From the NCBI RefSeq assembly GCF_021134715.1, contig NC_060028.1, positions 7,338,501 to 7,402,500 of the forward strand: a stretch of DNA of 64,000 nucleotides, read 5' to 3'. The position numbers and the translations under genes are program-made. The notes under the pieces were generated by a model, which worked only from the letters and a program-made list of their open reading frames with translations, made no database searches and was not told the DNA's origin. Position 1 is the first letter of the stretch. Every line of letters starts with the position of its first letter. Of the stretch, positions 1 through 64,000 are shown piece by piece. This stretch comes from Daphnia pulex. Lineage: Eukaryota; Arthropoda; Branchiopoda; Diplostraca; Daphniidae.

Positions 1-1752
1 GAGACGGGCGGCTGCTTCTTTCGTCGTGAGGACTCACGGGAATCGGGCGAACGTTCGCTCCTCCCTCCCCCCGGTCGGCGATTTTTGCCGGACCATTGAT
101 TTCAATTACGCAAACGGAGCTATCGTGAAATGTCTTTTTTACAAGTTGGGAATGTATCCTTGTACTATTGGGAAGATTCTCCCGCGATTATTCTTCGATT
201 CATCCAACTCCATTTCCTTAGTCTTGGCTCGGGGGGTCCACTGTTCTTCTTCTTTTTCTTTTCTTTTCTTTTCTTTTTTCCTACCAGCCATTTCTTTCTT
301 GTCCGCTATGAAATCACACGTCGTTCGTGATGGCGGTGGCGGGCCGGAAGGAAGGAAGTTGAGGAGGGAAGCTATATAGTACGGCCGGCTCTGTGCAAGA
401 GAGAAAATTGGCAACCAAGCAGCTGAGTTCTGGGAGCTGAGTGAATAAGAAAAATATCTAGAGATAATAATGGGTCGTCGCTGTTGTTGCGATCTATAGT
501 AGCCTATACCAGACGCCCAGAAACAATTATTTATTACCAATTTCTGTTTGTTTCTTCGCTTCCAGATGATGTTGGCAAGCGGCTCGGGTCTCCTGCTAGA
601 AGTTATCGGGGGCTCAGACTTTGTCCATGTGGAAATTGTGTAACTGCCTTGCAGTACATACTGTTGTACATCAGGATATATAAACGGATCAATGGGCATC
701 CAGCAACTCCCATAGCGCTATATGTATGACACTCAAAACTCGGCAGCAGTTTACAACCGGGGAAATGAGATTCGGCCGTCGCCCGCTGACTGATTTCAAT
801 TCATCTCCATTTCCCGCGCCATTGGAAGCTGGCAGAAACTATACGTCCAGCTACATATAGGGCCGGCCACCAGCAGCCACGGATGGACCGAGACGAGCAG
901 TGAAATAAAGAATATGAGAGCATTATATGTGTATAGGCCAGGGCGAGAGAGAGAGAGCGCTATACATAAGGAGAGTGGTTTTTATAACAAACGGAGATTG
1001 GATTCACGCGGGGGACTGGGCTGTGTGTGTTGTGCTGGGCTGTGGAGAATAACCGCAGACAAAAAGAGCCCACAAAACACATTCTATAAAAGATTCCGCT
1101 GGCGCGTTTGCGCATGATGGTTTCACTGTTATCAGCAGGCCACGAAAATTGGAGAAGAAAAGAGAAGAATACTCTGGTAGAAAAGGAGAAAAAGATGGAT
1201 GAAGAAGAAGAAGAAAAAGGGAAGCAATATCTATTGGGCTGAGAGACAGCCGTGCCCAGCACAGTTCACACGGAGCGGCGGCGGTGGCGCGTCGGCGTCG
1301 CCGTGAATGGTGAGGGGGCCAACCGCACAGCGCATGGTACAAACACACCGACGTCAAATACAAAAGCTAGACGGAAGATTGTGTCATATCCCCAGTTGGC
1401 TGGTGAATGGCGAGACATTCACAACCGTTTTCCATCCTCCAAGCGTCTCCTGCTTTTTGGCCGTTTTGGTTTTTGTCGGCTCGTTGATTTTTTTGGAAAT
1501 TTTTCTTCATCCGCGTCAATTTGTTTGCCAGCCATGATGGATGCGCTCGTGTGAACCGCAACAATCGTGTTTCCATCGATGACGGATTGAAACGCTTGGA
1601 ACAATTTCTCTCCGACTTTTGCTTTGGCGAGTATTTCCGTCTCTCTTATTTTCCCCTCTCCATTTTCTCGGAGCTTTCGCTGGGAGGAAAGAAAGAAAGA
1701 AAGAAAAAAAGAGTGGCCGGAGGCGGGTGGAAGCGGCCCGGTTACACGCATC
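1..1752. other. Non-coding upstream region of the Ly6 gene
   Basis: I see no coding exon here. The stretch holds pyrimidine-rich runs near 245-300, GA-rich runs near 945-960 and 1140-1220, and a TATA-like TATATAAA at 677-684. The promoter and 5' untranslated part of the Ly6 gene starting at 1753 probably lie here, but nothing in the sequence fixes the transcription start. Confidence 0.4.
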
Positions 1753-4700
1753 ATGGATCACTGGACAATATCGTTGATGATGGCTTGCACTCTGGCCGCC
1801 TTTGCCGCTACGTCGGCTGTTTATTCCCAGCAACCCGTGCTGATGTCTGAAGTGGATATCGCCGCTTTGGATATCGCCGGCCATCATTTCGACATTGATT
1901 CTCCTTCGGACGGTGAGTAGTACAAATTGGAGTGATCCCGGGCCGCTCATTTCCCAGCACATCACCCACCCCGTGCAAACTAAATCTAAATCAAATGGAT
2001 ATATAGTACAGCAAGATAGAAAACGATATCCTGCAAATACACTTATACGACTCGGCGGTGATTAGATTCGTCCATGTAAATACATATTTTCCAGGAGGAG
2101 AGCGAGGGGGATTCAGATTGCGTCAACGTACCCAAGAGTTTTATTTTTAAAATCTAATCGACGCAGGGATATAGAGAGAGTTGACAAGTGACGGTAATTG
2201 GTCTAGACGCTTGTATAAAGGAGAGAAACAAGACAGTTTGATGACATAGGTAGAAAAGAAAAGGAAAGTGAAAAGTTATTTTGAGTACGTTACCCTCGCT
2301 CCAACTTGTTTGCTTTGCTCCATCAGTTATCCGAAACAGAATTTGTTTTTATCTAGTATTCTCCGGTACGAAACTGTTGATTGGCAAACAAAAAATTTAA
2401 ATGAGGAGGCCATGGAAAAAGCCAGCGTGAATCGAATTACGTGTGGGCCTGCTGCACTAAATTCATTTAGCGTGAACGGTGTGCACATGGGTGCCGGAAA
2501 AAAAAACAAACAAATAACGCGTGAAATGTTTGTACTCAACGCACCACCGCGGCGCTCCTATATATATACGCCCACGTCGCCAGCACCTTATCAAAATGGG
2601 AAACGGTTCAGCGGAGCGAAAATGAACTTTTTTCTTTCAAACGTGGAGTTATGCTATACTGCAAGAGGCAGTATAGAGGTCGGTTGGATCGTTTTTTAAA
2701 GTCTAAACATTTTTTTTTTCTTTTAAAACTATAAATCAGGTCGGTTTCAACAGCGCCAGGATAGCGCAAATGAAGCGAGAAAAGCAAGAGATCCTCTGCT
2801 TGGCTCCTTCCCGGTTAAACCGTACAGTTGCACGCGGTGATTTCGCCTTGGCTTTTTTTGAGAGATTAACGAACGTGAACGTTTAAGCCTTTTTGTTTGT
2901 TTTTTTAGTTTTACCACATCCATCTTGTTATCAAGGAAGATTTGTATGTCCCAATCAGGGCGTTTTCGGTTCTTGTTTAGGTTCGAATCGGTTATTCAGG
3001 AGCGCGGGATGACAGGGGCGGCCGATAAGGAGGGAGAGATGGGCCAATTAATCGGCTTGATCATGATTGATTGATTGGATTGCTGGTGCTCCACGTCTTC
3101 GGTGCTGCACACACATACATCTTCCATATCAATATGGAACCGGTGCTGCTCGCCGAGTCGACTCAAGGCGAGTGGTTATTGACACAGCAAAAGGGCGTCG
3201 CCCTCCTTTTGGTGTTTGGTTTCATCAGGGTTTTTTTATTAATAAACGAGAAGATGATTAAAAAAAAGGATGGGAAGCCTCAACATGAAGACCTCGCAAA
3301 GAGGAAAGTTTGGGACAACAAGCTGATGCTGCTGGTCTACACTGGGCCAAAAAAAGACAGAAAAGAAAACCACACGGGAGCGCCAAGTAACAAGGTAAAA
3401 AAAAGAAGAAAAGGTGAGTTGATGGCCGCGATCGATATAATCACGACGCCCTTCCTGTGCGTTAGCTCTCGATCAAAGGGGAAGAACTTGACGCTTTGCC
3501 GATGAAGCAAAGAGTATATAGATATAGTATAGGCTATAGTATGTATAGTATAGTATAGTGGGACGAAGTATACACAAGAGCGAGACCTTAATATCCTTGA
3601 AGTAGAAAATCAGTGACGCACTAGTGGTGATGGTCGGGTTGCATGTTGGCTGTGCGAAGAGATTGTCTTACCGCCGTTACCATTAGCCCTAGCCCGGCCA
3701 TCAGGCCCTTCCCCACACATATATAGGACTCTAAAAACATCAGACAGCAGTACAGCGGGGCCATTATATTGCCAGCAATCTCTATATCCTCCTTTTTTCT
3801 TTTTCGTTTCTGCGGATGGCTGGATTCGATCCGTTTTCTTAAGAGGCCCATTTTATTTATTTTTTGTTTCTTTTCTTCTTCTGCCCGATGATTCGACAGC
3901 AGCAGCAGCCTCCACCACACCACAGCACTTTCAGCTTATACAATCAAAAATATATCGCCTTTCGAGTCTGGATATAGCTAGTAGTTTTGACTGGTCACAT
4001 AAAATAAAACAAAAGTAAAAGAAACTCGCCCAAAACAGCAGTCATCATCAAAGTCTTTATATGTGAATCGGCAAAGCTTCTTTTCTTTCCATTTTTTCTT
4101 TATTCCTTTTTTTTTTCTTTTTCTTTTGCTTCTTTCAGTTTTTCAAGTATATAGAGAGCGCCCAGCTCATCGATTTTGTCATCTCTTGCTCTTTCACACT
4201 TCGGTGACGACAGTGGCGGCTGATTGGCGAGTTCTACTCACTTCCTTTTTCTCCTATTTCTTTCTTTCTTTCTCTCTCGTCTCTCTCGTCTCTCCAACTT
4301 TTCTTTCCATATCTTTTCTTGTCTGCGCACTCTCTCTTCCCCGGCCGTCCGCTTTTGTATTCCATAAAAGCTTGCTTGGTGCCAGAGAAAACTATGTGTA
4401 CCCATATCTTTATTTTTATTTCTATTTTTTTTTTCTTATAAAAAAGGCGATTTCAAACTGAAAATAAAAGTGTTGGGGGATAAAAAAAAAAAGAAGAAGA
4501 AAAGCGGAATAAGAAAACTATAGCGGATGAGACAGATAGAAAGATGTGCTGGACTCGAGAAAGAATAAGTTTCAAGTATGTTTTTTTTTTTCAAAGCAAA
4601 GTACCACGCCATTTTCTTTCGAGGGAACGTAATTCCCGCAACTATAAGCTATTTGCTAAGGCCTTTAGAAATAAAAAGTTTGCACAGCAGAGCTACTATA

Positions 4701-7700
4701 TACTATAAGATCACTCTTCTCATTTTTCCCTTTTTTTTCCTGCACTCTGTCTGGAATCTTTTTTGGGTTTTTCTTTCGTATCTAATCTCCAAACTATATA
4801 AAAACAAAAGTTAAATAATACCAAAAGTTTTAGTACAATGGTAGAAAATGTTTTGGGCTTTTGAATATTTTGCGCTGCCGAGCGGATGCGATCCAAGTTG
4901 ATGCTGTGCGAAAAAGCTTGCTTCTTTCGCCGTTTACACAGCAGCTCGGAAATTCCCGGAGTTTGGGGATTTTTACAGATGAGATGGATGCCGGGGAGGG
5001 CCGGGGTATTCTCGATAAGAGGGCCAGCAAGGATTGATGAATGAAAGTCAGAAGCTGCTAGAGAGCTTTAAGTATATAGCGGTGGGAAGGCCATCAGCAT
5101 CATCGCGGCCGAACTGAACAGCACAGCAGCAGTGCCGCAGGAACTTATTGCTGGATATTCTTCTTCTCGGCACAGGATCAACGTCAAGATGTTGATGGAT
5201 TCGGTGCAACTGCAGATGCTCGACAGCAGTCATTACGTCACGTACTACATATGCAGTTCGCCAACTTCGACCAAAGTCCCTTTTACTCCTATTTTTGGGC
5301 CTTTCCATCTGGGTAGAAACAATCGCTCCTAATGTGGACATCATCAGGATTGGGCTTGTGTATACACTTACTGGCTTTCTCGTATATGTGACTTGACTTG
5401 CTTTCTAGCTTCATCGCAGCTGAATGTTTGTACTCTCCTCAGTGCTTATGGGGTGTAGAATGGGACTCGATGATCCGCACGCTTGGCCTGTGAACACGAT
5501 CAATAGATCCAACATTCTAAATCAACACTCGTCTTTCACAAACACAGGGTCTAGCTGCTGCCGCCTTGGTCCGACTACAGTTTCAGTTCTCTCCTTATAC
5601 GCTGGGCTAAATGAGAAGTGGATGAAGCAAATATCATCAGAGAGTGAGAGAGAAAAGGGCGTCTAAGTGACCGGCTTTGATGGAATGTTGATTCGCTTAA
5701 TAATGACCCTATAACTTTTGTCATTCGAGAGCAAAATGTATATATGTATATAGGATATGGGACCAATCGAGAAATGAATAGTCTGTTAGTAATCGTGAAA
5801 TATCCAAAGTTTTATCACCTGAGTATCCTGCCTTTATACTACCGTCATAAAATTGGCGATTTGTCAATGTCTATAAAAAGACGACAGGCTGTGACAGCCC
5901 GACAAAGTTTGTGTTTTTTTTTTTTTTTTTATATCACTAAGCGGATCCATCGTAAAATTGTCGATTGTAAAATTGCGGACATAGGCACACAAACAGACAA
6001 GGACATTGAAAATCCCGCGGTAGTTGAAATAGCCGCTGCAACGGCGATTCGTTTACGTCAAAATGAAATGGAGACCAACCAACCGTAAAATGGGATGGGA
6101 AAAAAAAGACAAACATTCGAGACGGATTTTCCTTTTTAAATTTATTCAGCAAAGTGGACTGTAAAATCCAAGCGAGGAGAAACTTAAAAAAATAAAAAAT
6201 AAAATAAAATATAAAACCCAAGAAAGAAATCACTATTGAATCAAGAATAGATGTAATACGAACGATCGTGGCAGGCGATTCGCATGGATCACGACCAAGA
6301 TGTATTTATATCTTTTACGATCGATCGATCGATCGAAATAAATGTGTTTTTTATGGCCTATTCTTTTTTTTTTCTGGCGTGTGGTGACATATTGAAGCTT
6401 GTATAGGCAACCAAGAGTCAATATGTACACACCATCACGCCAACCTATTTTCCCTGTTCCCCTGATAGATGATGCAGACCGACTACTTTTCGGGAGCGGT
6501 AAAACGGTATTACGTGTAACCCGTCAAGGAACACTTTTCGCATTAGACAACGCCGGGTGCAAACTAGCCCACTTCTTTTGTCTACACTCGACTCTCGTGC
6601 TAAAAGCTTTCTTTTTTTTGTGAAGACTACTGGCGTGTGATGTCAAATATATTCAGCGCACTTGAACAACTTGGACTCGCACACGTAAACGGACGAATGA
6701 GTTGTTTCATCTAAAAGTAGTTGGCGCTCTTTACAGCAGCAACGGGGATCGCTATTATTTGCTCCCCGAAATTCAAATGAGATATTATAACGGAATGGTT
6801 TCTCCAACAAAGGAGGGACCGCGGCGTATATAATGAGACCGAGAGTCGTAACGACGTGTGGTGGGGATAGTCAGTTGCAGGCCGGCAATGGAAACGCGGG
6901 CGTTTCCTCTTGAGGGAACATTGAAATCTAATTGGCCGGCGAGCTGTACATTTGGTTGCCTCAGACGATTCATTCACGCTCTTTTGCCTTGTCTCAACTT
7001 CACATGCAGAGATGACGGCTTGCTATTACTGCATCAACGTTTCCAGCAACGAGATGTGTAATCGCTTCGCCATAGAAACACCTTGCTCAACAGGTAAAGT
7101 GGCCAGCCATTTCATCGCTCGATATTCCAGTTTTCGACACTATATCTTTATTGAGATGAGAATTTTATTCGTGAACGCAGCTGACGATTATTCGAGTGAT
7201 ATGACGGTGTGCTACACATTTCACGTGATGGACGAGCGGGGGAAGACGGTGACTGTCACGAAACAGTGTGCAACTACGGAGACGTGTTCCTCACAAGTCG
7301 GTTGTCGCCCAGATAAAGCAACCAACCAAACGGTAAATAATTCCAGCCCTTATTTCTTTTTATACTTTAATTGACTATATAGCCGCTAGGACCTTCTTTT
7401 ATTTTAATTTTATTCTGCGGCGTTTTATTATTTCCTGCGTTGTCCTCCATTCTTCGTATTGATCTGTTCTTTGTGCACACACCCAGTTCTCATTTCTCTC
7501 TTCTTTGAAATCTTTTGGGGTCACGGGGAGTACAGTACGCTCAGCGATCTATGATGGGCGGGGCAGGGGTGTGGGTGTACGTGTAGAAATCCCGACGTAA
7601 TTAAATTTGTTTCATGTCATTTTTCTAATCAAATTCCACCCTGAAATCATTATAGGTGTGCGTCAGCTGCTGCGATTTGAATTACTGGTATATGAAATTC

Positions 7701-7917
7701 AATTGTTCAAATGTTCAACTATTCTAATCATATTTGGTTTTCGGTATGCAGCAACGTGGAAGTAGCGTTCAACGCCAGTGATGCCGTGTTCCAGCGCTCC
7801 AATGATGAGACGGCCGCTTTCTCATCGGCGACGAGATCCGCCGATGGCGCACGCTGGGCCCTAATGCATCAGTCACTTATTTTCTTTTTACTCGCCTTCC
7901 TGTCGTCGTCAATCTGA
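1753..7917 (+). CDS. GPI-anchored Ly6/uPAR (three-finger) domain protein
   Basis: Small secreted, membrane-anchored protein of 197 aa. Five exons fit: 1753-1912, 7010-7093, 7181-7332, 7656-7687, 7752-7917. All have GT-AG borders and phases agree. Residues 1-25 form a signal peptide (MDHWTISLMMACTLAAFAAT...). The mature part begins its cysteine pattern with ACYYC and ends with the Ly6 hallmark CCDLNYCN, created across the exon 4/5 junction. I count 12 cysteines in the domain, two more than the usual ten. The last ~18 residues (SLIFFLLAFLSSSI) are hydrophobic after a short polar spacer, as in GPI-anchor signals. Insect relatives (sleepless, boudin, crooked types) act in channel regulation and septate-junction assembly; which role this one has cannot be told. 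The ~45 residues between signal peptide and first cysteine lack cysteines. The domain call is firm, orthology is not. Confidence 0.85.
1913..7009 (+). other. Large first intron of the Ly6 gene
   Basis: A 5.1 kb intron, far longer than the other introns in this window, separates the signal-peptide exon from the first cysteine exon. It holds only short chance reading frames, T/C-rich tracts (4064-4330), GA-rich tracts and a short (CGAT)n run. I recognise no gene or mobile element in it. Its size would allow regulatory elements, but no site could be supported. Confidence 0.6.
6318..6336. repeat. (CGAT)n microsatellite
   Basis: Nearly five perfect CGAT units in a row inside the Ly6 first intron. 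The unit is self-complementary, so the tract can pair with itself. Confidence 0.9.
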
Positions 7918-10408
7918 TCGATCCTTCTCAGTCGTCGCTCATTTGAAGCTCTACACACACACATACAATTTCCCCAACACCCAATCAGTTCAGTGCGTTT
8001 TGGGGGGAGAACCTCCCGGTGTCTAATGCGCTCGTGATGTATCCGGCAGATGTGCCGTATCATGGCGGAATTTGAATTGCGCGCGCTAAACTCCGTTTCC
8101 TTAATTTCTGGGTGGGAGGTTTTTTGTTTCTGTATAGCCGACGAAGGACCACGGGAAATGACATGCTGTTGCTGGTGTTTTCTTTTTTAATTTGGGGTTG
8201 TGTCGTGGTCCTTAAAGGGAAGACGTTGCTGGCATCCCGGTCACGCCGACGCGATAAGGCCCTACGACACGCGTCGTGCCTTATCACCCGTCATGCAGTT
8301 ATGTCAAGTCTATTAACAGTTGAGGGTGGAAAAAAACAAACAAAGTGGGACGGGCTGTTTCTTTTTTTCACCCCCCCCCCCCCCCCCAAGCAGCGTAGAA
8401 AGCCAGAAAATAAAACTAACAAGAAAATAAGTACGAGAAAAGACAAAACAGGATCGGCTATACAAGGAAGAAAAGTGTTTCACGCGGGATTCAAACACGC
8501 GTCAAGCCTCGTCTTCGCTTCCCCTTTCCACTTTCACTTTACGCCAGTTACAAACACAACCACTTCAGTTGATCCGAGATTTGACGCCGACCGCCACGCC
8601 CTTTATTGTTCCTTCATTCATCGTTTTGACACGGACCATTTTCACGCCAGCTGTGCAACGCTCGCGCAGTACCGTAAACACTTCACAGTCGGATTTCCAA
8701 AAGTACCCCTTCTCTCAACCGAAAAAAAACTTTCAATGTCGTTCACACTTGATTCCTTGTTATACCTGCTAGTGCAAAGCTGAATTTTGTCGAGGCGTAT
8801 AAACTTCGATTATATGGCGGTCGGGTTGCGTCATTGTGCAGAGCGTCTATATTGCATCCGAACACGCGGGATCGGCTGAGAACCGCAGAAAGACGATCGA
8901 TATAAAGAGAGGTTCTTTTCAACCGCATTTCATGTCGGCTCCTTATTCTCGAGGAGACGAGTGAAAGACAAAATCTAAATTGAAAAAAAAAAAAAAAAAA
9001 AGAAAAACAACTAAAGAAGATGGGAGTTTCAAACGAGCAAAAATTTCTCATGTGGATGTGCACAGCGTACAAAACTGAAGATAAAAAATTCACCGTGATT
9101 GGTTTTCTGTATATTCCTCGTCCTGTTCTGATTTTTATTCTAAACCGGGATGGAACTGAATTTGTTTTTTGTTTTTATTTCTCCTTTCTAACTGTCTGTT
9201 TGTCCGACAGTGTAACATGTATGTAACATGCGAAATGTGATGGGTTTTATATTTTAAAAAATAAATATATGTACAACGCGTTTATAGTTTATATGATTAC
9301 TTATTCGCAGTTAGTATCAGCATAGATCTCCGATTGTATAACTAAGTTGGTGCAAGTCTCTGGGAGCAGAGCTGAAGGATGTGGTCGACGTCAACTTCTT
9401 ATCGTCTCGTTTTATCTAATAAGATGAGAAGATTTAATAAGATTTCCCTAAAGACGTGTCTTTATTTATTTCCGATAAAAGGGAACTCGTGGACCCGCTG
9501 TTTGCAAGGCTCTACTGCAGCAAAATAAATAATTTCCTTCGAGCACAAGTAGCCAAACATAAGGCCTCAAGTGTAATCATACTAATTTGATAATTTCTAA
9601 AAGAGCTCTACTACGACCCAACCCCAAAGACATCTAGTCCGCTGTGACTGTGGGTCGGATGGTTTCTACAAAATTATGAAAGTGGCACGGAAATTATTTT
9701 TCCAACCATTTCGACGCTTTGTATTTGAATGTCCAGTTAAACCCACTAAAGGCGGAATAATTCATTAAACCGTGTGATCTCAAAGATATCAAGTGACAAA
9801 CGAAACTTTAACAAGAAATTGACCTAAGCTCTTGTGGTGTAAGCTCCTGTAGCAGATCTAGATCATCGGAAGCCCATTTACAAGCTGATATTATGGACAA
9901 CGTGACAACCGGAGTAGCCGTTAGATGGCAATAGTTCCTCTGCTCTAGCTTATTTCACTCACAATCGTACCTCATCTCTTAGACCATCTCTTACCATGAA
10001 ATATACTTAAGTACACGCACAAGAATGTCTACTATTCGGGTTACACTAAGATTCAGCATTCTATTAAATTCAGTAGCTTACCTCCCAGTTTCAAGATTCT
10101 AACGTCGTCATAAATGATGTTAATCAAGGATAGATCTGCGCGAATATGTAAGTAACACATTAACCGAAAAGTTTAAATGAATGAAAGACGCCGATTGTCG
10201 CACAATTGTCAAACAAACTTAAGTTTTAATCGACATTACATAACAACAGATCGGGGTTAAGAGAAATACATGAATAGGGAGAGCACACATTGGTTGGTAC
10301 GATGAGTGATCCATCCAACGATGTGCGTTTGGTAACAATCAGTTTAACTTCAACATAACGATTGTTGTGAAGACATTCAATTCCAATGGCAACGGACCGA
10401 CAACCAGC
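7918..10408. other. Intergenic region between convergent Ly6 and TM9SF3 genes
   Basis: No coding exon is supported. Long open frames between 8112 and 8783 are low-complexity (poly-C, K-rich). AATAAA-type signals on + (for example near 9260) could end the Ly6 transcript. The part just below 10409 would be the TM9SF3 3' untranslated region. From 9300 to 10300 the sequence is plain AT-rich DNA in which I see nothing else. Confidence 0.5.
8371..8387. repeat. Poly-C tract (17 bases)
   Basis: Uninterrupted run of 17 C after a T-rich stretch. Such a run is a typical site of length variation. Confidence 0.95.
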
Positions 10409-12524
10409 TCAGTCCATTTTAATACTGCCGTAAATGTATCGCACGAACTTGAGCGACGCGAAGAACGCCACCGTGCCCAGGGCCAGGAAAAAGGCGTAAC
10501 AAGTGATGAAAATGGACGAAAAGAATTCGGTGGTCTGAAAGAAACCCGACATGTTGGAGCGACGGAAATAATAAAAAGCTGCATAGAGAAAGATGAAAAC
10601 GCTAGTGGATCCTGCCGAGAAGATGGATCGCCACCACCACTCGTGATCTTCGATGGCCAGTTGGAAATAAGTTAACGCGATGGACACGGTGGCTGTGACG
10701 CAAAGGACGATGATGAAGGTCAAACCGAGGATCCCGTAGAGAGTGTAGGGTTCACGGCTCCACAGAGTAGCGAAGACGTAGTACAGTTCAACCGAGATGG
10801 CACTAAAAGGAAGGAATCCACCGACCACATAGTGGATCATCCAGGATCGGTACCAAGGAGTCGCCGGAATCTCTCTGGGAATGTTCTTGGCCCGACAGGG
10901 TGCGTCAAAATCGGCTGCCACATTCTTGCCAAAAATTCCTCCCAAGACAGTCAATGGGTAACCTGGCCAAACAAAACAATTATTTAAATTTTAATTCAAT
11001 CATATCGGCAAACAAAAATTTTAAGGATTGCCTCAAACATACCAATAAAGAGCCAAACCATCATCATGAGAAGGACAGTGGTAAAAGGTAGAGCTTGAGT
11101 AGAGTGATACATCCAAGCCACCGTGTTTTGAATTCCCCAAAGGACAAACACTGGGACGGCGAAAAGGCACGACGTCAGGTGAACGCACTGAACCCACCGA
11201 AATCCTTCGCCCATTTGTTTGAAAAATCGGCAAGCCACAAAACCGCTGACGATGGATGTCAGAGCGTAGAGAAAGCAAGAAGCCGCATTAACGGCTCCAT
11301 GGCGATGAACGTTAAATTGTCCGGCTAAAGCCAGAACGATGATAATTGCCGCCATGCACAACAGCTGGGACCCGACACCCAACACGGCGCAAAACAGCAT
11401 TTTCCTCTGCGGGAAGCGGAACACGTCAGAGTGGATGATTTTCCAGCCGTACTCGTCCACATCACCTCCTATTTGGGTTAGAATAAATTTAGCGTGATGG
11501 AACAATGAAAACTTTTTCTGAATGACCAAGTTTACCTGCTGAATCTTCACTGTAACGAGCGAAATCTTTTTTGACGATGCGCATTAAGATGACGGCGACA
11601 AAGCTGATGAGTAGGAAAGCCAAAACCATCGAATTCATGACGGAAAGCCAATGAATTTCCAGCGTTACTGGGAAAAACTTGCGGGCTTTGAAACGATCCA
11701 GCCTATCTTCGAATTTCACACTGGTGGGAATCCATTTGACGCTATAGGTTTGAGTTACTTCGAAGTCGGTTTCGATGGTTTCGGGTAATTCGACGCCATC
11801 GCTCACGGACACATTGGCGCTAATGATTTGTTTATCGTTGTACTCAAAGATGAATTCGTATTGGGTCCAGACAGAGATTTTGTGGGTGTGGGGGAAGAGG
11901 CGTCCCTCTTCCAGGTGTCCAACGAAGTTTCTCAAAGGTAAATCATCCACAACAAATTCAAAGTAATACTGATCTTCGATAGCTTCAGACAGCTTCTCCA
12001 ACTCTTTCTTCTTCAGATTCAATGTACAAAGTTTTTTCTTTTCGACATCAGTCTTGAATTTCAATTTGTACAATGATTTGGCCATTCTGTCTCCATCGAG
12101 TACCTCTCCCAAAGACATGCTACGATGCTCAATCTGTTGGTAAATGGAGCCATTTAGAATCTTTCAACAGCAGAGTCATGAGATAGAAATGAATACTTGC
12201 CTTTTCCGGAATGCAGACTGGCAGACTATAATAGTGATAGGTTTCATGAGGGTTGTTGTATGGACCAACTTTGTTGACGTACAGTTTGACCTACGGCAGA
12301 AAACCGGTTTAGATTAAAGAGACACTGCATCTACATGACACGTATGCTAGTTGACACAGGTATATCACGGTATTAAACCTGAGGGGTAGCAACTGTAGCG
12401 ATAAGTGCATATAAAATAGATTTACCTCATCATTGTCGTCGTATTTTTCAGCACCAACTGAATATCCACCCCATTCAAGAAATGGAAACAGAAAAAAGAG
12501 AATGAATAACGTCCACGTAGTCAT
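10409..12524 (-). CDS. TM9SF3: Transmembrane 9 superfamily member 3
   Basis: Nine-pass membrane protein of the endosome/Golgi (nonaspanin family), 588 aa, matching the ~589 aa of animal TM9SF3. Exons: 12524-12426, 12290-12201, 12133-11536, 11468-11043, 10962-10409. Residues 1-25 form a signal peptide ([20 protein letters not shown]...). A lumenal domain follows with the family stretch [11 protein letters not shown] and the polar [14 protein letters not shown] region. Hydrophobic segments then begin at [17 protein letters not shown], and [11 protein letters not shown] lies after the first of them. The protein ends IKMD, fitting the KxD/E-type C-terminal retention signal of the family. Intron 2 uses a GC donor (AAG|GCAAGT at 12200) instead of GT. 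Relatives help glycosylation enzymes and transmembrane cargo localise in the early secretory pathway. It is transcribed towards the Ly6 gene. Confidence 0.95.
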
Positions 12525-15500
12525 TGTGTTTTGAAGCAGAATTATTAGCAGACTAAAAAATTGCCTGACAGTTGGGCCGACAACTAAAGTGTAAAACCAG
12601 ATGCTCTAGTTCAACAAAATAAGACACGGGAGCTTTTCCGTTTGCGGGAAAAGATAACGTTACAAAATTCCAATTCGTAGAATCAGAAATCTAATCTCGA
12701 CGGAAATCGACGTAATTCTATCGACGAAATTACAAGAATGACTTGCAGCTAATAAAAGACGATAAAATACGATCTCGAGCCAATGATCGAAACTACTCGA
12801 GCGTAACGACAGATGAATAGTTGAATACGCATTGACTGTGCACAAAAAAACAAGTTTCATTACTCATGATTTTTTTTCTCTCTATCAATAATTGCCCACT
12901 CCTATTATTACATAATCTGACTTGTCATTCCCGCAAACCTATTTTTTTTTCTTCCTTTTAGATTCCCGAACTGTACGTCTGAGATGAGATAAGTCGCGGC
13001 TGTTGGTCGGAAAAATCACAGGCGCGTGCCTTATGAAAAGAAATCCATCGACTATTGTTCGGATAAAAAAAAGAAATAATGGCCATAAAAAATATAAAGC
13101 AATCGTCAATGTTTTTATTTCATTCACTTTTGAGCGACCCCTGATTTTATCCGAACATCAATGAACGAAATCACTCACGCGCATCTAATGTTGAAAAAAC
13201 AGTCCCCCCCCCCATACAGAGAGGGGGGATTCACAGTGACTCCAAGTTATTTGAAATTTTAAACTACACGACTATCTTGTTGTTCAGCAACGTTTCCTTT
13301 TGGTTCTTACGTAACCTATGTGGTGAAAATAAAAGCTCCGGTGTAAAAATGGACGGAGACCTCCAACTGAGATTTCCCAGTGAGGGGGGCAAACATGTTG
13401 TACATAAAGCCATTCCACAATTTTTAGCCAGCCCACGCAGCGTCTAAAGTTCCAGTTATGAGCCCCACCCAGAAATCCATCCATCATTTATCGTGAACGA
13501 CAAAAAGAATAACACATGTACGTCGTATACATTATCGTGTGGGGCTTATGAGTTCAACACAAGATGATTTCATATCTTAAATGTAATTTGTGGTTGAGGG
13601 TTTTTTATTTACGAGCCGACGTGTGGTTGCTCGATCGTGTCCGACACGTTTTTTTTTATTTATTCCAACCCCTTTGATAACAATATCTCATCCATCAATT
13701 GATTTCTCTTTGAAAAGATTCAAACAAAAAGAGGACTCGAACAAAACCGAAATGAAAAAAAAAAGTTCAACCGTCCGAAGACAAAAAACTATTTTGTGAC
13801 GACGTGCCGATTTTTTAACGACACACTCCCCTATGGACGGAACTCTATTGAATTCAAAAAGTGATCTGTAACTTTTATTTTTTATTGTTACGTTATTAAA
13901 TTTATTTGGTATCTTGTAGCCTATACATCCCTCCTCTCTTGTTCCGAAACACTTATGGCATTGTGATGCCCCTGGTCGGTTGTGTGTGCAACTATAGGCC
14001 TGTTGGTTTTCATTGTTATTTTTATAAAAAGGCAGATGGTATTGCGTCAAAACCACGCACTGTCTCTCTCCATCGTGTACGTAAGTTTTTGTGATTGTTA
14101 TTTTTATGGACAATCACAATAGGAGATAGATATACATCCTAACAATGTTTGAGCTGTCGACACACAAGAGTGTTATGTAAGGATTTCCCCGGTCAATCGA
14201 ACTTCATCTTTTCATGCGTACGCAATATAGCGATTGACTTTTGTATACACATACAAATAAATATTGGGCCTATATGCTTTATACAATTGTGTTCCAGATT
14301 GACTCGATATGATTTCGATTGAACGCCAAAAGAGAATGTATAAGAGGCCTATACGCGGGGGAGGATATTCCCCCTGTCGTGATATTATAGTAAAAAATGT
14401 TAGCCTATGGTGAACTTTTGTTGTGTTATACATTATTGTAAGATTGGACCGTTGGACGCCTTCTGGGCTGATTCGAGTCTCATGGACGACTGACCGCCAC
14501 TTTTTGACACTTGACGGCCGGACACTTGTTTCTCTCCCCCCTAGCTCTATATGATCAACTCCCTTAGATATATCAAACTCAAAGGGCCGGCTGCTTTTCT
14601 CTATTCGCTTCGATGACGATTGCTGCTGTGTATTTATACCACAGCATATAACACACACACCTTATATCTATATCTACTTTTACGTCGGGAGATATATTGC
14701 ACTCAACCCCCTCGCCCTTTTTTCGGGTAAAAGTGTCGACTAGAAGGGAAAAACCCATTTCGAAAATTGTCATCTGTCGCGCGGCTATGTTGTGCTGGAT
14801 ATGTGTGTGTCGGCGGCAGCAGTTGTTTCCACTCCGGCAGCAGCACTTAAACTTTACAAGTTTTCCTTCTGTATGATGCGCGTCTCTAATAATTATAATG
14901 AACCTTTCCACACAACATACAACCCATACACGGATGTGTATTATATGCCGGAGAGAGTCGACCTTTTCACGCGTCCGTCATTGACGTTCATTTTACACTG
15001 TGACGCAGATCGAGTGTTGGATGAGGGTGTGAGTGGTGTATCAAAAGAAATTGGAGGGGTGGAGGTTTGAATGAAGACGGAAACTTTTAGTTTTTATAGA
15101 AATCAACAGCAGCTTTGACGCCGCCGTGTTGTATGTATATGGGTTTGATAAAAGAGTAATCATGGCCCTTTTTCGGTTTCTCTTCATTTTTCAGCCCGCC
15201 GCTCAGCACCCCATCCTTTTTTTTTTGGTGTGTAGCTAGTTCCCTCGGCTTGATGGTTTGTAAATGTGGGCTATTGATCTTCTATGTACTGTGAATGGGT
15301 TACATTTACATATGTTTAAAAGAAATTTTTTTAAAAATAAGCTGCGACAAAAAATTTTAAAAGTCGCAAATGGACCGAATCGTCAACCCTTTCAATTTCA
15401 AATTGATCGGCCGTTGCATTTACATGATCAAAGGAACCCTAATTGTCTTTGGCGGTCTTTGGTTAGAAATTTAAGTCATTTTTGAATTGGTATATCAAAT

Positions 15501-15966
15501 CGGATCACAGAATCCATTGAAAAATGAAATCGAGCATTGAATTCTCCCTTTTCAACTTATTATAGTCAATCATAATCCACCCTGCCGTACGTATACGAAT
15601 ATACATCCATCTTCAACCCCCTCTCCGATTAGATATATGTATAATACGTGGAGACTCTGTAAACCCCCCGACTCTTTCTATGTATACGGTACACACTTAT
15701 AAGAGCTGTGGGAGGATAGGGGGTGGTAGGGGGGGGGGGATAAGGTTATGTGCTGTGTGTGTATACACACATTGAAAGAGATGAGGGAGACAAGGAAAAG
15801 AGAGGGGGCGGGTAATCATCATTGAAGCAGGAGAGAGGGGTGTGTGTGTATCTAGATACCGCCGAGTGTGAGAACCGGCTGATTCGGAGGTTTCCCACGT
15901 GCCCACGTCTCTCCTTTTGTGTAATAAAGGTATATACACAGGCTATACGCATTGGAGTCCCCGACC

Positions 15967-16028
15967 GCTAATCATTCGTCTGATTAGCGCATATTATATG
16001 CGCTAATCAGAGCGCATATAATATGCGC
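15967..16028. repeat. Cluster of near-perfect palindromes (hairpins)
   Basis: Three overlapping inverted repeats. 15967-15990 pairs CGCTAATCA with TGATTAGCG around a short loop. 15979-16011 is a perfect 33-base palindrome with 16-base arms around one T; its arms start TCTGATTAGCGC. 16012-16028 is a 17-base palindrome with 8-base arms GCGCATAT around one A. The first two are mutually exclusive because they share bases. The ATTAGCG/CGCTAAT core reappears near 35.2-35.35 kb. Confidence 0.9.
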
Positions 16029-17693
16029 ACGCATATAATAGACAGCACATATTATATAGGCAAGTCGAATAAGCGCTAGACGGCACGAGCGCTGCTGTAA
16101 ACACGCGTGATCCAATGAACCAACCGGTGCAACAGCACTTGTTACATCTGCATAGTAATCTAAAAAGGTCGCCGTTTGAACTTTTCGTCGAAATTCAATC
16201 ATGTACCATTGAAAGGGTAATTCGAACAAATATCCAGACATTCCCGGAATTGTATTTTATCCGTCTCAAAATTATATATAGGATGAAATCATTATTTAGT
16301 TGCTGTATTATTACTGATTTGATTAAAAGTAGAAATGTTAAGATGTAGAAATCGAAGGAATCGAATTTCTTTAGACCTGTCTGTCTAGGAATATATAATA
16401 TACTTCCGAGTATAGTGACGCTATTACACATGTGTCGATTCGTGAAAGAAACAACATGCAGCTGCTGTCTGTCCTTGCCTCGCGATGGTGTACGGAAACT
16501 TTACGTTGCACGAGAGATTGTCGTTAAGCCGAAATGTTGAGGGTTTTTTTTTTCTCTTTCTATATTCCCATGCAGCAGTAGAGATATAGTAGAGAGGGAC
16601 TATAAATACAATTCTTCAATAAAAATTCATATTCATTTCCTGTTTGGCGTTTTTTATTTTATAAGGAAATAAGGGACGCGCAAGATAGAGAGAGAGAGGG
16701 GAATTCAACTATTCAAGTGTATATGCTCTATGGGGGATGATATATTTACATAGCTCGTGCAAATAAACCATATACAGTCGTACTCTATACGTCGTAGATA
16801 TAATACCGTTTCGTTAATTAACGTGATGGTTAATGGACATGTAAAGCTCATTATTATTATTATTTTATGATCTGACTTTGAACCCCTTCACATGGTAGCG
16901 CTATAGTACGGTATATACTATTTGAATGATGCCGTGAAAAATGTACATGTTTGATGACCGGATATTGAGCTCCTTTTATCCTCTATCTCTCCCCCTATAA
17001 TCCCATCGTATACCTATCTCAATGTTTTCCATACAAACGAAAAAAAAAAGGTTATACCAAAAGTGAAACATCACAGAAAGATGGAAATAAAAAAAAAACG
17101 TAGAGAGGGAAATGAAAGGAACGAGGGTTAACTCATGTGTGTTTTTATTCGCTCCGGCAACTGGTGGCGGGCTCATCTCCCCCTCTTCTTTCCCACGCGT
17201 TTTCCATCAAATCATCTCCCAGTGATGAGAGGAATAAGGATCTTTCTGAAAAAAACACACACACACAGGGTAGGATGTGTAGGGGAAGTTGGTTTATGTT
17301 AATTAACAGCATTCAAAACGACTTGTTTACACTATATACAGGAGCTGAATAAAATATTTGCCGGAAATGCGCGAATGAAATTTGAATTTGTTTTTTTAAT
17401 CAACTAGATTTATTCGTATTGCATATTGAGAGATAGAGAGATCGTCATCACAAAACATCAAGGAAAATGGATCGTTCGCATTAAATTTTTTTTTTTCTTT
17501 TCCAAATTTCCCCAATGTATAGAATTGCGTCATGAAATTGCTTTTTGGGGGGAGATTCAACATCAAAGGAAGGCGACTGATGAGCGGGAGATACAAAAAA
17601 ACGTATGAAAGAAAATTTGAATTTGAACAACGACTTCAATTAATTGGTCTCGTTGGCTGATGCTGTTACTGACTAGCAAATATTGATTAGCAT

Positions 17694-17699
17694 TTTATT
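17694..17699 (-). terminator. Poly(A) signal of Hey
   Basis: AATAAA on the - strand, 47 bases past the Hey stop codon, a normal distance for a short 3' untranslated region. Confidence 0.5.
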
Positions 17700-17745
17700 T
17701 ACAGACGAAAGAATTCCGGATGAAGAATTTTTCTTGTTTTGTTTT

Positions 17746-19008
17746 TCAATAAACCAGTTCGGCACCCCATGGCCGGTAAGGTCGGACTTGGTTGCCGGAA
17801 GTGGTGTAGCCGCCATTCTGGGCAGCCAATGTGGGGAACGGATGGTGATTGACATGCGGATAGGAAGCAGTGGCCGGATGGTGAGGATGTCCCGGCTGGA
17901 CAGGTTGGAGCGTCGTCATCGTTGTTCCGGTTTGATGGTGGTGGTGGTGCGGCATGGCCGTGTGATGATGGAGACGGGCCGCATTGGCCGCCGCTGGATG
18001 GCCGAACGAATTGCCCATATCCATTCCGTAGTGATGGGCCGATTGATCGAAGACGCTGCTCGGGCCGGGAGTTCCGCTCTGTTGGCCACCCGAACTGGAT
18101 GTGGCCGGATGATTGTTGAAATTGTGATGCTGGACAGCACTGTTGACATTATGTCCGCCACCGTAGCTGCCGGGAGTCGGCGGGAAAGGCCAGGCGTTGC
18201 TGGGGGCCGGCGTGTTGATGATGGCGGATGAAGGAGCGGCAGCGCTCGAAACGGGCGAAGTCACGACGCCGGATGACCCAACAGACCCACCGCCACCAGG
18301 TGCGGCCGTCACCGGTTTATTGCTGAGTTCACGTTGGGCGGCAAAGCACTGCAGGTGAGACATGAGCCGCAAGCGGAGCGGATCCTGGACATCCATCCCT
18401 TCCACCGAGACCAGGTAGCGGGCCACTTCCGCCGTACACTCGCGAAATCCAATGTTGTGGTAGTCCATGGCGAATTTGTGCGGATCGTACGCCAATGCAT
18501 CCAAACCTGTTTGGGAGAAATTGAGTGAGTTAGCCTCCAGATCTATTTGGGCGACGGAATTTTAAATAATCAACAGGATATTAATAAGTGCGGATTGAGA
18601 TTGACGACTGACCTTTGGCGTGAAGCATTTTCAGGTGATCAACGGTGAGCTGAAGGATCTCGGCTTTCTCTAATTTAGCCGAGCCTTGTTTCTCGAAAGC
18701 CGATGGAACTAACCGTCTCAATTCGGATAAACTGTGATTGATCCGGTCTCTTCTCCTCTTCTCGATGATTCCGCGCCTTCGCTTGCGTGTCATGTTGCCT
18801 CCGGTGCTGGAAGTCCCGCAAGATTCGTTCAATCCTTCGCCGGGCGAAGAGCAACTATTAAAAATTATAATTTCAAATTAGTTACCGTTTTTTAACAAAG
18901 TCAATCAAGTTAAAATTCGACTTACTCTTTGTTGGAATGTTCGTCAAGGTAGAGATCCTGTTCACAATCACTCTCGCTGAGCGCTCGCTTGTTTCTCCAC
19001 ATCTGCAT
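17746..19008 (-). CDS. Hey: Hey, bHLH-Orange transcriptional repressor
   Basis: Hairy/E(spl)-related repressor with YRPW motif, 361 aa, a nuclear DNA-binding effector of Notch signalling. Exons: 19008-18926, 18854-18613, 18506-17746. The start is the upstream ATG of [18 protein letters not shown]. The basic region is [17 protein letters not shown], with glycine where Hairy/E(spl) proteins carry the diagnostic proline; this is the Hey subfamily signature. The helix-loop-helix ends [17 protein letters not shown]. The Orange domain contains [18 protein letters not shown] and [12 protein letters not shown] long low-complexity tail rich in H, N, G, S and A (about residues 180-345) follows, then the C-terminal [14 protein letters not shown] is the Groucho-related motif specific to Hey; the usual terminal GAF-like tail is replaced by LVY. 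Su(H)-type sites upstream fit Notch control. Confidence 0.95.
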
Positions 19009-19316
19009 GGAACTAAACTGGCGCACTTTGGGTAAGTACTGCTCGCCGGAGTGTAGTGTAGTCGGTGGGTTGGCTATAGCTTTTTTTTCCGGTAGCCGGA
19101 AGGATATAGTCGCCCGTCAGGTATAGGTGCGGAAATCTAAAAGTGAAAATGTCCAGAGAGCGTAGGAGAGAGACTTGCTCGCTGGACTGCTGCTGGCGAA
19201 CGACTGGCACACGTCGACGAGCGCCGTCCGGTTTTAAACGGGACCGTGCCAGGGGTCTAACACACACGCCACCCCTACGAGGAGCGCGTGTGTGTATTCC
19301 TTCCTCATCGAAACTG

Positions 19317-19324
19317 TGTGGGAA
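19317..19324 (+). promoter_or_regulatory. Candidate Su(H)/CSL binding site
   Basis: TGTGGGAAA fits the CSL consensus YGTGRGAAM. It lies about 310 bp upstream of the Hey start codon. Hey genes are direct Notch/CSL targets in other animals; occupancy here is inference. Confidence 0.45.
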
Positions 19325-19599
19325 AAAAGGAGGGTGAATTGGGGTTCCAGAGACAATCCCCCCCCCCCTACCACCCTACCACCCTTCCATATTCTCCCCT
19401 CCTTTTTTTGATCGTTCTCAGACACTTAGCGCGTGTGTCGGCGCACGGCCCCACATACGCCCGGGCGCGCGACCAACCTATACTAGACCCGATGGATGAT
19501 GGATATAATATAAATAAAAGCAGCCCAGAGGATGGGATTCGGAACCAAAAAAGAAAAGAGAGATGCCTTTTTAGCTGTGTGACACAGCTTCGCACGCTG

Positions 19600-19607
19600 T
19601 TCCCACG
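19600..19607 (-). promoter_or_regulatory. Candidate high-affinity Su(H)/CSL site
   Basis: On the - strand this reads CGTGGGAAC, the strongest form of the CSL consensus YGTGRGAAM. It lies about 590 bp upstream of the Hey start codon, in the opposite orientation to the site at 19317. The ~280 bp spacing is far larger than a classic paired Su(H) site. Confidence 0.5.
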
Positions 19608-19853
19608 CAGGAGTAGACTCCCTACTTTTTCTTAGGCACCTACTCCTACACACTACTGTGAATCTATTTCTTTTTTTTTAAATATTTTCGATGGATCGGG
19701 TTTGTTTTGATGTTGTCGCCGACAAATCAATGGGGAATTTATTTCTTTGCGCTAAACCAATGAGAGAGAACGCCACCCTATCTTTACTTTCAATTAAATT
19801 TAGTACGTGCGGCGGCGGAGACTGTCAAGATTACGACTGATCTTTATCTAATG

Positions 19854-20161
19854 TAGTTTCATTTTAAGTTGAGAGACGAATGAAAACAAATTTGAATAAA
19901 AACGAAATTTGACTGGTTTTAATTGCTTTCAAAACTGGCCAGACAGAGAAGATACGTTTTTTTTTTTTACTTCTCGGTTCGATTCAAAAGCCATTGCCAA
20001 TGACAATTTTGAAAATTACGGAGAAAAAGACGATAAAGTAAACCATCCGTAAACACTTGGTAAAAATTTCTACAAACAAAAAAGTTTAAACATGAAAAAT
20101 TAGAACTAGAAATTTCGTTAAAAAACGTATAATTGGCCAATTTTTAAGAGTTGAGTGGCTT
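19854..20161. repeat. Direct repeat, distal copy
   Basis: Diverged copy of 20705-21005 in the same orientation. Shared blocks include AAGTTGAGAGACGAAT, AAAATTACGGAGAAAAAG and GGCCAATTTTTAAGAGTTGA. It ends with the equivalent of the last few codons of HDDC2 plus its stop, then the similarity stops. Confidence 0.8.
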
Positions 20162-20704
20162 ACGGATCTCGGAAATTTGGTTCAAGCTCGCGAAGAAAAG
20201 AAATATTAATCTTTCAACATAGCCCATTTTTTAAACATTTCTTACTCCTGTTCTCTATTTCCGACACCTATTGGCCAATGTGCAATTTCTCTGTAATATT
20301 GGGACTAAAATACTATTTGTCTTGGTCATAGTTAGTGAAACATTTAATCAATTAAAAAGTTTATTTGAATTTGAATGATTTGAAAATATGGTGGGATCTC
20401 GGTAACCATAGATACGCAGCAGACATAAAAACGTGTGAAATACCCTTAGGCCTGACAATCCCTGACATCTGATGTCTGACACTGTGCATTAGTGCATGAT
20501 GAAAAATAAAATTTGTTTTCTGGCTCTAACATGTTTCGGTTCTAAATCTATTTTTATGTGAAGGAAAAACTCGAATTTTCACTAATTCCGGAAAAAGAAC
20601 GAAAATTTATGTCAAAATGCCTTAACGAAATATAATGAAACAGATGAAGGTCCTGATTCAGAAAAAAACTCAATTATTGGATTGGATCAAACCACTTTCC
20701 AGTG

Positions 20705-21005
20705 CAATTTCACTATTAAGTTGAGAGACGAATAAAACAATTTTGGATAAAAACGAAACTTGGTTGGTTTTTATTGGTTTGAAAACTGACCAGACAAAGA
20801 AAATGCGTTTTTTTACTTCTCGATTCGATTCAAAAGTCAATGACACTTTTAAAAATTACGGAGAAAAAGATTGAATGACTATAAATCATCCATCTTTGAA
20901 CACTTGGTTAAGATTTCTATCAAAAAAAGTTTAAAACATGAAAAATTGGAGCTAGAAATTTCAGTAAAGATCGATTTTGGCCAATTTTTAAGAGTTGAGT
21001 GGCTT
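20705..21005. repeat. Direct repeat, copy covering the HDDC2 3' end
   Basis: Partner of 19854-20161. This copy comprises the HDDC2 3' untranslated region and its last ~6 codons, so it is probably the original. Small indels separate the copies. Confidence 0.8.
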
Positions 21006-21842
21006 GTCCGCTTCGCCATTCGCCACGGGAGCTGTCAGCAGGGCTCGCTTCTGATTTAATTCATCCACCCAGCGCTTCACTTCCGGATGCTTGAAACGAC
21101 CCTCGGTTGCAACGAAGAATTCTTGCAGAGCCAGAGGCGTCTTATGAAACTCCTCGTATTCGTAAGCTTGGCAAATCATGTCGAAGCGGTCGAGATCTTT
21201 GACCAAAATTGCTTCTTGAGTTTCTTGGTTTTCATACTCCATGAACAGACTGGGATAATGTAAAATTAATATTTGTAACAGAAAAGGCACAACATTTTAT
21301 GTTCACCTTTTCATATCTTCACCAGACAATTCAGGCACCAATTTGATTAGAGTCTCCATGGCTTCTTCCTCTCGACGATGTTTGTCTTCAACTGACACAC
21401 CACAGTGAGGAGTCAAATCACCAACAATGCTTTCTGCCATATCATGGACAAGACACATTTTAAGGCACCTGAACAGAATACATTTTGGAATTTACTGAAG
21501 ATGAATAAAATAAGAGAATAAAAATACCTTTGAATATCAACATCTTTGGTTTCCAAAAGAAAAGTCAACATGGCCATTCGGTACCTACGTCAGTACAAAA
21601 TAAAAAATATTATTGTGGATTTTAAATTTTTTATCTGATAATTGCCTACATGTGACCAGCCACAGTTTCACAATTAGGGATGTCCCTTATCACCCAGCCA
21701 GTTCTCGGAAGATGCTACGATACAAAAATAAAAACGAAATGCAAACGCCGGCATATTTTTGCACACAAAGAAGTAATTCATTCACCTTCAATCTTCCCAT
21801 GAACTGGCAAAACTCAAGAACTTTAGAATTAACTGCTGTCAT
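20988..21842 (-). CDS. HDDC2: HD domain-containing protein 2 (5'-deoxynucleotidase type)
   Basis: Small HD-superfamily metal phosphohydrolase of 200 aa. Human HDDC2 and its YfbR/YGK1 relatives dephosphorylate deoxynucleoside 5'-monophosphates. Exons: 21842-21786, 21714-21650, 21584-21528, 21468-21307, 21249-20988. The N-terminus MTAVNSKVLEFCQFMGRLK joins HLPRTGWVIRDIPNCETVAGHM, a stretch typical of the family. The metal ligands are visible: H in AGHMYRMA, the HD pair in CLVHDMAESIVGD, and the later D in KDLDRFDM. The C-terminus ends ADKPLNS. The gene is divergent from GSKIP, with 783 bp between start codons, so they may share a promoter region. Its 3' end is duplicated further downstream. Confidence 0.93.
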
Positions 21843-22625
21843 TTCTTAAATTATTTTTGTGCAAAAATCACAGAATATCTATTATAAATTTGTTCTTTCG
21901 TGTGCAGAGTTGGGCAGTGTTTAATCGGTTACCGGGCAGCCATCGGGGGAAGGGGGATAGGAATCAGATGATCAGTTGAAATAACGAGCTTAGAAATTCT
22001 ATCGGTAGAGGGCCGACAAAAATAGCTTTTTATATGCTTTCTATATTGAGTTTATAATTGAATTTGTAAAAATATATATTTCGTAAGAAAAAAATCAAAA
22101 AGAAACCTGATTTAAATGCATTTTTTAACTAAATCTAGTACAAAGTGGTAATCAGCTGACCCCTAAAGGCATACTATTTACGTCGTCTGTTACTGTTTTG
22201 GAAATTTGGACTTTGGTTTAGTCTGGTTTCAGGTCTCTGGTGTTATTAACTGGTTCGCTCTGATTAGTGCCTTCTTTGTTGAGTGACGAGTGTCCACTCC
22301 CTAGTCCGTAATTCAATAAGTGGCATCAATCCTGTGCGATATCGTAAACCGTGCAGTACACATCCCTTGTTGAAAAAAAAGAGCTTTGTTGATTGTATAC
22401 CGGACGAAGCGAAAGTACAAAAGGTAATTGAAACCGACTTATTTCTTCATTTATTTACTTTTCGTGACCATACAAATTCATATCACCAGTTAGTGATATG
22501 AGTGAATCTTAATTAGCCTTCAAACTTTAGAGTTTGAACAATAGTAGTTTGGTATGGATAACACAAAGCAAACAAACTTTGACTTTAGATATTAAATTAA
22601 TATTTTCATCACTGTAGGACTCTCA
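21843..22625. other. Shared upstream region of HDDC2 and GSKIP
   Basis: Divergent intergenic stretch without coding sequence. A non-coding first exon of GSKIP could end near 22421 (AAAAG|GTAATTG) and splice to an acceptor at TGTAG just before 22619. That is plausible from the motifs but not proven. Confidence 0.4.
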
Positions 22626-23021
22626 ATGGCTGGGCACGATTATGATGAACGAATTCTTAATGGTGAAGAATGGACAGTAGAAGCCCTTGCAGTAATACAT
22701 GATGTCAAGGACCATGTATTGGAGATAGTTATTGCAGACAGATCTGTCAATAATGATCAATTAATTCACATGAATCTGACTACCAAAGAGAAACAACGTT
22801 ATTGCATTGAACTGACTGCCCAAGGATTTCGAGTAGTTGGTTATGACTACAATCGAACAGATGTTTCATCTGATGACTACTTTGAAACACCATACGCTTT
22901 ACTCGACAAACTTAGTCCTTTGTATCGACAAGCATTTGGAGATTCTCTAGTTTCTAAACTTTTGTTGCTACATTCGTCTCGAAGACATAGCATGGACAAC
23001 GAACCACAGCTAGATGATTGA
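22626..23021 (+). CDS. GSKIP: GSK3-beta interaction protein
   Basis: Single coding exon of 131 aa in the GSKIP/DUF727 family. The start ATGGCTGGG follows a probable splice acceptor at ~22618. Family stretches visible are the early WTVEALAVIHDVKDHVLEI region, KEKQRYCIELTAQGFRVVGY and ETPYALLDKLSPLYRQAFGDSL. The last of these corresponds to the GSK3-binding helix in the human protein (YSLLDTLSPAYREAFGN). The vertebrate protein also binds the PKA regulatory subunit, anchoring PKA next to GSK3-beta. An acidic tail (NEPQLDD) extends past the human C-terminus. The gene is divergent from HDDC2. Confidence 0.92.
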   Translation: MAGHDYDERILNGEEWTVEALAVIHDVKDHVLEIVIADRSVNNDQLIHMNLTTKEKQRYCIELTAQGFRVVGYDYNRTDVSSDDYFETPYALLDKLSPLYRQAFGDSLVSKLLLLHSSRRHSMDNEPQLDD

Positions 23022-23851
23022 CCATAACTTACCGATTTTGTGAAATTTTAAGAAATGAACCAAAAAAGAATGGACACCATTGTTAAAAGACAACCATCTG
23101 TGCAACATTTTTAAGTTAACTCCGGACCCTTAAGTAGTAGTACTTCGCTTCTTATTACAGACGAACAAACAAATATGTTCTTCATGCTTGTCCTCCTTCC
23201 TGTGTAATGTCTATGTCAAAACTGCTTCCGAATTCCTTTTCGGAATAGTTAATAAATTTAACGTCAGTCACTTTAAATAGAGTTATATGTAATGTCGTTT
23301 TATTGAAATTGTTACAGAATATATCTATATACACACACATAAACGTGTAAATTGAATTGTTCGTGTTTTGTTTTTTTCTCCGCACCTGCGCCTTTGAACC
23401 GGAATGCAATGCCTGCATAACATATATTGTGAATTTCATCGATTTTACTACCCTAGATTATTATTGACATTTCCGTTCAAGCATAATCGTTTGATATCGA
23501 CCGTTGAAGGACAACATAACATGGAAGAGTGTAATTACTTTTTCTTAATGTAAACTTTCGAAATGACGATATCCCGCCATTTACAAACACCCATAAAAGA
23601 TGTTGAGGATTTTTACCGATAGGTTCGCTACTTTCGCTCAACGACGGTTGCTATGTTTTGGTTTTGGCGGATTTGAAAATTGTGGAAGCTTAAAGCTCAT
23701 CAGTGTGTGGAATTGAGGAATTCCTCCATGTGCATTTCCGATAAAGCATGTTTGCTTGTTTCGTGCATTGACATATTTACTACATAAGCATCTTTATTTT
23801 CATCAGAATAGCTTTATTGCATGTTTGGTTCGGATTTTTAGTATCGTAACC
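23022..23851. other. Spacer between GSKIP and CEP135
   Basis: AT-rich non-coding stretch holding the GSKIP 3' end and the CEP135 5' end. A frame running into CEP135 from 23756 lacks an ATG context better than ACCATGG at 23850, so I place the start at 23852. Nothing else is seen. Confidence 0.5.
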
Positions 23852-26800
23852 ATGGGGACCCAGAACAATCCGCCCAGCAATTTACGATCAAAATCTAGTT
23901 TTTCACAATACGTCAGTCTTCGCCAGCAATTGGACGACTTGGGATACAACAACTACTTGTCAAATGAGTCAGTACCATTAGTGGACAAGCTGCTTAGAGA
24001 TCTCCTTCAGTATAAAGAGTTGTGTATGGGAAGTCAGAAGCATCATCAAACTGCAAGAAAAGTAACATTGGTTTTCTATTACCCTAAATACTTTTACATT
24101 TAAACAATAATCTATTTTCAGAAAAGTGAAATATCCTTGCCAAGTGGTTCAGTTGCAACAGAATGTAGCTTTGATAATGATGAGAGGAGATCTCATCAAA
24201 GGATTCTACGTGAGGAACAAGCAACAATTGCTCAAATAGAAGGTATGTCACAGGTTTATGTTTTGCTACGTCAAATTTCAAACTACTGTTTTTTTACAGC
24301 TCTGAAACTTGAAAACACAAAGCTTCATGAACAAATAGTTGAATTTAAATTTGTTCTTGATCAAAATGCCACCATTATTCAGAGATTGAAAAAAGATAAT
24401 GATTCCAAAAGCGTATTAATTTTGCAGCTTCAGAATGGAAAGGGCAAAAGTATGTTTTCAATTATTCCTACTTAGATTAAGCAACATTGGAACATATTAA
24501 TGTATGTCAATTTAGATGAAGCACAGTACAACATATCAAAGCCCAACATAGAAAAAGATGGTGATCTTCCAGGGGCCAACCTGTCAAAGATTCAGGCCCT
24601 CTACAAGAGGATATTATCTGCATCTGATAATCCTGCTATTATTGATTGGGTAAAAGCTGCCGAAACGAAAATCAGTAACTTGGAACGTGAATTAGATAAC
24701 ACTGGTAAAGCACTTGATGTTAGCCAGAAAACTTGTGAACAGTTTCAAAAGAAGGTCAGTAGATTAATATATAAAACAATTTCACTGTAGTTTACTGAAC
24801 ATCGCATGTTTCAGGTACTGGAATATGAAAACCAACTAATTCGGCTCGAAAAAGTAGATAGAAACAAAGGAGCTCAAACTTTTGCGCAAATGAAATCTCG
24901 GATGGAACAAAAAGAGCGAGAAAATAGAGAATTACAGGCTCAACTATCAGGTAAAATGCCATAATTTACCCACATTAAGTTAATTGACAATTTTCCTTGT
25001 TCGTTCTCTTCTCAGTTTTTCATTTATTTAATTTTTCCGCGTCGATTAAAATTATATAGAGGCAGTCCGGAAGCAACATGAGGCAATGAGTAGAGCTATT
25101 ATGTTAGCTGGCGAAAGACCATGCAATCGTGAAGCAGCTGCTAAAAACGCGGGTGCAGAGAAAAAAATCATTGGTCTTGAATCAGAACGCAACGTCATGA
25201 AGCAAATGCTGACTACCACTCAGAGGGAAAGGGATGAATTGATGAAAGAAGTTCATCGTTTACATTCTCAAGGTAAACGAAATAAACTGTCATCATTAGA
25301 CATATTTATGGCTTTTAATAACAATTTGTTTCCGCTTTATTTAATAGAATCAGCGTTGATGAACGAGATTCGTGCTCTAGTAAGCAATGAATCATCCTCA
25401 CAGGGACCAAAAGTCAGCAAGAACGTACGTTTTCAAACTGATAACAAAAGTGCAAGATCAGCCGACTCTGGTGTTGAATCTGCAACTGGCTCTGGGCAAG
25501 AAGAAGGTGGAGGACGCAACCGTGAAAATTGGCTGAAGCGACTTACAGAGCAGCGTCAGCTATACTACGATAACGTTCATCAATTACTGAACTACATGAA
25601 AAATCGCCAGAGCCTACCCTCCGACTCAGGTTCTCAACATACAATCTCCGCAAGTAGTGTTCAATCTTTGGGCTCAGGTTCTCGACCCGATGGTTCTCAG
25701 TCAAACTCTCAGGGATTTATTCCTAATCAATCGACAGTTTTCCAGCAAAATCCACCCAATATCACTTCATACAATTTATCTCAACAACCACATCGCAACA
25801 TGAACCAATCTCCTTATCACCAGCCTCCACTTCTTAATTTTCAACCACCTAGTCAGCAGCAGTTACCGACTGACCAGTCAACGTATAATTGGCCTGCCGG
25901 CCAACCGTATGCACCACAGGCTAATACCGGATTCGACCAATCAAATCAGCAACAAGTGCCAGCTGGTCGGCCGAGTTCTCAACAATCCAGCAGCACATTC
26001 TCCCAGCAAAATCGTCAAGTGCACGATCAAAGTCATCCGAATTCTGGTGAAATGCCACGGCAGCAACAACAACCCAGTTACCAGTGGTATGCTCAATCAC
26101 AGGGAATTTCTGGACAAACAAATGTACCACACCAGAAACTTCCTGTTTGTGTTTGTGGTGGTATTCCCCCAGAGTTAATGTCGCAGTCGCAGAATCAGCG
26201 TGGTTTCCCTCAAACATATCAACCCGGCGTGGGTCAATCTACTTATCCGCAACCATATCTTGATCCTAATGTGGGTCATCCCAACTATCAACAAACATAT
26301 CAATCACAACCCAATGCTCAGGGATTTGCTCAGCAACCAAATTTTTCTCCCGCTCAACATGCTCAAATGTTGGCTACCCAGACCAGCGGTTTCGATAACT
26401 CTGATCAGCCTAACTATCGCATCAGTAGGCCTACAACTACAAACGTTCACGATCAGAAAACTCAAACAGAATCCGGAGGATCCGCCTCAGTTTATGTACC
26501 TACTGCCGAAGAACTAAGTAAACTGCCCAGCCAGTTACAAACATGGGCTCAATCCATGATGCAGGAAAAGAAGTCATTGAAAGAAAAGAATTCCGAACTA
26601 AGACTTGAGTTGGATGAGATATCGGAAAATTCGCAGAAATCGGACGGACTAGTGAATGAAGTTGCCGACAAACTAAAAAAAGCTGAAGATTTGATCGGGA
26701 AACTTCAATCCGAGCTAGATGCTTCGAATGGTAAATTGCGTGCTACAGAACAAGGTCTTACAATGGAGCGCAATAACTTACAGCAGCTTCGCCTGGACAT

Positions 26801-29289
26801 TGATGAAGCTGACGGAAATGCCTCGTCTTTGACGAAGAAATTTGTTGAGAAATCAACTCAGTTGGATGCGGCGAAACTGTATTGTGCTCAGTTGGAGCAA
26901 AACGTAGGGGCGCTTCAGGATCAAATCAATAGTCTTAAAAGCCAATTAGAGGCAGTACTGGTAAACTAACATTTATTCTTATTTTAATATTCTAAACTGA
27001 ATTTTTCATTCTGAATTTTTACAGAGCCAGAACGAGATCCCCAATCCAGCAGTACAAAAGTTACTGAATGAAATCGAAGGTCGCAATGCCCGCGTTCTCC
27101 AGTTGGAGAAACTGCTATCCGAAAAACAAGACATCATAAATCAACGAGAAAAAGAGTTGGATAAAGTCAACAATAGACTTAAAGAATTCGAAAACGACTT
27201 GAGCAACGAAAAGGCCAAAGCGCATCAACTTCAGCAAGACATTGAAAATTCTCAGGGAAAACTGAAGGCAACTGAGCGCGAAGTATCGATGGAGAAAAAT
27301 AGACTTCAGCAGCTCCAAATGGACATTACAAATGCCGACATGAATGCCGCGGCTCTAGCGAAGAAAATGATGGAGAAATCGACACAGCTGGACGATGCAA
27401 GACAGCGTTGCAATGAATTGGAACAGAAAGTTCTCAGATCAGAAGAACAAGTGGGCAACCTCCAGGGTCAATTACGCGGCTTACAGGTAAAAATGGTCAC
27501 AACTTTTATTTCCCGAGTTTAAGTTAAAAAACTTCCAATTTCAGGTGCAACGTGCTCAAGGTGATACTGAACAACGGCAGCTTTTGGACGAACTGGATGC
27601 ATGTAAGGCACGTATCAACCAATTGGAGAGGCAGTCTTCCACAAAGCAGGACACGATAACCATGCTCCAGAATCACATTTCCACTTATGAAAACAAGATT
27701 CACATGCTTGAAAAGGAAACTGGCGATAAAAACAGCCAAGTGGAATTGAACCGTCGTCAGAATGAACGTCTCGCTAATGAAATTGATCAAGCTAAGATTG
27801 ATAATTCATCACTGCGACAGGAAAATGAGTAACACAGAAAAAAATACTGGTATCCAAATTTCCGTTGTTTATAACTTTGTAATTTTTGTTGTGTAGGCGG
27901 CTGGTGGCTTCCCTTGCACAAAGTCGTGGTGAACTGGATCGCGAACGTAAGGGAGCAGATGATCTGCGTCGAGAGATCCAGTCCTATATCAGCCACGTCC
28001 GACAAGTGGAGTCTATTTTGGCACGAAAGGTTTGTTTAGGATTTTTTTACCTCTTAACATTTGTCTTGAACCTAAGAGTCTTATTTGTGTTCTATCAGGA
28101 CGAAGAAAAGGATGCCCTCTTGAAGCAGTTCCAAGCTCTGGCAAACGAGACGAGCAGTTTCGATACAGAACGAGAGAATATGGAGCGATCCATTCGAAGT
28201 CAGCAACAAGAAGTGACTACCTTGCAAGCAGAATTGTTGACTGTAAGGCGGCGACTTGGAGAGCTCGAAGCGCTCTATTCACAGCAGAAAACCGCTGGAG
28301 TTCAATCAGAAATGCAAGCAGATGATTTACTACGAAGATTGGGAATTTTGGAAAGAGATTTGCGAGATGAACGCGGAGATAAGGTATTTTTTTGCCTGTA
28401 AGATTGGAGAAGAGCTTGTCATTTCATTCCATTTATTTAGGTTCGACTGGAACAGCAACTTGCTTCTGCCCATGACCTCCAGACTAAACTTGAGAAGCAG
28501 CTAGAGAAACTTCGATCGGAAGCTGCGCAAGCAGATTCAACATCTCATCAGGCAAGAATGGCATAAATGCACTACGGTCTTTATATTTTACCATAAATTT
28601 CTTTTATATTTTAGATGGAAGCGGAAACTACGCGGTTACACGAGGATTTCCGCGTTCTGGAGCAACGACTATCGAAAGAGAAGGAAAATGTCCGCAATTT
28701 AGAATCGATTGTCTCCATTTTGCGGCAAGAAAGATCCCAACAAGAAAACCAGATGCGCAATATGTCACAAGATTTAACCCGCTTACATCACAGAGAAATT
28801 ATTTTGCAGGAAGAATTGTACTGAGTTTATTTTTTAATTTTTCCACAATTTAGACAAGTTTTATTTTATATTATTCCACGCGGTATGGGCATGCCTTTTT
28901 ACCCTTTCTAATTTTTCTCCTCGGTTTATTTGTTTAGAGCCAATGTGAAAGCAGAGCTGTGTGGAACAGAAGGCAAAGTTGCCGATTTAACTCGTGAAAA
29001 CCAACGATTGAAACAAGAGGTCCTCCAAGAAAAATTTGAACGCGAAAAAAATCGCCAGGAATATAAACGCATGGGCAACCTGAGTCATACACCACCCTTA
29101 TTAACCTCCTACAATGTTTCACCTGCTCCTGGAGCTTTTCACGTACCTTCTGGAGCATTGCACAACCTTTCAACTGCAACCATAGGCACCCATACTTTAG
29201 CTCCCAGTGCTGGCGGGTCGTCGACCGGTACGCCCAGAAGAAGACAAACAGTTGCATCTCGTTTTGCCAATAATGCGACACAAACGTGA
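23852..29289 (+). CDS. CEP135: Centrosomal protein CEP135/Bld10, coiled coil
   Basis: Centriole cartwheel/wall protein of 1503 aa. Fourteen exons fit: 23852-24061, 24122-24242, 24300-24449, 24516-24754, 24815-24950, 25060-25272, 25348-26960, 27025-27486, 27545-27828, 27897-28029, 28099-28383, 28441-28551, 28615-28817, 28938-29289. The N-terminal part, LRQQLDDLGYNNYL then VPLVDKLLRDLL, matches the conserved CEP135 start (LDQLGYRQTL...LPLVEKL). Most of the rest is heptad coiled coil. Residues ~440-730 are a Q/N/P/S/Y-rich low-complexity block that human CEP135 (1140 aa) lacks; it accounts for most of the extra length. Exon 12 ends in a GC donor (CAG|GCAAGA). The C-terminus is TPRRRQTVASRFANNATQT. 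TSGA10 is a related family, but the N-terminal motif favours CEP135. CEP135 links the SAS-6 cartwheel to centriolar microtubules. Confidence 0.85.
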
Positions 29290-29655
29290 TTTTTTTTTCA
29301 ACTCGGCACAATTTAAATTGATTTCGTAACTACAAAATTCTCGAAAATACACTACATATTTATTCTATTCAAATGCGACCAACGCAAGGTGCACTACAAT
29401 CACATTAGCCTTATATGTAGATTTGTGTGCTTGAAAAAATATGTTTTAGCTTTTATACTAAATAATTGGACAACACTTTTTTCTATTACTTCGACACTAT
29501 TTGAGAACCGTACAAAATAATCACTTGCCGCCTAAATGTTAGTCAAGTAGGTGGCGCCACTACATTGGGGGTGGCCGAATAGAACTATTATAGAAGACAA
29601 CTGAAAGAATAATAAACAAGTAACACGTTAAACAAATTTTCTTTTTATCTGTACA

Positions 29656-30935
29656 ATGTTTCGAAAAGTGCTCTGTAACAAACCTTTTATTCGATGTTTT
29701 ACCGTAAGTACTGTACGTGAATATATGAAGGGCCGATTCAAAATGTTTTCTTTTTTTTTTTAGAACACTAGCCAAAATGGAAATTTTGTGAGGATCGTTG
29801 AAGTTGGACCAAGAGATGGTTTACAAAACGAGAAACAAGTTGTTCCGACTGCCGCGAAGATTGAATTCATCAACAAACTGTCAGATGCCGGACTTAAATC
29901 AATTGAAGCCACAAGGTACATTGCAATTTCTACAAAGAAAACAAATAATACATGAATAACTAGCTGAATGTCTTAGCTTTGTGTCACCCAAATGGGTTCC
30001 ACAAATGGCAGACCATTCAGAAGTATTAATGGGCATCACTAAATATACTGATGTCAGTTATCCTGTTCTCACTCCAAATATCTTGGGTCTAAATGCTGCA
30101 GTAAGTGCATAAAATGTAAATTATACTTATATTTGACATGAAAATGGTTTCATATTTATTAACAGATTAAAGCAGGAGCTAAGGAAGTGGCAGTCTTTGG
30201 TGCAGCATCAGAATCTTTTAGTAAGAAAAATATAAACTGTACTGTGAAAGAAAGTATCCATCGGTTTGAAGAAGTTGTTAAGGAAGCCAAAAAACATGGA
30301 ATACGTATCCGTGGATACGTTTCGTGTGTCGTCGGGTGTCCATATGAAGGCGCAATTGCACCCTCGGCTGTAGCGCAAGTATGTCTATTTTATTTTTTAC
30401 TTTTGAGTTTTGACAATTACTACTTGTCTGGCTTTCGTCTATTTTAGGTTGCTGAAGCTTTGTTCAACGTAGGCTGTTACGAAGTATCTTTAGGTGATAC
30501 CATTGGAGTTGGAACTCCTGGATCTATCAGCAAAATGTTAACGGAAGTGTCAAAGCATATCCCAGTTCAATTTCTTGCTCTTCATTGCCATGACACATAC
30601 GGGCAAGCCTTGGCGAATATCTTACGAGGACTTGATGTAATATCAGACTGGTTATAGTTTTAGCGCTTTCCTTTCAAGTAAAAATAATTTGTCTTCCTTA
30701 GATGGGGATAACTGTCGTTGATTCGTCCGTCGGCGGATTAGGTGGATGTCCATATGCGAAAGGAGCATCGGGTAATGTGGCGTCGGAAGAAGTCGTTTAC
30801 ATGTTACACGGGCTCGGTATGGATACAGGAATTGACTTGAACAAGCTAATTGAAGCAGGGCAATACATGTCTACTACGCTAGGACGGCCGACTGGATCGA
30901 AAGTAAGTCGCGCCTTGTTGTCTAAAAAATGTTGA
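29656..30935 (+). CDS. HMGCL: Hydroxymethylglutaryl-CoA lyase, mitochondrial
   Basis: Cleaves HMG-CoA to acetoacetate and acetyl-CoA, in ketogenesis and leucine breakdown, in the mitochondrial matrix. 319 aa. Exons: 29656-29703, 29764-29915, 29977-30100, 30166-30378, 30448-30636, 30702-30935. The first ~16 residues ([16 protein letters not shown]) look like a targeting presequence. Active-site parts visible are [11 protein letters not shown] (catalytic R and D), the metal-binding LHCHDTYG, and the signature [18 protein letters not shown] with the catalytic loop cysteine. The C-terminus ends SKKC, without the CKL peroxisomal signal of the human enzyme. The reading frame runs straight through a possible donor at the end of exon 6 to a nearby stop, as expected for the family length. 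It converges on peptide deformylase, with stops 78 bp apart. Confidence 0.96.
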
Positions 30936-30980
30936 GTTGTAGGCTACAAACAAGGAACATGTAAGACAAATTGTAATATA

Positions 30981-30986
30981 TTTATT
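30981..30986 (-). terminator. Poly(A) signal of peptide deformylase
   Basis: AATAAA on the - strand, 28 bases beyond the PDF stop codon, within the narrow gap between the convergent genes. Confidence 0.55.
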
Positions 30987-31013
30987 TCTCATCTATGAAA
31001 AATTTGCAATCAT

Positions 31014-31970
31014 TCATTTGTTATATTTTATAAGGATCTTTCCTTGGTGGGCATTAATTTTTTTCCAAAGATCAACTTGCAAAGATTTACTTTCCATTAT
31101 GTCTGTGTATATCTGACCATCCAAATGATCCATTTCATGTTGCACAATTCTTGCAGCCCATCCTGTGGCATCCCATTCTGTTGGAGATCCATCATATTCA
31201 TATCCCTAGTCATAGATTTGAATGAATTGTTGATCATTAAACCAAAAACCAAAACATTTACCTTCACATGAACTGCTCTATATCTAGGCACTATTGCACT
31301 TATTCCTTTGAGGCTCTCACAAGCTTCAGGAAACAAAGTTTTCTTAAAATCCTTAACTTGCATCACTGGGTTAATAAATACCTGTAGATGTAAACAACTG
31401 TTTGAATCATAGTAAGGATAAATTTTTCCAATAATCTGCCTACTTTAAAAGGAGTTGGAACTATTTCACGTGTTTTGCAAGTTTCTGGGCCAAATTTTTC
31501 AACCAAAGAATCAGGGATCTCAATCATTATAATTCTCAATGGAATTCCAATTTGAGGTGCAGATATCCCTATTGCTTTATAGTGTTTCATCACTCCTCTG
31601 AGGACTAGAAGAATATTTTTAATGCGCTCAGAGCTAAGTTCATCCAGCGCCACTTCTGAGGACTTCAGTCTTAGGGTTGGATCTGTTTTCAAATGGGAAG
31701 TTTGAATTTATATCAAGAACTCAATATGATTATGGTTAATTGTACGAAATTACCACCAAGTTGACACACATGTTTGAAAGGAGGAGCCGGCCCTTTTGGA
31801 TACCATAGATCACGATACCTTATGAAATAAGATATTAATGTGCACACATGAATACGAAATCGTAATTTGGAACAACTTTACCATCTTTTGAATTTTTCTA
31901 AAGACGATAGATAACGAACTGATGTAGGCCCTGAAAATTTTTTATTCAATATCTTTATATGCCGAAACAT
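31014..31970 (-). CDS. PDF: Peptide deformylase, mitochondrial
   Basis: Metalloenzyme removing the formyl group from the initiator methionine of mitochondrially made proteins. 234 aa. Exons: 31970-31882, 31818-31754, 31682-31444, 31381-31262, 31205-31014. The basic N-terminus (MFRHIKILNKKFSGPTSVRY) suits a mitochondrial presequence. Motif 1 is GISAPQIGIPLRI (consensus GxGxAAxQ), motif 2 is PEACESLKG (consensus EGCxS; glycine is alanine here, the metal-binding cysteine is kept), and motif 3 is QHEMDHLDG with both metal histidines and the catalytic glutamate. VCQLGDPTLRL is the family start after the presequence and fixes the exon 2/3 junction. The gene is head to head with the left arm of the inverted-repeat element, whose edge begins 120 bp above its start codon. 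Confidence 0.95.
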
Positions 31971-32090
31971 TTTCAAAGTGTTGTTGTTTTTTTTTTTAGA
32001 AAAAATTCGTCTGCTAGATTCAAATGATCGATTCTCTCATCCGTGAAAATATCGATCATGTACTCGGTAATTTATTCCTTTTCTTTTATA

Positions 32091-32682
32091 ATGGGAACGA
32101 GTCCGGACATCAAGTAATTATTTTCACAAGCACTTGGGGTATTAAGTAAATAAGATCAATAATTATGGGTGTAAGTAATTTTTCTCTTAAGTAATTACGG
32201 AATTAAATAATAAAATTCGTGAGTAATTATTTTCTGTCAGCTAAGTAATTATGGTAGTAAGTAATACTGGCAACAAGTAATTTAGCTAACCAACACAAGT
32301 AATTCCCTTTTGCAAGTAAATAAATTCACAAGTAATTAAAGCCATAAGTAATTCAAGTCCCAAGTAATTATGTTCTTAAGCATTTTAATTAAAAAGTTAG
32401 TCATATTTAATTGTTTATATTCCGTACTAGAATGAATAATTAATTATGATATTTATTATTTTGTATTTAGAGAATTATAGTGATGCTGCACAAAAAGGAA
32501 AAACCACATTTATTAATTGCGTATTTGCGTACAAACTTTGTTGCGTTTGGCCCGTTTGCAGGTTTAAGAACGCACCTGGAAATTTCATCAACAGTTTCGC
32601 GTTGTCTGCTTGTCTGTTGTCTGCTTGTCAGTTTGTTTTTTCCAAAAGTCAGACAAGAGTTAATTGCTGGTGAATTGTGTTT
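32091..32682 (+). repeat. Left inverted arm
   Basis: From 32091 to ~32440 about a dozen AAGTAATT/AAGTAATTA motifs occur at 20-35 bp spacing. From ~32450 to 32682 the arm matches the reverse complement of ~39975-40190 with many identical blocks, for example TTTGTATTTAGAGAATTA, GCAGGTTTAAGAACGC and AAAAGTCAGACAAGAGTT. It ends just before the ATG of the PAF acetylhydrolase copy. Confidence 0.85.
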
Positions 32683-32687
32683 TGTAA

Positions 32688-33906
32688 ATGTATTCAACTT
32701 ACTTTGTTGTTATTGATTATAAAGGGAAGTATGTTGTTGGCTACACCAACAAAATGACTGGTGGACCCAGCAAGGAAGATGGTTGCTTTCTTCGAGTATA
32801 CTATCCTAGTCAAATAAAAGATGTATATGTAAGCGACCTTTTCTCAAATTGCTGCTGAACTTTTTTAGTTAATCTATTTACCTCTTTTCTCCAAAGGAAC
32901 ATTCTTCCCGTTGGGCAAGCTGGCTCCCCCACCAAAAATACGTAGAAGGTTACACCATAGTACTAGGAATGATTCCTTTCTTTGGCAAGAAGCTGATATC
33001 CTGGGCCTTTGGTGTGTAGCGAAATGAAGTACCTGTTTTTAACAGAAGGTTAAAGTCAACTAATTGTGATGTATGTGAGCCAGGAAATTCATACATCCCT
33101 ATAGAGGTAGATGCTGAGCTATGCAATGAACAAAGATTTCCTGTGTTGTATTTTCTCATGGTCTTACTGCGTGCCGTACTGCCTACTCAACTTTCTGCTC
33201 AGACATATCATCACATGGATTTATAGTGGCAGCTATTGAACACAGGTACTTACTTTAAACAAATTTGTTTTAAATAATGACATTCTCCACTAAATCTTAA
33301 CTTTTAAAGGGATGGCTCCGCTTGCATGACTTATAGTCTCGAAACGGAACAAAATAGTAAAGGAGGTTTAGTCGAAAGCTGGATCCCGTACAAACTAATG
33401 CAATTTGAAAAAGACGATATGCCATTCAGACAAGAACAATTGGAAATTCGTACTCGTGAATGTAGTCAATCTCTAGATTACTTAAGCTCAACGACGGTGC
33501 TGATATCAAACATGTTCTCCAAGCCACGGTGGATCTGGGAATGTTCAAAGAACGCTATTCATCGCCAAAAAGAAATTATGAGGTCACACATTAATGCTTT
33601 GGTTATTTGCAGGGAGTGATGGACTTGAGCATGACTGTGATTGCAGGCCATTCTTTCGGCTCTGCAACGCTGTTACGCACATTGGCCGCTGACAAACGCA
33701 TCAAGTAAGCTGATACTACCATATCATTATCGACAGTGATATAATAATCTTTCCTTTTTAAAATTACTCGCAGAATCGGAATGTCCATGGACGCCTGGAT
33801 GTGGCCGCTTAAAGACGAAATCAAATTGGCTAAAAGTGTCGAACAACCACTGGCCACAACACCACAGAATGTCTTCGTACATAATCAACATAATAGCAAC
33901 ACCAAT
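32688..33906 (+). pseudogene. Platelet-activating factor acetylhydrolase-like pseudogene
   Basis: Copy of a PAF acetylhydrolase (plasma/type II alpha-beta hydrolase family). Pieces with intact splice borders: 32688-32828, 32897-33245, 33310-33582, 33613-33704, 33774 onward. Recognisable parts are KYVVGYTNKM and GCFLRVYYPSQ near the start, then [29 protein letters not shown], the nucleophile elbow AGHSFGSATLL (33643-33675) and IGMSMDAWMWPLKDEI. The frame is broken: an in-frame TAG near 33017 and shifts near 33150 and 33500 separate segments that all match the family. After VEQPL (~33850) similarity fades into an unassigned open stretch that reaches ~34019. The serine elbow is intact, but no full-length product can be read. 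Sequencing error is an alternative for single breaks, less so for three. Confidence 0.75.
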
Positions 33907-34019
33907 CTACACTGCCGGATTTCAAGAAGAAGGAGCCGTCGCCCGCTCCGGCCCCTGTCGAAGCCAAGAAAGAGCCGGTGATGCATGGCCCGTTTGAGGA
34001 ACCCGTTTACATAGTGTAC

Positions 34020-35490
34020 ACGGTGCGTTATACATACATCTTGTCAGCTTCAGACCTTATTACTAAAATTTTTCTACTTTGTGTAATAACTACAGCTGAC
34101 TCGAATTCAGCTGAAAAACAACGTAGACATGTGTGCAATTGTCAGTCAAGCTTCATTCCCACTGTATTAATCTTGCTAGCCGACTATAATACATGTTTGC
34201 CATCAGCCCATGCCCGATAAAATTGACAGTCACATTATTAATTTGAACACTGACTCAACTTTGAAGCTGTTATTCGCTCCTAAATCTATTTAGCAGCTAG
34301 CCTATAGAGCTAAATGAAATATTGCATGTATCGTCCATGGTAGAACCGCGTGTTGTGTAATTCAAACAATTTTAAAGCTAGAAGCTAGCTTGTCTCACAG
34401 CTATACACGCATGACTGCCGAGACTAATTAGTAGGTATACGATAATCTTTTCTTAAATTTTGTAATGTCATATCTAGTATACAAATGTGTGCAAGCGTGT
34501 CTCTAATTGAAACCCGAGACGACATCAAACTTTGCATATTACTTTCCAACAGCGTCAAACTTCGAGTCCAACGATTTGCGTCTGTTCCTAAGATGAGAAA
34601 TCGATGCGAGGGAAAGATTCATTCTCATTAACATCCGGATAAATTAAATTTCGTGCGATTTACTTATTTTTACTGCTTACAAACGGACACACCTGTAAAA
34701 GAAAACGTATTTTTCTGTTTCGAAGTTACGCGCATTAAAAAAAAATTACCGAAAATAACAAATGTGCCTCTGTAATTATTGACAAGAGATTTAATTAACC
34801 AGTTACAGAGGAGCTAGTTGGGCTACGCTCACTTGAAGAATGAACACAATAGAATAGCCAACAGTCTGCTTGAGTAGATTATGTAGAAACCTGTAGATAC
34901 GTTGTTCGCATTGGTCTGGTGTTTTATACATGGATAGATAATGGATGGCGACCTTTACTCGCCCTTTCCTTTGATTTCCGCCAAAACATGTGTGTTATAC
35001 GAGCTGCTGATAGATTTTCTGGGTATGCTGGATGTCGAATTCCATTATAAGACCGCGTGAGATGAGATCATGTAATTGCAATAGTAAAGGTTTTTTAGAG
35101 AAAACTAGGCTAATAATGGGTGGGGACGTATTGTACACGCCAGTACATGCCCAATCATCAACGATTAGAGCAAACGTCGGTGTACTTGGTCCCAAATGAC
35201 ATTAGCGAGTAAACTCGCTAATTAAATTTCATTAGCGAAAGCACTGGCTAATAGATCATAATTTCAAGCCCTGTTTCACCACCATCAAAATTAAAATAGC
35301 GAATCATCTCGCTAATACAATTTCTTATTAGCGAGTGCATTCGCTAATTCATTCCCTCTTAGAATATGTGATTTACGTCCTCGATATGGCGTCATTCAAG
35401 GAAGCGAAATCGGTAATCGAATTGACTTGATGTCTTCAATTATAACTTTTAAGCGAATGGACTTTATTACATGTGTCGTTTGCGTTATAG
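34020..35490. other. Non-coding spacer inside the element
   Basis: No gene is recognised. The stretch is AT-rich with a group of short palindromes at 35201-35348. Any 5' exons of the CLCA copy should be here but were not found. Confidence 0.5.
35201..35348. repeat. Four 22-bp palindromes with ATTAGCGA...TCGCTAAT ends
   Basis: Units at 35201-35222, 35231-35252, 35295-35316 and 35327-35348. The first pairs ATTAGCGAGT perfectly with ACTCGCTAAT around AA; the others are near-perfect. They form two pairs with start-to-start distances of 30 and 32 bp, separated by ~42 bp. Confidence 0.9.
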
Positions 35491-37139
35491 TTTGAGACAG
35501 CCAGATCGTCTCTGATGCAATTCGTCAGCTTCTTTGTGGATCCCGTTTGGCTGTCCATCGACGTGTACTATGGTTACAATGTCCCCGAGTTACAATCGCC
35601 GATTGTGCTGATGGACTATGACACCAAAATCGAGTTGCTGGAGAAAATATCTGAGCTGAAATATGTCGGTAGCATTTCCGATAAATTTGGCGAAGCTCTA
35701 GAAAGAGCTCAAACGGTAAAAATACTTTATAATTTACGGGTTAGCAAATAATTAAGCTTCTTTTATGACGTAACAGAGAGCCTATAGCGGGCAGGACGTC
35801 ATTATTTTAACGGCAGTTCAAACATTTTCGAGTCTGAGTACTTGGGTCAAGTCGTACCAAGAAAACAAAGTCAACGCCCATCTCGTTCATTTTGGAGTGT
35901 CGACGACCAAGTTGGATATCGCCCAGCTGACTCGTTACGGCAGTTCGAATTTCGTGCCGAATGTCATCAACAACCGCGCAATGAGCGCCTACTCATGGCC
36001 ATTGGGCGGTCAATACCCTTCAGTCCGTTTATGAGAAAACGAGAACTCACCGAGCTAAAGTAAATTCAAATCAAATTTTAATTCTCTTATGAATCACGAA
36101 ACTCATTTTTGTTATTGATTTGATTAGATTTTTGAGCAGTCCATTATTCAGAATTCGTCCTCCGACGTCAACAAGACGGGTACTTTTTACCTGGACAGCC
36201 CAGCGTCCAGGTTGCTGGTTTCCCTCTACTACGACGACGAAAACGAAGCCATCAACGTCAGATCGTTCACCCTCACTCAACCGAACGGACTGCGAAACGA
36301 CACAACTGACTTAGCCATTATTAAAAAAGATTTCCTTACATTTACCTTGGAATCTGCGCTTGAACCACTTCCTCAGGTAAATTCGAATTTGAATTTCGAA
36401 AACTCTGAAATTCGCAGTGAAAACATGCCATTTTTTATTCATTAAATTTTTATTTTCTTTGCAGGGTCTTTGGCGATTTGAAATCATTTTTCAAAGAAGT
36501 TCCAGTCTGACGGATAAACGACTGGGCATCTGGGCTGAGTCTGCCAATTCGTCTCAAATCCAGCTGAAGACCTGGAACAGCGCCCTGGATAACCAACAGC
36601 CGTTAGATTTCACTAAAGCGCCGGTCGGCCTCTACGCCCAGCTGACGCAGAACAACAAGCCAATTCGAGGAGCCAATGTCACGGCCTTCGTCTACGTCAG
36701 CGACAGTGGTGGATCGACTTCCAGTTTGCTGGCCGAAATCCCTTTGATGGACGAAGGCATTTCAGGTATAACCCCAAAAAATTCAGCAGGTGAATTGTTA
36801 AATAATTTATACCCATAATTATTAGATGTGACTTCCGGTGACGGAATCTATTCCGGTTTCATGATCAAGCCGTCAAATTCGTCTTTCTCCTATTCCGTCT
36901 ACTATCGGGCGTACGGCGTCAACAGCCTGGCCGAAGTCGACAATGGTATAACCTTACCCAATTAATAACTATTCAAACTGAAAACTTAATTTCAAACTTG
37001 TCTTCGTGTAGGAGTGTACAGCCGACAACCGACGACCGGAAGCGTTATCCCGATGTCGGATCCTGTTCCGGCCGCCATCCAATTCAACCGTTTCGAATAC
37101 GGACCGACACCAATGGGGACGCATTCGACTGGACCTTGA
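35491..37139 (+). pseudogene. Calcium-activated chloride channel regulator (CLCA) 5'-truncated copy
   Basis: C-terminal part of a CLCA-family protein. Pieces: 35491-35715, 35777-36059, 36128-36376, 36465-36765, 36836-36945, 37012-37139. The first two cover part of the von Willebrand A domain (ISELKYVG...FGEALERAQ, then DVIILTA). The later ones cover the conserved beta-sandwich region, with WRFEIIFQRSS, GLYAQLTQNNKPIRGANVTA and DVTSGDGIYSG, which matches the CLCA 'DGIYSRYF' segment. Signal peptide, the N-terminal HExxH metalloprotease-like domain and the start of the vWA domain are missing. The frame slips once near 36030 at the end of the second piece; the following exons read well. Full CLCA proteins are secreted, self-cleaving modulators of anoctamin chloride channels. 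This copy cannot make one. Confidence 0.7.
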
Positions 37140-37384
37140 CTCTTATACGAACGTCCCAAATTCACACAGCGTCATAAATCAATCCACCAGCTAAAATGTG
37201 AACTTGGTCACGCGGATTGAACGAGACGGAACGTAGTTGACTCATGCTGCGTAAAATTATTTCTGGTTCCACAGCTCTTTCTATTCAATATTCATGGAAG
37301 GAATTGTTGCTTGCAAAGTTATACTGCTGAATAAAGAGACATATCATTCTCATATCGGCAAATGTCAATACCAATATTCATCAT

Positions 37385-37827
37385 TTCAACATTTGATGTA
37401 AGAATCATTTTCTTTGTGGTCAAACAGATTTTTCCAAAAAGGATCTGATGAATAAGCAGCGGCTTCTTGCCGGTTGACATCGCGAGGCCATCCACCTTCC
37501 TTGTGGAAAACTCCGTGGGCCTCGGTCGTAGCACAATCCGTATTGATCTAAATTTTCCAATACGTTTTGTATTAGCTAATGCTATTGACAAATTTAAATT
37601 CAATACTGACTTACATTAAGTGCTGAAACATCACAAGCTTGGCATTGGACTCCGATTTCTTTACTCCGCGCTATGGTAAACAAAGATGTCAATTGCGGAT
37701 CCGGGAAAATGTCGACAAATTGTGGCGGGTTGAAAACAGCGTCGGAGAAGTTACATTTCCTCCTGCTCAGTACTTTAACATGTCGACGTATAACACAGGT
37801 AAGATCCATCTTTGGAGGAACCGTCAT
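37385..37827 (-). pseudogene. Axonemal dynein intermediate chain 2 (DNAI2) N-terminal fragment
   Basis: Two consecutive exon-like pieces on -, 37827-37615 and 37547-37385, joined in phase 0 by a normal GT-AG intron. They match the start of DNAI2/IC69: RKCNFSDAVFNPP, VDIFPDPQL, IGVQCQACDVS, then ATTEAHGVFHKEGGWPRDVN (human GVNHVEGGWPKDVN). Reading ends at a stop after KENDSYIKC. Weak DNAI2-like similarity continues in another frame to ~37320. The WD40 beta-propeller, two thirds of the protein, is absent because the CLCA copy on the other strand follows directly. DNAI2 works only in outer dynein arms of motile cilia and flagella, so the fragment is a relic or captured piece. Confidence 0.7.
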
Positions 37828-38143
37828 ATTGATCGATCTTCGTCGATCGGTAGTTCGGGACTGACAATGTAACTGGCTCCACCTTTGCAATATGAACAAT
37901 TCCTGCGGACAAACAAGTACATGTCCTTGTTAGTCGCGCAGCGCAATTTCGCGTTATTCGAAAAATACAAAAAGGAAATACATTTTCTTGAGCGATTCGC
38001 GAAAAGTGCCATTTCCGTCTGCCACATGCAAGAAAAGTTTGAGGCAATGACGAATTAATCAGCCCAACGCCCTTGTTGTCTATACTCAATGTCTACTACA
38101 CTTTTATTGACCAACTTAGTTCTTTTTCTGAATTTGATATCGA

Positions 38144-38398
38144 TTGAAGAAACGAAATAGATTTTCGCCTAAGGTGACATCAGAGTTGAATCGATCAATC
38201 GGTCTAGACTTTGTCTTTGTCACAAAATCTTGGCTGATACCTGATATGTTCCAATTTGAAAATGTTGGATTTTCTAAAACGGTTGGGAACTATAAATATT
38301 TGTTATGTGCAGATTGTGAAATCGGTCCAATAGGGTGGCACTGTATAGACAGCCAAGAAAGCTGTGTGGCTGATCAACGTGTAAAACACATGGAATAA
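38144..38398 (+). pseudogene. RABIF/Mss4 C-terminal fragment
   Basis: The frame ending at 38398 contains WLIPDMFQFENVGFSKTVGN, then YKYLLCADCEIGPIGWHC and ADQRVKHME. This is the C-terminal half of RABIF/Mss4 (human DMFIFENVGFTKDVGN...CADCEIGPIGWHC), a zinc-binding chaperone for exocytic Rab GTPases. The second CxxC of the zinc site is present. The N-terminal half with the first CxxC is not found upstream. The frame has no ATG and opens after a stop at 38136; an AG acceptor near 38151 or 38163 could start an exon. It is either a fragment or a gene whose first exon I failed to see. Confidence 0.65.
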
Positions 38399-38665
38399 TG
38401 AATACAAAACCAGTTTATTTAATTACATTTTTCACATTCATAAAATTTGAAATATGGGAATGCTCTTTAACAGAAGAGGAACACAACAGGTACAATATTC
38501 AATATTATGAAATTTTCTGTTTTTCTTAATTATTGGGTATGACAAGCATTTATACATGACAAATGGAACTTCAAAATATCTCTATATTCGGTCTGACATA
38601 GTTATAAATAAATGCGAATGTTGCAACGCTTACGCTAAGTGCAACAACCTTCGCAGTTTGGGATC

Positions 38666-39890
38666 TTAAATTTCTGAATCCAAAGGAGTCCAACGTTGAA
38701 TAGCCGCTTTTGTATGTTTCCCTTGTAAAGCAGCCTTTCTCTGTTCCATTCTCCTTTTCCTCTCTTCGTCCTCTTCCTTTATCTTACGAATACTACAACA
38801 AGATGAAACATTAATGTCATTCAGGAAATATCAGCAGAAACTTAATGCTTAAGATACTTTTCAGCGTGCATCTCTCGGACAACTGTTTCCATTACATCTG
38901 GTGGATAGGTTCACATCAACTTTTCTGTTTCAGTACTATCAAATGGTAGATTATCAGGGACCTAAGATAAAACTGTAAGAACATTAATCGAAAAAGAGCT
39001 TATTAAAAAAATAGTACGTTGGAGAGCATTTGATGTAGAAGCGGCATCTCGCACGGTGTCAAGAAAATATCACTTGCTCTATGCAACACGACGACAGCAG
39101 ATAGATACATAGAGGTCCATGGATGTGAGAACATTAATACATCAAACAATCTTACGACAGCTTCGTAATCGTTGAGAACATGGCCAAACCAAGTAATCGC
39201 CCACGGAAGGCAGAAAATTGTCCCTAGCTTTGACCTAGAATTATAACAGGTTATTCAAATTTTAAAGAGAATCTTTCTCTTTTTTTTTAGGGGGGGGGAG
39301 AGGGGTTTCAAATACCTCATCAAATAATTGTACAAATCACGATTTTCATTTTTGACTAGTACATACACTAAGTTAAGAATTTCCATTGTAGATAGGCTCC
39401 ATATCTGGTCCCATAAACAGTTGGAAATGTGATTGGGAAAGTCTGCATAACACACTGTAACTTTTATCTTCTCCTAAAACAAGCAACAGTGTGATGGCAA
39501 TATCGTGAAAACCCTGTGCATGGAAGCATAATAATTGTAAGAGGATCATCTTCGTAATTTAATTTTGCTATAACCTGATAGTAATGGAGACCTTCATTTG
39601 CTATCAGAACTCTTATTATCAGCTCTGTGAATTTTACTTGGAGGTCTGCTTGAATATTTTCATTAATACCTAGGCGGATAATAAAATTTTAAGAATAGAA
39701 AATATACATAAAAGAAATATTATTGCTACCTGGAGGGAAGCATTTTAAAATTCTTTGACATCCAATACCACCTGGTTGTAGTACTGATGATGCTTTATCT
39801 CTTCTGATGAAACTCCTGTTTCCTTTAACTGGTGTAACAATTTGATTCTTAACAAATAGACAGAATAAACAAACATTTTTACACAAATGT
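38666..39890 (-). pseudogene. TBC1D20-like Rab GTPase-activating protein pseudogene
   Basis: Copy of TBC1D20, the RAB1/RAB18 GAP of the ER/Golgi. Matching segments in order on - are HHQYYNQVVLDV then ILKCFPPG (~39840-39735), RVLIANEGLHYYQ with GFHDIAITLLLVLGE (human HYYQGYHDI), FCLPWAITWFGHVLNDYEAV (39238-39012), and a charged tail ending WTPLDSEI at 38666. Frame slips occur in the first segment and near 39400, and an in-frame TGA lies near 38911. The tail lacks the C-terminal transmembrane helix of the family. Introns are kept. It opens just inside the right arm of the element. Confidence 0.75.
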
Positions 39891-39974
39891 TAACTTACGT
39901 TTACTTATAAAGAAAGAAAATATGTTACCCGAGACAACATATTTTTCACAAACAACGCATATTTTGACTTTTGA

Positions 39975-40595
39975 GCCTCAATTAACCAGCAAAACTCTTG
40001 TCTGACTTTTGGAAAAAAACAAACTGACAAGTGACAAGCAGACAACTCGAAACTGTTGATGTAATTTCCAGGCGCGTTCTTAAACCTGCAAACGCGTAAA
40101 AGTTTGTACGCAACCTGAACCTCCTGAGTCCTGAATACGCAATAACGCAGTCAATAAATGACGTTTCACTTTAATTCTCTAAATACAAAATAATAAAAGT
40201 GTTTACACCGTATAAATACATAAGAGAATAATTACTTAAGAAAATAGTTACTTGTGAGAATAATTACTTAAGAAAATAATTTCTTGAGAGAACAATTACT
40301 TAAGAATATAATTACTTAAGTCGTTGCTAGTGACTTACGAACAATTGTACTAATAGAACCTATTATTTGTGAACATAATTTTAATTACTGGTTACCATAA
40401 TTACTAGCGAGTATTTGACTAAATACACGTTGCATGAATTACTTAAAGCCCGAATTATTAAAAATTTTAAATACAACAGTCCATAATTACTTAAGAACAA
40501 AAATACTTGTGTCCTTAATTTCAATAAAACAAAATTTTGAAAGAGCTTGATACCATATTTACTAGTGAAAATAATTACTTGTATCCGGATCCCAT
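39975..40595 (-). repeat. Right inverted arm
   Basis: Reverse-complement counterpart of 32091-32682. The inner ~220 bp align along their length with substitutions and a few indels. The outer ~390 bp carry AATTACTTAAG-type motifs, the reverse complement of those in the left arm. It ends at TATCCGGATCCCAT. Confidence 0.85.
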
Positions 40596-43098
40596 GGGAA
40601 CACCTTTTTTGTGGTTTCAGGCTAAAAAAATTCCAAACAACAACAAAGGAACTGATTGACTGATGGATTTATAATTATTTTTAGCTTGAAGGTAGTCTTC
40701 CTCAGCAACATTTCCTCTTGGTATTTACAACACTAAAAGAAAAAGGAACGACGACCTCCAAACCTCTCCCCCCCCCCCTCTTTCGAACCCTTCGGCTTCT
40801 CTCAACAGTCTTGCAGGGCGATAAAAAATAATCGTAGTAATGGCTGCCATGTGTGTGTATGTATAACTTTAAGAGTAAATCACGTGCTAAAAATTGTAAC
40901 TCCTTAAATTGAAGCGGGTATTTAACGATTCCTTTGATGCGCAACCACCGCACGGCTGTTTATGGTGAATTGGACTCTTCGTTCGTCGTTTTAACTTGAC
41001 CCACATGTTTTTCCTTTTTCCGGTCGGTTTGGTTTTTCTCGATCGCGAGAGCATTCATCAACTAGCAGTCTACATGCGGGCTGCTGTTTCAATCATTATC
41101 GTTATATATATTTGTACAAACGGAAACAAATTCTTTATAGTTATATATCCCAGCCAAAGCGCTTTCTCTCTACAGATGAATAAGCGGTGTCGAATAAAAT
41201 TCAGTTACGAAAAATTGCGGTGAAAAGATATTCGAGAACAACTTTTCGAGAAGGGGAGAAAAAAGAATCTTTTGATTTTCTTTTTTTTTTCGACACAAAG
41301 ATGTCGGGTCTATTGAAGCAACAGCGATCTTGTGAATAGCCAAGCATTCCCCCTCCTTGTGCTAACAGCGTGCGTCACGGGTAAAATATATCGCCTGAAG
41401 GAAAAAAGGCCGCCATTTCGAAATTTCGACCAATGGCCAACAAGGAAAGGCGGGTTGAAGCCAGCGCCACATTGATAGCTTTCGAGGCCTTTTTTTCTTT
41501 CTTTCTTTACCAGCAGCAGCTAAAAAGCCCATTTTTTCGAAAGGGAGGAGAAGAAGAAAAAGTAGGGGTTGGGAACGAGGAAGAAGAAGAAGTAGTAGAA
41601 AACTCTGCTTGTTCGACAGTTGCTTCGTCGTCATCGTCGGCCCTAGACGGCCCCAATTTCTAGGGAGATTTTCTCTTCATTTTCTTTCTTTCTCTTTGGC
41701 GCCCATCGGTTTTCGTGGCCCACTTTTTCTTAGTGACGCTCAGTCCGAGCAGCAAGAAGCAACATGCTGCCAACAACTCTTCATGCAGCTGTGAAAATCT
41801 CTTCAAGTCTCGCCACCACTTGTTGCCGGGTGATTGTGTGTCTGGTCCATGTTAACTTGATTTGGCGACCGAACTGAAAATTGTTGGTTGATAATTTCAT
41901 GACTAGATCCACACTCATCCAGTGACACAGTTGGTAATTCGTCCGCTTTTCATTTTCTGTACTTGTCTAGCTAAATTAGTATTCTTTTTTTATTGTAACT
42001 GGTTGGAAAAATACAAGGAGAACTTGTTTGAAACAGACACACAAAAAAGAGAGAGAGAGTCGAGTTTTTGTTGCACAAAGAGAGGCGTGCGCGCACAAGT
42101 TTCGAAGGCCAGAAAGAAGCGGGAGAAGGGAGAAGTAGGAACGGCGTCTTCCTCAAGGCGCTGTCCTTGAGAAAGCTTACCATTTTTTAATACATGTATA
42201 CACAAGACGCTGCTGCTCCATCTGCTTACTGTCTTAGGAAAATATTTCGTGTTTCTACCCAAGCTTTTTTTCTATCATGGCCACCTGTTATTTCTCCCCC
42301 CTCTACTTTTTTAAAAGCTAATTTCAATATTCTATCACGAAGATCTACCTGTTCTCCCCCTCTAAGCTCTTTGTTCGTTCCTTAAAGAAAAACCGTTTTT
42401 CAACTTCAAAAAATGGGCAAGGGGTTGGTGTTTTCCCTTTTAGAAAGCATGGGCCTTTTCTTCAATTCCCCCCTACAAAAAGGCCTAAAGGGATGTATAT
42501 AATTTTCTATAGAGAAGGCCATGAAAAGAAATGAAAAAAAGCCTGAGGGGAGTTCCTCAAAAGATTGTTCTCTTTTGTGGAGCAAGGGGAGGGGGGATGA
42601 TGACGCCCAAGCCGGATACATACCTGAGGAAACTACAGGGGACACAAGTTCCTTTGTTCTCATAGATTCTTGCTTGACGGCCTAAATATAAGATTTTCTC
42701 GAATAGATAATAATAACAAAAAAATAAAAACAGGTTTTTCAAAGTGGAGGAATACTCCATCACGATTATACGGAAAGGTCAACCACGTTCCTTTACTTTA
42801 TACAACATGTCGTGCAACTCTGGAAGGGATGACACGAATTGCTCACCCCACTTAAAAAACCACCGCGTCGGTATTTTTCTTTTAGGCTTTTTCGAAGAAA
42901 AAAATGAGTAGAATTCGTGCATCCGTGAAATGGATGATGATTGAAGAAGAAAGATGGTTAGATTACAACCACGACAGTCCTTTACACTGCTGACTTAATA
43001 TCAAAAGATTGAAACGTCACATCTAAAGTTTCAAATTCTTTTTGTTTTGCTCAACGGAAGAAAAAATAATAAACAAGCAGAGAAAATATAATGAAAAC
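40596..43098. other. Non-coding region between the element and MTMR9
   Basis: No exon is supported. It has purine-rich and GA microsatellite-like runs (42040-42060), C/T tracts, and ordinary AT-rich DNA. Longer open frames here are compositionally simple and unlike any family I know. Confidence 0.5.
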
Positions 43099-45349
43099 TC
43101 AATCAAAGACTGTTCCAATGCTGCTAGGACTATCAAGTAGTCCCTTCGCGATGGCATCACGTTCCAAATCTATCAGTTGGCGGCGGAGACGCTGAGCTTT
43201 AGAGCGCAGCTCTTTGTCCTGCTCACAAATTGCTGCAATGTCACGCCAGGCATTGTCGTAGATGCTGGGTTCCACCACGTAAGCGAGGTACATTGCTGGC
43301 CACAAGTTCTTTTAAATTGAATCAGAGAAGATTAGAATTAGAAACAAGAATTTAAATTGACGAAAATTTATGCATACCACGCTCATAGGAGCAACTGAAG
43401 GCCAGATAACGCGATTGTTGGGCTCGTAGAGCGGGTTAAGGAAAGATCGAAGCACTTCTGGTCGATTTAAATGTGACCATAAACTAACAGTCTTGGACGA
43501 CAGTTGCATTTGATAGCGATCTAATTCGTTATTTCCCAGAAAAGTACCTATTCCCAACGATTAATGATCCAATTCATTAGTTTTCGTGTTGTTTTATGCC
43601 AGGCTAAATTACTTTTTTACCGAATTGAGACCAATAGGAATGACGAGCCAACTGAAGGAGAAATCCTTCATTAAACTCAAAACTGCATGGGAATTGCTGC
43701 ATGATTTGCCAAGTGCAATCAATAAATAGTAAAAAAGTCGGCGCATTTTCTTTGCTCCGTGAGACTGTGTTACTCAGAGCCGAGCGGTGATGGCGTTGAA
43801 CAAAGGGATAACCTGCTTGAATCCATTCACGCTCGATCAAAGCCTCAAAACTTGAAGAAAAAGAAAAATAACCACAGGAGAACTATAGAAGCCTTTCGAT
43901 ATTTGCAAAGGGGATTAAACCTTACCCGTGAACTGTGCGAGAGTCAGGGCTAAGAATGACCTGGGCGAGGGCAGAAACGGCCAATGTAGAATCAAGACCT
44001 TCTCCTCCATGAAGTAGAACAGCAGCAGTTTCTTGATCAATGCACTGAGAAACTAAACAGGCACAATTCATAGTTTCTTTTACGTACGAAAGCCATTGGG
44101 AAGATTCTAAGCGGGACAGCCATTTATCCATAGAACTGCCATTGTCAAGGCAGGCTGAAAAGGGGTTAATAAATATGTCAAAATGTCACTTTTAGGGGGC
44201 CAAACAATATTGCTTTTTACCTTCAACTAGTTTGGATAGCGATTCAAGTAAAGACTGCAGTCTTTCAATGGGTTTATGAATGCGACGCCATTGAGGGTAG
44301 TGAGATTCGGTCTCAAAACCACCTGAACCTTTAGACTTTGGAACGAAATTTTAGATATTTAGACAAGATTTTTAGATTGAAAGAATGATATTATACTTTG
44401 GGGGTCGGTGTTGTGCTCTGGTGGCGGGTATCAATAATGTAACCCCGCATCCCTGGTTTCAACACACTGTTAAGAAGTTTTTCATCCTCACGACAACGCT
44501 TAACATTTGGTCCCGAATGAGGCTGACTACTTCTCATCATCACAGCCTGAATAAAAAGAAAAAGAAATAAAAATATTGCAGCATATTTATGATTAAATGG
44601 CAACTTACTCCTCCTTCATGCCTGTATGAGAGAACTGGAAATCTCCCTCCAACTCGAAACGATGCAGCAGCTATTAAGACGTCATCATCGACCGACTTGG
44701 GAACTACAACAGCAGATGGATAAGACGAGCAGATTGAATAATCCTTATTGACATAAGAAATCCTCCAGTCTTCCTGTTGTTGCATGACTAGTTTGGAAAA
44801 TTCAGTTTCTGGCCTAAATGCTGTCCAACCATCTTCTATTGCAGTGTAAACTGGCTGATAGAAGAAAGGATAATAAAGAGACTGATTCTCTGTGGTAAAA
44901 AAATTATGATCTATTAGCAGGTGGTTTTAGAAGATGTAGGCTTATAAGCACCGATCTGTAATAAATACCTATGGATGATAAGCACTCCAATGAAGCTGAA
45001 ACATTCATCAGTTCTTCTGTATTATTGAAATCAAAACTGATAACAGAAAAATCTTTGCACTTGAGTGTAAGAGTGCCTCCTGCAGCTGGAGGTGTGTTGG
45101 GTTTTCTTTCCACTAAATCTATGATTCTATGAATCAGCTGTAAAAATGAAAAAAAAAACAATGTGAAGGTAATTTACAAAAAACTTAATAAAATTGGTAT
45201 ACCCAAAATTCATCAGGATTTTCTCCTCCAGCAGAGAAAATGAGGTGGTGCCCAGTTATACATAGCACCCCTTCAACAGATTTGTGAAGTGGGCGGTGGA
45301 CCAAAACCTTTTCTACCCTTGGTGACTTGATGAGATGTGCAAACTCCAT
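43099..45349 (-). CDS. MTMR9: Myotubularin-related protein 9 (catalytically inactive)
   Basis: 566 aa pseudophosphatase of the myotubularin family. Exons: 45349-45203, 45137-44969, 44889-44609, 44546-44397, 44335-44221, 44154-43926, 43850-43621, 43547-43378, 43308-43099. The N-terminal PH-GRAM domain starts MEFAHLIKSPRVEKVLVHRP. The phosphatase-like domain contains WRISYVNKDYSICSSYP, GRFPVLSYRHEGG, DEKLLNSVLKPGMRGYIIDT and HYPQWRRIHKPIERLQ. The catalytic CX5R loop is replaced by LLHGGEGLDSTL, with glycine for cysteine, the same loss as in human MTMR9. FEALIEREWIQAGYPF and FPCSFEFNEGFL match the human protein almost word for word. A C-terminal coiled coil follows (ELRSKAQRLRRQLIDLE). MTMR9 binds and stimulates the active 3-phosphatases MTMR6, 7 and 8. 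Divergent from ZMYND8. Confidence 0.96.
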
Positions 45350-46130
45350 TTTCACAGCTCAGCCTTCAGAAAGAGACAATCCATAAATCGGTTTAATGAA
45401 ACCTAATAATTTTCCACAAACCTTGTATTGTAAGGATTTCTTCACCTGTCACAATCTCCAGCTGGACGATTTCAGAAACGAGTTGCGCGCGCAATTGATC
45501 GATAAAGACTAAATGAGGTTAAAAATACAGCATTCGCTTAAAATTTACAGTATTTTGGAAATTATTTTCATCCTGACAGTGAATTATCGTTTCACTTCAT
45601 ACCAAGTGAGCGTAAAAACGTAAACATTGGTGTCGTGAAAAGCAGAAAAAAAAAATATTTTTCATATCCCCAATTGACAACGTTGTTTGCTATATACACC
45701 GCCGGTGTGTCTTGTGTGTGTGACTGTGTGTGTGTGTGTGTGTGTAAAATAATTCTGGCGAAACCCTGAGCTGAAATATATCGCATGCTTCTGAAGTGGT
45801 TCAAGATTCGTGACACCTTTTTATAGAGTGGGTTTGTTTTCACGACACCATTATTGATGATGCTTTTTAATTTGTAACATTCTTCTTGTTTGTAGCATCA
45901 TCACTGGACCGAAATATAGATAGCCTGTGGGCGGAGCTTGTTTGATTGAAAAATCCTCTCCGGATTCCGCCTGCTCTAGCGGTGTTTCTACGAAGCACAG
46001 GAAGGTCAGTCCTCAGTGGTATGCTTGCTAAATTCTACGTTCATTTTCCGTTTCGCAATAACATATTTATTTGGAATCACTAATTGCAGATATCAAGGGG
46101 ACAAGGGAAAAACTGTGCTGCCTGCCCGGA
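45350..46130. promoter_or_regulatory. Divergent promoter region MTMR9/ZMYND8
   Basis: 781 bp between opposite start codons. It probably holds both promoters. A non-coding ZMYND8 exon may end near 46004 (CAGGAAG|GTCAGT) and join an acceptor at TTGCAG, 46089. The middle carries a TG-repeat run. No core promoter motif stands out. Confidence 0.4.
45713..45745. repeat. (TG)n microsatellite
   Basis: Two TG runs interrupted by AC; the longer covers 45725-45745. It lies between the divergent MTMR9 and ZMYND8 starts. Confidence 0.9.
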
Positions 46131-49100
46131 ATGGATAACGCTGCGACTGCTGATGTCATCAATGAACCTTCCAGTGATAGAGTCATGGAGGATGTTGGTT
46201 TAATGTCCAGAAAACTGAACAGTGAAAACAGTGAGCCTGCAGATAATGTGGCCACTGCATGTGAAAACTTCGACACTCTTTCACCTAGGGATGGCACTCC
46301 CCAACTAAATGGTGATGAACAGAGCCAGATTGATGATGATGAAGTACAAAGTCTTTTTATAGCTGAAGATTCTGAGGAGGATGAAGATGAAGACGTAGAT
46401 GAAGATGTGGATGAAGAGGATGAAGAAATGCCAGAACTTTTAGACTCAGATGGTGCTGGGATTCAAACAGCTACAAAGGATGATGGTACTACTGGAGAAA
46501 CATCAGATGAGGAAGCACCTCCAGGACTCATTCTTAGCCATGGTTCAATAATGAAGCAGGAAGGCAAGAATGTGGACAGTCTCTCAGGTGTAGTTGAAAA
46601 TGAACAGTTAGAAGATGATTTACAGAGTCTTACTGACAAAGGAGACCAAAACCAAAAGTAAATACAAAAATTAAGTCTATACATTATTCCTTCTCAAGGG
46701 TTCCACATGGCAACAATTTCAAAAAATTCTTTTTAAATTTTGCATCTAGCATTAAACTGCAAGGAACTCCATCAGCAGCTCTAAGAAGATCCAGCAGGAC
46801 TAAATTACCCATCAGCCCATCTCCAAACGACGTGTCACTTTCCGCAGGACGTACCACGCGATCACAGATCAATCCTGACATAATCGCAAAGCAAAAGTAA
46901 GGAAATCTGAACTTGTTTTTTAAAGCCATATATTGGAGATCCATTTCTCTTACAGGTCTTTCATGCATAAATACCAAATTGCTGTCAAAAGCTCTATGGA
47001 CTCGTATGTTCGAAGTGCAACTAGCGAAGTTGAACAGGTTAAAGTGGAAACACAAGCCACAAAGCGCAAATGGGAGGATACAGGAGGGACAGATGCCGTG
47101 CATTCTCCTCATAGTTCTCCAATTCAAGAGAAAAGAAACAAAAAGTAACTAAAAAATGAAGCTGGCGTTACGAAGCATTTGTAACTAACTGTAGCACTTT
47201 TGCAAACTTTAGATCAATAACAAGCACTCCATCAACAGCAAGTACCCCATCGACCAAAGTTGGTAGCCATTTCATGGAATTGCAAAGCAAGACATTTACG
47301 CGCCATGACACTTTTTGCTGGGTGTGTCATATGGATGGCCAGGTAATGAGAAAAAAGTCCCAACGTTTCTGTGATGGATTAAAATGAAGTTTCTGATTAG
47401 GTATTGGAATGCAGACAGTGCCCGCGTGTGTTTCATCAACGATGCGTTCAACTTCAGTCCCCAATTCCGACTGATTGGACATGTACGGAATGTTGCTCTG
47501 TTCGCAATGCCGAAAAACATAACCATCTCGAGATGGACCAGTTAACTGAAATGCTCAACTTCGCTATGGAGCGAATCAAGTCGGTGGCTGACGCGCAACC
47601 TTTCTTTAAACCTGTTGACACGGAAGAATTCCCGCACTACACCGAGTATATTGTTAGTCCGGTGGATATCAGCCAGCTGGAGGAGAAGATTGTTCAAAGA
47701 TCTTACACTTCCACTAGAGCTTTCCTGGCTGATTTCCGCTGGATCTTGCACAATTGCATAATCTTTAATTCGTCTCACTCAAAATTGACTAGCACGGCAA
47801 GAACGTTGATGAAGGTATTTTAAGGTTTAATATGATTTATTTCAAAATCTTAACCAAATCAAATTTCCCAATTGCAGGTGTGTAAACATGAAATGGCTGA
47901 GATTGATACTTGTGCCGATTGCTATGTGCATGCTCACACCAAACGAGAAACCTGGTTCCTGGAACCGTGTCAAAGGCCTCATTTACTGCTCTGGGCCAAA
48001 CTCAAAGTAAATTTCATCTCAAGTCATTCTCACAAATCTAGTTTTAAGTGTTTTAAGTGGCTTGATAGGCACGTCCAATGAGCAAAACAAAAATTATTTA
48101 ATGATTTGTTGTTTTCCCCAGGGGTTTCCTCATTGGCCGGCTAAAGCGATGAAAGCAAATAAAGAAGGCAATGTGGACGTGCGCTTTTTCGGTGCACACG
48201 ATCGAGCTTGGGTGCCCGCCAAAGATTGTTTTTTGTACAGGTAAAACAAGAACAAGGTTTATCTTTTTGCAAAAAAAAATTAATGTCAATGTTTGTTTGT
48301 TTGCAGCCGCGAAATGCCTATGCAGTTAAAAAATCAGCGCAAAGCAAATTTGATTGCTTCAGTTGAAGAAGTTGACCAACACATCAAAAAGCTTGTTGAG
48401 CGCTACGGTTCTTTCGCTTACCCCTCGCCACGTACGGCTTACAACCCAAATAAGGAGGACGAGCAATTACAACAACTTATTCCTGGGTAATTGACGTGAA
48501 TTATTCATCAACTTCATATCATGTCATTTATTTGTTTTTGATTTCGTTTTGGGTCGGTAGTTATAAAGTATCAGAACACTCACAAAGCTCACTATGCAAG
48601 TCTGACCGAGTTGGGGAGTCTGGTGAAGCGGAATCGATGAATTCTGATTCAGATGCAGGAGATGCTGCCGATAACGACCTGATTCCTCAAGCCAACCTGC
48701 CTGAAGGTGATCGTACAGAAGAAAATCGTTCTGAAGGTCGAAACTTCTTGGCCATGTTACAACTTGCACCTCGAACTGCCGCCGAAGCTGCCACGCCAAG
48801 AACAGCTACTCCCACTTCAACATCCGCATCACCGACCCCGAGTCAGAATATGGCTCCTGTTTCAGTCTCTAAACAACCAACGCCCAATACGACATCGACT
48901 GCTGCCGTAAAAGTACAGGTATTTTTGTTTTAAAAGAAATATCTTTTTGTTTTATTTTTAATAGTTGGATGTATTTTTTTTAAATTTCAGGTTAAAAATA
49001 GCAAAACTGGACGTGTTGCCAACACTAAAACGAATTGCGGCGAAACAGTTGAAGATGTGCTCACCAAAAATGCAGGTGCGCCTACGAACGATAGCAGTAT

Positions 49101-51569
49101 CAATGAAGCTGCTTGTGAAATCATCAGATTAACCAAACCTCAACTAGCTTCGGTAGTTTTTAATTGTTAAAAAAACAACGTTACTGTAAAACTGATTGAA
49201 ATCTTTCGCTTTCAGCCATCACGAAGATCCTCGACATCGAAAGAGATCCCTGCTGTGAAAACGGAACCTGCAGATCCTGAAGACGAAGATGATTCCTGTT
49301 CCGTGACGGGATCCAAGGCTTGTTCAATTTCCCTAGCCATCGATAACGTTGTCGGAAACTACAAGCCTACAGTGGTTGTGAAACCCAAACCTGAAGCATC
49401 AACGAAATCTACTCCAAAGTCTGTCGGCAAACCTACCTCTTCCAAACCATCGGGTTCTAAACCATCGACTCAAAAGCTCCTGGCCAGATCCACACCTAAG
49501 ACTACTCCAAATCGACCTTCGGGTGGGAAAATTATTTCTGCCTCGAAAATGAATGCTAAGGCGAATCGTCGTCTGGTTGGTGATGACGAGGATGAAGATC
49601 TCGACCCGGCAATGTACCTGGATCCCACGATCACAATAACTCTGATTAATAACGATGAGAAGAAAGCAGTGAGCAAACACGTCAATGATGTTTCGAGTGC
49701 TAGTTCTATTAGTTCCAGCGACCTTCAGGTATTAAATTTGTTTCCTTTGGTGTATAAACAATATTTTTCAAAATTATTTCTTGTTAGGCCCTGAATGCTC
49801 TTGGAGAGAATGTGTCCATCACAGTTGTGCCTAAAAGAAAAGTGGGATCAACACCAGCAGGTGGTGCTAGATCTAAGGAGAACGAGGCTGTAGACCAACC
49901 TATGGTGATCGAAGTGGATCCAGCCGCTCTTCAAAAAGCTAGACTACCGACTCAACCCGCTAAAGCGCGCAAGTCCTTTCCGGCAAAAGCACGCCAATTT
50001 GGCCATTCAGGACAATCTTCATCGCAAAAATCCTCTCAGAAACATCCCGTCCCTCCTATGGTGTCGATTCCCAGTCGTCACTTGGGTATGGAGATCGCCC
50101 GACCAACAACTCAGCAATCGACTTCAACTCGCATTCCTTCAATTACCGTCCGACCTGTGACGCAGATGCCTGCAGCCCAACCTAGCATCATTCTTCAGCC
50201 AGGTTCTTCTGATACAGCCTCCATCAGTGCGATTACTGCTGCCATGAAACAACCGAATTCAACATCAGCGACGACAGCCAATAGTACCGGCAGTAGTACT
50301 CTTACTCTGAACACGATGCATACTGTTGGTCCGGAATCGGGATTTGGGACTGGCGGACTTTTGCTCACCTTTAATCGCTCTGCGCCCACGTTTGCAGCAA
50401 CAGGTGCGAATTCCACTTCGTCTTCAGCTCAGGTGCAAAACAAAGCTGAATGTGGACCGCTTACCGCCCAGTTGGCCTCCAGGACACAGCAAATTTCAGA
50501 TATGGTATAATTCTTTTTAATCATATTTGAAATATGTTTTAAGCGATTTAATTCAACTTGTGTAGGTCCGCAACACCTTGGAGACATTGATGCAAGAAAT
50601 GAGTTCTGCTGGGAATTTGGAAGCCACAATTGTTCAATTACAAATGGACTTAGAACGATGTCGCTCGTCACACCAGCAAGAAATTTTGGAAATGAAGAAA
50701 ACCCTGGAAACTCAGCAAACTTCTGCGGAATCGGAAAAACAGCGAGCTTTGGCGGAACTTCGTCGGCAACTGGAGACTGACAAACAGAAGGCGATCGATG
50801 AAATCAAGAAGAAACAGTGGTGCGCTCATTGCAGTCAAGAAGCCATTTTTTATTGGTAAGAATAAATAATAAATTTAATCTAAAAAAAAAATAAAAATTT
50901 ACTTTATCCCCATCAAATGTTTTAGTTGCTGGAATACAGCCTACTGCGACTATCCATGTCAGCAAGCTCACTGGCCTAAACACATGAATACTTGTGCCAA
51001 CGCTAATCAGAATACGGAAACTGAAGCCACAGAAGCAGAAGAGTGCAGTAGTCCAATAGAATCGGCCAAAACAACCACTCCACAGAAGTCAATACCGGTA
51101 CCTTAATTTTGTACTTAAATAGAAAAAAAAAATCTGAATAAATTTGGTTAACTGAGCCAAACGTTTGTTGCATTATTATTAAGATTGTCAACGGGTCTCC
51201 AAGCCAAAGTAAAAAGGTCACTTCTATAGTCAAGACAATCCAGCCCGTTTCTTCTCCTACCGATATGGGCTATACCGTTTTGACTTCCTCGGATATGTCG
51301 TTAACTCCGTCTCCGAGTAACACAGTGGCACTACGTGTTCATCCCATCACTGGAGCCCAGTCGGTATATTTCCGTTAAAATTTCTAAAACTTTTATTGTT
51401 ATTCTGCATTATTCAACAGATGATCCAAACCATTGCTGCACCGATTGCCCTATTGGTCACTAATCCAGTGGCTCCTCCAATTGAATTGACACAACCTATC
51501 CTGACTTCTGCAGTCACACTATCGCTACCAGCTGTTAACCAAGAGTGTCAAGAACCAGGAAGCGAGTGA
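46131..51569 (+). CDS. ZMYND8: ZMYND8-type PHD-Bromo-PWWP-MYND chromatin reader
   Basis: 1458 aa nuclear reader of acetylated and methylated histones. Sixteen exons fit: 46131-46657 (coding part), 46750-46896, 46956-47144, 47213-47342, 47401-47814, 47878-48006, 48122-48240, 48307-48486, 48561-48918, 48991-49152, 49216-49728, 49788-50504, 50566-50855, 50926-51097, 51184-51363, 51420-51569. Domains in order are an acidic N-terminus (~80-125), PHD finger ([10 protein letters not shown]...CTEC, ~315-355), bromodomain (~375-470, with the acetyl-lysine asparagine in LHNCIIFNS), PWWP ([13 protein letters not shown]...[11 protein letters not shown], ~510-560), a long S/T/P-rich linker, a coiled coil (~1210-1275) and a C-terminal MYND finger ([28 protein letters not shown] broken by an intron). 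The order matches ZMYND8 and its relative ZMYND11; MYND at the far C-terminus and the PHD/bromo sequence favour ZMYND8. The start uses the first in-frame ATG after the 46089 acceptor. Confidence 0.92.
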
Positions 51570-51901
51570 CACTAATAAAAAAGGACCTTAAAAACAGGCA
51601 ATCGTATGAATTTATATTTTATGTTTTAAGAAATTCTACGCCTAGTTTTACCATATTGTATACATCAGCAAATGTGGTAATCTCTACTCGTTTGAATTCT
51701 AAATAATTGTGAAGCTCCGAACGAAGCCTCTTAAACGATGTCCACAGGATGCTCATTGAATATGTATGTACAATCTACAATCATCGTGTATAACAGTGTC
51801 CGCTTTATAAAAATGATTTGCTACCGTATGACATCGTTACTCAAGAGATATCATGCTATATGCCGTTTTGCTTTCTAATTTTTTCAACACAGATTTTGCT
51901 G

Positions 51902-51907
51902 AATAAA
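51902..51907 (+). terminator. Poly(A) signal of ZMYND8
   Basis: AATAAA about 330 bp beyond the ZMYND8 stop and before the convergent ribokinase gene. Confidence 0.5.
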
Positions 51908-52013
51908 GCTATTTTGGCTTTTATACATATTCCGCCCATTTCTCAATATTCTGCATCAAATTCTTAAAACTGGAAATTTTTATAGCTAAGTGTAATCTAC
52001 AGTTACGCTAAGT

Positions 52014-53366
<1,353 letters not shown>

Positions 53367-54095
53367 TTTTAAAGACACTTTTTGCAGCGTAATTTGTTAT
53401 CGTCTTTAGTTATTATCAGTTGGTGCTCGGAGCTAATATCGAAAGGAATAATATCAATGTCGTTGATCAGAAAGTCAGATAAGTCAAACCCTTGCATCCA
53501 TGAACGTCAAAATTACCTGATTTGAAATCGCTCTTCGATCCAGACTCCAGAGTAGTGGCAGCTTAAATTGTGTCTCGATCATTAAACCAAAGCAGTCTAG
53601 TAATCAAGCGCACAACACAATTCCAAACTTATTATCTGCCATAATATTTACTTTTTGCCAGTTTCGGGAGCGTTCAGTCGTTCACATCGAAGTTGCCAGT
53701 TCTAATAAACCATTTTTTTAGTTACAATTCTCAAGATCAATTTAACAGATTACATTATAAAAAGGAAAATATACCTCTGTTCACTTTTAACAAAAAAAAG
53801 TGTAACATGTATATTAGTTAAACTTTTCAAAAAATATCAACCTCCACTATTCCACTACTCCACTTCCACATTCCCAAAAAAATCCACTTCCTGTTCCTGG
53901 ATAGTGGATACATGATACATCATACTAAAAATATCCATATTACATTTTTTATAAATGTTTCTTAGTTATCTTTAAACTGAAAAGAAAAATATCATAAGGC
54001 CACTCAATTAATTTCAGCCCACACACTTAAAATAATCAATTCAACTGATTCATATAAAAATTTTATTTAAGATACGTGAAAACTGCTCTGACATT
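53367..54095. other. Spacer between RBKS and IER3IP1
   Basis: AT-rich non-coding DNA holding the ribokinase upstream region and the IER3IP1 3' end. A short stretch near 53845-53910 repeats TCCACT-like words. No gene is seen. Confidence 0.5.
54062..54067 (-). terminator. Poly(A) signal of IER3IP1
   Basis: AATAAA on the - strand, 28 bases after the IER3IP1 stop codon. Confidence 0.6.
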
Positions 54096-54488
54096 TCATC
54101 CAAGAACAAATTTCACCAATATGACACCAACATTGATGAATATTAATGGGACTGAAAAGAATAAAAACATGATTAAAACATGTTAAAATATCTCTTTTAC
54201 ATTGCAATTCTTACTTCTCATGACAGTTCTCACTGAGCGAATGATATTGAGGATTTGGGATTTAACACTTGGTCCACTTCCATATGCTTGCATTTGCTCT
54301 CCACCCCATCCAACTATTGAAAAGAAGTTACATTTTGTATTAGATAATAGATACTAAAACAATTCATGCATGTATGCTATATCTGTAAACACTTCACCTT
54401 TGGCAAGAAACCTTTCTTCATGTAAAACACATATCGCATTGACCAAGAGAAGAGCTGCTTCCAACAAGCCCCAGAAAGTAAATGCCAT
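54096..54488 (-). CDS. IER3IP1: Immediate early response 3-interacting protein 1 (Yos1 family)
   Basis: Small ER/Golgi membrane protein of 81 aa (human 82 aa). Exons: 54488-54398, 54313-54215, 54151-54096. It starts MAFTFWGLLEAALLLVNAIC, the N-terminal membrane segment, followed by VLHEERFLAKVGWG, nearly identical to the human VLHEERFLKNIGWG. Then comes VKSQILNIIRSVRTVMR and a C-terminal hydrophobic segment IPLIFINVGVILVKFVLG. The yeast relative Yos1 is a subunit of the Yip1-Yif1 complex needed for ER-to-Golgi vesicle transport. All three exons are short, as expected for so small a gene. The start codon is the only one that keeps the membrane segment. Confidence 0.95.
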
Positions 54489-56825
54489 TTTTGCTGTTTC
54501 TTTAAATATAGAAATATTTAGTTTCTTTCTATATGTTTAGGGGATTCACGTCGGAAATAATGAGTTGTGTCTCGATAACAGAGAACTGGCCAACACAACA
54601 TGTTTAACTTAGTCTGCTATGGAAATCGCCAGATGTCGTGTGATAGAAATTCGTTGAATTTGAAATTTGAATGACTTCATTTTAATTTCGTAGTAATTGT
54701 TCTGAATTAAAAAAAAAAAAACGTATGAAAAATAGAAAAGGCGGAACGCTACTTGCCCACTTGACTAGTGCCATTTATTTTCGATTATGAAAAAAAAAAC
54801 ATAGGCCGGGCGGCCGGCAGGCCGCCATACGGAGTAGAGTCGCTGAGTCGCAGAGTCGTCGTTGTAGCTAATCTAGCTATGCGCTTCAGGTTCAAAATGT
54901 CAATTAAAAGAGTCAATACTTATTATGTAAATGTTGACTTTATTTGTTTGCCTTAATGGTCAACACGGTAATAAATGCTTTTCTTGTTGCAAAACAATTT
55001 TTTGAAAAAGCCGCTCATATATTCTGTCTAATCAGAGCAGAGGCACCTCGTAGAAGAATTGCGTACTTCACAGTTTCGTCCAAGCAACGAAGGAAGGTCG
55101 ACGAAACGTGCCATCTGCCATCATGTCACACAATATAAGTTTCAACGTGAATTGGTGCCGTTAAAAATTGTAGTCCAGATTCCAGATTATTTTCTAATAA
55201 TAAGACTAATTTTAAGTGTTAACCATGACACAATTTTTAGTTTCATGACGACAACACCATGAGTCACGGTAAAAATTGCCAACTACTGAGCAATCCTTGG
55301 CAACGTAGGACTATTTTCGATTTTGGTAGTAAAAATATTCAAAGTGCTACTTCAACTTTTAATAATAATTTAAAAAAAAAACAAGATCATGTAATCGAGT
55401 CAAAATTCAGTACAAACTTATTGCGAAAAAGATTGTCGCACATTGCGTTTTTTCTCATCATTTCCTGCAGCTGAAAAAGAAAATTGACAAAATTAAACCG
55501 CAAGTTAGACATGCTTCAAATCACTTACAAACATTTGACGAATAAGGTGCTATGACCGTATGACGTCAAAACGTATCAAAACGTGCGCACTTGGACTTTT
55601 GGTAAAAGTACGTAACGCAGTCAAGTAACTAAACGCAGTTTAAACTTCACTTTGGTCCAAGTTGCACGACGTTACGCGATGTAGTAGTGTAGTACTACAA
55701 CGCAGTTTCGACATTAAAAATATATTTAACAAAATGTATTTTCCCCATCTAGCTTAACCTTTCCTTTAACTGGGTTAGCAATTCAGGAAATGTTTTGCCA
55801 TCGAATGTAACAAGAAGGAAAAAAAAACATGAACAACTCACCGCGTACTCACCACATGACCCTAAAACCTTTACAGAAGAATCCCTACGGGAACTCGTCA
55901 GGGCTGCTTTTCGCTTCCCACAATCTCCAACTAATTAGTTCTCAATTTCTTTTGAAAAAAAAAAAACCCTATTAGTTCCCATTTTCCTTAATTAGGAATT
56001 TCATGTTCTGCTTTTTTTTTGGTTTGGTTCACTTAATCACGTCACAGTATGTCGTAATCAACGGAAGAAAAAAATGTGGGAGGGGTCGAAATGGTCGACT
56101 TTGTAATGAATGGTTAACGACTCCCAAACTCGGTAACAATGATTAAATATGTATACTTGTCATCATTCGGAAATCCCGGTCTGGTTAGTACAAACATAAT
56201 CATATAACAAAACATGACACAAGTCGGTGTATGCAATTGGATGATACACAACAAATAGGAAGTGGGTGACAAATAATTTTTTTGTTTTTTTTTCGAAATA
56301 AGGGTGCCGGTGGCGCGTATATATGTGACAATGGCCAAACATTTTATTATAGGAAATGTACAAACTCATCAGAATAATCACCAGAATGTCTTGTTGTAAT
56401 AAACCTTTTTGTGTCATTTTTTTTTTTTAATTTTATTTCTTTTTTCTTTCGTCATCATTTTTTATTATTCTTTTGCCTTCAATGGTATTATGTAATTGAG
56501 AACAGGGTGGTGAAATAGAGGGGAAGGGGGTATTAGCGCGGAGATGGATGGGATTTTTTTTTTCATCGCCATAAAGTTAATTATACAATGAAGTTTAAAA
56601 AAAAAAATTCAAAAAATGTGTCTAGATTATCTAGATAGCCAATAACGTTCAACGTTGTACCACCAGGTCTCGTTTCACTTCTCTCTTGCGCCTCGCTATC
56701 GGTTTTGCCAGCCAACGTTGCTCATATATTTACAGACCCGCACGCGTCCCTTTCGTTTATTCCCACACAGCCGAAAAAGGAAAGGAAAGAAAAGAAAGAA
56801 AAAACTCGCAAAAAAATTTCGGCAA
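54489..56825. other. Non-coding region between IER3IP1 and Dpr
   Basis: No exon is supported. AT-rich throughout, with a GC-rich GGCCGG-type patch near 54803-54825 and T/A homopolymers near 56280-56600. The end of the Dpr transcript must lie near 56430-56470, where AATAAA on - occurs twice. Confidence 0.5.
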
Positions 56826-59800
56826 TCACGAACTGCGTGCCGAGTGGGTCGTCATCATCATCATCATCGGACATCGTGACGGCACGTCTTGTCCGGCCGC
56901 CGCCGCCGCCGCCGCCGAGAAAGAGTCGAGCGGCTTAGTAGCCTGGCCCGGCTCTCCACCTCTGGAGATTGGTGAAACGGCCCAATCGGTCGAACAGTTT
57001 GGTGTCAAATTACCATCGACTGCCAGCGCCGAGCAGGAGGAGGGCGTCCAGGCTTCGTCGTCCAGCGGCAAGCAGTTCTCGCTGGCCATCGCCGAGCAGC
57101 CCGACATCCATTTGGTGGCGGCCATCAAGAGCAGAGTCACGAAAGCCGTCGTCCACCAGGTCCAAGCCGATTGGACGACAACGCCCCTGCCGCCGTTTTT
57201 CCCGTGTTGCATGGCCGCCGGCTGCTCCCCTGTCAAAGCCAATACGCAATAGTGATTCGGTTATTATCAGATGGGGGGAAACAGGAGGTCCAGGATACGA
57301 CTAAAATGGCGGGGAGTAAGGATCGGGCTCTCCCATCCGACTCGGCTGACTCGAATAACCCAGCCAAACCGGGTCGCAATTTAATTGTACAACATGCAAA
57401 CAAACGGTTCTTTCCGACGGATGGGATGTCCAATGGATTTGTAGTAGTAGTGCATGTGCACAAGTGTCAAGTCACAGTTAGCTAACCCCCCCTGGCCAGC
57501 TACACACGCAACTAGGGATCCGTGATTTGCGGATCAACTTCCAATGTGCACATAGAGAGACCGAACCGACATAGCACTTGACATTTGAGCAACTCCTGCT
57601 GCCCACGTCCTTGGAGGAATCGACGGTGCGCCGGCTGGCCCATCTGCTAAGACAGTTGCAAATAGCTCGGGGCACGCGGAGACATTGCTAGTTTTCATCG
57701 TTACGTTGACTTTTGAGAGAGAAAAAAGAAAGAAAGAAATCTCATTTTATTTATTTCTTTTTCCCCTTAGTTGGATGAAACCTTCGGGGGGCAGTCTTTG
57801 ATGACCGGAGTGGAACAGTACGTAAAGAAGTTCGCTAGAGACCTGGGCAACATAACAAGATCGATTTCGTAAAACAAAAAATAAATAAAAATAAAAGAAA
57901 AAGAAAATTCTTCTTTGGACTCGTCCTGGATACTCGTCCAATTTTTTAATGATTTTATTTTGAAGAAGAAAAACAAAATAGTGTGTTCATCCTGCCCGTG
58001 TTATTCCCTCGAATCGAGTTACCCAGGTGGACACACCCACCTCTCTCCCAACTTTTTATATGAAATAAAAAAATAACGACGTAGATTTTCTACAAGATTT
58101 ATTCGACGTCGCCAAAGAGGTCGCGAGGTGCAATGGCCAAACTTTGTCCGACATTTCGTGCCGGACATAAAATTTCGCCGACCCTCCCTCCCATATATAC
58201 GACGGCATTGATTATTTTAGCCGGCGAGAACGCCAGGAGTCTCACGAACTTGAACCGACCGGAGTGAAATAAACATCAAAATCGCACGGAAATAGAACTA
58301 TATAGTAATAATACATTAGAGATAGCAGCCGGATCAAAAGACACGAATGCCAAAGGTGGGTGGAGCTTTAGAAAGAAGGAAAGAAAGAAAACTCCTCCCC
58401 CCTTTGCCCATCTATCTCCAGGATCGGCGACAGTGAGAGAGTCCCGGCCCATCAAAGTCTCTCATACATCATCGGGCCGCGGCGGTGACACGCCATCACA
58501 TTTCAAGCCCTTTATACCCCGCGTTCACGGTCGAAATGGCGCGCGCGTGAACTGCGTTCAAAATGAAAATAAAAATTATTTTATTATATTTGTTTTTCTC
58601 CTTTTGTTTTTTACGACCGCGACTTGTTTGTTTTGTTTGTTTTTTAAAGAGAGAGAGAGACCCTGCCGGTGTTGACGGACGTCCAGCAAGAACGCTCTCT
58701 CACACTGGGAGGGAGGGAGGGCAAGTATATGTATAAGGACCCCCATAAAAAGTATTTATTTCTATTTGTAGTTTATTTTTTGGAAAGTTGTTTAAGTTTC
58801 TTTATTCTGTTTGCTTCTAGCTTGTTGTTTATACAACATCTGTACAAGGTCCGTTGTCTAACAAGATTGTGTCCGCTCAGCTGGACTTCACCACCCAACC
58901 GACAGCAGAGAGCCAAAGTCGATTTTCTTTTCTTTTCTTTGAAAAACAAAAAGAAAAGAAAAGAAAAAAAAAGGTTTTTATGGATTTGCCGATCTATGGA
59001 GGTTTGTGTGTCGGACGCTTTCCACCGTTTTGAACCCGCATGTACCGGCCCGTTGGTGCTAAAGTCGAAAAGATTGGCGTCGGGACGTCGGGAGAGAAAA
59101 AAGTCAAACGGAACAAACGTGCGCCACTTACGGAATCAGACTGGGAACGGAACGGCACAGGGACGGATAGGCCAATTAAGCCAATTCAACCCGGGTTTTG
59201 AGAGAGCGAAACGGACAGAAAGGAATAAGAAAAGAAAAAAAAAGCGTTTTATAGAGTCCTGTGTGTTAGGACGGCCTACCCAGCTTAGCAATTCACCCGG
59301 CGATCCGTCAATATCTAAGAGAGAGAGAGAGACAGGAGTGTACGGTTCCTCGCTTTTCGTGGAAATGATGGGGCCGGGCGGCAAGAGAAAGAAAAAAGAA
59401 ATGAAGTGCAACACCAGCTGGACGGCCGGCTGCTGTGGCCAGTCAGCCAGCCAACAGCACTTTGTGTGTGTACACGGGCCTACTGTACCATTTAGAACGT
59501 GGAGAGTGACGCTGGCCGGTTGGAGGCTAGGTGGTCCACACGAATAGTTGCCGGCAAAGTCGGGCGTGGCCGGCGGAACGTTCAAGACTGCCAGAAGTGA
59601 GTCGGGTCCCAGGCGGGTCACGCGGGCGCTCCATCCGTATTTCGTAGCGCCTGCTGGCGATCATATTTATTTGATTTCCATTTTTCTCTTCTTTAGTTTC
59701 AAAATTTTATTTAAGAGAATAAAAAAAAATACGGACCCGATGAGGCCAGCGCTGCGGCTTCTTTAGATCCTTCGAACATGCGGGACTCTTCGAGTGCCGA

Positions 59801-60694
59801 TCCGGCGATCCGCTCCGTCTTGTGGTACCAGAAAATGTAGGGCGGCGTCTCAATCAGCCCCGAAATGACGCAATGCAGCGCCACACCGCTACCGGCCATG
59901 ACGTAAATGTCCGGAGCTCCTCTGATCTCCACCTGCGGAACTGGATGATGATACATTTTAGGATGAAAATTAGTCGAGCTATGATTTTCATTCCACAATC
60001 TCCCCCCTCGCCTTGATGATGAACAAGTAGTAATAGACGGGCGAGGGGGCGGCAAAGGTAAATACAAAGGTTCATCCAAATGTCATTAATGATGTATTAT
60101 CTCACCGACGATGTTTAATTGATAGACGAGACTGAGCTTGGGCTCGCTGGAAACTTGGCATTCGTATTTGCCGGCGTCGGAGCCGCGAACGGCCCTCAAG
60201 TGCAGCGTCCAAATGTCAGAATTGGCCGGGTGGTGCACTTGGAATCGGCCGTCGCCTATAAACGTGTCCGTATCGACCGTCAGCAAATGGCCGTCTCTCT
60301 TGCGAACCCACGAGACCTACAATGTGGACGTGTGAACGAGCAGAGTGAGAGTGAGAGTGAGCCGGCCAATTAATTACCGTCCAACGCGAGTAGATAGTAC
60401 AGTATAAGGAGGATATACAATATAGGGGTGGAAAAAGTAGCCGGGCAAAACGAACCGATTTGTTGGCAACATCCTGGACTCGGCAGACAAGATGGGCGTG
60501 AGCTCCGTACTGAGTGGTCACGTTGAGTGGCAACGACACGTCGAACGACGGCATGTTGTTGCCGACGCTGGCGCCCAGCGCCTTGCCGTCGTGAGAGAGC
60601 GACACCGAGTGCTGATGCTGGCCAGACGAGTCCCCTTTAGGACTCCATAAATCCGAAACTACCGAAGCTCCTGAAACTGACGTTGTTAATTGAC
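56826..60694 (-). CDS. Dpr-family two-Ig cell-surface receptor (3' five exons)
   Basis: Defective-proboscis-extension-response type IgSF protein, a neuronal surface recognition molecule that binds DIP partners. 405 aa are seen in exons 60694-60456, 60316-60106, 59940-59737, 59650-59489 and 57229-56826. Ig1 runs from LNVTTQYGAHAHLVCRV through VSWVRKRDGHLLTVD (typical Dpr WIRKRDLHILT) to DAGKYECQVSSEPKLSL. Ig2 runs from VPQVEIRGAPDIYV through ALHC and FWYHK to DFAGNYSCGPPS. VLNGEQPAAMQHG after Ig2 is the Dpr family tail motif. It is followed by a hydrophobic stretch (WWTTAFVTLLLMAA), perhaps a membrane or GPI signal, and an unusually long A/M/S-rich end. The first exon begins in phase 1 with an acceptor, so a signal-peptide exon is missing; it may lie beyond the window. 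The last exon follows a 2.26 kb intron. Which Dpr it equals is not clear. Confidence 0.88.
57230..59488 (-). other. Large last intron of the Dpr gene
   Basis: 2.26 kb without supported coding sequence. It includes GA-rich and homopolymer tracts (58640-58740, 58920-58975). A long open frame on + at 58669-59547 is built of simple K/R-rich sequence and overlaps the Ig2 exon in antisense, so it is not a gene. Confidence 0.6.
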
Positions 60695-63600
60695 CTGGAA
60701 AATGTAGAAAAAAGAATCTAATTAAGAAAAATTGTTAAAATGTCAAATTCATTATTTTTTTCTGAGAAAAAATACTTTTGAGAAAATTCAACGTGTCGTA
60801 GAAACGTGAGTTTATTTTTATTTTTCCCCCCAAAAAATTAAAAATAAAATTCCTTTTTCGTGAAATGCTGCTGTCAAGCAAGGACGTTAGCTTCGAGGGT
60901 TCGAGGCGAAAATTCACGTTTCGTTGGCCGCATCATCTCGTTGGCCCCTCTTTTGTCGTAGAAGACTCACGGAGACGTGAAAATCGCCTCCAGCTTTCAA
61001 TGTCGTCCCCGGAATATATCTGCACGTTATGAGATCAAGCGGAAAGCCGCTCCGGGAGGAGGAGCGAGGCGGATAGCTAGTCGAGCGGAGTTACACACAA
61101 GGACCTTTTCTCTCTCTCTCTCTCATTTTCCTCCCTTCCGGATCCAACAGTCAAGTCTGGCGGAACAGTAGGTACACACACATACATCACTCGGTATACA
61201 TAGACGAGCGTAAATTATTCGTTTTGCCCAGCTCTTTAACAGGAAAAGAAATAGGAAAAAATGATCCTGATCGACAATGTCTACACAAAAAAGGGGGGGA
61301 TGACCGGACAAGGTTTTCCAGCGCATAAAAACGGAATAATGCACACTATACATCTTTGAACAGAGAGATAAATAAATAAATCAATCTATCTATCCCCCAG
61401 TCGATTGTCCGTGACGGAGGTCGGAGAGAAAAACACGCTCCAATAGACTAGGTATCAGAGACGACCAACCAAGCGCGGAGAGAGGCCCTCGTCGTTGCGT
61501 TGGCCGTGTTTTCCCGGCCCACTCTGGTGTGTCTGTTTAGTCCTACACATCCTAAATCATCCGACAATGTTGACGGGCTCCTTGCCGACTCATTTCTCTT
61601 CGTCATTGGCGACAAGGAAAGGCAACAACTCTCGTTTTTTTTCTTTCTTATTCTTTTCCTTTTAGTTTTTTATTTTATTTTTTTCTTATTTTTTCCCTTC
61701 GCCGTCATTGGACGTGAATTGCAGCCAAAATGGGCCCATTTGTGTACGGGAAAATGGGTGGTGGAGGGGGGAGGCCTATAATATGCACAAAGTGTGTGTA
61801 CGTAACGGTGCAGAGTGTATTGGCCGATTGCCCGACACCCGTAAATTGGTAGAAGAAGAGCCGACAAATCGGCCCGACTCCAACCCAAAAAATATAACTA
61901 AGGAAAAGCCAAAAAAAGAATAATAAATAAAGGGATGGAGAAGAGAGAAGATTGGCAGTAGCGATCGATTGAATGTTGAAAGCTTGCCCGAAAGTTGGAA
62001 TGTGTTTATACATTCGCCGTGTTTACGACTTTTTAGGCGCTCCCTTTCTTCTTCTTCTTCATTTCTTTTTCAAAAGAAAAGAGCAACGAATTTCACGGTT
62101 GGCATCACCCGATATTAACCATCTCCACTTGAAAAAAAAAGGAAGAAGATAAAGACAACTAGAACTGGCGGACGTACTACGAGATTGGGGCGCCAAAGTA
62201 CACACATGACCTAATCCTTCTCTCTCTTACCGTGAACGGAAATCGCGCAACGAAATGGATGAAACCCTCGGCCCTTTTTCTATTTACAACGTCGACCTCC
62301 CATTTTTCTTTTCCTTTTTCTTCCTCCGCGGATCACAAACCACCGGCATCCCTTCACCAATCGACATGCACGGGGCGCATACAACATCTCTCCTCCTCGG
62401 TTGTACACGTAGATACACATGTAAAGATAAAAGGCAGATGAAGAAGAAGGAAAGAAAAAGGATAAACTTTTTGCCGGAGCGGATCGATAAGTCAACACAC
62501 ACAGACGCACGTCGACCCAAAGAGAGATGGTTGCGGTCGTGTCCGTCGCTTTCCTCTTATACTCGCCGGACTTTATTTTTTTGGGGGGTACGACTCTGAA
62601 AGATGGAAGGGAGAGCTATAGGGAGGATCGTATCGTTCATCAGCTTGTTTGTCGATGGCAAATATAAGACAAGCAACACGGGGGAAAAAAGTAAAGCCGT
62701 GCCGATGAGTCTGAAAAGCGGCAAAGTGACGCCGCCGCTTTTCCTTCCGGCGGACATTTTCTATTTGATTTGTGCCAAATCCACCCGCCAAATCCTTCAT
62801 GACGTTTCCGCATCTTTTCGTATTTATTATCCCCCTTCTATCCATCTCCTTTTTTTTGAAGTTCCCGCCTTCCCAAGTTCACTTTTCAGGTTGGCGGATC
62901 AAAAGCTTCGACTGGGCTACTGCTGCTCTCTCTCTCTGTGTGTGTGTCTATCTCTCAATATGTTTAGAGCTAGTGGTAGGTGGCAGCTGTCTGGCCACTT
63001 AAGATAAACAGGAGTTGATAGATTGGCACCCAGCAGCAGAAGCAGCAGACCCCTCCTTTGCACATTGATGGATGGCCAACTCGCAAAGGGGGAAAAACCC
63101 CGGCGAATCTCTCTCTTCCTACTATTCTCTACTATTCATGCAAAATAAACTTGATCAAAAGCAAGTCTGTCAGAATCTGCCAGGAAAAAAAAATATAAAA
63201 AATAAACTGCCAATGAGAAAAGAAAAGAGTCTGGCTGACTTGCTACTCTATATAGGAACCTTGTATGCTAATCCGGGTTGGGGAGGGGGGGCTGGAAATG
63301 TCGGTAGATCCACTTGGGTCCCCTAGCTGCTCCATCACTTTTTATTACGCAACCTGCCGACGTCCCTATTTTCTTATATTTTCTTTACCAAAAAATTGCG
63401 CACAGCTAAAAGCATTTGGTCTTATTTCTTTTTTCTCCTGGCTGCCGTGTGTGTGTACTCTACTGTACGTACATGCAAACGTCTAGACTTGTTAGTTGAA
63501 TATGTCGCCTATTTATATTCACAGTTGTCTCGTGTACGGGGACTACGGGCGCCGTCAAAAGATGAAGAGACAAAATAAGAAGATATCAAAAGAAGAAGAA

Positions 63601-64000
63601 GAGACCAACAATAAAAAAATAAATATGCGATCAATTATTCATAGCCGCTGCCGGCTCTCCTTTTTTATTTCTTTTTCCAAAAGACCAGGACAGCAGCTTG
63701 GCTATTCTCTTGTTTTCTCTCTGATCTATGGGTCATGTTAGGTTGGCAGAGATCTCACATTCTACGACTAATAAACCTACCCCCCATCTCTCTAAACTCA
63801 CCATATATACCTTTGAACCTTCCTGCCGGGCTCAGGGCGACATGTGTATTACATATGCGACGGAATATCATGTGCATATATGTATGTACACATGTCTACT
63901 ACACAATTTAATATAGAGCGTTTCCTCTTTCTCGGCTGCTGCTGCCGCTGCTCTGGCATTCCAGTTTTGGCTGGTGGGTTGGCTTTGGTGGTTTATGTAT
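60695..64000. other. Upstream Dpr intron or flanking DNA
   Basis: 3.3 kb up to the window end. I found no signal-peptide exon for the Dpr gene and no other gene. The DNA is rich in CT/GA runs (61110-61125, 62920-62955), TG runs and T-rich tracts. It is most likely the intron upstream of the first visible Dpr exon. Confidence 0.45.

What the first reader, a model, noticed from the sequence alone, without database searches (positions are those of the whole stretch)
32091..40595. 8.5 kb foldback-like element holding five unrelated host gene copies
Two ~0.6 kb inverted arms with matching ends (ATGGGA...CCGGA then AAGTAATTATTTTCAC) face each other. Between them lie partial or broken, intron-bearing copies of PAF acetylhydrolase, CLCA, DNAI2, RABIF and TBC1D20 on both strands. 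Every gene recognised outside the arms is intact; every gene inside is damaged or partial. That pattern fits a DNA element that captures genomic segments (Pack-type or foldback) better than ordinary gene loss. No transposase was seen, so it would be non-autonomous.
Basis: partly seen in the sequence, partly recalled or inferred. Interest (0 to 1): 0.85.

Follow-up and report, generated by a model that had tools for sequence, protein, structure and literature searches.

The report
Foldback transposon packed with gene pieces
This is very probably an 8.5 kb "jumping" DNA element of an animal that carries broken, intron-bearing pieces of several ordinary host genes between two mirror-image ends; the kind is known, but so much cargo from several genes looks unusual for an animal.

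Summary
Two ~0.6 kb inverted arms (32099-32690, 39961-40593) face each other. Each has a terminal TCCGGA palindrome, 13 copies of a CAAGTAATTA core in a partly 16-bp rhythm, and a unique inner domain (92.5% identical). Inside are damaged or partial, intron-bearing pieces of PAF acetylhydrolase, a CLCA-like protein (weakly supported), DNAI2, RABIF/Mss4 and TBC1D20. Neighbouring genes read open in the exons examined. No Pfam transposase match occurs in 43 of 43 ORFs of 60 aa or more.

Best reading: a non-autonomous, Pack-type foldback DNA transposon, most like the Phantom/Muta branch of Mutator-like elements, moved in trans. The superfamily is unproven, because 8-bp duplications also fit P, hAT and Merlin. 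The five genes may come from about three captured blocks. Not testable here: other copies, parental genes, an empty site, misassembly, host species. A known kind; ~7 kb of multi-gene cargo is large for what I found reported from animals.

The parts
32091..32098 (.). left copy of the 8-bp direct repeat ATGGGAAC (putative target-site duplication)
   Evidence: exact match to 40594-40601; only two + strand copies in 64 kb
32099..32451 (+). left arm, outer domain: terminal GAGTCCGGAC, then 13 copies of the CAAGTAATTA core (at most 2 mismatches), partly at 16-bp spacing
   Evidence: TRF array 32313-32370, period 16
32452..32690 (+). left arm, inner unique domain (92.5% identical to the right arm over 201 aligned bases)
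32688..33861 (+). PAF acetylhydrolase (PAF-AH_p_II) gene copy, 5' part, introns kept, 1 stop and 2 frameshifts, 3' end missing
33897..34022 (+). unassigned K/P-rich open stretch (STLPDFKKKEPSP...); possible further captured exon
   Evidence: no match in Pfam, PDB or NCBIfam
35491..37121 (+). CLCA-like gene copy, central exons (VWA-like region onward), introns kept, one frameshift near 36022, both ends missing; family assignment weak
   Evidence: nothing relevant in PDB
37389..37809 (-). DNAI2 gene copy, first two coding exons with one intron of about 67 bp
38210..38395 (+). RABIF/Mss4 gene copy, C-terminal coding part; N-terminal part (about 37880-38209) unreadable or degraded
38574..39843 (-). 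TBC1D20 gene copy, TBC domain to C-terminus, introns kept, 1 stop and 3 frameshifts, 5' end missing
39961..40197 (-). right arm, inner unique domain
40198..40593 (-). right arm, outer domain: 13 CAAGTAATTA cores, ending in ATCCGGATCCC
   Evidence: (TRF 40212-40320, period 16/32)
40594..40601 (.). right copy of the 8-bp direct repeat ATGGGAAC

Best explanation
This is one insertion of a non-autonomous foldback-type DNA transposon that has taken up genomic (DNA-level, intron-bearing) copies of host gene segments. Inferred mechanism: a transposase from an autonomous relative elsewhere binds the arrayed subrepeats and terminal palindromes, cuts the element out and inserts it at a staggered 8-bp cut, which gives the ATGGGAAC duplication (duplication shown, enzyme inferred). 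The cargo was acquired when a broken or replicating element was repaired with foreign templates (gap filling or template switching; inferred), probably in at least three pieces: PAFAH 5' part; CLCA middle; and DNAI2 5' part-RABIF-TBC1D20 3' part, which may be one contiguous stretch. The copies then decayed. Affiliation: most probably a Phantom/Muta-like member of the Mutator superfamily (about 55%); P, hAT or Merlin remain possible.
For: Exact 8-bp direct repeat just outside both ends, rare by chance. Inverted arms with matching termini, tandem subrepeats (13 cores per arm; 500 shuffles per arm gave means of 0.75 and 0.68, maxima 3 and 4) and a unique inner domain. Among the 25 of 47 inverted pairs shown, the only one inside a single arm is 27 nt at 81% and not at that arm's ends, so the arms do not look like two independent MITEs. 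Gene pieces lie on both strands, are cut off at inner limits and keep introns at GT/AG-like borders. Neighbouring PDF and myotubularin-like exons read open. No Pfam transposase match in 43 of 43 ORFs (at E up to 1; at E up to 0.1). Muta1 of Aedes has the same plan: 8-9 bp duplication, terminal palindrome, 12-bp subterminal repeats with 3-4 bp spacers, and about 20% of its derivatives carry host gene sequence.
Against: Only one copy was seen; repetition in the genome, the empty site and the parental genes are untested (0 hits). 'Copies' is inferred from damage and truncation, not from a found parent. The arms differ far more by indels than the cargo: if arms had been identical at insertion and all had decayed alike, the readable cargo should show 71 indel events (about 48 frame-breaking) and 6.6 stops; 6 frameshifts and 2 stops were seen (P about 4e-14 and 0.04). 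So either the arms were unequal at insertion, or the cargo is younger, or the arms are indel-prone; unreadable cargo was left out, so the lesion count is a lower bound. An animal survey found no Pack-TIR in the insect and bird reference genomes it examined and no Pack-MULE in any reference genome, which lowers the prior. No transposase was found, so the superfamily is judged from form only.
Confidence: 0.8

Rival explanations
1. Two separate insertions of one repeat family happen to lie in opposite orientation around a stretch of decaying genes or pseudogenes; nothing moved as a unit.
For: Only one locus is available; the arms differ by many indels.
Against: The exact 8-bp direct repeat joins the two outer ends; no arm shows an inverted partner at its own inner end among the 25 of 47 pairs shown; the recognised genes inside are truncated or damaged while the neighbours examined are open.
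Confidence: 0.08
2. Composite element: two full foldback elements once flanked one contiguous genomic segment and moved it together, later losing their inner arms.
For: Large composite units between foldbacks are reported in Drosophila (Ising TE; passage in PMC6431247).
Against: Each side has a single arm; the cargo genes are cut at several inner places (PAFAH 3', CLCA both ends, DNAI2 3', TBC1D20 5'), not only at the arms.
Confidence: 0.06
3. Assembly chimera: short reads joined the ends of one element to the interior of another.
For: Inverted repeats invite misassembly; no reads were available.
Against: The arms are too diverged to be confused easily (inner 92.5%, outer 79% with 25 gap events), and the matching 8-bp repeat ties both ends to one insertion. 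A swapped interior is not excluded.
Confidence: 0.06

Closest known systems
Muta1 and its non-autonomous derivatives, Aedes aegypti (Mutator superfamily; group to be called Phantom) - PMC5225508, PMC6446971
   Same: 8-9 bp duplication, long arms of a terminal palindrome plus subterminal tandem repeats with spacers, called a type 2 foldback; about 20% of derivatives carry host gene sequence. Phantom group: 8-10 bp duplication where indicated, arms 18-613 bp or none, hosts include Crustacea.
   Different: Muta1 arms are 145 bp; the example given carries a 276-bp gene fragment; here arms of about 0.6 kb and about 7.3 kb of cargo from several genes. Sequence relatedness not tested.
Tm1 foldback/Mutator family of root-knot nematodes - PMC3169594
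   Same: Arms with variable numbers of ~14-bp tandem repeats; the two arms of one element differ (average 93.15% identical in the aligned parts), close to the 92.5% of the inner domain here.
   Different: 9-bp duplication; non-inverted terminal motifs; different repeat unit.
Pack-TIRs of animals and Ssk-FB4 of Drosophila - PMC8277862
   Same: Host sequence between terminal inverted repeats; Ssk-FB4 lies in a foldback, includes introns, and the authors call it a Pack-MULE.
   Different: Median captured size 224 bp; no Pack-MULE in the reference genomes examined; Ssk-FB4 holds one gene.
Tetris foldback of Drosophila virilis - PMC4079207
   Same: Composite arms with tandem repeats, 8-9 bp duplication in complete copies, non-autonomous, assigned to Mutator by form.
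   Different: ~220-bp repeats; no gene cargo in the passages read.
TU elements of sea urchin (recalled; only cited as a foldback)
   Same: From memory: 15-bp tandem outer domain, unique inner domain, 8-bp duplication.
   Different: Not compared by sequence.

Membership tests
Foldback-type DNA transposon | long inverted arms with internal tandem repeats | tested here: met
Foldback-type DNA transposon | target-site duplication at the outer ends | tested here: met
   ATGGGAAC exact on both sides (one insertion only)
Foldback-type DNA transposon | several copies at different sites | not testable with these tools
   no host genome held; 0 hits, in collections not expected to hold the host
Pack-type element (Pack-TIR / Pack-MULE) | host gene sequence between the arms | tested here: met
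   CLCA weakly
Pack-type element (Pack-TIR / Pack-MULE) | parental copies elsewhere in the genome, free of the arms | not testable with these tools
Mutator superfamily, Phantom group | 8-10 bp duplication with arms of tens to hundreds of bp | tested here: met
   not specific, other superfamilies also give 8 bp (recalled)
Mutator superfamily, Phantom group | MULE transposase in the element or in an autonomous partner with the same ends | tested here: inconclusive
   none in the element (43 of 43 ORFs); a partner could not be searched for
Mutator superfamily, arthropod MULEs | first three terminal bases mostly G/C (PMC13359780, passage) | tested here: inconclusive
   ends GAG (left) and GGG (right); the left one has an A
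Galileo / P superfamily foldback | 7-bp (Galileo, recalled) or 8-bp (P, recalled) duplication and P-type transposase | tested here: inconclusive
   8 bp fits P; no transposase

The most novel reading that the evidence does not exclude
An animal foldback (Phantom-type Mutator-like) element that carries over 7 kb of intron-bearing host DNA from at least three loci and five genes on both strands: multi-gene shuffling in an animal on a scale that, in what I read, is otherwise described for plant elements and Helitrons.
Probability: 0.45. Interest if true: 0.6.

Novelty: new variant of a known kind. Interest (0 to 1): 0.45.

Why it matters
Gene capture by cut-and-paste transposons is well known in plants; in the animal survey that I read the captured pieces are short (median 224 bp). 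A single animal element holding pieces of five genes would show that large, multi-source capture also happens there, and its junctions would let one test the gap-filling and fork-switching models directly.

Tried and rejected
Own-genome search: no genome held. Exact arm and empty-site patterns: 0 hits in viral contigs (5 of 8 scans used) and genome contigs. Megablast of 31591-41100 against plasmids: no match. These collections are not expected to hold an animal genome, so the misses say little. Rfam at gathering score: 0 matches; tRNAs: none.

A second reading, in which the palindromes GTCCGGAC / ATCCGGAT are the duplication, is poorer: 6 of 8 bases, and a palindrome cannot be told from an inverted end. 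Serial capture judged by decay (CLCA looks younger) was considered and dropped: 1 lesion in 430 codons against 7 in 645 (PAFAH plus TBC1D20) is a small difference; no test was run. The open stretch at 33897-34022 found no relative. The CLCA pieces gave nothing relevant in PDB. Several of the 43 ORFs gave weak Pfam matches to unrelated families (for example E 0.014 to 0.17), all below the curated cut-offs; I treat them as chance.

Papers: PMC8277862 outline, passages and sections 7, 8, 10; PMC3169594 abstract and sections 5, 9 and 11 (part 1 of 2); PMC5225508 section 7 and passages; PMC4079207, PMC6431247, PMC2884549, PMC13359780, PMC6446971 passages only. Searches: listings, several of them capped (for example 20 of 76, 15 of 405, 20 of 55). 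In what they listed I saw no multi-gene Pack element of a crustacean; this is not proof of absence.

Full report
Observation. The two arms are real and far beyond chance. Each has three layers. At the tip is a palindrome (GTCCGGAC left, ATCCGGAT right). Then comes an outer domain in which the core CAAGTAATTA recurs 13 times per arm with at most two mismatches (500 shuffles per arm: means 0.75 and 0.68, maxima 3 and 4), partly in an exact 16-bp rhythm. Innermost is a unique domain, 186 of 201 aligned bases identical between arms, with 9 gap events (slices 32452-32690 and 39961-40197). In 14 units cut by 16-bp register (the register was chosen by the core, so this leans towards it), positions 1-9, 13 and 14 are mostly conserved and positions 10-12 and 15-16 vary. 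That would fit a binding core with a spacer.

The unit moved as one. Directly outside the arms lies the same 8-mer, ATGGGAAC, at 32091-32098 and 40594-40601. It occurs nowhere else on the + strand of the window and once on the - strand. Random point pairs in the window match this well in 167 of 200,000 draws at matched offsets, and in 187 and 498 of 60,000 draws under looser rules; I estimate that about a tenth of the draws were void but counted. The element is therefore 32099-40593, 8495 bp. It lies about 0.4 kb from an open exon stretch of a peptide deformylase gene on the left, with an HMGL-like (HMGCL) gene beyond, and about 2.5 kb from a myotubularin-like gene on the right; the finer label MTMR6-9 rests on a sub-cut-off match. 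Those genes read open in the exons looked at.

Cargo. Four genes are confirmed by sequence comparison: PAF acetylhydrolase, DNAI2, RABIF/Mss4 and TBC1D20 (weak TBC matches). The CLCA assignment is weaker (no help). All pieces are partial: PAFAH lacks its 3' end, CLCA both ends, DNAI2 all after two coding exons, RABIF a readable N-terminus, TBC1D20 its 5' end. Frame damage counted by eye is 2 stops and 6 frameshifts in 1254 readable codons. Short introns remain at GT/AG-like borders, so capture was of genomic DNA, not of mRNA. DNAI2 and RABIF appear to lie head to head (the RABIF start is not readable), and RABIF and TBC1D20 lie tail to tail 0.2 kb apart, as neighbours in a compact genome would. 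Three captured blocks are thus enough, and 'five unrelated captures' is not shown. A 1.6 kb stretch (about 33880-35490) stays unassigned; it holds an open exon without known relatives and a small cluster of palindromic repeats.

No engine inside. None of the 43 ORFs of 60 aa or more overlapping 32000-40700 matches a transposase family in Pfam, so the element would have to be moved in trans.

Age. If both arms had been identical at insertion and cargo and arms had decayed alike, the readable cargo should show about 6.6 new stops and 71 indel events; 2 stops and 6 frameshifts were seen. Unreadable parts were left out, so the count is a lower bound. Still, the cargo looks less worn than the arms. 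In Tm1, the two arms of one element average only 93.15% identity, so unequal arms from the start are a simple answer; capture into an already old element is another.

What it works like and what it is. By plan it works like a Pack-type foldback. The closest described plan is Muta1 of Aedes, an active Mutator-like element with 8-9 bp duplications, terminal palindrome and spaced subterminal repeats, about 20% of whose derivatives carry host sequence. Muta elements fall in the Phantom group, whose hosts include crustaceans, and the Mutator representatives reported from Daphnia pulex were all Phantom-like. That this host is a Daphnia is only a guess. Membership is not proven: no transposase, no second copy, and an 8-bp duplication also fits P, hAT and Merlin (recalled), three superfamilies that also occur in D. 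pulex.

Novelty. Gene capture between inverted repeats is known in animals, but in the survey that I read the captured pieces are small (median 224 bp), there was no Pack-MULE in its reference genomes and no Pack-TIR at all in its birds and insects; its one fly family, Ssk-FB4, is called a Pack-MULE and holds one gene. About 7.3 kb from five genes is large; a review notes that none of the first plant Pack-MULEs exceeded 7 kb (passage). I call it a new variant of a known kind, with the caveat that host, parents and further copies are unseen.

Noticed in passing
19857-20161 and 20708-21005: Two ~300-bp direct repeats, 29% GC, without a long open frame, 81% identical, about 550 bp apart; perhaps two copies of a short interspersed or MITE-like repeat.
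   Followed up: partly
35194-35356: Cluster of four imperfect 37-nt units, each a small palindrome (ATTAGCGAGT..ACTCGCTAAT), inside the unassigned part of the cargo; possibly a nested small repeat.
   Followed up: partly
33897-34022: Open K/P-rich stretch followed by a GT, with no match in Pfam, PDB or NCBIfam; may be a sixth captured exon.
   Followed up: partly
32099-32112 and 40580-40593: The tips carry GTCCGGAC and ATCCGGAT; from recall, GTCCGGAC resembles the target consensus of the Drosophila P element. Probably coincidence, but worth a look when the transposase is found.
   Followed up: no
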